44,788 nucleotides of DNA from the NCBI GenBank assembly GCA_023664365.1, contig JAMPFR010000024.1:1-44788 (forward strand), given 5' to 3'. This document shows, piece after piece, positions 1 through 44,788 of the stretch (position 1 is its first letter; each line of letters begins with the position of its first letter). The position numbers and the translations under genes were made by a program. A model generated the notes under the pieces. That model saw only the letters and a program-made list of their open reading frames with translations, had not been told where the DNA came from and ran no database searches. Source of the DNA: Acetatifactor muris (GTDB taxonomy: Bacteria; Bacillota; Clostridia; Lachnospirales; Lachnospiraceae).

Positions 1-1
1 A

Positions 2-124
2 GATATGAGGCATCCGGAGCAGGCCATAACAGAATTTTCCTTTCAAGGCTGGTTTCTTGCAGGGCTTGTTGACAAGAGAGGCATAAAATACTACAATATA
101 ACTGTAGCATATAAACTGTTCTGA
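2..124 (+). CDS. Possible 3' end of an upstream gene, truncated by the window edge
   Basis: One frame is open from base 2 to the TGA at 122-124, about 40 codons ending in Ala-Tyr-Lys-Leu-Phe. I do not recognise the product. The next operon's promoter lies inside this stretch (69-97), so it is either the tail of a real upstream gene that carries an internal promoter, or non-coding DNA that happens to be open. The length is too short to decide, and coding is only a possibility. Confidence 0.25.
   Translation, partial: DMRHPEQAITEFSFQGWFLAGLVDKRGIKYYNITVAYKLF
69..97 (+). promoter_or_regulatory. Sigma-A type promoter of the lipoprotein/ABC operon, with an overlapping dyad
   Basis: TTGACA (69-74) and TACAAT (92-97) are separated by 17 nt, close to consensus. 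A dyad CTACA-N7-TGTAG (91-95 and 103-107) overlaps the -10 element, where a repressor could block polymerase. The first gene begins about 45 nt downstream of the expected start site. The promoter call is by sequence match only; the operator role is inferred. Confidence 0.75.
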
Positions 125-149
125 GGATATTTGCGGAGGTAAAGGAATA

Positions 150-1400
150 TTGCAAAAACGGATCACCTGCGCCCTGTTACTGATAGTGCTTTCTTTTTGG
201 CCTGTGGCCTGTTCCGGCGATTCCTCCGAAGGAGGGATCTTAAGCCCGGAGAAGATGGAGGCTGCGCACCTGGAGATGGAACTGACAGAAGGGGTGCTGG
301 TGGATGCCGCGATTACGCCCTACAGCCGCTATGAGAACGGCCTGAGCGCTTATTATGTATCTAAGAAGTCTCAGGAAGAAAATTTAGTGACAGAGGAGGA
401 ATTCATAGCCTCCCCTCTTATCTATGGGTATTCTGTGGAAGAGTTTGCCCGGCTTCTGGCGGAGCAGGGCGGGTTCTCGCCGGAATATACATGGGAGGTA
501 CGTCTTAATCCGGGAGAGGCGATAGGATATCTGGTCATGCAGGATCAGGCAGGAGTTGAGAGGACATTATGGTGCGAATGGCGTATGGATGAGGGAGGTT
601 GGGTGGAGTCGAATCCGAATGTCGTATTCTATAATTATGAATGGGACAGCTTTGATCACAATGCAGCCTGTAATCTTTTAAGCCATGCTGTTCCAGACGA
701 GTCTGAACTGGATTTTGCGTCCTCTGAGGAACTGGCGGCACAGGCGGGAAAAATCCTTATGACCGTGACAGGGGAGGAATATTACTCGGAAGTTATTTGT
801 GTTCCCATGGGGGAGACGAACAGGCAGAAGCTGAAAGATTGCGGCTATGAGATTCCGGGAGATTTAGCTGACAGCAATTCGCCGTATCTGGAGGAGGATT
901 ATTACGGATATATATTTTACCGGAATATAGACGGATTCCCTTTAAGATATCTGAGTCTCTCGATGATCTTGACGGAAAATACCGTCTGGGACGAGGAACT
1001 GGACGCTCAGCGCTATCTGGATCTTCTGATACCGCTTATAGCAGATAAGCAGTTTGTCAGTTTTGGGGAGACCGAAGGACTTCGGTATTTAAGCACGGAC
1101 AGAAAACCCTGTATCATGGAAGCTTATAAGGAAAGGGAAAGCGTCTGCGATATCAACAGGATATTGGAAAACGCGAAGCAGTATTTCGACAGCATCCTGC
1201 TTCCCGCTGCCGTGACGGTGAACCGCATCGAGATAGCATATTCCTATTGGTTTTCGGATGCAGAGGACGGGCCGCTGCGCAATATTGCGGCTCCCTTCTG
1301 GGTGGTACAGTACTGGGATCCCGCCTCGGAAATGCAGATGATGCTGATATTTGACGCCTTTTCCGGGCAGTTGATTCACCAGGTAGGCTATCAGCCCTAG
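150..1400 (+). CDS. Secreted lipoprotein of an ABC-transporter operon, function unknown
   Basis: A 416-aa protein starting at TTG, placed 7-8 nt after a GGAGG site. The N-terminus has a basic start (QKR), a hydrophobic stretch of about 15 residues and a lipobox-like end P-V-A-C with Cys21, followed by a Ser/Gly/Asp linker. This predicts a lipoprotein held on the outer face of the membrane. The rest is acidic and rich in Glu, Asp, Trp and Tyr, with no transmembrane segment and no family I can name with confidence. It is followed after 20 bp by two membrane proteins and an ABC ATPase, so it probably acts with that transporter as a sensing or accessory component. Such lipoprotein-plus-ABC clusters are frequent in Clostridia, often of unknown substrate. 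Confidence 0.8.
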   Translation: MQKRITCALLLIVLSFWPVACSGDSSEGGILSPEKMEAAHLEMELTEGVLVDAAITPYSRYENGLSAYYVSKKSQEENLVTEEEFIASPLIYGYSVEEFARLLAEQGGFSPEYTWEVRLNPGEAIGYLVMQDQAGVERTLWCEWRMDEGGWVESNPNVVFYNYEWDSFDHNAACNLLSHAVPDESELDFASSEELAAQAGKILMTVTGEEYYSEVICVPMGETNRQKLKDCGYEIPGDLADSNSPYLEEDYYGYIFYRNIDGFPLRYLSLSMILTENTVWDEELDAQRYLDLLIPLIADKQFVSFGETEGLRYLSTDRKPCIMEAYKERESVCDINRILENAKQYFDSILLPAAVTVNRIEIAYSYWFSDAEDGPLRNIAAPFWVVQYWDPASEMQMMLIFDAFSGQLIHQVGYQP

Positions 1401-1420
1401 GCATAAAGAGGATTATAACT

Positions 1421-2239
1421 ATGAAAATGACGGGAATTCGCCTGTTTAAGGTAAATTTGCTGCGGATGGTGAGACAGCCCCTCTTCTGGGGGGCTGCCTT
1501 CGGGATCGGCCTGATCAGATTTGTCTATACCTTCGGGGATCCTGAGATTTATCGGATGGTTCTGACGGAGCGCTTCTGGCAGCTGGATATGTTGTATCTG
1601 ACGTTGTCCTACGGATGGAGCACAAGCCTTCTTCCCTATATCAATTTATGTCTTGCGGCCCTTCCTGCGGTCCTCCTCTATATTCAGGACGATCGGAGCG
1701 GCCGGATGAGTGTGCTGCTTCCCAGAGTGGGCTGGGGGCGCTATGCGCTGTCCCAGGCTTTCAGCGCCGCAGGCGGAGCTTTCTTTTGTATGCTGGGAGG
1801 AGACGTCCTGTTTTTTCTGGCGGGACATTTCGGCGTGGGACTTCCCGTAGGAAGCAGCTGTAGTGCGGAGGTAACATGCAGCCTGCTGGAAGCGGGGAAT
1901 TACTGGGGAGGTCTGCTGGTCTATGAGGCCATGAACGGTATGCATGGGGCTTTCCTGACGCTTCTGGCGTCGGCCGTGGCAGGGCTGGTCAGGGACGCTC
2001 AGTTTGTGGTGATCCTGCCAATGATCCTGCAGTTTTTCTTTACATACAGCTGGGCGGTTTTTACGCTTACGGCAGGACTGCCCATATGGCTCAGTCCCAA
2101 ATTTGTCTATGAGTTCGGCTGGTCTCCTATCCGGACAGACGGGCTGATGCTTGGGTTTGCCCTGGGACATTTGCTTCTGACAGCGCTTATTGTCTCGCTT
2201 CTGCTGTATGTGCTGATCAGGCGAAGGTACAGGAGGTGA
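1421..2239 (+). CDS. Integral membrane protein, probable ABC transporter permease (first of two)
   Basis: A 272-aa hydrophobic protein with about six membrane segments, near residues 18-36, 65-88, 105-135, 175-205, 212-225 and 240-265, and a basic C-terminal end (IRRRYRR). The start ATG follows GAGGA by 8 nt. I see no conserved motif beyond the overall look of ABC-2 type permeases of the bacitracin/lantibiotic-export kind. It sits directly upstream of a second membrane protein of similar size and an ABC ATPase, so a heteromeric permease is the likely arrangement. The substrate cannot be read from the sequence. Confidence 0.75.
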   Translation: MKMTGIRLFKVNLLRMVRQPLFWGAAFGIGLIRFVYTFGDPEIYRMVLTERFWQLDMLYLTLSYGWSTSLLPYINLCLAALPAVLLYIQDDRSGRMSVLLPRVGWGRYALSQAFSAAGGAFFCMLGGDVLFFLAGHFGVGLPVGSSCSAEVTCSLLEAGNYWGGLLVYEAMNGMHGAFLTLLASAVAGLVRDAQFVVILPMILQFFFTYSWAVFTLTAGLPIWLSPKFVYEFGWSPIRTDGLMLGFALGHLLLTALIVSLLLYVLIRRRYRR

Positions 2240-2244
2240 CAGGG

Positions 2245-3093
2245 ATGCTGAAGGTGATTGGAAAATCTCTGCGGGTATGGTGGTTCGAATTGAGGACGGT
2301 ACTGTTGTCCGGCCGCTGGGTGGTGCTTACAATGGTGTCCTTTATGCTGATGGGGTTTTATCTGAAGCCGATACTTCAGTTTGCGGAGGTCTATGATCTG
2401 AAGCTTTGTCCCGCCGTCTTTCCCCACTTTTTCGGGGATTCCGTGTTCAGCAGTCTGGGAATGCTGCTGCTGATATTTATGACCAGCGTATTTCCCATCA
2501 CCGGTCATATTCAGCAGGGGATACTGATGAGAAGCGGAAACCGGTGCTGGGTAAACGGACAGTTTCTGACAGACATAACGCTGGTGCTGCTTTGGCTGGG
2601 AGAAATGCTTTTGTTCATCTGCGCGATCATCGGCGGGCGGCTCTCTTTTCAGGGCTGGGGCAAGGTGTGGGGCAGCTTCGGGGGAGAGTCGGCCCGAAAT
2701 CTGGGCTTTGACAGCTACGCTGATATCTCCATGGAGATCATTCTGGGATATACGCCCCTGCAGGCGGTTCTGATGAGTATGCTGTTTGTATGGCTCACCG
2801 GAATCCTGTTCGGAGAATTTATTTTCTGTGTGGACGGTCTGTGCCGGAATTATATCGGGGAGATCCTGCTGGCGGTGTGGGGCTTTGGGAATCTGCTGAT
2901 CGCCAGCTTCGGAAATCTGTCGGAGATCGGGTTCCTGCGGATGTTGTCTCCCGTCAGCTGGCTTGACATTTCCCGGTATATCGGAAATCCGGTACGGGTA
3001 GGCAGGGTGCTGTTGGTGATGGGGGGACTGATCCTGCTGTTTTATATTTTTAACAGATTACTGGTGAGAGCCAAGAAAATTGAGATCCGGTGA
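2245..3093 (+). CDS. Integral membrane protein, probable ABC transporter permease (second of two)
   Basis: A 282-aa membrane protein with about six hydrophobic segments, including residues 22-44, 70-90, 112-132, 175-200, 215-235 and 252-275. I place the start at ATG 2245 rather than the in-frame GTG 2236, because AGGAGG at 2231-2236 sits 8 nt before the ATG. The start lies 5 bp past the preceding stop codon, so translation is probably coupled to it. The protein is similar in size and topology to its upstream neighbour but not an obvious duplicate. Together with the ATPase 10 bp downstream it should form an ABC-2 type exporter or immunity transporter. Confidence 0.75.
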   Translation: MLKVIGKSLRVWWFELRTVLLSGRWVVLTMVSFMLMGFYLKPILQFAEVYDLKLCPAVFPHFFGDSVFSSLGMLLLIFMTSVFPITGHIQQGILMRSGNRCWVNGQFLTDITLVLLWLGEMLLFICAIIGGRLSFQGWGKVWGSFGGESARNLGFDSYADISMEIILGYTPLQAVLMSMLFVWLTGILFGEFIFCVDGLCRNYIGEILLAVWGFGNLLIASFGNLSEIGFLRMLSPVSWLDISRYIGNPVRVGRVLLVMGGLILLFYIFNRLLVRAKKIEIR

Positions 3094-3102
3094 GGTGCGC
3101 TG

Positions 3103-3750
3103 ATGATTCGATTGGAGAACGTGACGAAAACATTTGGAAAGGTTTCCGCGGTAAAGCAGGTCACTGCAGAATTTCAGGACGGAATGATAACCGGGATCGT
3201 GGGGCGGAACGGCAGCGGGAAGACGGTTCTGTTCAAGATGATCTGCGGATTGATGAAGCCCACCTCCGGCGACGTGTGGGTGAACGGAGAGCATATCGGC
3301 GCGGACAGGGATTTCCCTTCCAGCATCGGCGTTATCATTGAGGTGCCGGGGTTCCTGCCTTTCCAGAGCGGATACAGGAATCTGTGGGAGCTGGCGGCCA
3401 TCAATCACCGGATCGGGAAGCAGGAGATCGAGGAGGCCATCCGCAGGGTGGGCCTGGATCCTGCCAGTCGGAAACCGGTGGGAAAGTATTCCCTGGGGAT
3501 GCGGCAGCGTCTGGGGATCGCCCAGGCCATTATGGAGGATCCGGATGTGCTGGTGCTGGATGAGCCCATGAACGGGCTTGACGAGGAGGGAGTGGAGGAC
3601 ATCCGCAAGCTTCTGCTGGAGCTGAAGGCGGAGGGCAAGACCATCTTGATTGCCAGCCACAACAGGGAGGACATTGATATCCTCTGCGATCGGGTGTATC
3701 GTATGCGGAGCGGGGAAATGTCAGAAGAGACCCCTTTGACGATCTCCTGA
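3103..3750 (+). CDS. ABC transporter ATP-binding protein
   Basis: A 215-aa nucleotide-binding subunit, the short form found with ABC-2 exporters. Walker A is GRNGSGKT (about residues 34-41). The signature region reads YSLGMRQRLG in place of the usual LSGGQ, a variant common in BcrA/CcmA-like ATPases. Walker B is VLVLDEPMNG, and the H-loop is in IASHN near residue 185. It should power the two membrane proteins encoded just upstream. The gene ends the operon; a separate promoter for the next gene overlaps its 3' end. The family is certain, the substrate unknown. Confidence 0.93.
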   Translation: MIRLENVTKTFGKVSAVKQVTAEFQDGMITGIVGRNGSGKTVLFKMICGLMKPTSGDVWVNGEHIGADRDFPSSIGVIIEVPGFLPFQSGYRNLWELAAINHRIGKQEIEEAIRRVGLDPASRKPVGKYSLGMRQRLGIAQAIMEDPDVLVLDEPMNGLDEEGVEDIRKLLLELKAEGKTILIASHNREDIDILCDRVYRMRSGEMSEETPLTIS

Positions 3751-3764
3751 AGTGGAAGTATGAT
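3736..3764 (+). promoter_or_regulatory. Promoter of the NYN-rarA operon
   Basis: TTGACG (3736-3741) and TATGAT (3759-3764) with a 17-nt spacer. The -35 box lies within the last codons of the ABC ATPase gene. The gene start at 3807 follows a CAGGAG ribosome binding site. Called by sequence match only. Confidence 0.6.
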
Positions 3765-3806
3765 CATTATTGAGTAAGGAGTCTTAGTATAAAACAGGAG
3801 CGGAAT

Positions 3807-4760
3807 ATGGAAGAAAATATTGAAAATATCACAAGTGCCAGGATGCAGTTTGCGGTGCTGATCGACGCGGACAATATCAGTTCCAAGTATGCGGCTACCA
3901 TCTTTGAGGAGCTGGACAAGTTCGGGCTGTCAACTTACCGCCGGATCTACGGAAACTGGTCCAGGGCCAACGGCTGGAGTGAAGGGATGCTGCTGGAGCA
4001 TTCCATTATGCCGGTGCAGCAGTTTTCCTATACCACGGGGAAAAATGCCACGGATATGGCCATGGTGATAGACGCCATGGATATTTTATTCAAAAATAAG
4101 GTGCAGGGCTTCTGCCTGGTGACCAGCGACAGTGATTTTACCAGGCTTGCCATGCGGCTTCGGGAGGAGAGTATGTTCGTCCTGGGGATGGGGGAGTCCA
4201 AGACGCCTCCGGCATTGACGAGAGCCTGCAACAGGTTTATCCACCTGAATCTGGTGGCGGAGCAGAACAAGGCGCTGGAGGGCAGCGACAATATGGAGGG
4301 GAGCGAGGAGCAGAACGTTACCTCCGTTACGGAGGTGCGGCAGGCGATTCTGGCGCTGATTAATGAGAACGACGGAAAGCAGATTGACCTGGCGCAGATT
4401 GGGAACCGGCTGAATGACAGATTTTCCGATTTCGACGTCCGAAACTACGGTTACACCAAGCTCAGCACCATGGTAACCCAGGAACTGCCTGATTTGAGCG
4501 TAAAGAAGGTGAACAACCAGTACTATGTGGAGCAGCGTTCCACCCTTACCAAGGCGGAGCTGGAGCGGGAGATATGCAGCATGATTCAGCAGAGCGGCGG
4601 CATGATTGACAATCTTTCCACGCTGAACGACGAACTGCACAAAAAGTATAAGCAGCTGGATTTCAAGCAGTTCGGATACAGCCGTATTTCCAGTTTCCTG
4701 CGCAGCTTAAGATCCGTGACGGTTCATGAAAACCAGGTGACGCTGCGCGGCGAAAGGTAA
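3807..4760 (+). CDS. NYN-domain ribonuclease-like protein with two OST-HTH (LOTUS) domains
   Basis: A 317-aa protein. Residues about 10-150 match the NYN/LabA (DUF88) PIN-like nuclease fold: VLIDADNIS near the start, TDMAMVIDAMD in the middle and LVTSDSDFTRLAM, which supply the acidic residues expected to bind metal. Two winged-helix OST-HTH/LOTUS modules follow, at about residues 170-240 and 245-315, each with the aromatic pattern FG/YGY-K/R-x-S. LOTUS domains in other proteins bind RNA or partner proteins, so an RNA-directed nuclease is a reasonable inference, untested here. The gene is followed after 14 bp by rarA, and the two probably share a transcript. Confidence 0.88.
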   Translation: MEENIENITSARMQFAVLIDADNISSKYAATIFEELDKFGLSTYRRIYGNWSRANGWSEGMLLEHSIMPVQQFSYTTGKNATDMAMVIDAMDILFKNKVQGFCLVTSDSDFTRLAMRLREESMFVLGMGESKTPPALTRACNRFIHLNLVAEQNKALEGSDNMEGSEEQNVTSVTEVRQAILALINENDGKQIDLAQIGNRLNDRFSDFDVRNYGYTKLSTMVTQELPDLSVKKVNNQYYVEQRSTLTKAELEREICSMIQQSGGMIDNLSTLNDELHKKYKQLDFKQFGYSRISSFLRSLRSVTVHENQVTLRGER

Positions 4761-4774
4761 CAGAGGGCGGGAGC

Positions 4775-6112
4775 ATGGACATTTTTGAATATATGCGCAG
4801 CACCAGTATGGAAAAGGAATCCCCTCTTGCGGCGCGGATGCGGCCCAGAACCCTGGATGAGGTGGCAGGGCAGGAGCATATTATCGGCAGGGACAAGCTG
4901 CTGTACCGGGCTATCAAGGCGGATAAAATCAGCTCCGTCATCTTCTACGGGCCGCCGGGAACGGGGAAAACTACCCTGGCACGGGTGATTGCCAATACCA
5001 CCAGCGCGGAATTTACCCAGATTAACGCTACCGTGGCGGGCAAGAAGGATATGGAAGAGGTGGTGGCAAAGGCCAAGGATACCCTGGGAATGTACGGAAA
5101 GCGCACCATTCTGTTTATAGACGAGATTCACCGTTTTAACAAAAGCCAGCAGGATTATCTGCTCCCCTTCGTGGAGGACGGAACCCTGATCCTCATCGGC
5201 GCCACTACGGAGAATCCCTATTTTGAAGTAAACGGGGCGCTGATTTCCCGATCTGTTATTTTTGAACTGAAGCCTATTCCCGTGGAAGCGGTAAAGGAGC
5301 TCATCCGAAAGGCAGTCTATGACACGGATCGGGGGATGGGGGCTTACAATGCGGAGATTGACGAGGAGGCTCTGGATTTTCTGGCAGACCTCTCCGGGGG
5401 AGATGCGCGGCATGCCCTGAATGCTGTGGAACTGGGCGTCATGACTACCAGCCGCAGTGAGGACGGAAAAGTTCATATTACCCTGGAGGTGGCGCAGGAG
5501 TGTATCCAGAAGCGGGCTGTCCGGTATGACAAGACGGGAGACAACCACTATGACACAATCTCGGCCTTCATCAAGAGCATGAGAGGCTCCGATCCGGATG
5601 CGGCGGTGTATTATCTGGCGCGGATGCTTTATGCGGGGGAAGAGGCAGCGTTTATTGCCAGGCGCATCATGATATGTGCGGCGGAGGATGTGGGCAATGC
5701 GGATCCCCAGGCCCTGGTAGTGGCTGTCAATGCTTCCCTGGCAGTGGAGCGGATCGGAATGCCCGAGGCTCAGATTATCCTGGCCCAGGCAGCGGCTTAT
5801 GTGGCCTGTGCACCCAAGAGCAATGCAAGCTGTAACGCTGTTTTTGAAGCCATGCAGACCGTGGAGCAGACAGGCAGCCTGCCGATCCCGGCACATTTAC
5901 AGGACGCTCATTACAAGGGAGCCGCAAAGCTGGGACACGGGGCAGGCTATAAGTATGCCCACGATTATCCGAACCATTATGTAAAGCAGCAGTATCTGCC
6001 CTATGAACTGGACGGGAAGGAGTTTTACAGACCTACGGGAAACGGATATGAGGTGAAAATCAGGGAGCACATGAGAAAGCTGAAGGAAGCTCCGGAGGAG
6101 CTTCAAAAATAA
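4775..6112 (+). CDS. rarA: Replication-associated recombination protein A (AAA+ ATPase)
   Basis: A 445-aa clamp-loader-like AAA+ ATPase, the usual length for RarA/MgsA. Walker A GPPGTGKTT lies near residues 59-67, Walker B ILFIDEIHRFNK near 115, and sensor 1 GATTENP and the arginine-finger region follow (SGGDARHALN near 210). The C-terminal tetramerisation part (YDKTGDNHYDTISAFIKSMRGSD and onward) is complete. RarA works at stalled replication forks and gaps, together with SSB and RecA. The start ATG follows GGGAGC. It is co-oriented with the NYN protein upstream and convergent with DUF4364, whose stop is only 25 bp away. Confidence 0.96.
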   Translation: MDIFEYMRSTSMEKESPLAARMRPRTLDEVAGQEHIIGRDKLLYRAIKADKISSVIFYGPPGTGKTTLARVIANTTSAEFTQINATVAGKKDMEEVVAKAKDTLGMYGKRTILFIDEIHRFNKSQQDYLLPFVEDGTLILIGATTENPYFEVNGALISRSVIFELKPIPVEAVKELIRKAVYDTDRGMGAYNAEIDEEALDFLADLSGGDARHALNAVELGVMTTSRSEDGKVHITLEVAQECIQKRAVRYDKTGDNHYDTISAFIKSMRGSDPDAAVYYLARMLYAGEEAAFIARRIMICAAEDVGNADPQALVVAVNASLAVERIGMPEAQIILAQAAAYVACAPKSNASCNAVFEAMQTVEQTGSLPIPAHLQDAHYKGAAKLGHGAGYKYAHDYPNHYVKQQYLPYELDGKEFYRPTGNGYEVKIREHMRKLKEAPEELQK

Positions 6113-6137
6113 ACGGAAGCGGCATACAGTTACGTTT

Positions 6138-6653
6138 TCAGAACAGCTCCTGTACCAGCAGCCGGTAAATTTGCTGGTTCTTTTTCTGCCAGTTGTCGCA
6201 GATGGCGGCAGCAGTGCTTTCGTCAGGCACTGACAGAGTGATGTCCACCAGACGGACGTCTCTCTCCTTTGCCGTCAGATGTGCCTCATATTCTCCCGAG
6301 GTTGACTTGTAGTAGTTGCCCAGAACGGATACTTCATTGCGCAGGGAGTATTCGTTTTCCCGGAGGAAGGCGTTGACGTCCTGCCTGATGGCGTCGCTGA
6401 TGCGGTTCTGGAAGAAGTTCAGCGTCTCCCGTCCCTCCGCCGTGATGGACAGGTGGGTCCGGTTGCGGACGGTTTCCGGGGAAATCAGCTTTGCATCCGT
6501 CAATTCATTGATGACCTGCTGCAGCGTGAGAAAATTGGTGTAGTCCCGGCCCAGAATGAAGTCGCTGACCTGGGCGGCAGTCATGGGGAAGGTCACCCGA
6601 TTCAGCATATACAGTACAATCAGTTTATAAAGAGTCAGCGGATCCTGTATCAT
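6138..6653 (-). CDS. DUF4364 family protein, winged-helix type
   Basis: A 171-aa protein. I place the start at the ATG at 6653-6651, because GAGGGG lies just before it; the ATG four codons upstream has no ribosome binding site. It opens with IQDPLTLYKLIVLYMLNRV and continues with MTAAQVSDFILGRDYTNFLTLQQVINEL, a pattern that fits a winged helix (recognition-helix region near residues 40-60). The C-terminal half (LTAKERDVRLVDITLSV) is a predicted alpha/beta domain. This family is widespread in Clostridia and has no defined role that I know. It lies 60 bp downstream of the malic enzyme gene on the same strand, with a hairpin between them. Confidence 0.88.
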   Translation of the reverse strand: MIQDPLTLYKLIVLYMLNRVTFPMTAAQVSDFILGRDYTNFLTLQQVINELTDAKLISPETVRNRTHLSITAEGRETLNFFQNRISDAIRQDVNAFLRENEYSLRNEVSVLGNYYKSTSGEYEAHLTAKERDVRLVDITLSVPDESTAAAICDNWQKKNQQIYRLLVQELF

Positions 6654-6671
6654 AATTCCCCTCATTCTTCT

Positions 6672-6694
6672 AAGCGGACAACGTCCGCTTTTTA
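6672..6694 (+). terminator. Intrinsic terminator reading on the + strand
   Basis: The stem AAGCGGA (6672-6678) pairs with TCCGCTT (6684-6690) around a 5-nt loop, followed by TTTTT. The U-tract exists only in the + direction. No + gene ends here; the nearest is rarA, about 560 bp upstream across DUF4364. Almost the same element recurs at 34833-34853. Confidence 0.6.
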
Positions 6695-6724
6695 CTTTAT
6701 TAGGAAACTTAACGCGGCACTTTT

Positions 6725-7879
6725 TTACGATCGGATATGAGATTTCACTGCCTGGGCTACCAGCTCCGCCACCTTCGGGTTAAAGGCTTCGGGCAGAATG
6801 TTATTTTCGTTCAACTCGTCGTCGGGCACCAGGCCTGCTATGGTTTCCGCCGCCGCCAGCTTCATTTCTTCCGTAATCTGCGGAGCCCGCCCCTCCAGAG
6901 CGCCTTTAAAGATACCCGGAAAGGCTATCACATTGTTGACCTGATTGGGAAAGTCGCTGCGGCCTGTGCCTACCACCCTGGCGCCGGCAGCCTTTGCTGC
7001 GTCGGGCATAATCTCCGGCACCGGATTTGCCATGGCAAACAGGATGGCGTCATGGTTCATGGAAGCCACCATATCGGGAGAAACAATGTTGGGAGCGGAA
7101 ACGCCTACGAAAATGTCGGCGCCCTTCAGTGCGTCCGCCAGAGTGCCCATTCTGTTTTCCGGATTTGTCACCTCTGTCATTTTCTGCTGCATCCAGTTCA
7201 GGCCCTCCGTGGACTTGGACAGAATGCCCACTTTGTCGCACATGATAATATAGGGGAAACCGTAAGTCAAAAGCAGCTTTGTGATGGCGACGCCTGCGCT
7301 TCCGGCGCCGTTTACCACTATCCGGCAGTCCTCTTTTTTCTTGCCTACCACCTTTAAGCTGTTGATAATACCGGCCAGAACCACGATGGCTGTGCCGTGC
7401 TGGTCGTCATGGAACACGGGAATGTCCAGTATTTCCTTCAGCCGCTCCTCGATTTCAAAGCATCTGGGGGCGCTGATATCCTCAAGATTAATGCCGCCGA
7501 AGCCGGGAGCCAGCCAGGTGACGGCCTTGATAATTTCTTCGGTGTCCTGGGTGTCAAGGCAGATTGGAACTGCGTTGACGCCGCCGAATTCCTTAAAGAG
7601 AACGGCCTTTCCCTCCATAACGGGCATAGCGGCGTGGGGGCCGATATTGCCAAGCCCCAGGACGGCGCTTCCGTCTGAGACCACAGCCACGGTATTGGCC
7701 TTCATTGTATATTTGTAAGCCGCCTCCTTGTCCTCCGCAATGACCTTGCAGGGCTCAGCCACGCCCGGAGTGTATGCCACGGCCAAATCCTCTCTGGATT
7801 TCACAGGGGCCTTGGAGACAAGCTCCAGCTTTCCGTTCCATTTTTCATGCATCAGCAGTGCTTTTTCATTGTTTGTCAT
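6725..7879 (-). CDS. Malic enzyme (oxaloacetate-decarboxylating malate dehydrogenase)
   Basis: A 384-aa enzyme of the short bacterial malic enzyme type, without the phosphotransacetylase-like tail found in longer MaeB proteins. It converts malate to pyruvate and CO2 while reducing NAD(P). Characteristic blocks are VAYTPGVAEPCK near residue 36, GLGNIGPHAAMPVMEGKAVL near 75, the metal site region FHDDQHGTAIVVLAG near 157, and the nucleotide-binding GAGSAGVAI near 195. The cofactor preference cannot be fixed by eye. The start ATG is preceded by AAGAGG, and a good promoter lies at 7909-7937. It probably feeds pyruvate and reducing power in fermentative metabolism. Confidence 0.95.
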   Translation of the reverse strand: MTNNEKALLMHEKWNGKLELVSKAPVKSREDLAVAYTPGVAEPCKVIAEDKEAAYKYTMKANTVAVVSDGSAVLGLGNIGPHAAMPVMEGKAVLFKEFGGVNAVPICLDTQDTEEIIKAVTWLAPGFGGINLEDISAPRCFEIEERLKEILDIPVFHDDQHGTAIVVLAGIINSLKVVGKKKEDCRIVVNGAGSAGVAITKLLLTYGFPYIIMCDKVGILSKSTEGLNWMQQKMTEVTNPENRMGTLADALKGADIFVGVSAPNIVSPDMVASMNHDAILFAMANPVPEIMPDAAKAAGARVVGTGRSDFPNQVNNVIAFPGIFKGALEGRAPQITEEMKLAAAETIAGLVPDDELNENNILPEAFNPKVAELVAQAVKSHIRS

Positions 7880-7908
7880 AGCTGTACCTCTTTTCCCGAA
7901 TATGTATT

Positions 7909-7937
7909 ATCATATAATAATTCGTGATTGTATGCAA
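7909..7937 (-). promoter_or_regulatory. Promoter of the malic enzyme gene
   Basis: Read on the minus strand, TTGCAT (7937-7932) and TATGAT (7914-7909) are separated by 17 nt, with the expected start site about 25 nt before the malic enzyme ATG. The region is divergent with the rho promoter. Confidence 0.6.
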
Positions 7938-8004
7938 GCAGGAAATGGCGCGTGTGAACTGTAACGTTTATATTTGCCTGTTTACATTTACAAAAAATTA
8001 GGAC

Positions 8005-8033
8005 TTCCTATTTTAGGAAAAGTGTATTATAAT
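8005..8033 (+). promoter_or_regulatory. Putative rho promoter with a hairpin-like dyad in the spacer
   Basis: A perfect -10 TATAAT (8028-8033) has only a weak -35, TTCCTA (8005-8010), at 17 nt. The -35 and the following bases form a dyad TTCCTA-TTT-TAGGAA (8005-8019), a possible protein site. The leader to the rho start is about 125 nt and contains the direct repeat GTCGATGA twice near 8068-8092. Leaders of this kind are often where Rho regulates its own synthesis; that is an inference here. Confidence 0.55.
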
Positions 8034-8167
8034 AAAGAGTGAAATCAATCAAAGTATCAAGGAATCATGTCGATGAACCCTGTCGATGACCGTCTTGCCG
8101 TAATTCCCGTTTTTGTATTGTGGATAGGAAAGCTGCTTTTATTTTATGTGTTTTTGAGGAGGAGTTT

Positions 8168-9805
8168 ATGAGAGAGAAATATGAATCACTGGCGCTTGTA
8201 CAGTTAAAGGAGCTTGCGAAGGTGCGCGGGCTGAAAGGCACTTCAACCATGAAGAAGGCTGAGATTGTAGAGGCTATGCTGGCGGAGGATGAGAGGCTGA
8301 AGAAGCTGGAGGAACAGGAAAAGGCGGCAAAGGCCCGGGAAGCATCTCCGGTCCAGGCGGCGCCCCAGGCATCCGGCAGTACGGGAAGGCCTGCTTACAA
8401 GCGTCAGCCAGGGCCGGGAAGACCGGCTGCCCAGAGAACCCAGGGCGCTGCCCGGGCTGAGGCTGCGTCCCATACCGAAAGCGGGGGCCGGAGCGAAGGG
8501 AGCGGCCGTGCAGAGAATCCCCATACCCCGGCTGCGGCAAAAAGCGAAAATGTCCCGAAGCCGGAGAGTGCGCCTGTAAAGCCGGAAAATGCCGTCCCCG
8601 GGGCAGAAGGCACAGCAGCGCCCCGCACGTTCAGGAGCAACGAGGTCTATGATGAAAAGACCTATCCCAGAGAATTGGACAGCGGAGAGGAAGCCAGCGG
8701 TATTCTGGAGGTTATGCCGGATGGTTACGGTTTTATCCGCTGTGAGAATTATCTGCCCGGGGAAAACGACGTCTATGTGGCCCCCAGCCAGATTCGCCGG
8801 TTCGGCCTGAAGACCGGCGACATACTCCGGGGCAACAAGCGGGTCAAAACCCAGCAGGAGAAATTCAGCGCCCTGCTTTTTATCCGTACAATCAACGGAT
8901 ATACCACGGAGGAATCCGCCAAACGGACGGCCTTCGAGGATATGACCCCTATTTTCCCCAATGAGCGCATCCGGCTGGAAATGCCCGGCTGCAGCGTAGC
9001 CATGAGGGTTATGGATCTGGTGAGTCCGGTGGGCAAGGGGCAGCGCGGTATGATCGTATCTCCCCCCAAAGCAGGAAAGACAACGCTGCTGAAGGAGGTG
9101 GCAAAGTCTGTCCTGCGCACCAATCCCCAGATGCATATGCTGATTCTGCTGATTGACGAACGTCCTGAGGAAGTAACGGACATTAAGGAAGCCATTCACG
9201 GGGAAAACGTGGAGGTTATTTATTCCACCTTTGACGAGCTGCCGGAGCATCACAAGCGGGTGTCGGAGATGGTGATTGAGCGCGCTAAGAGGCTGGTGGA
9301 GCATCAGAAGGATGTAGTCATTCTTCTGGACAGCATTACCCGCCTGACCCGGGCTTACAATCTTGTAGTTCCCCCCAGCGGACGTACTTTGTCCGGCGGT
9401 CTGGATCCGGCAGCCCTGCATATGCCCAAGCGGTTTTTCGGCGCAGCCAGAAATATGCGCGAAGGGGGCAGCCTGACCATCCTTGCCACGGCGCTGGTTG
9501 AAACGGGGAGTAAAATGGATGACGTGGTGTATGAGGAATTCAAGGGCACGGGCAATATGGAGATGGTGCTTGACCGCAAGCTTTCGGAAAAGAGGATATT
9601 CCCGGCCATTGACCTGGCAAAATCCGGCACCAGAAGAGAGGATCTGCTTCTGAACCGGGATGAGCTGGATGCAATCAATATTATGAGGAAGGCCCTGAAC
9701 GGCCTGAAGGCGGATGAGGCCACGGACAGGATTCTGGATATGTTCTCAAGGACCAGAAGCAACTTTGAATTTGTGCAGATGGTAAAGAAGAACAAGTTTA
9801 TATAA
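8168..9805 (+). CDS. rho: Transcription termination factor Rho
   Basis: A 545-aa hexameric RNA helicase that ends transcription. I chose ATG 8168 because AGGAGGAG lies just upstream; an earlier in-frame ATG at 8120 has no such site. The Rho_N helical domain spans about residues 5-45. A low-complexity insert rich in Ala, Pro, Ser, Glu and Gly covers about 55-165. The cold-shock-like RNA-binding domain starts near GILEVMPDGYGFIR. Walker A is PPKAGKTTLLKE, Walker B VILLDSITRLTRAYN, and the R-loop/ATPase end contains FKGTGNMEMVLDRKL. All catalytic parts look intact. The stop codon is buried in a perfect 40-bp palindrome. Confidence 0.98.
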   Translation: MREKYESLALVQLKELAKVRGLKGTSTMKKAEIVEAMLAEDERLKKLEEQEKAAKAREASPVQAAPQASGSTGRPAYKRQPGPGRPAAQRTQGAARAEAASHTESGGRSEGSGRAENPHTPAAAKSENVPKPESAPVKPENAVPGAEGTAAPRTFRSNEVYDEKTYPRELDSGEEASGILEVMPDGYGFIRCENYLPGENDVYVAPSQIRRFGLKTGDILRGNKRVKTQQEKFSALLFIRTINGYTTEESAKRTAFEDMTPIFPNERIRLEMPGCSVAMRVMDLVSPVGKGQRGMIVSPPKAGKTTLLKEVAKSVLRTNPQMHMLILLIDERPEEVTDIKEAIHGENVEVIYSTFDELPEHHKRVSEMVIERAKRLVEHQKDVVILLDSITRLTRAYNLVVPPSGRTLSGGLDPAALHMPKRFFGAARNMREGGSLTILATALVETGSKMDDVVYEEFKGTGNMEMVLDRKLSEKRIFPAIDLAKSGTRREDLLLNRDELDAINIMRKALNGLKADEATDRILDMFSRTRSNFEFVQMVKKNKFI

Positions 9806-9855
9806 TTATATAAACTTGTTCTTCTCGAAGAATAAATTTATATAGTTTTTTCTTT
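9786..9855 (+). terminator. rho 3' terminator with a competing upstream hairpin
   Basis: Three copies of one sequence lie in a row. Copy 1 (9786-9805, including the rho stop codon) and copy 2 (9806-9825) are perfect reverse complements, a 40-bp palindrome. Copy 3 (9827-9844) is a near-repeat of copy 1 and can pair with copy 2 (9807-9824) with 16 Watson-Crick pairs, one G-U pair and one mismatch. That second hairpin is followed directly by GTTTTTTCTTT, so it is the intrinsic terminator. The first hairpin would take copy 2 away from it. Structures are by eye; no folding energy was calculated. Confidence 0.7.
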
Positions 9856-9865
9856 AAATTAGGGG

Positions 9866-9894
9866 TTGCAAGTGTAGAAACCTTGTGTTACAAT
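9866..9894 (+). promoter_or_regulatory. rpmE promoter
   Basis: TTGCAA (9866-9871) and TACAAT (9889-9894) with a 17-nt spacer, placed just after the rho terminator. It leaves a leader of about 75 nt before the L31 start, long enough for an L31 autoregulatory leader of the kind known in Firmicutes, although I cannot confirm one by eye. Confidence 0.7.
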
Positions 9895-9977
9895 AATACC
9901 GCTGTTTGTGGTTCCATAGGCAGTGCGGATGAGAACGAAGAATAGCAGTATGTAATTATATAGAGAGGTGAGAGAAG

Positions 9978-10178
9978 ATGAAGGAAGGAATCCATCCCCA
10001 GTACTATCAGGCAACTGTAACCTGCAACTGCGGCAACACTTTTGTGACCGGCTCCACAAAGCCTGAGATTCATGTAGAAGTTTGCTCCAAGTGCCATTCA
10101 TTCTATACCGGCCAGCAGAAGACAGCAAGAGCCGATGGACGTATTGAGAAGTTCAACAAGAAATACGGCGTTAAATAA
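9978..10178 (+). CDS. rpmE: 50S ribosomal protein L31, zinc-binding form
   Basis: A 66-aa protein of normal L31 length. It starts [20 protein letters not shown] and has the zinc-ribbon cysteines C16 and C18 in CNC together with C37 and C40 in CSKC, so it is the C+ (zinc-containing) form; the YGVK end is typical. The ribosome binding site is AGAGGTGAGAG. The position after rho and before DUF1385, prmC and prfA is the usual order in Clostridia. A stable hairpin follows the stop. Confidence 0.97.
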
Positions 10179-10184
10179 GAATCG

Positions 10185-10222
10185 CAGAAAAGGTTGAGGT
10201 GCTTGTATCTCAACCTTTTCTG
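10185..10222 (+). terminator. Hairpin after rpmE, likely intrinsic terminator or partial attenuator
   Basis: A perfect 14-bp stem (10185-10198 with 10209-10222) around a 10-nt loop. The 3' arm contains TTTTCT, but no separate U-tract follows, so termination may be incomplete. Only 30 bp separate it from the next gene and I see no promoter there, so some read-through from rpmE into DUF1385-prmC-prfA would be needed. Confidence 0.65.
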
Positions 10223-10252
10223 TTCATAAGGTCAGGACGGAGAAGAAGTATT

Positions 10253-11443
10253 ATGGCAAAGAGAAGAAAGAAATGCTATTCCGGTATCGGCGGACAGGCG
10301 GTGCTGGAAGGCATTATGATGAAAAACCAGGAGAAATATGCGGTGGCCGTGCGGAAGTCAAACGGTGAGATTGCCGTGGAGCTGGAAAATTATCAGGGAC
10401 TGCTTCACGGCAGCAGGATTAAAGAGATTCCTTTTATCCGGGGCGTCTTTAATTTTATAGATTCGCTGATACTTGGAATGCGCTGTATCAATTTTTCCGC
10501 CTCCCTTTATGACGAGGGGGAGGAGAAAAAGGCGCAGAAGGGCGAAAAGGCTTCAGGGGGCGGAGAAAAGCTGGTGAATGCGCTGGTGACGGTTTTCTCC
10601 ATAGTGTTGGCGGCAGGCATTTTTATTGTGCTGCCCTATTACCTTGCATCTTATTTCAGAGGATTTGTGCGTAATGAATCTCTGATGGCGATTATTGAGG
10701 GCGGAATCCGTATTGCCATTTTTATTTTGTATGTCTGCCTGATTGGTCTTATGAAAGATATTCGCAGACTGTACCGTTATCATGGCGCGGAGCACAAGTG
10801 TATCAATTGTATTGAGAAGGGGCGTCCGCTGACGGTGCATAACGTTATGAGAAGCTCCAGACTGCACAGGAGATGCGGAACCAGCTTTATTTTCTTTGTG
10901 CTGATTGTCAGCGTTGTGCTGTTCTTTTTTATCAGGGTGGACAATCCGGTGCAGAGGGTGCTTCTGCGTATTCTTCTGATGCCGGTGGTGGCCGGGATTT
11001 CCTATGAGCTTATACGGCTGGCAGGCCGCAGCAATAATATATTTGTATTGATTCTTTCCCTGCCGGGAATGTGGATTCAGAGAATGACCACCAAGGAGCC
11101 GGACAGGGAGATGGCAGAAGTGGCAATCGCCGCAGTGGAGGCGGTGTTTGACTGGAGAACCTTTCTTTACGACAATTTCGGCTATGAGGTAGACGAAACC
11201 TGGATGCAGGAGGATACGGACGGCCGGATGGGAGCGGACGGCGCAGAGGGGCAGCCCGCGTATGAGGGGGAGGAATTTTCGGAAGAACAGCCTGTGTACG
11301 AGGGGGAGGAATTTTCGGAGGAGCAGCCTGTATACGACGGGGAGGAATTTCCTGAGGGGCAGCCTGTGTATGAAGGGGAGGAATTCCCGGAGGAGCAGCC
11401 TGTGTACGGCGGGGGAGAGTTTTCGGAGGAACAGAACTTCTAG
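10253..11443 (+). CDS. DUF1385 (YqhQ-like) membrane protein with a repetitive acidic tail
   Basis: A 396-aa protein. I place the start at ATG 10253 (GGAGAAG upstream) rather than an upstream TTG that would lie inside the terminator. The DUF1385 core begins YSGIGGQAVLEGIMMK and includes RGVFNFIDSL, about four membrane segments between residues 100 and 290, and the YRYHGAEHKCINCIEKG block near 178, where His and Cys could bind metal. The family role is not established. After residue 330 the usual protein ends, and here an acidic tail of five 12-residue repeats (QPVYEGEEFSEE type) follows. It is probably co-transcribed with prmC and prfA. Confidence 0.9.
   Translation: MAKRRKKCYSGIGGQAVLEGIMMKNQEKYAVAVRKSNGEIAVELENYQGLLHGSRIKEIPFIRGVFNFIDSLILGMRCINFSASLYDEGEEKKAQKGEKASGGGEKLVNALVTVFSIVLAAGIFIVLPYYLASYFRGFVRNESLMAIIEGGIRIAIFILYVCLIGLMKDIRRLYRYHGAEHKCINCIEKGRPLTVHNVMRSSRLHRRCGTSFIFFVLIVSVVLFFFIRVDNPVQRVLLRILLMPVVAGISYELIRLAGRSNNIFVLILSLPGMWIQRMTTKEPDREMAEVAIAAVEAVFDWRTFLYDNFGYEVDETWMQEDTDGRMGADGAEGQPAYEGEEFSEEQPVYEGEEFSEEQPVYDGEEFPEGQPVYEGEEFPEEQPVYGGGEFSEEQNF
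11252..11431 (+). repeat. Five tandem 36-bp repeats inside the DUF1385 gene
   Basis: Units start at 11252, 11288, 11324, 11360 and 11396, each opening CAGCC and coding for a 12-residue unit Q-P-x-Y-x-G-x-E-F-x-E-x. All units stay in frame and their differences are mostly silent or conservative. Such arrays change copy number by slippage, so the tail length may vary between strains. Confidence 0.9.
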
Positions 11444-11482
11444 GGTTTGCGCCGCCTGACGGACGGCAGAATAAGAGGAAAT

Positions 11483-12427
11483 ATGGAGTACAGGGAAGCA
11501 TATAACATGGGAAAGGCTGTCCTGTCGGCGGCGTCCGTTCCGGATGCGGATACGGATGCGCGGCTGCTGCTGGAGTTTGTCTGCGGTACAAACCGAAACA
11601 CGCTGCTGGCTCACGGCGACAGAGAAGTGACGAAGGATCAGGAGAGCACATACAGGGATCTGGTGGAAAAACGTTCACAGCGGGTTCCGCTCCAGTACCT
11701 TACGGGAGTGCAGGATTTTATGGGGCTGGAGTTTGCCGTGAACGAGCATGTGCTGATCCCTCGGCAGGATACGGAGATTCTGGTGGAGGAAGCGCTGCAG
11801 TATCTTCACGACGGGATGCAGGTGCTGGACATGTGTACCGGATCCGGCTGTATTTTGCTCAGCCTGCTGAATTATTCCAATAATTGCGAGGGCGTAGGGG
11901 CGGATGTGTCGGAGGAGGCGCTGAAGGTAGCGGAGAAAAATGCGGTGAAGCTGCTGGGAGAGCAGGCAGTGCGGAACAGGCCGGGAAATTCGGACGAAAC
12001 GACGGCTCCGGAAAAGTCCGGAGAATCAGAGGAGCTTCCGGATTTGTGTGTGGGAACCCATGTCAGCTTTGTGCAGAGTGATCTGTTTGAGAAGGTGCAG
12101 GGACAGTTCGATATGATCGTCTCAAATCCGCCTTATATAGAAAGCGGGGTCATTGATACCCTGATGCCGGAGGTGCGGGATTATGAACCCCGCCTGGCGC
12201 TGGACGGCAGTGAGGACGGGCTTATATTTTACCGGAGAATTCTGAAGGAATGCCCCGTATACCTGAAAAAGGGCGGTATGCTCTTTTTTGAAATAGGCTA
12301 TGACCAGGGGGAGGCAGTGAGCCGTCTGATGGAGCAGGCCGGTTTCCTGCAGGTAATGCTGATCAGTGATTACGCAGGGATGGACAGGGTGGTGTGCGGA
12401 ACCCTGGGGTTTGGGGACGTGCCGTAA
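11483..12427 (+). CDS. prmC: Peptide chain release factor N5-glutamine methyltransferase
   Basis: A 314-aa SAM-dependent enzyme that methylates the Gln of the GGQ motif in release factors. The start ATG 11483 follows AGAGGA. The N-terminal helical domain (residues 1-75) includes the RVPLQYLTG motif. The SAM site is VLDMCTGSGCI near residue 118, and the catalytic NPPYIE motif is near residue 217. Between the SAM domain strands, about residues 160-192, lies an extra hydrophilic stretch (NSDETTAPEKSGESEE and flanks) that typical PrmC proteins lack. Its substrate gene, prfA, follows after 120 bp, the standard pairing. Confidence 0.95.
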   Translation: MEYREAYNMGKAVLSAASVPDADTDARLLLEFVCGTNRNTLLAHGDREVTKDQESTYRDLVEKRSQRVPLQYLTGVQDFMGLEFAVNEHVLIPRQDTEILVEEALQYLHDGMQVLDMCTGSGCILLSLLNYSNNCEGVGADVSEEALKVAEKNAVKLLGEQAVRNRPGNSDETTAPEKSGESEELPDLCVGTHVSFVQSDLFEKVQGQFDMIVSNPPYIESGVIDTLMPEVRDYEPRLALDGSEDGLIFYRRILKECPVYLKKGGMLFFEIGYDQGEAVSRLMEQAGFLQVMLISDYAGMDRVVCGTLGFGDVP

Positions 12428-12547
12428 CTACGGGGTGAGAGCCCCGGGAAGGAAGGCATGGCGCAGACGGATGCCGCCGGGCGCCGAACCGGAGCGCAGA
12501 CGGCGGTGCATGGAACAAATTGCGTAAGAGCAGAGTAGGAGAACTGT

Positions 12548-13624
12548 ATGTTTGACAGGTTAGAGGATTTGTTAATCCGTTTTGAGGAGATTATGGGAGA
12601 GCTTCACGAGCCCACAGTGACGAATAACCAGGAGCGGTTTCGGAAGCTGATGAAGGAGCAGAGCGATTTAACGCCTATTGTGGACGCCTATAAGGAGTAT
12701 AAGAAGTGTAAGCAGGACATCGGGGATTCCCTGGAAATGCTGGAGGAAGAGAACGATGAAGAAATGCGGGGGATGATTAAGGAAACCCTGAATGACAGCA
12801 GAAAGCGGGTGGAGGAGCTGGAGCAGGAGCTGAAGCTTCTGCTTTTGCCAAAGGACCCAAATGACGACAAGAATGTTATTGTGGAAATCCGTGCGGGCGC
12901 AGGGGGAGATGAGGCCGCTCTGTTTGCGGCGGAAATTTACCGCATGTATGTGCATTATGCGGAGAGCCAGGGCTGGAAAGTGGAGACCATGAATGCGGAT
13001 GAAATCGGTATCGGCGGCATGAAGGAAGTGCAGTTTATGATTACCGGCCGGGGCGCTTATTCCAAAATGAAGTATGAGAGCGGCGTGCACAGGGTGCAGC
13101 GTGTGCCGGAGACGGAGAGCGGCGGGCGCATTCATACCTCTACTATCAGTGTGGCCGTAATGCCGGAGGTGGATGAGGACATTGACATTGTGATAGACGA
13201 CAAAGATATCCGCATTGACGTTATGCGGGCTTCCGGCAACGGCGGCCAGTGCGTGAATACGACGGATTCCGCCGTACGTCTGACCCATTATCCCTCAGGC
13301 ATCGTGGTGTACAGCCAGACCGAGAAGTCCCAGATACAGAACAAAGCCAAAGCCTTTGCCCTGCTGAAGGCAAAGCTGTATGACATAGAGCAGCAGCAGA
13401 GACATGATGCGGAGGCGGAAATGAGAAGAAGCCAGATCGGCACAGGGGATCGTTCCGAGAAAATACGAACCTATAATTTCCCCCAGGGGCGGGTCACGGA
13501 TCATCGTATCGGGCTTACCGTCTATAAGCTGGACAAGGTGATGGACGGAGACATTCAGGAAATTCTGGACGCCTGCATCGCGGCGGACCAGGCGGCAAAG
13601 CTGGCGAAAATGAATGAAGGTTGA
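12548..13624 (+). CDS. prfA: Peptide chain release factor 1
   Basis: A 358-aa class I release factor that reads UAA and UAG. The codon-recognition tripeptide is P-E-T in RVPETESGG, the Firmicutes version of the RF1 PxT motif. The catalytic GGQ is in [10 protein letters not shown] near residue 233. It starts [16 protein letters not shown], the normal N-terminus, after a TAGGAG site. PrmC encoded just upstream should methylate the GGQ glutamine. The stop codon lies 22 bp before the large VWA gene. Confidence 0.97.
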
Positions 13625-13645
13625 AGAATACGGGGAGAGCGTCAG

Positions 13646-16600
13646 ATGGGGATTTTATTACAGCTTGGATTAGGCCTGCTTCCGGGGGCAGTGGGGGCGT
13701 TGGCGTTTCTGGTGCGCAGGAGAGCCTTCGGCGTCAGACAGATAGTAACGGTATTGCTGCTGTTTGGGCTCAGCGGCGGTATGATTACGGCGGGAGTGCT
13801 GCAGCTTCCGGGTCAGGAGAAGCCTCACAGGCAGGCTTCGAAGCGGGAGCTTCTGGCATTTGCCAACGCGCTGTATCTGGAAGGAGATCGGGAAAGCGCA
13901 GAGGAGGTTCTGGAGGTATACAGCCGGGCCTATGGTTATGACAACCAGTGCCGGCTTCTGACGGCGCGGATCTTTCTTGCAGAGGGCAGTTATGATCGGG
14001 CTGCAGGGCTTTACGCCTGTCTGGAGGACGAAGAGGATCTGTCTGTATCTGCAAGAGAAGTGCAGTACGCCCGGGGAAAGGCGTCCCACAGTGAGGCTGC
14101 TTTGGCCATGCTCCGGTATCTGCAGGACATGGGAGAGAATCCCGGGGACTATGGCTATGCAGAGGACAGTTATCGGACTCTTTCTGCTGCGGCTGATATG
14201 GATTTGTCTCTTGTGTTGAGAGATATTCGGATTGAGGTGGAAGACGCCTATGATTTGGAGGAGGGAGCCATCCGTGACTGCGCGGCGCTGCTGGCGGATA
14301 TGAAAGATCAGGAGGCCGGTGTATGGGAGGAAGAGCAGGCCAGGCGCTGCCGCCGTGTATTTTCCGGGCTTGAGGAGGAAGCTGCCGGACTTTTGGAGCT
14401 GTCCTGTGTGAGACGGGCACGTCTGGAGATATATGTGCGGGACGGAGATTTCGACAAAGTGACGAAGAACCTGGGAGAGACTTCTACCTACCATGAACTG
14501 ATGCTGGCTGCCGAGCTGTACATGGGCGGGATGGTGGAAGCTTCCGATTTTCCGGAGTCCTTTCAGAGCGTTGATTCCGATGCGGCCCGGGAAGTGAAGC
14601 GGCAGCTGAAGGCAGTGCTGAATGCAAACAGGAAAGGCACAAGCGTCCAGGAACGTAAGGCCATGAAGGCCAGGGTGGCCGCTCTGGAGACACAGCTGGG
14701 GGCGCCGGAGCTGGCGGTTTTGAAAAGCAGGCTGCAGGAGCAGGCTGCCGAGGCGGGAGAAGACAGCAGCAAGGTTTATCTGGAGCTTGCCAGAGTGGAG
14801 ACCTATTTCGGAAACGAAACGGCAGCCGATACCTGTCTGGGCAATGCGGTCTATGCGTCTCAGAATTGCGGGGATGACAATTACGCCTACGCCATGGGAC
14901 AGATTGCAGGTGTGATAGAAGGCAAGGGAGATCTTGAGGACATTAAGTGTGTGCCGGACTATGTGGACACGGTGATGCGCAACGCCCTGACGGTGGATGT
15001 AGAGGAAATTCTGGCTGTGAATACGGCCGCAAATATGGCTGAACAGGCGGCGGAAGAGGAAGCGGCGGATGCTGACGGGAGACAGGACGCCGGAAGGGAG
15101 ACGGAAGAGGAGGATAGCGCCGCGGTTGGCGGCATGGCCGGCTACCACGGGTTTCCGCAGACGGTGGCGGATTATGTGAGCCGTGCCAGGAGCGCCATCA
15201 GTATCGGCTCTATAGATACGGAGCAGTTTGAACGGATTTCGGCAAAGGTGCAGATATCCAGCGATTATATAAACGATACGAAAGAACTGAAAAATGCGCT
15301 GCAGGTATATGACTGCGGAGCGCAGATTACGGAGTTTTCCCTGGAGAAGATAGAGTATGCAGGTTCCAATATCCTGCTGTGCTGTGATGTGTCCGGAAGT
15401 ATGTCGGACAGTATGGGAGATTTGAAGGATGCGGTGAAGACGTTTATCCGGGATCGGAATCAGGACGAACAGCTGGCGGTAGTGACCTTTCACAGTGAGA
15501 TTGCAGCGTCCGGAGGCTTCGGCGCCACCGATGAGGAGATTCTGGCTCTGGCCGAAGATATGCGGGCAGGCGGCGGTACGGATATGTTTTCCGCAGTGAT
15601 GAACTGTCTGGGGGGCTTCCCGGGCGGCCGTGGAGAAAACAATGTGCTGATTCTGATGACGGACGGACAGGACGGCGGCATGCACAGCAGTCAGGAGATT
15701 GAAGAACAGATTGGCGGGCTTGCCCGGGAAAAGGGCGTAACCATTTATACCATAGGGCTTGGAACCTCTGTGGACACGGAATATCTGACAACCATTGCCG
15801 ACAGCGGCAGCGGCTCCTTTGTCTATGTATCCGCCAGCGACAGCTTAAACAGTTTTTACGATATGCTTCACGAGCAGCTTTATAACCGGTATCGGCTTAC
15901 CTATCAGGCGCAGGATACCATGACGATGCGGGGCAGGACGCTGGAGGTGGCGCTGCCGGAGGAAAACGTCCGGGCTTCCAGAACCTATCACCTGACGGAG
16001 GATGGGGACGCAGGAGGAGCATTAAGTATCACCCGGGGAATTTCCGTATCCGGAATGTCTCCCAGATATCTGTATAAGGGTCTGCAGGATGTGCGGGTGG
16101 AGCTGCGGGGCACGGGCTTCCGGAAGGAATCCACGGTCAGCGTGAAGCTGCATGGTACGCTGGATTACACGATATCGGCGGAATATGTTTCGGAGGAGGC
16201 CTATGCCCTGACGATCCCTGCCGAAGTGGCGGTGGGAAGCTATAACGTGGAGGTTTCCATAGACGGACAGAGGACAGTGCTGCAGAACGGTTTTTCGGTG
16301 ATAACCAGGGGGAACGAAAAGACCACTGCTTTTGGAAAATATGTGTTTACTTCCGGAGAAAAGATTGAGAATGCCGACGGCTCCTGGCTGCTGCGGGACG
16401 GGGTACAGATGAACGGCTGGCTGCGCTTTAAGGGAGACGTGCGGCTGACGGGAGACATTGAAAACGGCGGTTCTATCCGTGTAACGGAGAATGACGGTTC
16501 CTATGTGGAATTCCACACTGCCACTGCGGAAGGATTGGGGGCGCTGCTTGCCCGTAAGGGAGTTTCCCTGGATATTCCGGCGCTGTACAGCTTTACGCTG

Positions 16601-17776
16601 TACAGGGACGGGGAGATGGTTGATGACATACAGACAGGAGCGCTTGCGGTATTTCAGGTGCTGCGGTTTGACAGCCCCAGCGTGCAGCTGCATCCGGACA
16701 GTATCCGGCTGAATTATAAGACGGGAAGCACCATACTGCCCTATCAGGAAAATATTCTGAAAGCCTGCGGCGCCAAGGAGCTGTTTCAGTTTTCCGTGGA
16801 CGGGACGGCGCAGATTACGGACAGAAATGTGGGCCTGATTCTGGATGCATCCTATAAGGATGCGGATTCCCAAAATTATAATCGTACCCTGAACCTGTTT
16901 AACGCGCCGGTATACTTTAACGGTTCCGTGAAGGTGAAGCTTGACACCATTAAAAACGAGTACACCCTGGGCGCTATGGTGCATCTGGCCTTTTTTGCCG
17001 AACAGTCGGGAATCGGCGCGGAGATTTCCTGGAAGGGCCTTACCGTGGACGCGGTAAAGCTGGAAGCGAAGCTGGCGGAGGGAATAAAGCTGCCTACGAC
17101 TATTCCCATTACGGCAAATGATTTCGGCTTTCAGGTGTCGGATATCCAGCAGGCATTGGAGAGCGGACGTTTTACAAGCCTGGTGTTTGAGGGCTCCGTG
17201 TCATTAAGCAGCGAAAAGCTCAGCCATTATTTCCCGAAACTGAAAGATTTTGTGGGAGATATCACTGTGCTTGCCATGCCGGATACCACCGCATCCTTCC
17301 GTATATCGCCCTTCCGGGTGGAGGCTGGAGCAACATTGGTTTTCCTGGACGAGATCACGCTGGCGGAGGCGGGGCTGAAGCTGGGCGGCTTTGAATATAC
17401 CAATGAAATGCTGGATCTGGAGGATGAGGAGGTACAGGGGGTAAACGCCAGTCTGAAGCTGGGCCTTCTGTGGGACAGTGCAGACGGACGTGTCAAGGTA
17501 GATGTGTCCGGCAGAGGGGAACTGGACGCCCACAGCAGGTTTGTGGGAGTGTGCCTTAACGGTACCGCCAAGGTGGATGTAAAGTGGTGGCTCTTTAATT
17601 TTGAGAGCAAAAAGGAAGGAGACATTTGTCTGGGACTGTACACAACCCACGCCGGGAAACAGGAGTTTGTGCTGGTGACAAAATATGAGGAATCCGGCGG
17701 AAAGATTAAAGGTAATTTCTACTATATCGACGAGAATGGCTATGCAGGCGAAGATAAGGGGTATCTGTGCCGGTAA
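13646..17776 (+). CDS. Giant membrane-anchored VWA-domain protein, function unknown
   Basis: A 1376-aa protein. Two hydrophobic segments lie at about residues 3-23 and 32-53. Residues 60-460 are helical with TPR-like pairs and acidic linkers. An acidic spacer follows at about 465-490. The von Willebrand A domain is at about 573-755, with an intact MIDAS: D-V-S-G-S at 581-585, the Thr in GGGTDM near 644 and Asp in LMTDGQDGG near 671. A TIG/Ig-like beta domain follows (about 800-895), then nearly 480 residues of beta-rich sequence with no family I recognise and no C-terminal anchor. It probably faces outward and binds a ligand through the metal site. The start follows GGGGAGAG. The 622-aa membrane protein 75 bp downstream is its likely partner. 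Confidence 0.8.
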   Translation: MGILLQLGLGLLPGAVGALAFLVRRRAFGVRQIVTVLLLFGLSGGMITAGVLQLPGQEKPHRQASKRELLAFANALYLEGDRESAEEVLEVYSRAYGYDNQCRLLTARIFLAEGSYDRAAGLYACLEDEEDLSVSAREVQYARGKASHSEAALAMLRYLQDMGENPGDYGYAEDSYRTLSAAADMDLSLVLRDIRIEVEDAYDLEEGAIRDCAALLADMKDQEAGVWEEEQARRCRRVFSGLEEEAAGLLELSCVRRARLEIYVRDGDFDKVTKNLGETSTYHELMLAAELYMGGMVEASDFPESFQSVDSDAAREVKRQLKAVLNANRKGTSVQERKAMKARVAALETQLGAPELAVLKSRLQEQAAEAGEDSSKVYLELARVETYFGNETAADTCLGNAVYASQNCGDDNYAYAMGQIAGVIEGKGDLEDIKCVPDYVDTVMRNALTVDVEEILAVNTAANMAEQAAEEEAADADGRQDAGRETEEEDSAAVGGMAGYHGFPQTVADYVSRARSAISIGSIDTEQFERISAKVQISSDYINDTKELKNALQVYDCGAQITEFSLEKIEYAGSNILLCCDVSGSMSDSMGDLKDAVKTFIRDRNQDEQLAVVTFHSEIAASGGFGATDEEILALAEDMRAGGGTDMFSAVMNCLGGFPGGRGENNVLILMTDGQDGGMHSSQEIEEQIGGLAREKGVTIYTIGLGTSVDTEYLTTIADSGSGSFVYVSASDSLNSFYDMLHEQLYNRYRLTYQAQDTMTMRGRTLEVALPEENVRASRTYHLTEDGDAGGALSITRGISVSGMSPRYLYKGLQDVRVELRGTGFRKESTVSVKLHGTLDYTISAEYVSEEAYALTIPAEVAVGSYNVEVSIDGQRTVLQNGFSVITRGNEKTTAFGKYVFTSGEKIENADGSWLLRDGVQMNGWLRFKGDVRLTGDIENGGSIRVTENDGSYVEFHTATAEGLGALLARKGVSLDIPALYSFTLYRDGEMVDDIQTGALAVFQVLRFDSPSVQLHPDSIRLNYKTGSTILPYQENILKACGAKELFQFSVDGTAQITDRNVGLILDASYKDADSQNYNRTLNLFNAPVYFNGSVKVKLDTIKNEYTLGAMVHLAFFAEQSGIGAEISWKGLTVDAVKLEAKLAEGIKLPTTIPITANDFGFQVSDIQQALESGRFTSLVFEGSVSLSSEKLSHYFPKLKDFVGDITVLAMPDTTASFRISPFRVEAGATLVFLDEITLAEAGLKLGGFEYTNEMLDLEDEEVQGVNASLKLGLLWDSADGRVKVDVSGRGELDAHSRFVGVCLNGTAKVDVKWWLFNFESKKEGDICLGLYTTHAGKQEFVLVTKYEESGGKIKGNFYYIDENGYAGEDKGYLCR

Positions 17777-17851
17777 AGGCGGGTTCGGCGTCTGCACAGC
17801 GAAGGAAAAGCAGGTACAAAGTACGCAGGCGTAAGGAGAGGCAATAGGATC

Positions 17852-19720
17852 ATGAAAAGCAAAAAAAAGTTTTTAAGGCCGATACAGGCGCTGCTTTTGT
17901 GCTTGGCGCTGTCGGCGGCGTTTACAATAAAAGTAAAGGCGGAGACGGAGAGCGCACGGATCGCCGAAATGCCCGGCGGACAGGATCTGACGGTGCTGTT
18001 TTCCTTTGACCGGGAGAATGTGGACATTACCTTTATCTCTCCTTCCGGCAGCCGTTTTTCCAGAGGGGATGAAGGGCTGGAGTTTGCCGACGGGGAGCTC
18101 TGGAGTACTTACCGGGTGTCTGACGCTGAAGAGGGCGTCTGGCGGGTGGAATATGACAAAGGAGCAAACAGCGAGATTCGGTATTCTGTTCTGAAGGAGT
18201 CCTATGGACTGTGGATTCAGTATGTAAGACTGGAGGAGACGGACAGGGAAAGCCTGACGGTTTCCTTTCAGACGGATTGTGAGAGCGGTGACGTCCGTTA
18301 TGATTATGAACTGTGGGCGGTGAACGGTGAGGACAGCAGTTTGTCTGAGAAGATCTCCTCCGGGTGGGCGCGGGCCAATCAGGAGGAGAGGGTCACAGCC
18401 TCCTTAAGCTCCTTAAACAGCGGTCATTATACCCTCAGGCTGGAGGTAAGCAGCCGGGAGGGCGACGCAGAGCTTTTTGATTCCATGACAGGGGAGGAAT
18501 TTGACTTTACCAATAGGGATCTGCCGTCGGCCATGCAGGGAGGCAGAGTGTATCTGGATATGGGCAATCACACCTGCAGGCTGGACTGGAAGGACGCTGT
18601 GGACTATGGGGATAAAAGCTATAAGGTAATTGTATCAGGAAGCGCAGGGGAAATTTATCGGGGCGAGCTGGACAGCTCCGTCACAGATACCACGGTGGTG
18701 TATCCTGTGGACGAAACGGTTTTACAAATCAGTCTGTCCCGTAAGAAAAAGAGTCTGTGGTCGGAGCCCTTTGTGTGGGAGATTGATCTGCAGAAGGGGG
18801 AGGCGCTGCGCGCTTCCGGGGCGGAGGTCACCGGGGAAGGGCAGCTGGCTGTGGAATATGCAGTGTCCGGCGAACGGGTGCTTACCCTTTCCGTGAACGG
18901 CGAGGAGGGGGAGTTTCTGCTGAATGCATCCGGCCTGCTGGGAGTCAGCCTGCAGCCGGGACAGAATCGGATATACGGCGAATTCGAGGGGGAAGGCGGC
19001 GTTATATATGTGTTGGACAGGCTGATTTACTATGACGCCCTCCCGCCGGAGATACTGCTGTATGACAATCTGGACGGAAAGACATTTTATGAGGACTATG
19101 TGGATATTGCAGGCTCTGTGGAAGGCGGAAGCCTGACGGTGAACGGGGAAGAACTTGCGCCGGGGGAGCAGGGGGAATTTTCTTACAGACTGGCACTGTC
19201 TCCGGGAGAGAATGTGGTGGAGCTGAAAGCCGCGGACAGCAACGGAAATGTCAGCATGCAGGTGTTGACCTTATATAGGGGAAACAGTTTTACAGAGGGA
19301 AGAACAGGGCGGACGCTGCGGGAATTTCTGCCCCTTTTCGGGGCGCTGCTGGCCAGTCTGCTGGTGATTCTTCTGTCATTTCTGTTTATGCGCAGGAAAG
19401 AAAGGGGAGCATCTGTGAAAAAGGCTCCGGCGGGAAAAAAGCGGACTCTTGCCAAGTGGGTATGTGCCGCCGTGGTTCTGGGGCTTCTGGAGGCCGGCTG
19501 CGTATGGCAGTATGTGCATTACAGTCTGTTCGTCCGTTCCGTAAAATACCTGGAACTGGCGGAAAACTCTATTTCAAAGGCGGCGGAGTATCTGCGGATA
19601 AAAAGGTTTCTGGGCATCGGGGCGCTGGGAGGGCTTGTGCTTTTTGCGGTGTCGGTCATCATTGTGATTGTGCTGGCAAAGCGGAAGAAGGCGGCAAAGA
19701 AAAGCGAAACAGAGGAGTAG
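17852..19720 (+). CDS. Envelope protein with Ig-like domain and C-terminal membrane segments, unknown
   Basis: A 622-aa protein. A signal peptide (KSKKKFLRPIQ, then a hydrophobic core ending near KVKAE at about residue 31) is followed by about 450 residues of extracytoplasmic beta-rich sequence. Residues about 395-475 resemble the bacterial Ig-like/glucodextranase-B fold (VEGGSLTVNGEEL, LSPGENVVELKAADSNGN). Three membrane segments lie near 493-513, 534-555 and 585-610, ending in a Lys-rich tail. The gene follows the VWA gene on the same strand with a GGAGAGG ribosome binding site, so the two are probably made together and meet at the cell surface. I know no named family for the whole protein. 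Confidence 0.78.
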   Translation: MKSKKKFLRPIQALLLCLALSAAFTIKVKAETESARIAEMPGGQDLTVLFSFDRENVDITFISPSGSRFSRGDEGLEFADGELWSTYRVSDAEEGVWRVEYDKGANSEIRYSVLKESYGLWIQYVRLEETDRESLTVSFQTDCESGDVRYDYELWAVNGEDSSLSEKISSGWARANQEERVTASLSSLNSGHYTLRLEVSSREGDAELFDSMTGEEFDFTNRDLPSAMQGGRVYLDMGNHTCRLDWKDAVDYGDKSYKVIVSGSAGEIYRGELDSSVTDTTVVYPVDETVLQISLSRKKKSLWSEPFVWEIDLQKGEALRASGAEVTGEGQLAVEYAVSGERVLTLSVNGEEGEFLLNASGLLGVSLQPGQNRIYGEFEGEGGVIYVLDRLIYYDALPPEILLYDNLDGKTFYEDYVDIAGSVEGGSLTVNGEELAPGEQGEFSYRLALSPGENVVELKAADSNGNVSMQVLTLYRGNSFTEGRTGRTLREFLPLFGALLASLLVILLSFLFMRRKERGASVKKAPAGKKRTLAKWVCAAVVLGLLEAGCVWQYVHYSLFVRSVKYLELAENSISKAAEYLRIKRFLGIGALGGLVLFAVSVIIVIVLAKRKKAAKKSETEE

Positions 19721-19761
19721 AGAAAAAGCGCGTATCGATTTTTTCAATCAATACGCGCTTT
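19720..19761 (-). terminator. Intrinsic terminator of a minus-strand transcript
   Basis: An 11-bp stem AAAGCGCGTAT (19725-19735) with ATACGCGCTTT (19751-19761), extended inward by four more pairs after one mismatch. On the minus strand the stem is followed by TTTTTCTCT up to 19720, a proper U-tract; on the plus strand only TTT precedes CAAACT. It therefore works best for minus-strand RNA, although it may also stop the 622-aa gene's transcript. Confidence 0.7.
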
Positions 19762-19989
19762 CAAACTGTCTGATCCAATGGACTTTACCTCCTTTCTTTA
19801 TTCTGTTTTTTCCCGGCCCTTTTCTTCCATTTCTACCGTTGTGCTTTCTCACTGATCTTTGTACCCGGTACTGTAACCTCCTGATTGTTAATTAGGAATC
19901 GGTTACTTTAATTAGTGTACTTGCACATGTTTTCCTATTCTATTCGTTATTTAATTGGATGGAAGAATTTTTTCTTATCTCTTCTTGTT
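19720..19989 (-). ncRNA. Candidate small RNA of about 270 nt, or leader/tiny-peptide transcript
   Basis: The unit has a near-perfect minus-strand promoter (19996-20024) and an intrinsic terminator, with no ORF of normal size between them. It carries two strong Shine-Dalgarno-like sites: AGAAAGGAGGT (19797-19787), fully complementary to the 16S 3' end, and CAGGAGGTTAC (19884-19874). The first is followed only by TTG-started MDQTV and stop. A short ATG ORF, MCKYTN, begins at 19929. The stem GTAACC/GGTTAC could fold the region holding the second site. This is inferred from signals alone; no Rfam family was recognised. Confidence 0.5.
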
Positions 19990-19995
19990 GAGTTT

Positions 19996-20024
19996 ATTGT
20001 ACGCTAAACAAAATGATTTGTCAA
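19996..20024 (-). promoter_or_regulatory. Strong minus-strand promoter of the candidate small RNA
   Basis: On the minus strand TTGACA (20024-20019) and TACAAT (20001-19996) are separated by exactly 17 nt. It points away from the GGDEF/EAL gene, with about 180 bp of AT-rich DNA between the two promoters. Confidence 0.75.
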
Positions 20025-20206
20025 CACATTTTTTGGAAAAAATTAAAATTATTTTCAAACTGACACGGAAAGCACGAAATTGCCGGATAAAACAGGCGGA
20101 TAATCATAATATTCTGTCAGAAAGTCCCTTTACAAGCCGGTGCAAGTGTAAAAAGGAATGCCGGGAAAAGGAAAATTTTTGAGGGCGTCCGGGGCCGGGG
20201 GCTGTA

Positions 20207-20236
20207 TTGACAAAGCAAGCCATATTCTGGTATTAT
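20207..20236 (+). promoter_or_regulatory. Promoter of the GGDEF/EAL gene
   Basis: TTGACA (20207-20212) and TATTAT (20231-20236) with an 18-nt spacer. The expected leader is about 35 nt, too short for a riboswitch. The 556-bp gene-free stretch 19721-20276 therefore holds a minus-strand transcript unit, this promoter and about 180 bp of AT-rich DNA with a widely spaced inverted repeat (CTGACA near 20060, TGTCAG near 20117). Confidence 0.7.
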
Positions 20237-20276
20237 GGTCTATTGAAGGACAGAGTTTATACGCGGGGGATAAGCT

Positions 20277-22562
20277 ATGAGAAATGTATATACGACGCTG
20301 CTGTTAATCTTTGCAGCAGCAATTTTTATCTGCAGCTGCGTAATCGGCAGGCGGGATAAACGGCCGCTGACGAAGGCCATACGATACATAATGATTGCGG
20401 CGCCCTGTACCATGGCCGCTTATGCGGCGGCGTTGATTGCGCCCGCTTTATTTACGGCGGAGCTGCTGTACGCCATATACTATACGGTGTCGGATGTGCT
20501 GCTGATTTGTATGCTGCTGTACGCCTTGAAGTATACCAATGTCTATGAGATGCGGCTTGTGCAGAAGGTGATTCTCTATTCGATAGTTGCAGTGGACGGT
20601 GTGCTGATGCTGCTGAATGTCTTTACGGAGAAGATATTTATATTCCGCTGCGGCCTGATGGAGGATTCCGGTACTTTCTTTTACGGCATTGCGGAGCGTG
20701 GCGGCCTGTATAATTTCCACAGGTTTATCATATACGGAATGGTGGTGCTGATCGTACTGCCGTTAGTGGTAAAGATTGTGAAATCCCCGGCAATGTACCG
20801 CAAGAAGTTCTGGCTTACCCTGATCAGTCTTTTGATTATCATTGCCGCCAATGTGCTGTATCTTGTAATGGAGCTGGAGATAGACTTTTCCGTGCTTACC
20901 TACGGTATCATGGCGCTGGCAATTTATTATTTCAATGTGATATATGTCCCCCAGGGGCTGGTAGAGGGGCTGCTGTCCTCCAGTATCAAGAATATGGATG
21001 ACAGCGTAATATGCTTTGACCTGGAGGGAAACTGTGTCTATGCCAACTCCGTGGCCTACGGCTTTTTTAAGGCGGAGAGCTCCGCGCCCTTTGAGGATTA
21101 CTACAGGGAATGGATGAAGGGCAGACGGCTGGCCGATGCGGAGGATGCGGAGTGGAAGGAGACCAGGGAGATAAATTCCGCAAAGAGATATTATGACGTA
21201 AGCTTTAAGCGGCTGTGCGACAGTAATGATAATTGTGTGGGCTGCTTTTTCAAGATGCATGATGAGACGGTAGAGGTGGAAAAGCTGGCGGCGGAGCGTT
21301 TCCGGGCCACTCATGACCGTCTGACGGGAATCTATAATAAAGAGCATTTCTATGATGTGGTAGCGGACGTGGTACGCGAGGCCGAGCCGGGTTCCTACTG
21401 CATGGTCTGTTCAGACATCAAGAACTTTAAGCTGGTGAACGATATTTTCGGTATCAACATAGGGGATGAGGTGCTGATAAACATTGCGGATACCCTGAAG
21501 AGGATGGCGGGCTCCGGTTCTGTTTTCGGCAGGATTTCCGGGGACAGATTTGCTATTTGTATGCCCAGGGAACGTTTTAATCCAGAGGTTTTTTCCAATG
21601 AAATCAGGCGCATAGGAGAGAAAAGCGGTACCTCCACCTATCGTATCTGTATGCATGTAGGAGTCTATGACATTGTGGACAGGGACATAGCGGTTTCCGT
21701 TATGTGCGACAGGGCCTATATGGCTATAAAGACCATCAAGTCCAGCCTTACGGATACAATAGCTCATTATGACGAGGGAATCAGAGAGAGCACCGTAAGC
21801 GAGCAGAAGCTGACGGGAGAATTCGGCGGCGCTCTGGAGGAGGGCCAGTTCTGCTTTTATATTCAGCCCCAGGTTTCCGTCCGGGGAAAGATTCTGGGAG
21901 GGGAGGCGCTGGTACGTTGGATTCATCCTGAACGGGGGCTGGTTCCGCCCGTTGAGTTTATCGGAATTCTGGAGAATACGGGACTGATCTGCAAGCTGGA
22001 TATGTACATCTGGGAGCAGGCCTGCAGGAAGCTGCGGGAGTGGAAGGACAGGGGGCTTACGGACTACCATATTTCCGTCAACATTTCTCCCAAAGACTTT
22101 TATTTTGCGGATATTTATAAAGTGTTTACGGGACTTGTGGAAAAATATGAGTTAAAGCCCCGAAATCTGCGGCTGGAGATTACGGAAAGCGCCATTATGA
22201 GTGATTTTGAGAAGCAGCTTGTGCTGATTCAAAGGCTGCAGGAGTATGGTTTCCTGGTGGAAATGGACGATTTCGGAAGCGGCTATTCCTCCCTGAACAT
22301 GCTCAAGGACATGCCGGTGAATACCCTTAAGGTGGACATGGGCTTCTTAAGGCAGACCAATCATCAGGAGCGCAGCCGGACAATTCTCAAAATGATTATA
22401 TCTCTGTCCAAACAGCTTGGCATGGAGGTAATTACGGAGGGCGTTGAGACCAGGGAACAGGTGGATTTCCTGACGGATATAGGCTGCGATATTTTCCAGG
22501 GCTACTATTTTGCAAAGCCTATGCCGGTCAGTGAGTTTGAGCAGAAATACTTTGACAGATAA
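20277..22562 (+). CDS. Membrane-bound c-di-GMP protein: degenerate GGDEF plus intact EAL
   Basis: A 761-aa protein. Residues 1-225 hold seven or eight membrane segments, like the 7TM sensor ends of some clostridial kinases. A PAS-like segment follows (about 235-335), then a GGDEF domain (about 345-500) and an EAL domain (about 505-760). The GGDEF signature reads S-G-D-R-F at 421-425, so cyclase activity is doubtful. The EAL side keeps E543-A-L, NISPKDF, the ITES glutamate, DDFGSGYSS, EGVET and QGYYFAKP, all expected of an active c-di-GMP phosphodiesterase. The likely role is signal-controlled breakdown of c-di-GMP at the membrane, with GGDEF as a regulatory GTP-binding module. Confidence 0.92.
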   Translation: MRNVYTTLLLIFAAAIFICSCVIGRRDKRPLTKAIRYIMIAAPCTMAAYAAALIAPALFTAELLYAIYYTVSDVLLICMLLYALKYTNVYEMRLVQKVILYSIVAVDGVLMLLNVFTEKIFIFRCGLMEDSGTFFYGIAERGGLYNFHRFIIYGMVVLIVLPLVVKIVKSPAMYRKKFWLTLISLLIIIAANVLYLVMELEIDFSVLTYGIMALAIYYFNVIYVPQGLVEGLLSSSIKNMDDSVICFDLEGNCVYANSVAYGFFKAESSAPFEDYYREWMKGRRLADAEDAEWKETREINSAKRYYDVSFKRLCDSNDNCVGCFFKMHDETVEVEKLAAERFRATHDRLTGIYNKEHFYDVVADVVREAEPGSYCMVCSDIKNFKLVNDIFGINIGDEVLINIADTLKRMAGSGSVFGRISGDRFAICMPRERFNPEVFSNEIRRIGEKSGTSTYRICMHVGVYDIVDRDIAVSVMCDRAYMAIKTIKSSLTDTIAHYDEGIRESTVSEQKLTGEFGGALEEGQFCFYIQPQVSVRGKILGGEALVRWIHPERGLVPPVEFIGILENTGLICKLDMYIWEQACRKLREWKDRGLTDYHISVNISPKDFYFADIYKVFTGLVEKYELKPRNLRLEITESAIMSDFEKQLVLIQRLQEYGFLVEMDDFGSGYSSLNMLKDMPVNTLKVDMGFLRQTNHQERSRTILKMIISLSKQLGMEVITEGVETREQVDFLTDIGCDIFQGYYFAKPMPVSEFEQKYFDR

Positions 22563-22621
22563 AAATACATTCAGATATCGGCACCATGCAAGTGCATCGT
22601 ATAAGAAAGGAGAGGGTGCGT

Positions 22622-23464
22622 GTGTGCAGAAAAAAGCGTGTGACAGGTCTTGCGATATGGATCGGCAGTATGCTGGCGCTGCTTGTTGGCGTATTGTTGA
22701 CCGGCGGTTCGGCAGTTCGGCATGAATCGATCAAGGAAGCTATGAGGGATGCCGTACTGCATGAATCAGGTAAGATAAGCCTGTTTGGAACAGCGGATGT
22801 AAACCCGGCGCTTATTTCGGCCTTTACCGTCACGGCTGTCGTACTGTTGACTGCAGCGGGTATCCGCATTTTTGTCATTCCGAAATTTAAGTACATTCCG
22901 GGGAAATTTCAGCTGTTGCTGGAGCAGGCGGTGGGCTTTTTTGACAACCTTGCAAAGTCAAACAGTCCGCATAGGAACAGGTTCCTGGGCGCTTATGTTT
23001 TTGCGGCGGGTGTTTATATTTTCATCGGAACGCTGTTTGAACTGTTTGGGATACAGGGCGTTACAACGGAAGGGGCGTCAATTGCCCTGCCGGCTCCGTT
23101 GTCTGATATCAATGGGGCGATTTCACTTGGCTGCCTATCTTATCTGGTGATTTTATCAGGCGGCATTGCCGGAAACGGATTCCGGGGAGTCGGAAGTACA
23201 TTAAAAGATTTTTCTCTGCCGATTTCCATGAGCTTTCGCCTTTTCGGAGCGTTGCTCAGCGGGCTGCTGGTAACGGAGCTTGTATATTTTTATATTCACT
23301 TAAGCTTTGTGCTTCCCGTGGCAGTGGGTGTTATGTTTACACTGCTTCATGCACTGATTCAGACGTATGTGCTCACCATGCTTACGGCGCTCTTTTACGG
23401 AGAGGTATCCGAGCCGCACAAGAAAATAAAAAGCAAGCGAAAGAAGAAGCAGGCGTTGGCCTGA
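22622..23464 (+). CDS. atpB: ATP synthase Fo subunit a
   Basis: A 280-aa membrane protein. I place the start at GTG 22622, about 8 nt after AAAGGAG; an ATG at 22586 lies upstream of that site. Five or six hydrophobic segments are seen. The essential Arg is R206 in SMSFRLFGALLSG, and Gln247 in LLHALIQTYVLTMLTA matches the conserved helix-5 Gln. The Asn/Ala pattern after RLFG in common subunit a proteins is replaced by ALLSG. It forms the ion half-channels against the c-ring. A weak promoter (TTGACA at 22552) may precede it; otherwise the operon may be read from the EAL gene, 59 bp upstream. No atpI gene precedes it. Confidence 0.92.
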   Translation: MCRKKRVTGLAIWIGSMLALLVGVLLTGGSAVRHESIKEAMRDAVLHESGKISLFGTADVNPALISAFTVTAVVLLTAAGIRIFVIPKFKYIPGKFQLLLEQAVGFFDNLAKSNSPHRNRFLGAYVFAAGVYIFIGTLFELFGIQGVTTEGASIALPAPLSDINGAISLGCLSYLVILSGGIAGNGFRGVGSTLKDFSLPISMSFRLFGALLSGLLVTELVYFYIHLSFVLPVAVGVMFTLLHALIQTYVLTMLTALFYGEVSEPHKKIKSKRKKKQALA

Positions 23465-23480
23465 AAAGGAGGTTATTGGA

Positions 23481-23846
23481 ATGAAGTCAATCGTTAAGAA
23501 GATTCCCGCAGTGATAATGTTGATTATGGTGTTGCTGGCATTTCCCGTTTCGGTATCTGCCGCAGAAGCGGATACAGCTGCGTCAGGGAAGGCGGCGGCA
23601 GAAGCGGTGGAAGCCGCAGATTCCGGCGGCAATAAAGCCTGGGCCGCGGCGATGTGCGTAGGCGTGCCTGCCGCCGTGGGAGCTATCGGAATGGCGTGGG
23701 CTATTTCAAAGTCTTCGGAGGGCATATCCAGACAGCCGGAGGCAGATGGGAAAATCCGTACAAACCTGATGCTGGGTCTTGTGTTTATTGAAACTGCCAT
23801 TATTTATGCGTTGATCATTGCCATATTGATTATTTTCGTTTTGTAG
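23481..23846 (+). CDS. atpE: ATP synthase Fo subunit c with a signal-peptide-like extension
   Basis: A 121-aa protein, while c subunits are usually 70-90 aa. Residues 1-28 look like a cleavable signal peptide (KK, hydrophobic core, VSA-AEA). An Ala/Glu-rich stretch follows to about residue 50, then the normal two-helix hairpin with the polar loop ISRQPEADG. The ion-carrying carboxylate is E104 in VFIETAIIYAL. Thr105 replaces the Ser next to the carboxylate in sodium-type rings, while the Gln that binds sodium in helix 1 is Met71 by my alignment. So the sodium signature is incomplete; proton use is more likely but unproven. The ribosome binding site AAAGGAGGT is strong, as expected for a multi-copy subunit. 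Confidence 0.93.
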   Translation: MKSIVKKIPAVIMLIMVLLAFPVSVSAAEADTAASGKAAAEAVEAADSGGNKAWAAAMCVGVPAAVGAIGMAWAISKSSEGISRQPEADGKIRTNLMLGLVFIETAIIYALIIAILIIFVL

Positions 23847-23874
23847 CAGTTTGCGGAAAGGCATGGTTGTTATT

Positions 23875-24324
23875 ATGAATATCCCTTTAAATATTGACTG
23901 GCAGCAGATATTGCTGCACTTGTTTAATTTTGTCATTTTGGCGGGAGGATTATATTTTCTCCTTTATAAACCGGTAAAAAGCTTTATGGAAAAAAGAACT
24001 GCTTATTATCAGGGCATGGACAAAGCGGCCGCAGACAAAATGGAGCAGGCGGAGGCGCGTGAACAGGAGTACAGGAGACGTTTGGAAGGTGCGGATCTGG
24101 AGATACGCCGCAAAAAAGAACAGGCGGCAAAAGAAGCTGAAAAAGCGGCGGAAGCTATTTTGAGTGAAGCCAATAAACAGCGAGAGCAGATCATTGCGGA
24201 GGCGCAACGGGAAGCCAGGCACGAGAAAGAAAAAATGGTTCAGGATGCAAAAGAGGAGATCGTGGGGCTGGCGTTAGCCGCCACTGAAAAAATGCTTCAT
24301 GGGGAGGCGATATCCCATGAATGA
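23875..24324 (+). CDS. atpF: ATP synthase Fo subunit b
   Basis: A 149-aa protein beginning [19 protein letters not shown], the standard b start, with one membrane segment at about residues 10-28 and then a long charged coiled coil. The ATG at 23875 is preferred over one at 23863, which sits directly on the AAAGG site. The stator stalk normally ends on the delta subunit, whose gene is missing here: the atpF stop lies inside the atpA start region (8-bp overlap). The C-terminus ([20 protein letters not shown]) is typical and carries no delta fusion. Confidence 0.93.
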
Positions 24325-25885
24325 AAAGGTGATTGACGATCAGCTTGACCAGCTGAAAAGTATATGGTCGGGGCTTACCGCACAGGAAGGAGACATCATC
24401 CCTCTTATGCAGGAAGCGGTAAAGAACTGGATTCCGTCTGACATGGCGCAGGAGAGAGGGATTGTCCTGACTGTGGGAGACGGCATTGCCACTGTGGGCG
24501 GCCTGGAGAACGCCACATATGGTGAAATACTGATTTTTTCAAACAATATCAGAGGCATGGTGCAGGATCTGAAACGCGGGGAAATCGGCTGTATTCTCTT
24601 TGGCGACGAGCAGGATATACTCGAAGGAAGTATCGTAAAAAGGACAGGTAAAACGGCAGGTATTCCGGTTGGCGACTTATTTTTGGGGCGGGTGATCGAT
24701 GCCCTTGGTAATCCCATTGACGGCCGGGGGATAATACATGGGGACGGATATTGTCCCGTGGAAGCTCCTGCGCCGGGAATTATTGACAGGCAGCCGGTGA
24801 ATCGTCCGATGGAGACAGGCATCTTGGCGATTGACGCCATGTTTCCCATTGGCCGCGGACAGAGGGAACTGATTATCGGCGACAGGCAGACGGGTAAGAC
24901 AGCAATTGCACTGGATACTATTTTGAATCAAAAAGGAAAAGATGTCATCTGCATTTATGTGGCAATCGGACAAAAGGCGTCTTCCGTGGCTCAGCTTGTG
25001 GAAACATTGCGGAAACATGATGCGATGCAGTACTCTGTTGTTGTAAATGCGACTGCAAGTGATGCAGCCCCTCTGCAGTATATTGCCCCCTATGCAGGAT
25101 GCGCTTTGGGAGAATATTTTATGAGGAAAGGGAAGGACGTACTGATCGTGTACGATGACCTTTCCAAACACGCCATTGCTTACCGGGCGCTCAGTCTGCT
25201 TCTGGAACGTTCTCCGGGGCGTGAGGCCTATCCGGGTGACGTATTTTATCTGCATTCCCGTCTGTTGGAACGAGCCGCACATCTGTCAGAGGAGCTGGGG
25301 GGCGGCAGCATGACGGCGCTTCCCATTGTGGAAACCCAGGCGGGTGATGTTTCTGCTTATATCCCTACAAATATTATTTCAATTACGGACGGTCAGATAT
25401 TTCTTGAAAGCGCTCTTTTCTTTGCGGGTCAGAGACCGGCAGTCAACGTGGGATTGTCCGTGTCCCGGGTGGGCGGAAATGCGCAGACAAAAGCAATGAA
25501 AAAAGCGGCGGGGGATATACGTCTGGAACTGGCGCAATATCGGGAAATGGAAGTGTTCATGCAGTTTTCCAGCGACCTGGACGAAGTGACAAAAAAGCAG
25601 CTTACCTTTGGCCAGGGTCTGATGGAGCTTTTGAAGCAGGCACAATACCATCCCCTGAAACAAATAGATCAGGTACTCCTTCTGACAGCGGCGCTTGACC
25701 ATGTAATGCAGAATGTTTCCACTCACGGAATTCCGGAATTCGGGAAGGGTCTGATTGCATATGTAAAGGAGCAGCTTCCCGACGTCTGCACGGAAATCGA
25801 GAAAAGCGGGGCGCTTACGGATGAGGACAGGGAAAGAATACTTGAAGCATCAAGGAAATATCTGAAGGTGATAAAAGAAGGGTAA
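24317..25885 (+). CDS. atpA: ATP synthase F1 subunit alpha, unusual N-terminus
   Basis: A 522-aa non-catalytic nucleotide-binding subunit. Walker A is GDRQTGKT at about residues 188-195, some 19 residues later than in E. coli alpha (169). The extra length is at the N-terminus: the first 45 residues ([20 protein letters not shown] and on) lack the EEISxIIKxQI-type helix that binds delta in ordinary enzymes. From [12 protein letters not shown] onward the protein is canonical, including the [20 protein letters not shown] region and a full C-terminal domain. The ATG 24317 is preceded by GGGGAGG and overlaps atpF. It may be closer to the alternate/N-ATPase alpha group; a tree is needed. Confidence 0.94.
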
Positions 25886-25897
25886 GGAGCGATTGTG

Positions 25898-28223
<2,326 letters not shown>

Positions 28224-28224
<1 letters not shown>

Positions 28225-28649
28225 TGAATCGGTTTCAGATTTCCATTCTGGCCGCGGACAGCGTTTTGTATGAAGGCGCCTGTGAGTCTCTTGTTGTTCC
28301 CACTCCACAGGGGATGTATGGAATTCTTGCAAAACACAGCAATATGATCAGCGCAGTGGCGCCGGGGCGGCTTTCCTATCGGATACCGGGAGGAGAGGAA
28401 CAGTATGCGGCGGTGTCGGCGGGGCTTGTTAAAGTTGAAAATAATGAGGTGCTGGTGCTGGTGGATACGGCGGAGCGCCCGGAAGATATTGACGTCAACC
28501 GGGCAAGGAGAGCTGCGGATGAGGCGAAGGAAGCTATCCTGCAGAAGAGAAGTATTCGGGAATATCGTTCGGCGCAGGCGAATCTTGCAAGAGAGATCAA
28601 CCGCCTTAAAGTAAAGAGGCAGTATGATGACCGCATGGAAAAGCAATAA
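28224..28649 (+). CDS. atpC: ATP synthase F1 subunit epsilon
   Basis: A 141-aa subunit with the N-terminal beta sandwich (FQISILAADSVLYEG, TPQGMYGILAKHSNM) and a C-terminal pair of helices from about residue 88 (DVNRARRAADEAKEAILQ). Its length is normal. The start overlaps the beta stop by one base (TAATG). It couples rotor to c-ring and can inhibit ATP hydrolysis. It is the last gene of the operon; recJ begins 23 bp later, and delta is not encoded after it either. Confidence 0.94.
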
Positions 28650-28672
28650 GGCAGGCGTGTATCGGATTGGTG

Positions 28673-30481
28673 ATGCAGATGGAAAAATGGTATGTGGCGG
28701 CGAAAAAAGCGGACTTTGACAAATGGGCGGCGGAATTTCAAATCAGTCCCGTGCTGGCAAGAATTTTGCGGAACCGGGATTTGACGGAGGAAGCACAGGT
28801 CAGGAAGTTTCTGCAGGGAACCCTGAAGGACTGCTATTCCCCATGGCTCATGAAGGATATGGAGAAGGCGGTGGAGCTTATAACCCAGGCAGTGGAGCAG
28901 GGGGTATCTATCCGGGTCATCGGAGATTATGACGTGGACGGTATCTGTTCCACTTATATTCTGACAAAGGGGCTTCAGCTGCTTGGCGCGAAAGCGGACG
29001 CAGCCATTCCGCACCGCATTCACGACGGTTACGGTTTAAATGATTCTCTGATTGAAGAGGCGAAGCAGGACGGGGTGGGAATGATTGTCACCTGCGACAA
29101 CGGCATTGCGGCGGCAGCCCAGATCGAGCTGGCAAATACCTACGGCATTCGGGTGATTGTCACTGACCATCATGAGGTTCCCTTTCAGGAGGAGCAGGAT
29201 GAGGCCGGAAATATTGTCAAAAGAGAGCTTCTGCCTCCGGCCATGGCGGTCATTGACCCGAAGCAGGCGCAGTGCGCCTATCCGTTCCCGGGTATCTGCG
29301 GGGGCGTGGTGGCCTATAAGCTGATGCAGGCTATTGGGGAGCGGACGAAGCATCCCGGCCTGGAAGAGGTCATGGAGGAATTCCTGGAATTTGCGGCTTT
29401 GTCTACTGTCTGCGATGTGATGGAGCTGAAGGATGAGAACAGGATTCTGGTTAAAGAGGGGCTGAAGCGTCTCAGAGCTACCCGAAATCAGGGACTGCGG
29501 GCGCTGATGGAGGTCAATCAGCTGGAACCTGCAGGCATAAATGTCTATCATCTGGGCTTTGTCATAGGCCCCTGCCTGAATGCCACAGGACGGCTGGACA
29601 CGGCAAGGCGGGCGCTGGAGCTTCTGCAGAGCCGCACAGAGCAGGAAGCCTTCGGGCTGGCCGGGGAGCTGAAGGAAATGAACGACAGCCGCAAGAACCT
29701 GACGTTAAAGGGTGTGGAGGAGGCGGAGCAATTTATCCGGGAGAACTGCCTGGAGCAGGACAAGGTGATGGTTATTTTCCTGCCGTCGGTGCATGAAAGC
29801 CTGGCGGGAATTGTTGCAGGGAGAATCAGGGAGCGGTACAATCATCCGGTCTTTATCCTGACAGAAGGTGAGGAGGGAGTCAAAGGATCGGGGCGCTCCA
29901 TTGAAGGATATCACATGTATAACGCCATGGTACAGGTGAAGAAATATTTTTCAAAGTTCGGCGGCCATGCCATGGCGGCGGGACTGTCCATGATATCGGA
30001 ACTGCCGGCAGTGGGAGACGAAAAAATCATAGAGGGCTTTCGCCGGGAGATCAATGAGAAGTGTGATCTGAAGGAGGAAGACTTTGCCGCCAGAGTACAC
30101 ATTGACGTGCCCATGCCCATGGATTACGGCACGGAGGAGCTGGCGGAGGAGCTGAATCTGCTGGAGCCCTTCGGGGTGGGAAATCCCAAGCCTTTGTTTG
30201 CGGAAAAGGATCTGGTTTTCTTGGCGGGTTTTAAAATGGGGGCTAAGAAAAACTGCGCCAGATACACGGTACAGACCTTAGGGGGAAGCCGGAAGCAGCT
30301 GGTATATTTCGGTGATCTGGAAAGGTTCGGGCGCTTTCTGGAGGAGAAATACGGAGCTGGGAGTGAAGAGGCGCTGTACGCCGGGCAGGCGCGGCTGAAG
30401 GTATCCGTGGTTTACCAGCTGGGGACGAATACCTATAAAGGAAAGAAGGAATTGCAGTATGTGATGCAGTATTACTGCTGA
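28673..30481 (+). CDS. recJ: Single-stranded-DNA-specific exonuclease RecJ
   Basis: A protein of about 602 aa. The start is uncertain among TTG 28667, ATG 28673 and ATG 28679, since the ribosome binding site is poor (AAGGCAGG). The DHH domain shows DYDVDGICST (about residues 85-94) and DHHEVP (about 163-168), and the DHHA1 part has GSGRSIEGYHM and FGGHAMAAGLS. These bind the metals and the 5' end of the DNA. RecJ degrades single strands 5' to 3' in recombination and repair, working with RecF-pathway proteins. It follows atpC by 23 bp but is unrelated to it in function; co-transcription is possible. Confidence 0.96.
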   Translation: MQMEKWYVAAKKADFDKWAAEFQISPVLARILRNRDLTEEAQVRKFLQGTLKDCYSPWLMKDMEKAVELITQAVEQGVSIRVIGDYDVDGICSTYILTKGLQLLGAKADAAIPHRIHDGYGLNDSLIEEAKQDGVGMIVTCDNGIAAAAQIELANTYGIRVIVTDHHEVPFQEEQDEAGNIVKRELLPPAMAVIDPKQAQCAYPFPGICGGVVAYKLMQAIGERTKHPGLEEVMEEFLEFAALSTVCDVMELKDENRILVKEGLKRLRATRNQGLRALMEVNQLEPAGINVYHLGFVIGPCLNATGRLDTARRALELLQSRTEQEAFGLAGELKEMNDSRKNLTLKGVEEAEQFIRENCLEQDKVMVIFLPSVHESLAGIVAGRIRERYNHPVFILTEGEEGVKGSGRSIEGYHMYNAMVQVKKYFSKFGGHAMAAGLSMISELPAVGDEKIIEGFRREINEKCDLKEEDFAARVHIDVPMPMDYGTEELAEELNLLEPFGVGNPKPLFAEKDLVFLAGFKMGAKKNCARYTVQTLGGSRKQLVYFGDLERFGRFLEEKYGAGSEEALYAGQARLKVSVVYQLGTNTYKGKKELQYVMQYYC

Positions 30482-30561
30482 GAAGGGTCCGGCAATGACC
30501 GGCCGGGTCATGGCACAGGCTTTTGCGGAGGGTAAAATACTGCGTACCTTGTATTCCGGAT

Positions 30562-32355
30562 TTAGTCCGACACGGCCTGTATCCCGGAAATGTCGCTGTC
30601 GATGCTCATGGAGAAATTGGTGTAATAGACCACAAAGCCGGGCTTTGCACCGGCAGGCTTCTTTATATGCTTTTTCTGAATATAGTCGATTTCCACCTTT
30701 TCCTGGTCCCGCCCCTTAGAGTAGTAGGCCGCCAGCCGGGCCGCTTCTTCAAAGGTGCGATCCGGCAGTTCGTCTGCGCTGCCCATTCTTACGATGACAT
30801 GGGAGCCGGGGATTTTCTTGGCATGAAACCACCAGTCGTTGCCTGTGGCAACTTTAAAGGTAAGTTCGTCATTCTGATAGTTATTTTTTCCCACATACAT
30901 ATGAAAGCCGTCGCTGCTGAGATAGTGGAAGGGTCTGCTTGCGGTTTTCTGTTTTTTGGAGCCGCCCTTCCGGCGGATATAGCCGCTTTCCGTGAGTTCC
31001 TCCTTTATTTCCGCCAGATCCTCCTCTCGCAGGGCAATATCCAGAGAATTAGAGACGGATTCCAGATGGTCGATTTCTGATTTGACTTCTTTGGTCAACT
31101 GCGAAAGGGCTTCATAGGTGCGTTTCAGTTTGCTGTATTTGTCAAAGTATTTCTTGGCATTTTCCGTGGGGCTTAAGGTAGGATCCAGAGGGATAGTCAC
31201 GGTCTCATTGGTATAGTAATTTAGGGCCTCCAGAGTCTTTGCACCGGGCTGTACGCCGTAACCGTAGGTGTTCAGCAGTTCGCCGTAGACCCGGTAGGCG
31301 TCCCTTTTTTCCGTATCCTGTATCTGGCGCAGCTGCAAATCATATTTCTTCACATTGCGCTCCAGGGCGGTCTGGACAATATGCCGCAGATCCGCGGATT
31401 TCTGCCGGATGCGGAGCAGAGAGTTCTTTTCGGCATAATATTTTTCCAACAGGGCGGACATGGAATCACAGGGGACGGTGCAGCTTCCGGGGTATTGCCG
31501 ATCCGGGAGGGAACGGATGTCTCCCCGGGCTGAGGGATAGCCGTAGATTGCCAGCGGCAGTGCGCAGAATTCCACCGGATTGCCGTGCTCGTAAGCAATA
31601 TTGGGAGAGAACCGCTCCTCTGTAACGGCGGCGGTCATTTTGGAGAAGGCCGCATAAAGTGCGCGGTAGTCCGAATCAGTCAATGCGGCGGTGGGCTGTT
31701 CTCCGTCAATGCCTGCCTCGAAGCACAGCTCCTGGGCCAGTATGGGAGAAATCCCGGTAAAGCTTCCGTAGATCGATTTAAAAACGGGCTGGGGCTTTGC
31801 TGAGAGGGCGCTGTAAAAAGTGTCAAAATCCGTGTTCAGGGCGTCCAGCTTGTCCTGGGTCTGCGCTACGAAATAGGGCTTCCCGGGAAGAACCTCCCGG
31901 ACGCTGCTGACGGCTGCGGAAATATGCTTGATGCTGTCGATGATTACACCATCATCATCGCAGAAGATGATATTGCTGTGTTTCCCCATGATTTCGATTA
32001 TCAATGTTTTGCTGCGTAAATCTCCCATTTCATCCAGATGTTCAATGTGAATGCGGACAATACGCTCAAGTCCCGGCTGGGAAATATCAGTAATGCGCCC
32101 GTTCTGTAAATGCTTTCGCAGGAGCATACAGAAATTGGGGGCGGTCATAGGGCTTGGCTTGCTGTTTTCGGTCAGATAAATCAAGGGCAGGGAGGCGCTG
32201 GCGGAGAGCAGAAGTTTCTTCTGTCCCCCGGGCTGCCTGACAGTCAGGAGCAGTTCGTCCTCCTCCGGCTGGGCAATCTTATACAGCCGTCCCCCTGTCA
32301 GCTCCCGCTTAAGTTCGCTTACTACATTTGCTATTGTAACGCCGTCAAATGCCAT
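30562..32355 (-). CDS. rqcH: Ribosome quality control factor RqcH (NFACT family)
   Basis: A 597-aa NFACT protein. The N-terminal domain opens FDGVTIANVVSELKREL and includes LIIEIMGKHSNIIFCD; the E-R of the D/E-R motif lies in PGLERIVRIH near residue 110. A coiled-coil middle (about residues 285-430) and the NFACT-R domain follow (WWFHAKKIPGSHVIVRMG, about 500-585). RqcH binds stalled 50S subunits and adds alanine tails to nascent chains. The same family was earlier described as fibronectin-binding proteins. It is divergent from yicC; a tandem 12-bp repeat sits before its start, after which AAAGGAGAG is the ribosome binding site. Confidence 0.95.
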   Translation of the reverse strand: MAFDGVTIANVVSELKRELTGGRLYKIAQPEEDELLLTVRQPGGQKKLLLSASASLPLIYLTENSKPSPMTAPNFCMLLRKHLQNGRITDISQPGLERIVRIHIEHLDEMGDLRSKTLIIEIMGKHSNIIFCDDDGVIIDSIKHISAAVSSVREVLPGKPYFVAQTQDKLDALNTDFDTFYSALSAKPQPVFKSIYGSFTGISPILAQELCFEAGIDGEQPTAALTDSDYRALYAAFSKMTAAVTEERFSPNIAYEHGNPVEFCALPLAIYGYPSARGDIRSLPDRQYPGSCTVPCDSMSALLEKYYAEKNSLLRIRQKSADLRHIVQTALERNVKKYDLQLRQIQDTEKRDAYRVYGELLNTYGYGVQPGAKTLEALNYYTNETVTIPLDPTLSPTENAKKYFDKYSKLKRTYEALSQLTKEVKSEIDHLESVSNSLDIALREEDLAEIKEELTESGYIRRKGGSKKQKTASRPFHYLSSDGFHMYVGKNNYQNDELTFKVATGNDWWFHAKKIPGSHVIVRMGSADELPDRTFEEAARLAAYYSKGRDQEKVEIDYIQKKHIKKPAGAKPGFVVYYTNFSMSIDSDISGIQAVSD

Positions 32356-32367
32356 GGCTCTCTCCTT

Positions 32368-32391
32368 TTATAATGTAACTTATAATGTAAC
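32368..32391 (-). repeat. Tandem 12-bp repeat upstream of rqcH
   Basis: TTATAATGTAAC occurs twice without a gap (32368-32379, 32380-32391, as read on +). On the minus strand each unit carries an ATTATAA-like -10 sequence, so the pair may be a duplicated -10 element or a repressor site next to the rqcH ribosome binding site. No clear -35 box is seen. Confidence 0.5.
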
Positions 32392-32453
32392 TGAAACACC
32401 TCTGTTTTCACAGTCTACCAGATTTATTCGGAAAAAGCAATGGCGGGGCACTC

Positions 32454-32482
32454 TTGACGCTTTCCGAAACATACATTATAAT
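32454..32482 (+). promoter_or_regulatory. Promoter of the yicC-remA-gmk-rpoZ operon
   Basis: TTGACG (32454-32459) and a perfect TATAAT (32477-32482) with a 17-nt spacer, about 75 nt before the yicC ATG. Confidence 0.75.
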
Positions 32483-32555
32483 AAGAAGTGCTTACGGCTT
32501 ACAGCATTTGGCAGCAGGAAGCGTCTGACGGCAGTATGTCGGGATAGGAGCACTG

Positions 32556-33434
32556 ATGATAAAAAGTATGACCGGCTTCGGCAGATGCGAGGCCGAGGAG
32601 AACAACAGAAAGTTCACGGTGGAGATAAAGGCGGTAAACCATCGTTATCTGGACGTCAATATTAAGATGCCGAAGGCTTTGAACTATTTTGAGTCGGCCA
32701 TCCGCAGTGAACTGAAAAAGTACATTTCCAGAGGCAAGGTGGATGTTTTCATTTCCTATGAGGATCTTTCCGAGCATACCTGTTCGGTTCGCTATCATAA
32801 AGAGGTAGCGGAGGAGTATCTGCTTTATCTGCGCCGGATGGCGGAGGAGTTCGGACTGGAGGATGACGTCCGGGTTTCCACTCTGGCCAGATATCCTGAG
32901 GTCTTTACCATGGAAGAGGCGGGAGCAGATGAGGAAGAACTCTGGAAGGAACTGCAGAGGGCGGTGGAAGGCGCGGCGAAGATGTTTGTGGAAAGCCGGG
33001 TCAAAGAGGGAGAGCATCTGAAGGAGGATCTGCTGGAAAAGCTTACAGGTATGCTGAAGCTGGTGGATTTCATTGCGGAGCGGTCGCCTCAGATCGTGGC
33101 GGAATACCGCCGCAGGCTGGAGGAGAAGGTGAAGGAGCTTCTGGGCGACAACACCGTGGACGAAAGCAGGCTGCTGACAGAGGTTACCATCTTCGCGGAC
33201 AAGATATGTGTGGACGAGGAGATTGTACGGCTCCGCAGTCATATCGAAACCACCCGTACAGCTTTGCAGGAGGGCGGCTCCATCGGGCGCAAGCTTGACT
33301 TTATCGCCCAGGAGATGAACCGTGAGGCAAATACCACGCTTTCGAAGGCAAACGATCTGGAAATTTCAAACTGCGCCATAGAGCTGAAGACGGAGATCGA
33401 GAAGGTGCGGGAGCAGATCCAGAATATTGAATAA
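32556..33434 (+). CDS. YicC/YloC family endoribonuclease-like protein
   Basis: A 292-aa protein of normal length for the family. The N-terminal signature MIKSMTGFGRCEAEEN and VEIKAVNHRYLDV are diagnostic, as is the C-terminal DUF1732 part (RLRSHIETTR, GRKLDFIAQEMNREANTTLSKAND). Members have been reported to act on RNA as endoribonucleases. In Firmicutes the gene heads a cluster with remA, gmk and rpoZ, as here. The ribosome binding site is TAGGAG. Confidence 0.95.
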   Translation: MIKSMTGFGRCEAEENNRKFTVEIKAVNHRYLDVNIKMPKALNYFESAIRSELKKYISRGKVDVFISYEDLSEHTCSVRYHKEVAEEYLLYLRRMAEEFGLEDDVRVSTLARYPEVFTMEEAGADEEELWKELQRAVEGAAKMFVESRVKEGEHLKEDLLEKLTGMLKLVDFIAERSPQIVAEYRRRLEEKVKELLGDNTVDESRLLTEVTIFADKICVDEEIVRLRSHIETTRTALQEGGSIGRKLDFIAQEMNREANTTLSKANDLEISNCAIELKTEIEKVREQIQNIE

Positions 33435-33521
33435 GCAGGGGATGACTGTCGGAGATGAAGCCTGCGGACAGCAGTGACCGGTGGGCAGTGATTGGCAAAT
33501 TGAAAGGAAAGAGGCGGTTGG

Positions 33522-33797
33522 ATGCTGATTCACATCGGATTCGGCAATATTGTGAATACTACAAAGATTATCGCCATAGTCAGCCCGGATTCCGCGCCGG
33601 TGAAGCGGTTGGTGCAGAGTGCGAAGGAAAAGGGCATGGCCATTGACGCTACCCAGGGACGCAGAACCAAGTCGGTGCTGGTCATGGAGAACAGCCAGGT
33701 AGTGTTGTCGGCTCTTTTGCCGGAGACCATTGCGGGGCGTGTTCAGACGGGCCAGGAGGACGGCGTCCAGCCCGGGGCAGAGGATGATGCAGAGTAG
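33522..33797 (+). CDS. remA: RemA/DUF370 family DNA-binding regulator
   Basis: A 91-aa protein beginning MLIHIGFGNIVNTTKIIAIV, with the conserved SPDSAPVKRL and DATQGRRTKSVLVMENSQVVLSAL run (residues about 20-66). RemA in Bacillus subtilis is a ring-shaped DNA-binding protein that activates biofilm matrix and osmoprotection genes; whether that role holds here is unknown. The acidic tail after residue 75 is variable. The gene lies between yicC and gmk, as in many Firmicutes. Start ATG after GGAAAGAGG. Confidence 0.93.
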   Translation: MLIHIGFGNIVNTTKIIAIVSPDSAPVKRLVQSAKEKGMAIDATQGRRTKSVLVMENSQVVLSALLPETIAGRVQTGQEDGVQPGAEDDAE

Positions 33798-33806
33798 GAG
33801 CAGGGT

Positions 33807-34445
33807 ATGAAACAAAAGGGAATTTTGATAGTCCTGTCCGGTTTCTCCGGTGCAGGCAAGGGAACAGTGGTAAAGACGCTTTTAAAAAAATATGACAATT
33901 ACGCCCTCTCTGTTTCCATGACTACCAGAGCCCCCAGAGCGGGGGAGCGGGATGGGGTGGAATATTTTTTCACCACAAGGGAAAAGTTTGAGGAGACGAT
34001 TGTGGGAAACGGGTTGATTGAATATGCGCTTTACTGCGGCAATTACTACGGAACCCCCAGCGCCTATGTGGAGGAGCAGCTGGCGGCAGGAAAGAACGTT
34101 ATCCTGGAGATAGAGATTCAGGGAGCATTGAAGATTAAGGAGAAATTTCCCGAGAGCCTGCTGATGTTTATAACGCCGCCAAATGTCCGGGAATTAAAGC
34201 GCAGACTGGAAGGGAGAGGGACGGAAAGCCCGGAGGTGGTTGCCCGGCGCCTTGCCCGTGCGTCAGAGGAATCAGAAGGCATTTCAGCCTATGATTATAT
34301 AGTAGTGAATGATGATCTGGAGGTCTGCGTGGAGGAGGTTCACCGCCTGGTGGACGCGGCCCGCAGAGCGCCTGTCAGAAGGCAGGAATTTATAAAAGAA
34401 ATCACTGAGGAACTGAAGGGTTTCGCGAAAGGAGCAGATTTATAA
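33807..34445 (+). CDS. gmk: Guanylate kinase
   Basis: A 212-aa enzyme that makes GDP from GMP and ATP. The P-loop GFSGAGKGTVVK lies at about residues 11-22, and the GMP-binding region includes SVSMTTRAPRAGERDGVEYFF (split here: TTRAPR then GERDGVEYFF) and the Tyr in ALYCGNYYGTP. The lid and C-terminal helix are complete. It lies 9 bp after remA and overlaps rpoZ by one base. The product feeds the GTP pool, which is also the substrate of alarmone synthetases such as the one at 39633-40706. Confidence 0.97.
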   Translation: MKQKGILIVLSGFSGAGKGTVVKTLLKKYDNYALSVSMTTRAPRAGERDGVEYFFTTREKFEETIVGNGLIEYALYCGNYYGTPSAYVEEQLAAGKNVILEIEIQGALKIKEKFPESLLMFITPPNVRELKRRLEGRGTESPEVVARRLARASEESEGISAYDYIVVNDDLEVCVEEVHRLVDAARRAPVRRQEFIKEITEELKGFAKGADL

Positions 34446-34678
34446 TGTTACATCCATCTTATTCAGACTTAATGAAAGTTGTAAACAGTGAGGTTGAGCA
34501 GGGCGAGGCGCCGGTGGTCAACAGCCGCTATTCTATTGTGATGGCTACGTCCAAGCGGGCAAGGCAGCTGATTGCAGGAGAGGAAGCACTGGTAGAGAAC
34601 ACGGACAGGAAGCCGCTTTCCGTTGCCATAGAGGAGCTGAACCAGAGCCGGATCAAGATACTTGGCGACGAAGAATAA
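34445..34678 (+). CDS. rpoZ: DNA-directed RNA polymerase subunit omega
   Basis: A 77-aa protein with the omega core NSRYSIVMATSKRARQLI and LSVAIEELNQSRI. The ATG at 34445 overlaps the gmk stop (TAATG), so translation is coupled. Omega helps assemble RNA polymerase. The next 190 bp are gene-free and hold three hairpins. Confidence 0.95.
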   Translation: MLHPSYSDLMKVVNSEVEQGEAPVVNSRYSIVMATSKRARQLIAGEEALVENTDRKPLSVAIEELNQSRIKILGDEE

Positions 34679-34687
34679 AGAGAGGGG

Positions 34688-34719
34688 CTGTTGCAGAACG
34701 GCGGCTTTCTGCAGGACAG
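34688..34719 (+). other. Hairpin downstream of rpoZ
   Basis: CTGT-TGCAGAA (34688-34698) pairs with TTCTGCA (34707-34713) and, after a 2-nt bulge, ACAG (34716-34719): 11 pairs around an 8-nt loop. No U-tract follows, so it is a stem-loop in the 3' UTR rather than a terminator. Confidence 0.5.
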
Positions 34720-34768
34720 ATTTCGATATCCTGTAGAAATCCCGTGTGATGCAGCAGCTTTTTTCATG

Positions 34769-34803
34769 ACAATAGAATTCCCGCGAAGCGTGAATTCTAT
34801 TGT
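34769..34803. other. Long perfect inverted repeat in the rpoZ-rimO spacer
   Basis: CAATAGAATTC (34770-34780) and GAATTCTATTG (34792-34802) form an 11-bp perfect stem, lengthened by an outer A-T pair and, after one mismatch, an inner CGC-GAA-GCG cap. It lacks a U-tract on either strand. It could be a dispersed REP-like element, a protein site or an mRNA-stability stem-loop. Confidence 0.5.
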
Positions 34804-34832
34804 TGAAGTGAGAAACAACGGGTTTGTCTTGT

Positions 34833-34853
34833 AAGCGGACACGTCCGCTTTTT
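34833..34853 (+). terminator. Intrinsic terminator before rimO
   Basis: AAGCGGA (34833-34839), loop CACG, TCCGCTT (34844-34850), then TTT, giving a run of five T. It is nearly the same as the element at 6672-6694. It should end the yicC-rpoZ transcript, but it lies only 17 bp before the rimO start, so rimO would need read-through or a start site within the hairpin region. Confidence 0.65.
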
Positions 34854-34869
34854 GTGGGGCAGGATTGAG

Positions 34870-36198
34870 ATGAAGATATTGTTTATATCTCTGGGCTGCG
34901 ATAAGAACCTTGTGGACACGGAAATGATGCTGGGACTGCTGGGCAGGGAGGGATACTCCTTTACGGATGACGAGACGGAAGCGGATATTGTGGTGGTAAA
35001 CACCTGCTGCTTTATCGGAGACGCCAAGGAGGAGAGCATCAACACCCTTCTGGAGATGGCAGAGCTTAAAGATGCAGGGCAGATTAAGGCGCTGATTGCC
35101 GCCGGATGCCTTGCCCAGCGTTACCGGGAGGAGATTCGGAAGGAAATACCGCAGGTGGATGCTGTTGTAGGTATCAACGGGATAAAGGAAATCGCGGACG
35201 CCGTCAGGGAGGCATCGGAAGGCAACGGACAAAATCATTATGGGGAGCCGGACAGTCCTCCCGGAGGTCTGCGGGACAGAGTGCTGACTACGGGAGGCCA
35301 TTATGCCTATCTGAAGATTGCGGAGGGCTGCAATAAGCGATGCACCTACTGCGTTATCCCCGGGGTCAGGGGAAGCTACAGAAGCGTGCCCATGGAGGAA
35401 CTGGAGGAACAGGCGGAGAAGCTGGCGGAACAGGGAGTGCGGGAGCTGATACTGGTGGCCCAGGAGACCACGCTGTACGGCGTTGACTTATACGGGAAAA
35501 AGAGTCTGCCGGAATTACTGCGGAGGCTGACAAAAATAAGCGGCATTTACTGGATTCGGATTTTGTATTGTTATCCCGAGGAAATTACGGATGATCTGAT
35601 TGAAACCATCGCACTGGAGCCAAAGGTGTGTCATTATCTGGATATTCCCATTCAGCATGCCGCAGACGGAGTGCTGAAGCGCATGGGACGTAAGACCCGG
35701 CAGGAAGAGCTGCGCCGGCAGATTGTAAAACTGCGGGAGCGGATTCCCGACATCTGCCTGCGTACTACGCTTATCAGCGGATTTCCCGGAGAGACGGAGG
35801 AGGATTTCCGGGAGCTGTACCGCTTTGTCAATGAGATGGAATTTGACAGGCTGGGCGTTTTCCCCTATTCTCGGGAGGAGGACACGCCGGCGGCGGAAAT
35901 GCCGGATCAGATAGAGGAAGAAGTGAAGGAGTTCCGCAGGGATGAACTGATGGAGCTGCAGCAGGCTGTTTCCTTTGAAAAATCCGAAAATATGGTGGGA
36001 AGAGTGCTGGAGGTCATGGTGGAGGGCAAGGTGGCGGATGAGGATGTGTATGTCACCAGAACCTACCGGGATGCGCCGGGAGTGGACGGTTACCTGTTCC
36101 TGAATACCACAGCCTCATTGATGACCGGAGACTTTGTCAGGGTGCTTGTCACCGATTACAATGAATATGATTTGATAGGAGAAATGTATCATGAGTAA
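34870..36198 (+). CDS. rimO: Ribosomal protein S12 methylthiotransferase
   Basis: A 442-aa radical-SAM enzyme that adds a methylthio group to an Asp of ribosomal protein S12. ATG 34870 follows AGGA. The first iron-sulfur site uses Cys in SLGCDKN, NTCCF and AGCLAQ; the radical-SAM site is CNKRCTYC near residue 155. The TRAM domain ends the protein (about 375-440). RimO rather than MiaB is chosen from the SLGCDKNLVDTE start and length. The end overlaps pgsA by 8 bp. Confidence 0.96.
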   Translation: MKILFISLGCDKNLVDTEMMLGLLGREGYSFTDDETEADIVVVNTCCFIGDAKEESINTLLEMAELKDAGQIKALIAAGCLAQRYREEIRKEIPQVDAVVGINGIKEIADAVREASEGNGQNHYGEPDSPPGGLRDRVLTTGGHYAYLKIAEGCNKRCTYCVIPGVRGSYRSVPMEELEEQAEKLAEQGVRELILVAQETTLYGVDLYGKKSLPELLRRLTKISGIYWIRILYCYPEEITDDLIETIALEPKVCHYLDIPIQHAADGVLKRMGRKTRQEELRRQIVKLRERIPDICLRTTLISGFPGETEEDFRELYRFVNEMEFDRLGVFPYSREEDTPAAEMPDQIEEEVKEFRRDELMELQQAVSFEKSENMVGRVLEVMVEGKVADEDVYVTRTYRDAPGVDGYLFLNTTASLMTGDFVRVLVTDYNEYDLIGEMYHE

Positions 36199-36766
36199 AA
36201 TGAATCTGCCGAACAAACTGACTGTTTTCAGGGTAATACTGATTATTCCCTTTGTGATAATCCTGCTGGGCGGGGAAGCGGGATGGTTTGGTCCGAACCG
36301 CCTGATTCCGGACTGTATTGCGCTGGCTGTTTTTGCCGTGGCAAGCCTGACGGATCTGATAGACGGCAAGATTGCCCGCAAATACAACCTGGTAACAAAT
36401 TTCGGAAAATTTATGGATCCCCTTGCGGATAAGCTTCTTGTGAGCGCGGCGCTGATTGCGCTGGTGGACATGGGGCGGATCCCGTCCTGGGTGGTGATTA
36501 TCATTATCAGCCGGGAGTTTATCATCAGCGGCTTTCGTCTGATAGCATCTGACAATCATGTGGTGATTGCCGCCAGTTACTGGGGAAAGTTTAAAACCAC
36601 CTTTCAGATGGTTATGGTGTGCCTTATGATTGTGAATCTGGGGGCAATGTTTTCCTGGGTGCAGATAGTGACGGACATTGTCATGTGGATAGCCCTGGCG
36701 CTGACGGTGATTTCCCTGGCGGATTATCTGGTGAAAAATAAGGATGTAATGAAGGAACAGAAGTGA
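36191..36766 (+). CDS. pgsA: CDP-diacylglycerol-glycerol-3-phosphate 3-phosphatidyltransferase
   Basis: A 191-aa membrane enzyme making phosphatidylglycerol phosphate, the first step to phosphatidylglycerol and cardiolipin. It opens NLPNKLTVFRVILIIPFVI, and the CDP-alcohol phosphotransferase motif D-G-x2-A-R-x8-G-x3-D-x3-D is complete (DGKIARKYN to FMDPLADK, about residues 58-80). Five or six membrane segments are seen. It overlaps rimO, and cinA follows after 61 bp, the usual order in Clostridia. Confidence 0.96.
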   Translation: MSKMNLPNKLTVFRVILIIPFVIILLGGEAGWFGPNRLIPDCIALAVFAVASLTDLIDGKIARKYNLVTNFGKFMDPLADKLLVSAALIALVDMGRIPSWVVIIIISREFIISGFRLIASDNHVVIAASYWGKFKTTFQMVMVCLMIVNLGAMFSWVQIVTDIVMWIALALTVISLADYLVKNKDVMKEQK

Positions 36767-36827
36767 GAAAATGTAACCGGGAGAACGGTTGAGGGTCATG
36801 TGGGATAATAAAGGAAACGAGGAGCGT

Positions 36828-38096
36828 ATGACGGTAGAATTAATTTGTGTGGGGACGGAGCTGCTGCTGGGAAATATTGTGAATACCAACGCGGCATATC
36901 TTGCGGAGAAATGTGCGGAACTGGGGCTTGCCTGTTATTTTCAGACAGTGGTGGGGGACAACAGGGAGCGTTTGAGCCTGGTGCTGAGGACGGCGCTGGA
37001 GCGCTCCGATGTGGTTATCCTTTCGGGAGGCCTGGGGCCTACGGAGGATGATTTGACAAAGGAGGTGGCTGCGGAGGTCTGCGGAAAGCAGCTTGTCATG
37101 CACAATCCCAGCAAAAAAGCCATTAAGAAATATTTTGAGCAGCGGGGCGTCAGACCCACGGACAACAACTGGAAGCAGGCCATGCTTCCGGAGGGCTGTA
37201 TTGTGCTGGAAAATCATAACGGCACTGCGCCCGGCGCCGTGATGGAGCTGGAAAACGCAAAGGTAGTGCTGCTTCCCGGGCCGCCGAACGAGCTGTGCCC
37301 CATGTTTGAGGAAAGCGTCATGCCTTATCTGGCAGGACTGACGGCTCATGTCATCTGCTCCCAGACGGTGAAAATCTGCGGCATAGGGGAGAGCAGAGCG
37401 GAGACCATGGTAAAGGATTTGATTGACGCACAGACGAATCCCACCATAGCTACCTATGCAAAGACAGGAGAGGTACATATCAGAGTCACCGCCGGCGCGG
37501 AGGATCAAAAAGCGGCAATGAAGCTGATTAAACCGGTGGTAAAGGAGCTGAAGAGCCGGTTTGGAAATGACATATATTCCACAGAGGAGGATACCACGCT
37601 GGAGAAAGCGGTGGTAGATCTTCTGCGGGCAAACGGTCTCACCGTTACCTGCGCGGAGTCCTGTACAGGGGGTCTGCTTTCGGCCAGGCTGATTAACGTG
37701 CCGGGGGCGTCGGATATTTACAAGTCCGGTGTTATCACCTATTCCAATAAGGCCAAGCGCAGATTCTTAGGGGTGAAGAAGTCAACCCTTCAGAAGCACG
37801 GGGCCGTCAGCCAGCAGACGGCGGAGGAAATGGCAAAGGGAGCGGCGCTTTTGCTGAAGGCGGATGCGGCTGTAGCGGTGACAGGGCTGGCCGGGCCGGA
37901 CGGAGGAACGGAGGAAAAGCCTGTGGGCCTCGTGTACATTGCCTGCAGCGTTAAGGGACAGCTTACGGTGAAAAAGTATCAGTTTTCCGGCAGCCGCAGT
38001 AAGATTCGGGATTCTGCCGTGTCCGCGGCGCTGGCGCTGCTGCGGGGCTGTATACTGGAATATTTCAGCAAGGTGATCTTCGGGAAGAAGGACTGA
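36828..38096 (+). CDS. cinA: CinA family protein (competence/damage-inducible)
   Basis: A 422-aa two-domain protein. ATG 36828 follows GAGGAG; an earlier in-frame start at 36789 would add a poorly conserved lead. The N-terminal MoCF-type domain (VELICVGTELLLGNIVNTNA, GGLGPTEDD) is followed from about residue 255 by the C-terminal CinA/PncC domain (TCAESCTGGLLSARL, YSNKAK, GLAGPDGGTEEKPVGLV), a nicotinamide-nucleotide amidohydrolase type. In many Firmicutes cinA is next to recA; here three other genes lie between. Confidence 0.95.
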   Translation: MTVELICVGTELLLGNIVNTNAAYLAEKCAELGLACYFQTVVGDNRERLSLVLRTALERSDVVILSGGLGPTEDDLTKEVAAEVCGKQLVMHNPSKKAIKKYFEQRGVRPTDNNWKQAMLPEGCIVLENHNGTAPGAVMELENAKVVLLPGPPNELCPMFEESVMPYLAGLTAHVICSQTVKICGIGESRAETMVKDLIDAQTNPTIATYAKTGEVHIRVTAGAEDQKAAMKLIKPVVKELKSRFGNDIYSTEEDTTLEKAVVDLLRANGLTVTCAESCTGGLLSARLINVPGASDIYKSGVITYSNKAKRRFLGVKKSTLQKHGAVSQQTAEEMAKGAALLLKADAAVAVTGLAGPDGGTEEKPVGLVYIACSVKGQLTVKKYQFSGSRSKIRDSAVSAALALLRGCILEYFSKVIFGKKD

Positions 38097-38180
38097 ATAA
38101 ATTACGCTGCATCGTTCCGGGCCGCAAGATAAGAGACACAGGCTGATATATGACAGTTATTTAATAAAAGCGGGGAGCGG

Positions 38181-39425
38181 TCATTTGAATCCCTCAATCA
38201 GGCGCTGTGCCTCTGCCAGGGAAATATTCCTTGTCCTTGCGATATCGGCAAGGTCTTCATACTCATATTTGCAGCGTGTGACGCCATATCCGGATGAAAC
38301 CTTCCGCCGAACCCTTCCATAAGGAGTATCCAGCGTTTCGATCTGCCGGTTGAGAGTATGACGGCGGGTTATGACTTCGCGGATACCGATTGTGGTTGTA
38401 TGCCTGAACAGCAGAGTAATGATGTGTTCTTTGTTTTCCGGTGAGCAGATTACCCGGATCAGTGTACCGGGACGAGATTTTTTCATACCGACAGGGACTG
38501 TGTACACTTCAAACGCACCGCCTTCAAACAGACGTTCCGCTGCGAAGCCCACAGCTTCCGCCGTCATATCATCAACATTGCAGGAAAGCTCCAGAACAGT
38601 GTTTGCGGCAGATTCACATTCACCCAGCATTGCTCTTACACAATTTGCAGCAGTAAAATCCTTTTTTCCCATACCATATCCGACAGACTGCACTTTCATC
38701 ACGGGCATATCGCCAAAACGGGTTGCAAAATATTTGAGTAAGGCAGCGCCTGTGGGGGTACACAATTCCCCCTTGATTCCACCGCTGTAGATAGGGACGT
38801 CTTTCAGAATATAGGCGGCAGCAGGAGCAGGAACAGGCAGAATGCCGTGAGCGCATTTAACATGGCCGCTTCCCACATGGATGGGAGAAACAATGATTTC
38901 ATCCGGATTCAGTCTGTCTATCAAAAGGCAGACTGACACAATATCTGCAATGGCGTCTTTTGTGCCAACCTCGTGAAAGTGTATTTCTGTAACCGGCATA
39001 CCATGGACATGGCTTTCCGCCTCTGCAAGCAGCCGATATACAGAAAGAACATTGTTTCTGACTGTTTCGGGCAGGGGTAAAGCTGTTACCAGGGATTCAA
39101 TATCCCCCAGGCTGCTGTGACTGTGGTGTGCCGTTTCGCCAGGGTGGGAATGTTTATGGTCATGATGATGCTCATGTTCATGATGATGTTCATGATGATG
39201 TTCATGTATTCCTTCACCTTCTTCCGTACCGTCAACTCGAACGGAAATGTGCGTGCCGGTAATGCCGCACTTTACGGAAGCTTCTTTCAGGATCTGAACA
39301 TCGGGAATACCCAGAGCATTCAGTTCGGAAATAAATGCGTCCGGCTCCGGTAAAAGCTCCACCAGCGCTGAAGCCAGCATATCACCGGCAGCGCCCATAC
39401 CGCAATCTAAGTATAATGTTTTCAT
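38181..39425 (-). CDS. larC: LarC-type nickel-pincer cofactor biosynthesis protein (DUF111)
   Basis: A 414-aa single uninterrupted frame. The family inserts nickel into the pyridinium-dithiodicarboxylate pincer cofactor of lactate racemase and related enzymes. It opens LYLDCGMGAAGDMLASALVE, carries a His-rich loop at about residues 75-105 (repeats of HEHHH and HDHKHSH), and then FHEVGTKDAIADIV, GVGYGMG-like and ANCVRAMLGE blocks. In some lactobacilli larC is split and needs a frameshift; here it is not. No larA, larB or larE is present in the window, so it is an orphan locally. Start ATG 39425 follows TGGAGGTCC. Confidence 0.93.
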   Translation of the reverse strand: MKTLYLDCGMGAAGDMLASALVELLPEPDAFISELNALGIPDVQILKEASVKCGITGTHISVRVDGTEEGEGIHEHHHEHHHEHEHHHDHKHSHPGETAHHSHSSLGDIESLVTALPLPETVRNNVLSVYRLLAEAESHVHGMPVTEIHFHEVGTKDAIADIVSVCLLIDRLNPDEIIVSPIHVGSGHVKCAHGILPVPAPAAAYILKDVPIYSGGIKGELCTPTGAALLKYFATRFGDMPVMKVQSVGYGMGKKDFTAANCVRAMLGECESAANTVLELSCNVDDMTAEAVGFAAERLFEGGAFEVYTVPVGMKKSRPGTLIRVICSPENKEHIITLLFRHTTTIGIREVITRRHTLNRQIETLDTPYGRVRRKVSSGYGVTRCKYEYEDLADIARTRNISLAEAQRLIEGFK

Positions 39426-39451
39426 TTTGGACCTCCATCGTTACGGCTATT

Positions 39452-39481
39452 ATCATAAAATAAATCCTCCGGATTTGTCAA
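39452..39481 (-). promoter_or_regulatory. larC promoter with a dyad in the spacer
   Basis: On the minus strand TTGACA (39481-39476) and TATGAT (39457-39452) have an 18-nt spacer. A perfect dyad AAATCC-TCC-GGATTT (39462-39476) fills the spacer next to the -35 box, as expected for a repressor site; a metal-responsive regulator is possible but not shown. Confidence 0.65.
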
Positions 39482-39555
39482 GAATTCCTCATGGGTCTTA
39501 AAAGGCACATCAATATTCTGCACGGGAATTGACTGATGACTTTTCCACCCGTTTA

Positions 39556-39564
39556 TGCTAATAT
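39556..39564 (+). promoter_or_regulatory. Possible extended -10 promoter of the REC-synthetase gene
   Basis: ATGCTAATAT holds TGC followed by TAATAT (39559-39564), an extended -10 element; no good -35 box lies at 17 nt. A bulged inverted repeat, TTCCATGT with ACATGTGGAA (about 39578-39607), would form a stem-loop in the leader. Confidence 0.4.
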
Positions 39565-39632
39565 ATAAAACAGCAGATTCCATGTAAATAAACATATAAC
39601 ATGTGGAAAAATAGAACGGGACTTGGACAGAG

Positions 39633-40706
39633 ATGCAAAAGATATTGGTAGTGGACGACGAGGAAACAAACCGCGAGTTGCTGCGGGCCATACTGGAAGA
39701 CAGCTATACGGTGGTGACGGCGGAGGATGGGGAAAAGGCCCTGCAGGAGCTGCAGGAATATCATAAGGAAACGGCGGCGGTTCTTCTGGATCTGCAGATG
39801 CCGAATACGGACGGCTTTGCGGTGATAGAGGAACTGAAAAGGAACGGCTGGATAGACAGAATTCCGGTACTCATTATAAGCGGCGATAAAAACGTTACAA
39901 TCGAGAGCCGATGCTTTGAGCAGGGGGTTTCTGATTTTATCCATAAGCCCTTTGAGGCGGCCATCGTCAGGAACAGGGTTAAAAGCTCCATTGATTTGTT
40001 TGGCCGTAAAAACGGCCTGGAGCAAAAGGTGGAAGAGCAGGCGGTAACGCTGGAAAGGCAGTCGCAGATTATCCGGCTGCAGGAAGAAAAGCTGAGCCAG
40101 GCAAAGCCCTTTAACAAGCTGATGTTGGAGTATCGTTCTGCGATGATGGAAATTGAGACAAGGCTTAAGGTGCTGAACGCGGTGTTTTCCGAGGAATATA
40201 ACAGAAATCCTTTTGAGTCTATCCGGAGCAGGCTGAAATCGCCGGAGAGTATTGCCAGAAAGCTGGAGAAGAAGGGATATCCTCTTACTCTGGAGAATAT
40301 AAAGGAGTATGTGACGGATGTGGCGGGGCTGCGTGTAATCTGCTCTTTTCCGGATGATATTTACCGGCTGGCAGATCTGTTGATTGAGCAGGATGATATA
40401 ATACTGCTGAGGTCAAAGGATTATATCAAGACGCCTAAGCCCAACGGCTACCGAAGCCTTCACCTCACCTTAAGCGTACCGCTTTTCCTGCCGGATGAAA
40501 AGAAGTATGTGAAGGCGGAGGTGCAGTTCCGTACCATTGCCATGGATTTCTGGGCAAGTCTGGAGCATAAGCTGAAATATAAGAAAGATGATTTGGCGGG
40601 CGCGGATGAGATTGAGCAGCAGCTGAAGGTATGCGCGGACTCCATTGAGGAGTTGGATTACCGGATGCAGGAGATACGGGATAAAATCTATGGTTCCGGG
40701 GAATAA
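39633..40706 (+). CDS. Response regulator receiver fused to a (p)ppGpp synthetase domain
   Basis: A 357-aa fusion. Residues 1-120 are a complete REC domain: acidic pair D8-D9, phosphoacceptor D53 in LLDLQMP, switch Ser83 in LIISGDK and Lys105 in HKPF. A helical linker (about 120-165) leads to a RelA/SpoT synthetase domain (about 165-350) most like small alarmone synthetases of the RelQ type: SRLKSPESIARKLEKKG, metal Asp229 in VTDVAGLRV, KDYIKTPKPNGYRSLHL (262-278) and Glu297 in AEVQFRTIAMDFWASLEHKL. No hydrolase (HD) domain is present. The prediction is pyrophosphate transfer from ATP to GDP or GTP, gated by phosphorylation. No sensor kinase lies nearby. The ribosome binding site is weak. Confidence 0.92.
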   Translation: MQKILVVDDEETNRELLRAILEDSYTVVTAEDGEKALQELQEYHKETAAVLLDLQMPNTDGFAVIEELKRNGWIDRIPVLIISGDKNVTIESRCFEQGVSDFIHKPFEAAIVRNRVKSSIDLFGRKNGLEQKVEEQAVTLERQSQIIRLQEEKLSQAKPFNKLMLEYRSAMMEIETRLKVLNAVFSEEYNRNPFESIRSRLKSPESIARKLEKKGYPLTLENIKEYVTDVAGLRVICSFPDDIYRLADLLIEQDDIILLRSKDYIKTPKPNGYRSLHLTLSVPLFLPDEKKYVKAEVQFRTIAMDFWASLEHKLKYKKDDLAGADEIEQQLKVCADSIEELDYRMQEIRDKIYGSGE

Positions 40707-40812
40707 GGAGAGGCATTTCCGAAAAAGTAAGATTTTTTGTCCATAAAGGCATAAAAAGATAGCATACAAGTGGAATTGCTGTGATGCATCAATGGAATGG
40801 AGGAAATAAAAT

Positions 40813-41340
40813 ATGCAAGTCAAAGCGATTACAGTAAATGCGGCAGAGATGATGACAGAAAGACAGAGTATTCCGGGGAACGGTATTCAGGCGCAGGCAG
40901 AGAGCAATTATATGTTTGCTCCGGAGTGCAAGGTAACGATTTCCAGAGAAGGTAGGAACTTAAGCAGACAGCAGATGGCTCAAGCCGAATCAAACGTTCA
41001 AAGTACCAAGAGCGTTGCAGTGGAAAGTAATCCGTTAAGCAAACAGGAGGAGACGAAAGGATTACGGGAAAATCTGATGGAAATGTTCCGGGAGATAGGG
41101 CTTTCCGGACAGAATCTTCTTGACAGGGTGGATGAGGTCTATAGCAAAATGTGCAGGCCGTCTCATGGGGATTTGCAGTTTTCACTGAATGAATCCTCAG
41201 AAGAAGCGATGGCGGCAGTGAAAGAGCTTGCGCAGAAAGCCGGGAAGGTGGAGGATATAACGGTTGACCCCTCCAGGGCGAAGGATCTCATACAGGCAGC
41301 GCAGGAATATTCCCTGGTTATGCCGGGGAGAACAGAGTAA
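40813..41340 (+). CDS. Hypothetical protein, 175 aa, no recognised domain
   Basis: A soluble, hydrophilic 175-aa protein with a good ribosome binding site (TGGAGGAAA). The first 70 residues are Gln/Ser/Asn-rich and look disordered; they contain CKVTISREGRNLSRQQ, a motif I associate with uncharacterised clostridial proteins. Residues 80-170 look helical (LRENLMEMFREIGLSGQNLLDRVDEVYSKM). No signal peptide or membrane segment is seen. It lies 106 bp after the REC-synthetase gene with a possible weak promoter between (TTGTCC at 40737, TAGCAT at 40760), and a strong terminator follows. I cannot assign a function. Confidence 0.8.
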   Translation: MQVKAITVNAAEMMTERQSIPGNGIQAQAESNYMFAPECKVTISREGRNLSRQQMAQAESNVQSTKSVAVESNPLSKQEETKGLRENLMEMFREIGLSGQNLLDRVDEVYSKMCRPSHGDLQFSLNESSEEAMAAVKELAQKAGKVEDITVDPSRAKDLIQAAQEYSLVMPGRTE

Positions 41341-41365
41341 GCAGTAGTGATGCAAAAATTTTATT

Positions 41366-41394
41366 TCAGGTTTGCTTCGGCAAACCTGATTTTT
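41366..41394 (+). terminator. Strong intrinsic terminator
   Basis: T-CAGGTTTGC (41366-41375), a TTCG tetraloop and GCAAACCTG-A (41380-41389) form a 10-bp perfect stem followed by TTTTT (41390-41394). It ends the transcript of the 175-aa gene. The rest of the gene-free stretch 41341-41649 holds the recA promoter and LexA sites. Confidence 0.92.
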
Positions 41395-41576
41395 CGCTTG
41401 CAGAAGTTTTTGTTCTATGTTACACTTTTTTTGTCTGATACTTCGCGTAATTCTTATCTGTATCGGTGTAGAGGCATTTCGCCGTCTGTTTCAGAAAAAT
41501 AATGAATAAAAAATGGAGGTGAATGCCATTGAGGGAGTTTTAAGGGACTTGGACTGTGATAAAATGCAAAATGTAA

Positions 41577-41605
41577 TTGACAAACAAGAACAAATGTTTT
41601 ATTCT
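41577..41605 (+). promoter_or_regulatory. recA promoter
   Basis: TTGACA (41577-41582) and TATTCT (41600-41605) with a 17-nt spacer. The expected start is near 41612, about 38 nt before the recA ATG. LexA-like sites lie in the spacer and just after the start. Confidence 0.75.
41588..41599. promoter_or_regulatory. Second, imperfect LexA-like box in the recA promoter spacer
   Basis: GAAC-AAAT-GTTT (41588-41599) differs from GAAC-N4-GTTC at the final base. It lies between the -35 and -10 boxes, where bound LexA would block polymerase. Confidence 0.5.
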
Positions 41606-41616
41606 TAGAACAGAGA

Positions 41617-41628
41617 GAACGTTTGTTC
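41617..41628. promoter_or_regulatory. LexA (SOS) operator of recA
   Basis: GAAC-GTTT-GTTC (41617-41628) matches the Firmicutes SOS-box core GAAC-N4-GTTC exactly, flanked by AGA and TG. It lies just past the expected transcription start, 22 bp before the recA ATG. recA is the classic LexA target, which supports the call. LexA itself is not in the window. Confidence 0.85.
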
Positions 41629-41649
41629 TGTATGAAAAGGAGATTCCAG

Positions 41650-42747
41650 ATGGAAAAAGATGAAAAACTGAAAGCATTAGACGCGGCAATCAGCCAGATT
41701 GAGAAGCAGTACGGAAAGGGAGCGGTCATGAAGCTGGGAGACCCTTCCGCACAGATGAATGTAGAGACGATTCCCACCGGTTCCCTGAGCCTTGATATTG
41801 CGTTGGGGCTGGGAGGCATTCCCAAGGGGAGGATCGTGGAGATATACGGCCCGGAATCCAGCGGTAAGACCACCGTCACCCTGCATATGATTGCGGAGGT
41901 GCAGAAAAGGGGCGGCATTGCCGGCTTCATTGATGCAGAGCATGCGTTGGATCCGGTCTATGCAAAGAATATCGGCGTGGATATTGACAATCTGTATATT
42001 TCCCAGCCGGATAACGGCGAACAGGCTCTGGAAATCACAGAGACCATGGTTCGTTCCGGCGCCATTGACATAGTTGTTGTAGACTCTGTGGCAGCGCTTG
42101 TGCCGAAAGCGGAGATTGACGGCGATATGGGCGACAGCCATGTGGGTCTGCAGGCCCGGCTGATGTCCCAGGCCCTGCGGAAGCTGACTGCCGTAATCAG
42201 CAAATCCAACTGTACGGTTGTGTTTATCAATCAGCTTCGTGAGAAGGTGGGCGTGATGTTCGGTAATCCGGAGACTACCACCGGCGGCCGGGCGCTGAAG
42301 TTTTATTCTTCCGTGCGTCTGGATGTGCGCCGTATTGAATCTTTAAAGCAGGGCGGTGAGGTTATCGGAAACCGTACCCGCGTGAAGGTAGTGAAGAATA
42401 AGATTGCGCCGCCCTTTAAGGAGGCTGAGTTCGACATTATGTTCGGCGAGGGTATTTCCAAAGAAGGAGATATTCTGGATCTGGCGGCGGATCTGAATGT
42501 TGTGGTAAAATCAGGCGCCTGGTATGCCTATGAGGGCAATAAGATCGGCCAGGGCCGGGAGAATGCAAAGCAGTACCTGAAGGACAACCCGGAGGTGTGC
42601 AGCGAGGTCAGCCGAAAGGTCAGGGAGCATTACGGTTTTGACGGTGCGAAGACCGAAGCGGAAGCAGCCGGAGGAAAGAAGCCTGCGGACGGGGGAGAGA
42701 AAGCGGCGCCGGAAACGGAAAAGCCCTTGAAAAAGAAAGAGTCATAA
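41650..42747 (+). CDS. recA: Recombinase RecA
   Basis: A 365-aa strand-exchange protein and LexA co-protease. ATG 41650 follows AAAGGAG; the in-frame ATGs upstream lie on the LexA box. Walker A is [11 protein letters not shown] near residues 66-73, Walker [15 protein letters not shown], loop 1 [20 protein letters not shown] and loop 2 [21 protein letters not shown]. The C-terminal tail is acidic then Lys-rich (KPLKKKES). recX follows after 42 bp, and the two are probably co-induced by DNA damage. Confidence 0.98.
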
Positions 42748-42789
42748 GGAGGGGTAAAAGCCTCCGGAGAGAAAGTGCAGGAGCAGTTC

Positions 42790-43413
42790 ATGAAGGTTAC
42801 GGCGTTGGAGGATCTGTCCCGTTCCCGCAGTAAAGTATATATTGACGGAGAGTTCGCCTTTGTGCTGTACAGGGGCGAGCTGCACCGTTATCACTTGCAG
42901 GTGGGAGAGGAGATTGTACAGGAGGATTATGATGAAATCCGAAATCAGGTGCTGCCGAAGCGGGCGAAGCTCCGGGCCATGAATCTGCTGGCAAAGCGGG
43001 AGTATACCGAGAAGCAGCTGTATGACAAGCTGAAAGAGGGATTTTATCCCCCGGAGATAATCCGGGAAGCCCTTGACTATGTGGCAGGATTTCATTACAC
43101 AGATGATTTGCGCTATGCCTGCGGCTATATTGCAGATCATGAGGATTCCAGAAGCAGGAGACGGATTGAGCAGGATTTGATTGGAAAGGGAATTGACAGG
43201 GCTACGCTGGAGCGTGCCTGGGCTAAATGGGAAGAGCAGGGAGGAAGCCAGGACGAGGCTGCCATGATTCAGGCGCTGCTGAAAAAGCGGGGATATGATG
43301 CTGAATATGCAGATATTCGCGAGAGGCAGAAAACCTACGCATTCCTTATCAGAAAAGGCTTTTCCGGCGATGCGGTTAAAAAGGCTTTAAAAGCGGATGA
43401 TATTGACACTTGA
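42790..43413 (+). CDS. recX: Regulatory protein RecX
   Basis: A 207-aa protein that modulates RecA filaments. I place the start at ATG 42790 (GGAG six bases upstream) over GTG 42775. It contains the repeated three-helix units of the family, for example LLAKREYTEKQLYDKLKEGF near residue 65 and DEDSRSRRRIEQDLIGKGI-like sequence near 120 (HEDSRSRRRIEQDL). Length is normal. It lies directly after recA, the classic arrangement. Confidence 0.94.
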   Translation: MKVTALEDLSRSRSKVYIDGEFAFVLYRGELHRYHLQVGEEIVQEDYDEIRNQVLPKRAKLRAMNLLAKREYTEKQLYDKLKEGFYPPEIIREALDYVAGFHYTDDLRYACGYIADHEDSRSRRRIEQDLIGKGIDRATLERAWAKWEEQGGSQDEAAMIQALLKKRGYDAEYADIRERQKTYAFLIRKGFSGDAVKKALKADDIDT

Positions 43414-43438
43414 CATGAAGGGCTTTTAAGTTTAAAAT
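43410..43438 (+). promoter_or_regulatory. rny promoter
   Basis: TTGACA (43410-43415), overlapping the recX stop codon, and TAAAAT (43433-43438) with a 17-nt spacer. The rny ribosome binding site at about 43485-43497 (AGGAGGTGCTCCT) is itself a small inverted repeat that could mask the Shine-Dalgarno sequence. Confidence 0.7.
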
Positions 43439-43501
43439 TTAACTGTTGTAATATGCTTGTTTATGTACAATGAAAATCAAATAAAGGAGGTGCTCCTGTA
43501 G

Positions 43502-44788
43502 ATGTTGTCGCCATACATTTGGGTTCTTATCATTGTGGCAGCCATTGTTGTATCTGCGGTAGCGACGGCTCTGATTGTGACAAACGTTCAGAAAAAGTCC
43601 GCTGCGTCAACCATTGGAAATGCGCAGGATAAGGCGAGGGAGATTATCGACGAAGCTCTTAAGACAGCAGAAACCAAGAAGCGCGAATCGCTCCTTGAGG
43701 TAAAGGAAGAGTCCATTCGTACCAAGAATGAGCTTGACAAGGAAATCAAGGAACGCAGGGCGGAAGCTCAGCGGTATGAGCGCAGGGTTCAGCAGAAGGA
43801 AGAGAACATCGATAAAAAGGCAGACGCTATCGAGAAGCGTGAAGCAGGCTTAGCAGCGAAGGAAGAATCCTTAAACAGGATGAAAGAGGAAGTTTCCAAG
43901 CTGAATGAGCAGCGTGTACAGGAACTGGAACGAATTTCCGGATTAACCTCTGAACAAGCAAAAGACTACTTATTGAAAATTGTTGAAGATGAAGTAAAGC
44001 ATGAAACGGCCGTGATGATCAAGGAAATGGAGAGTCGGGCCAAAGAAGAAGCAGACAAAAAGGCGAAGGAATATGTAGTGAATGCCATACAGAGATGTGC
44101 AGCAGACCATGTCTCCGAGACTACAATTTCCGTCGTACAGCTTCCGAATGATGAGATGAAGGGAAGGATTATAGGCCGTGAGGGACGAAATATTCGTACT
44201 CTGGAGACTATGACCGGTGTGGATCTGATTATAGACGACACGCCGGAAGCCGTGATTCTGTCAGGCTTTGACCCTATTCGTCGTGAGGTGGCGAGAATTG
44301 CGCTTGAAAAGCTGATTGTGGATGGACGTATTCATCCCGCCAGAATTGAAGAGACAGTGGAAAAAGCGCAAAAAGAAGTAGAAGTGATGATGAAGGAGGA
44401 AGGCGAAGCCGCAACGCTTGAGGTTGGCGTACATGGTATCCATCCAGAGCTTGTCAGACTGCTGGGTAAGATGAAATTCAGAACCAGCTATGGCCAGAAT
44501 GCACTGAAGCATTCTATTGAAGTTGCGCAGCTGTCAGGACTTCTTGCCGCAGAGATGGGGCTGGACGTCAGGCTGGCAAAGCGCGCCGGACTGCTTCATG
44601 ACATCGGTAAGTCGGTGGACCATGAAATGGAAGGGTCTCACATTCAGCTTGGTGTGGAGCTGTGCAGAAAGTACAAGGAGAATTCCGTTGTAATCAACGC
44701 AGTAGAGTCCCACCACGGAGATGTGGAAGCAACATCCCTGATTGCATGTATTGTACAAGCTGCTGATACAATATCCGCTGCAAGACCG
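43502..44788 (+). CDS. rny: Ribonuclease Y, truncated by the window end
   Basis: The first 429 codons of a protein normally about 515-520 aa. An N-terminal membrane anchor (about residues 5-27), a long coiled coil (about 40-190), a KH domain with [15 protein letters not shown] (about 220-235) and the start of the HD domain ([17 protein letters not shown] near 363) are all present, so this is RNase Y and not another HD protein. It starts mRNA decay at the membrane. It is complete in frame up to base 44788; the HD domain's C-terminal part is beyond the window. It follows recX by 88 bp and has its own promoter. Confidence 0.97.

Follow-up and report, generated by a model that had tools for sequence, protein, structure and literature searches.

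A receiver domain joined to a RelP-type alarmone synthetase in Acetatifactor muris: a probable response regulator with (p)ppGpp synthesis as its output

Results

A single reading frame joins a receiver to a (p)ppGpp synthetase domain

The window analysed here, the whole stretch of 44,788 nucleotides, contains a gene, termed REC-SAS, whose product combines a receiver, a coiled-coil-like linker and a RelP-type alarmone synthetase (Table 1). A sequence-only reading had described this gene as a receiver fused to a small synthetase, and the single open frame with both Pfam domains bears this out. The domain search proposed at the time returned Response_reg (aa 4-116, 83.9 bits against a cut-off of 30.2) and RelA_SpoT (aa 199-319, 111.4 bits against a cut-off of 27), both well above threshold and the only families to score above cut-off. 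Hydrolase (HD), TGS and ACT domains were absent from the protein in this Pfam search; the claimed lack of a hydrolase domain was thereby confirmed, and membership of the long RSH (Rel) proteins was rejected. A chance fusion or assembly join was discarded since 47 other distinct full-length homologues share the architecture, the nearest of them (94% identical) coming from a different genome. The fusion is real; each half is ordinary and it is their joining that is unusual. The residues claimed for a full receiver (D8, D9, D53, S83 and K105) were found at their positions and, with the acidic pair, phospho-Asp, Ser/Thr and Lys all present, the N-terminal half is recognizable from its residues as a response-regulator receiver.

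Table 1. Positions of REC-SAS, its parts and neighbouring features in the window
Feature	Coordinates	Strand	Basis
REC-SAS gene (receiver + coiled-coil-like linker + RelP-type alarmone synthetase), 357 aa	39633..40706	+	ORF, Pfam, homologues
Receiver (REC) domain, aa 4-116	39642..39980	+	PF00072 E 1.2e-23
Asp53 codon (putative phospho-acceptor)	39789-39791	+	phosphorylation of D53 inferred from family
Linker, aa 119-157, heptad pattern	39987..40103	+	homologue alignment; putative coiled coil
RelP-type (p)ppGpp synthetase domain, aa 158-352	40104..40688	+	PF04607 E 3.7e-32; PDB phmmer
G-loop run KDYIKTPKPNGYRSLHL, aa 262-278, incl. P268 and Tyr273	40416..40466	+	alignment to SaRelP
Intrinsic-terminator-like hairpin, 10 pairs, T-rich tail	41366..41389	+	after 175-aa ORF
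larC, nickel insertion protein	38181-39425	-	Pfam
175-aa ORF	40813-41340		
GAAC-N4-GTTC box, perfect	41617-41628		start of presumed recA ORF
HisKA_7TM-GGDEF-EAL protein	20277-22562	+	PAS match below cut-off
F-type ATP synthase-like gene run (presumed)	22586-28224	+	by eye from ORFs
First ORF of that run	22586-23464		

REC-SAS sits between larC, on the opposite strand, and a 175-aa ORF, followed by ORFs that we take by eye to be recA, recX and rny. In L086, the relative with 94% identity, 15 nt separate the end of cinA from REC-SAS; in the window larC lies in between, reflecting either an insertion or a loss. On the + strand, no terminator-like site was found in our scan between REC-SAS and the 175-aa ORF, and the two terminator-like sites that were found match the number in shuffles (mean 2.2). 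Within 500 nt upstream of REC-SAS (+ reading) there is no SOS-type box except a one-mismatch site at 39047, and the 14 boxes found in the window with one mismatch allowed are not above chance (13.8 expected). The perfect box at the start of the presumed recA ORF is as expected for SOS control. The window also encodes a GGDEF-EAL protein, so c-di-GMP genes lie beside the alarmone gene; the ATP synthase-like run starts directly after it.

Conceivably, REC-SAS could be the toxic synthetase of a toxin-antitoxin or defence pair. Residues 141-308 do match a PADLOC candidate model, PDC-S33 (E 7.7e-20), but this region combines the linker with the general fold of synthetases. The adjacent 175-aa ORF has no PADLOC match and no Pfam or NCBIfam match above cut-off, and homologues of it were absent from the 54 REC-SAS loci compared in other genomes, a count that includes duplicates. 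The neighbours are common to close relatives only. We therefore consider a toxin role highly improbable.

The synthetase half is of the RelP type

The synthetase had been assigned to the RelQ-like subclass, an assignment that our comparisons overturn. Against PDB sequences, the C-terminal half scored 171-173 bits with the RelP/YwaC chains 6ewz (phmmer E 7e-50), 6fgj and 6fgk versus 120-121 bits with the RelQ/YjbM chains 5ded, 5f2v and 5dec, and the NCBIfam YjbM model gave a score of 156, below its cut-off of 320. In a gap-free alignment with SaRelP, 10 of the 11 residues checked are identical (R78, K80, S84, K88, D107, R112, P146, Y151, E174 and H190), the exception being R91, which is replaced by Lys. 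SaRelP P146, the G-loop proline that distinguishes RelP, corresponds to P268. The RelQ pppGpp-site residues F42, T44 and N148 (BsRelQ numbering, set from our alignment) align with S196, R198 and D305. Since these residues are replaced, the G-loop proline is present and the YjbM equivalog cut-off is missed, RelQ membership was rejected. Of the active-site features claimed previously, D229 and the KDYIKTPKPNGYRSLHL run lie where they had been placed; residue 297, named as the catalytic Glu, is Val, and the catalytic Glu maps by alignment to E296.

Excerpts of the study by Steinchen et al. (PMC5794853) list which SaRelP residues bind ATP and Mg, describe the ATP-coordinating and catalytic residues as common to RelP and RelQ, and assign binding of guanosine to the G-loop Tyr. 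In the same excerpts, the proline is present in RelP and missing from RelQ, orders the RelP G-loop and makes RelP independent of pppGpp stimulation. Taken together, the PDB scores, the G-loop proline and the replaced RelQ residues indicate that the enzyme half is RelP-type. Stimulation of REC-SAS by pppGpp would not be expected of a RelP-type synthetase with this proline; studies disagree on the regulation of RelP by alarmones and zinc, according to excerpts of a review (PMC10117726). With its N-terminal receiver, REC-SAS is a RelP-domain protein and not a plain RelP.

Receiver, linker and catalytic residues are conserved

A search of GTDB contigs matched 593 stretches. The best 80 loci of the 593 included 18 full-length relatives, and further full-length relatives were taken from whole-genome searches. 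Merging of identical proteins reduced the 55 REC-SAS loci to 48 distinct proteins, the window's own included. D9, D53, R200, K202, S206, K210, D229, R234, P268, Y273 and E296 are invariant (48/48). The remaining positions vary little: residue 8 is Asp in 46 and Glu in 2, residue 83 Ser in 44 and Thr in 4, residue 105 Lys in 47 and Arg in 1, and residue 312 His in 47 and Tyr in 1, while position 213 is Arg in 44, Lys in 3 (including the window's own) and Leu in 1. The sequence-only reading had named a degenerate catalytic pocket in homologues as evidence that would count against it; no such degeneration was seen at R200, K202, S206, K210, D229, R234, Y273 or E296 in any of the 48 proteins. This near-invariance of receiver and synthetase residues suggests that both active sites are under selection.

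The same conservation bears on whether the receiver is merely a scaffold that determines how a constitutively active RelP oligomerizes, how stable it is or where in the cell it lies, with phosphorylation of little consequence for activity. Such a role would suit the G-loop of S. aureus RelP, which is ordered without an activator in an enzyme that pppGpp does not stimulate (excerpts of PMC5794853), as well as the retention of the G-loop proline in 48/48 fused proteins and the observation that a kinase gene is not a regular neighbour of REC-SAS. However, a pure scaffold would not need the phosphorylation pocket, and D9, D53 and S/T83 are kept in 48/48 proteins and K105 in 47/48. On balance, a scaffold role appears unlikely.

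Judged by its heptad pattern, the linker would form a coiled coil, with hydrophobic residues at the a positions (V133, L140, I147 and L154) and L129, Q136, Q143 and Q150 at the d positions. Q136, L140, I147 and L154 are kept in 48/48 proteins, and V133, L129, Q143 and Q150 in 44-47 of the 48. From K105 to E195 the span is 91 residues in 47/48 and 87 in one; the 4-residue linker deletion in L087 counts against a strictly fixed linker length. At its C-terminal end, the linker runs straight into the stretch aligned with the N-terminal helix of RelP.

REC-SAS is confined to one family group among the genomes sampled

A count of this architecture across Clostridia, as had been suggested, found carriers in the genus (14/101 genomes), family (13/397), order (2/295) and class (1/291) samples, where a carrier has a match starting at residue 1 and reaching at least residue 352. 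The own genome is counted in all four samples and the order sample's second carrier is also in the genus sample, giving 26 distinct carriers, every one within the window's own family group. REC-SAS is carried by 17 of the 29 genomes in the genus of G275. E-value limits were 1e-60, 1e-80, 1e-65 and 1e-55 for the four samples and 1e-120 for the G275 genus; because scoring in the genus, family, order and class samples covered the best 5-20 candidates per genome, absences there are less sure than presences. REC-SAS was not seen on mobile elements: matches in 23 plasmid and 34 phage records all stayed at or below 80% of the query, and in IMG/VR a short-peptide-pattern scan matched two loci, in the synthetase part only.

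The own draft genome (3.86 Mb) has four RelA_SpoT places: a separate 771-aa frame (L001), a standalone small synthetase (L002:1246-1974, + strand, G000 contig 83), the REC-SAS fusion and L004. The standalone enzyme is also RelP-type, scoring 206 bits to YwaC and 128-130 to YjbM. L004 (1384-2019, - strand, G000 contig 130) encodes a divergent protein of ~211 aa with a marginal RelA_SpoT score (27.8 bits, cut-off 27) and a weak PADLOC PDC-S33 match, and is possibly toxSAS-like or decayed. Replacement of the ordinary RelP by REC-SAS was considered and dropped, a standalone match (E <= 1e-60) in 2/14 carriers versus 25/87 non-carriers being unconvincing.

The receiver and linker resemble those of REC-HD-GYP regulators

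A quick-search tree was built from the synthetase domains of 36 fused and 43 standalone proteins. All the fused domains group in one clade (SH-aLRT 95), inside which the standalone proteins L023-L025 fall without a settled placement. The simplest reading of this tree is a single fusion event, with a possible later loss of the receiver in L023-L025. The loci of L024 and L025 gave no receiver match; that of L023 has one on the opposite strand, 32% identical. Residues 245, 292, 337, 339 and 343 are special to the fused clade and, since they are partly shared by the nested standalone proteins, they are not receiver-specific.

Across a stretch of about 150 residues that takes in the receiver and the linker, REC-SAS is 48-50% identical to the REC-HD-GYP proteins L188-L190 of the non-carriers G017, G060 and G031, which we take to be RpfG-like regulators (HD_5 by Pfam in L188 and L189; by similarity in L190). 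Within the own genome, the two nearest REC-HD-GYP proteins reach about 39-40% and 36% identity; two OmpR-type receivers reach 33-38% across shorter stretches. The linkers of L188-L190 repeat the pattern seen in REC-SAS, with hydrophobic a and Gln d positions. L188-L190 are also closest in the receiver tree, where long branches meet and the bootstrap had not settled; support there for REC-SAS as a single group is only moderate (74/61). REC-SAS itself was rejected as a REC-HD-GYP regulator since Pfam detects no HD output and the receiver and linker alone are in common. Given the similarity of receiver plus linker and the matching linker pattern, the entire module seems to have been taken over from a regulator of the REC-HD-GYP family, known for c-di-GMP hydrolases, and to have received a new output near aa 155. 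Most likely, a one-time output-domain swap would have joined a REC-HD-GYP receiver and coiled-coil linker to a clostridial RelP. The frame at L188 (6325-8796, + strand, G017 contig 19) spans 823 aa with REC, HD and RsmF-type rRNA methyltransferase domains, and is either a strange fusion or an assembly slip.

A hybrid histidine kinase is a candidate partner

The sequence-only reading had noted no histidine kinase near the gene and had looked to an orphan kinase or small phosphodonor for the input. This view gained support: the window gave no match when scanned with one hybrid-kinase core, and a candidate hybrid kinase is encoded elsewhere in the genome. The candidate came from one draft genome (L012), in which a 1047-aa kinase of PAS-PAS-HisKA-HATPase-REC-REC architecture is encoded on the REC-SAS strand, its gene ending 7 nt short of the REC-SAS start, with no second full-length match to it in that genome. 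Orthologues, defined as matches over 1000 bits (several are forms with one receiver instead of two), were found in 14/14 carriers versus 19/87 non-carriers of the genus sample and in 13/13 versus 27/384 of the family sample. All 26 distinct carriers of these two samples have one. The best 7 (genus) and 2 (family) candidates per genome were scored, so kinase absences are less sure than presences. In the own genome the copy lies on a different contig from REC-SAS (G000:C119:14665-17814).

Control genes were enriched as well: a second own hybrid kinase occurs in 9/14 carriers versus 18/87 non-carriers (p 0.0017, three partial matches counted) and the own REC-HD-GYP orthologue (>=65% identity) in 11/14 versus 19/87 (p 6.5e-5). 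Among genomes with that REC-HD-GYP orthologue, the kinase is found in 11/11 carriers versus 16/19 non-carriers (p 0.28). Thus, the association of the kinase with REC-SAS largely reflects kinship. Mapped on a tree of the kinase from 19 carriers and 11 non-carriers, the carrier label requires 7 changes against a shuffled mean of 9.2, and 33 of 500 shuffles were as low, which is weak evidence on co-inheritance either way.

Gene neighbourhood did not identify a partner kinase, the neighbours being common to close relatives only. We scanned 49 REC-SAS loci (two duplicates; flanks 0.2 to 6 kb) with the kinase core and two HPt proteins; besides L012, only a distant kinase ~4 kb upstream was found, in L021, and no HPt match. 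The kinase-core scan misses divergent kinases, as the kinase of L008 went undetected. There, a regulator-kinase pair lies downstream of REC-SAS and was rejected as a partner because it has its own regulator, which from its sequence we take to be OmpR-like.

Neighbourhoods of REC-HD-GYP genes are suggestive of the candidate as partner. In L189 and L190, the REC-HD-GYP gene with the receiver nearest to REC-SAS is preceded by genes for a hybrid kinase and an HPt protein and by one further gene, which Pfam identifies as FapA-like in L189; these kinases are 60% identical to the candidate in the core. In G053 and G050 (L186 and L187), full-length kinases 45% identical to it lie ~100 nt from REC-HD-GYP genes with receivers less similar to that of REC-SAS (34-35%). 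A compact phosphorelay in the own genome (L191:415-4506, - strand, G000 contig 141), comprising REC-HD-GYP, HPt, a PAS-HisKA-HATPase kinase and a second REC-HD protein, could be an additional feed for the REC-SAS receiver.

It is an even question whether the L012 kinase is the partner at all, the phosphate coming instead from other HPt proteins and hybrid kinases or from acetyl phosphate. Such donors would account for the kinase orthologue in 19/87 and 27/384 non-carriers and for the lack of a significant association once the REC-HD-GYP orthologue is conditioned on, and REC-HD-GYP regulators of the own genome have an HPt and a HisKA kinase as neighbours. The 7-nt adjacency in L012 and the presence of the kinase in 26/26 distinct carriers argue the other way. 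Either source of phosphate is compatible with REC-SAS being switched by phosphorylation.

Discussion

From its sequence, REC-SAS is probably a response regulator with a RelP-type synthetase as output, switched by phosphorylation. We infer its catalysis, its phosphorylation, the phosphorelay and the sense of the switch. A hybrid histidine kinase would phosphorylate Asp53, probably via a separate HPt protein, and the phosphorylated receiver would alter dimer contacts. The continuous receiver-linker helix could then pass this change into helix alpha1 of the synthetase, which, turned or stretched, would alter the tetramer or the active site and so set the rate of pyrophosphate transfer from ATP onto GDP or GTP. 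In the RelP and RelQ tetramers, helix alpha1 lies at the medial interface, according to excerpts of PMC5794853.

We weakly favour a switch in which phosphorylation turns synthesis on. As a less probable variant of the same regulator, phosphorylation might shut synthesis off and loss of the kinase signal release it; RelP is intrinsically active, so that a brake would be an economical addition. In a wider scheme, which we put forward with somewhat more doubt still, one hybrid-kinase/HPt phosphorelay in Lachnospiraceae would serve interchangeable outputs, REC-HD-GYP lowering c-di-GMP and REC-SAS raising (p)ppGpp, post-translationally.

Among known systems, RelP (SAS2, YwaC/SasA) has the same synthetase domain, ATP/Mg-binding residues and G-loop proline and Tyr as REC-SAS, but lacks a receiver and has R91 (SaRelP) in place of K213. 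RelQ (SAS1, YjbM/SasB) belongs to the same domain family; REC-SAS differs from RelQ by the G-loop proline and the altered pppGpp site. The REC-HD-GYP proteins L188-L190 share the receiver and Gln-ladder linker, but their output is an HD domain and not a synthetase. In PleD-type REC-GGDEF diguanylate cyclases, which appear among the PDB matches via the receiver part, a receiver also controls a nucleotide second-messenger enzyme, although product and catalytic fold differ from those of the synthetase. The nitrogen phosphotransferase system (PTSNtr) of Caulobacter reportedly works with SpoT, a long RSH, via a separate protein and not a fused receiver. Excerpts of PMC4848567 describe this phosphotransfer system as acting on (p)ppGpp accumulation. 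Fused or two-domain small synthetases are represented by RelZ and Tas1 in excerpts of PMC7591505, where RelZ (RNase HII-RSD) of Mycobacterium smegmatis pairs the synthetase with RNase HII and not a signalling domain; exported small synthetases carry targeting domains (excerpts of PMC12691689).

Small synthetases are controlled by transcription, alarmones, RNA or zinc, and two-component systems such as VraRS and WalKR act on their expression, as excerpts of PMC10117726 relate. For Clostridia, RelP and RelQ are listed and no receiver fusion is named in excerpts of Atkinson et al. (2011; PMC3153485). We found no description of a receiver-synthetase fusion in the literature, covered mostly through titles and abstracts of open papers, nor in the excerpts of PMC6667448, PMC9228545, PMC6416229, PMC10601699, PMC3153485, PMC10117726, PMC7591505 and PMC12691689. 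The architecture may well be listed already in protein databases.

If this reading of the fused receiver is correct, a sensor kinase would have direct and rapid control of alarmone synthesis that needs neither new transcription nor starved ribosomes. It would also show that a receiver-linker module serving c-di-GMP breakdown can be transferred to (p)ppGpp synthesis, and REC-SAS would allow, in gut bacteria, a clear-cut study of signal transfer from coiled-coil linkers to unrelated catalytic folds.
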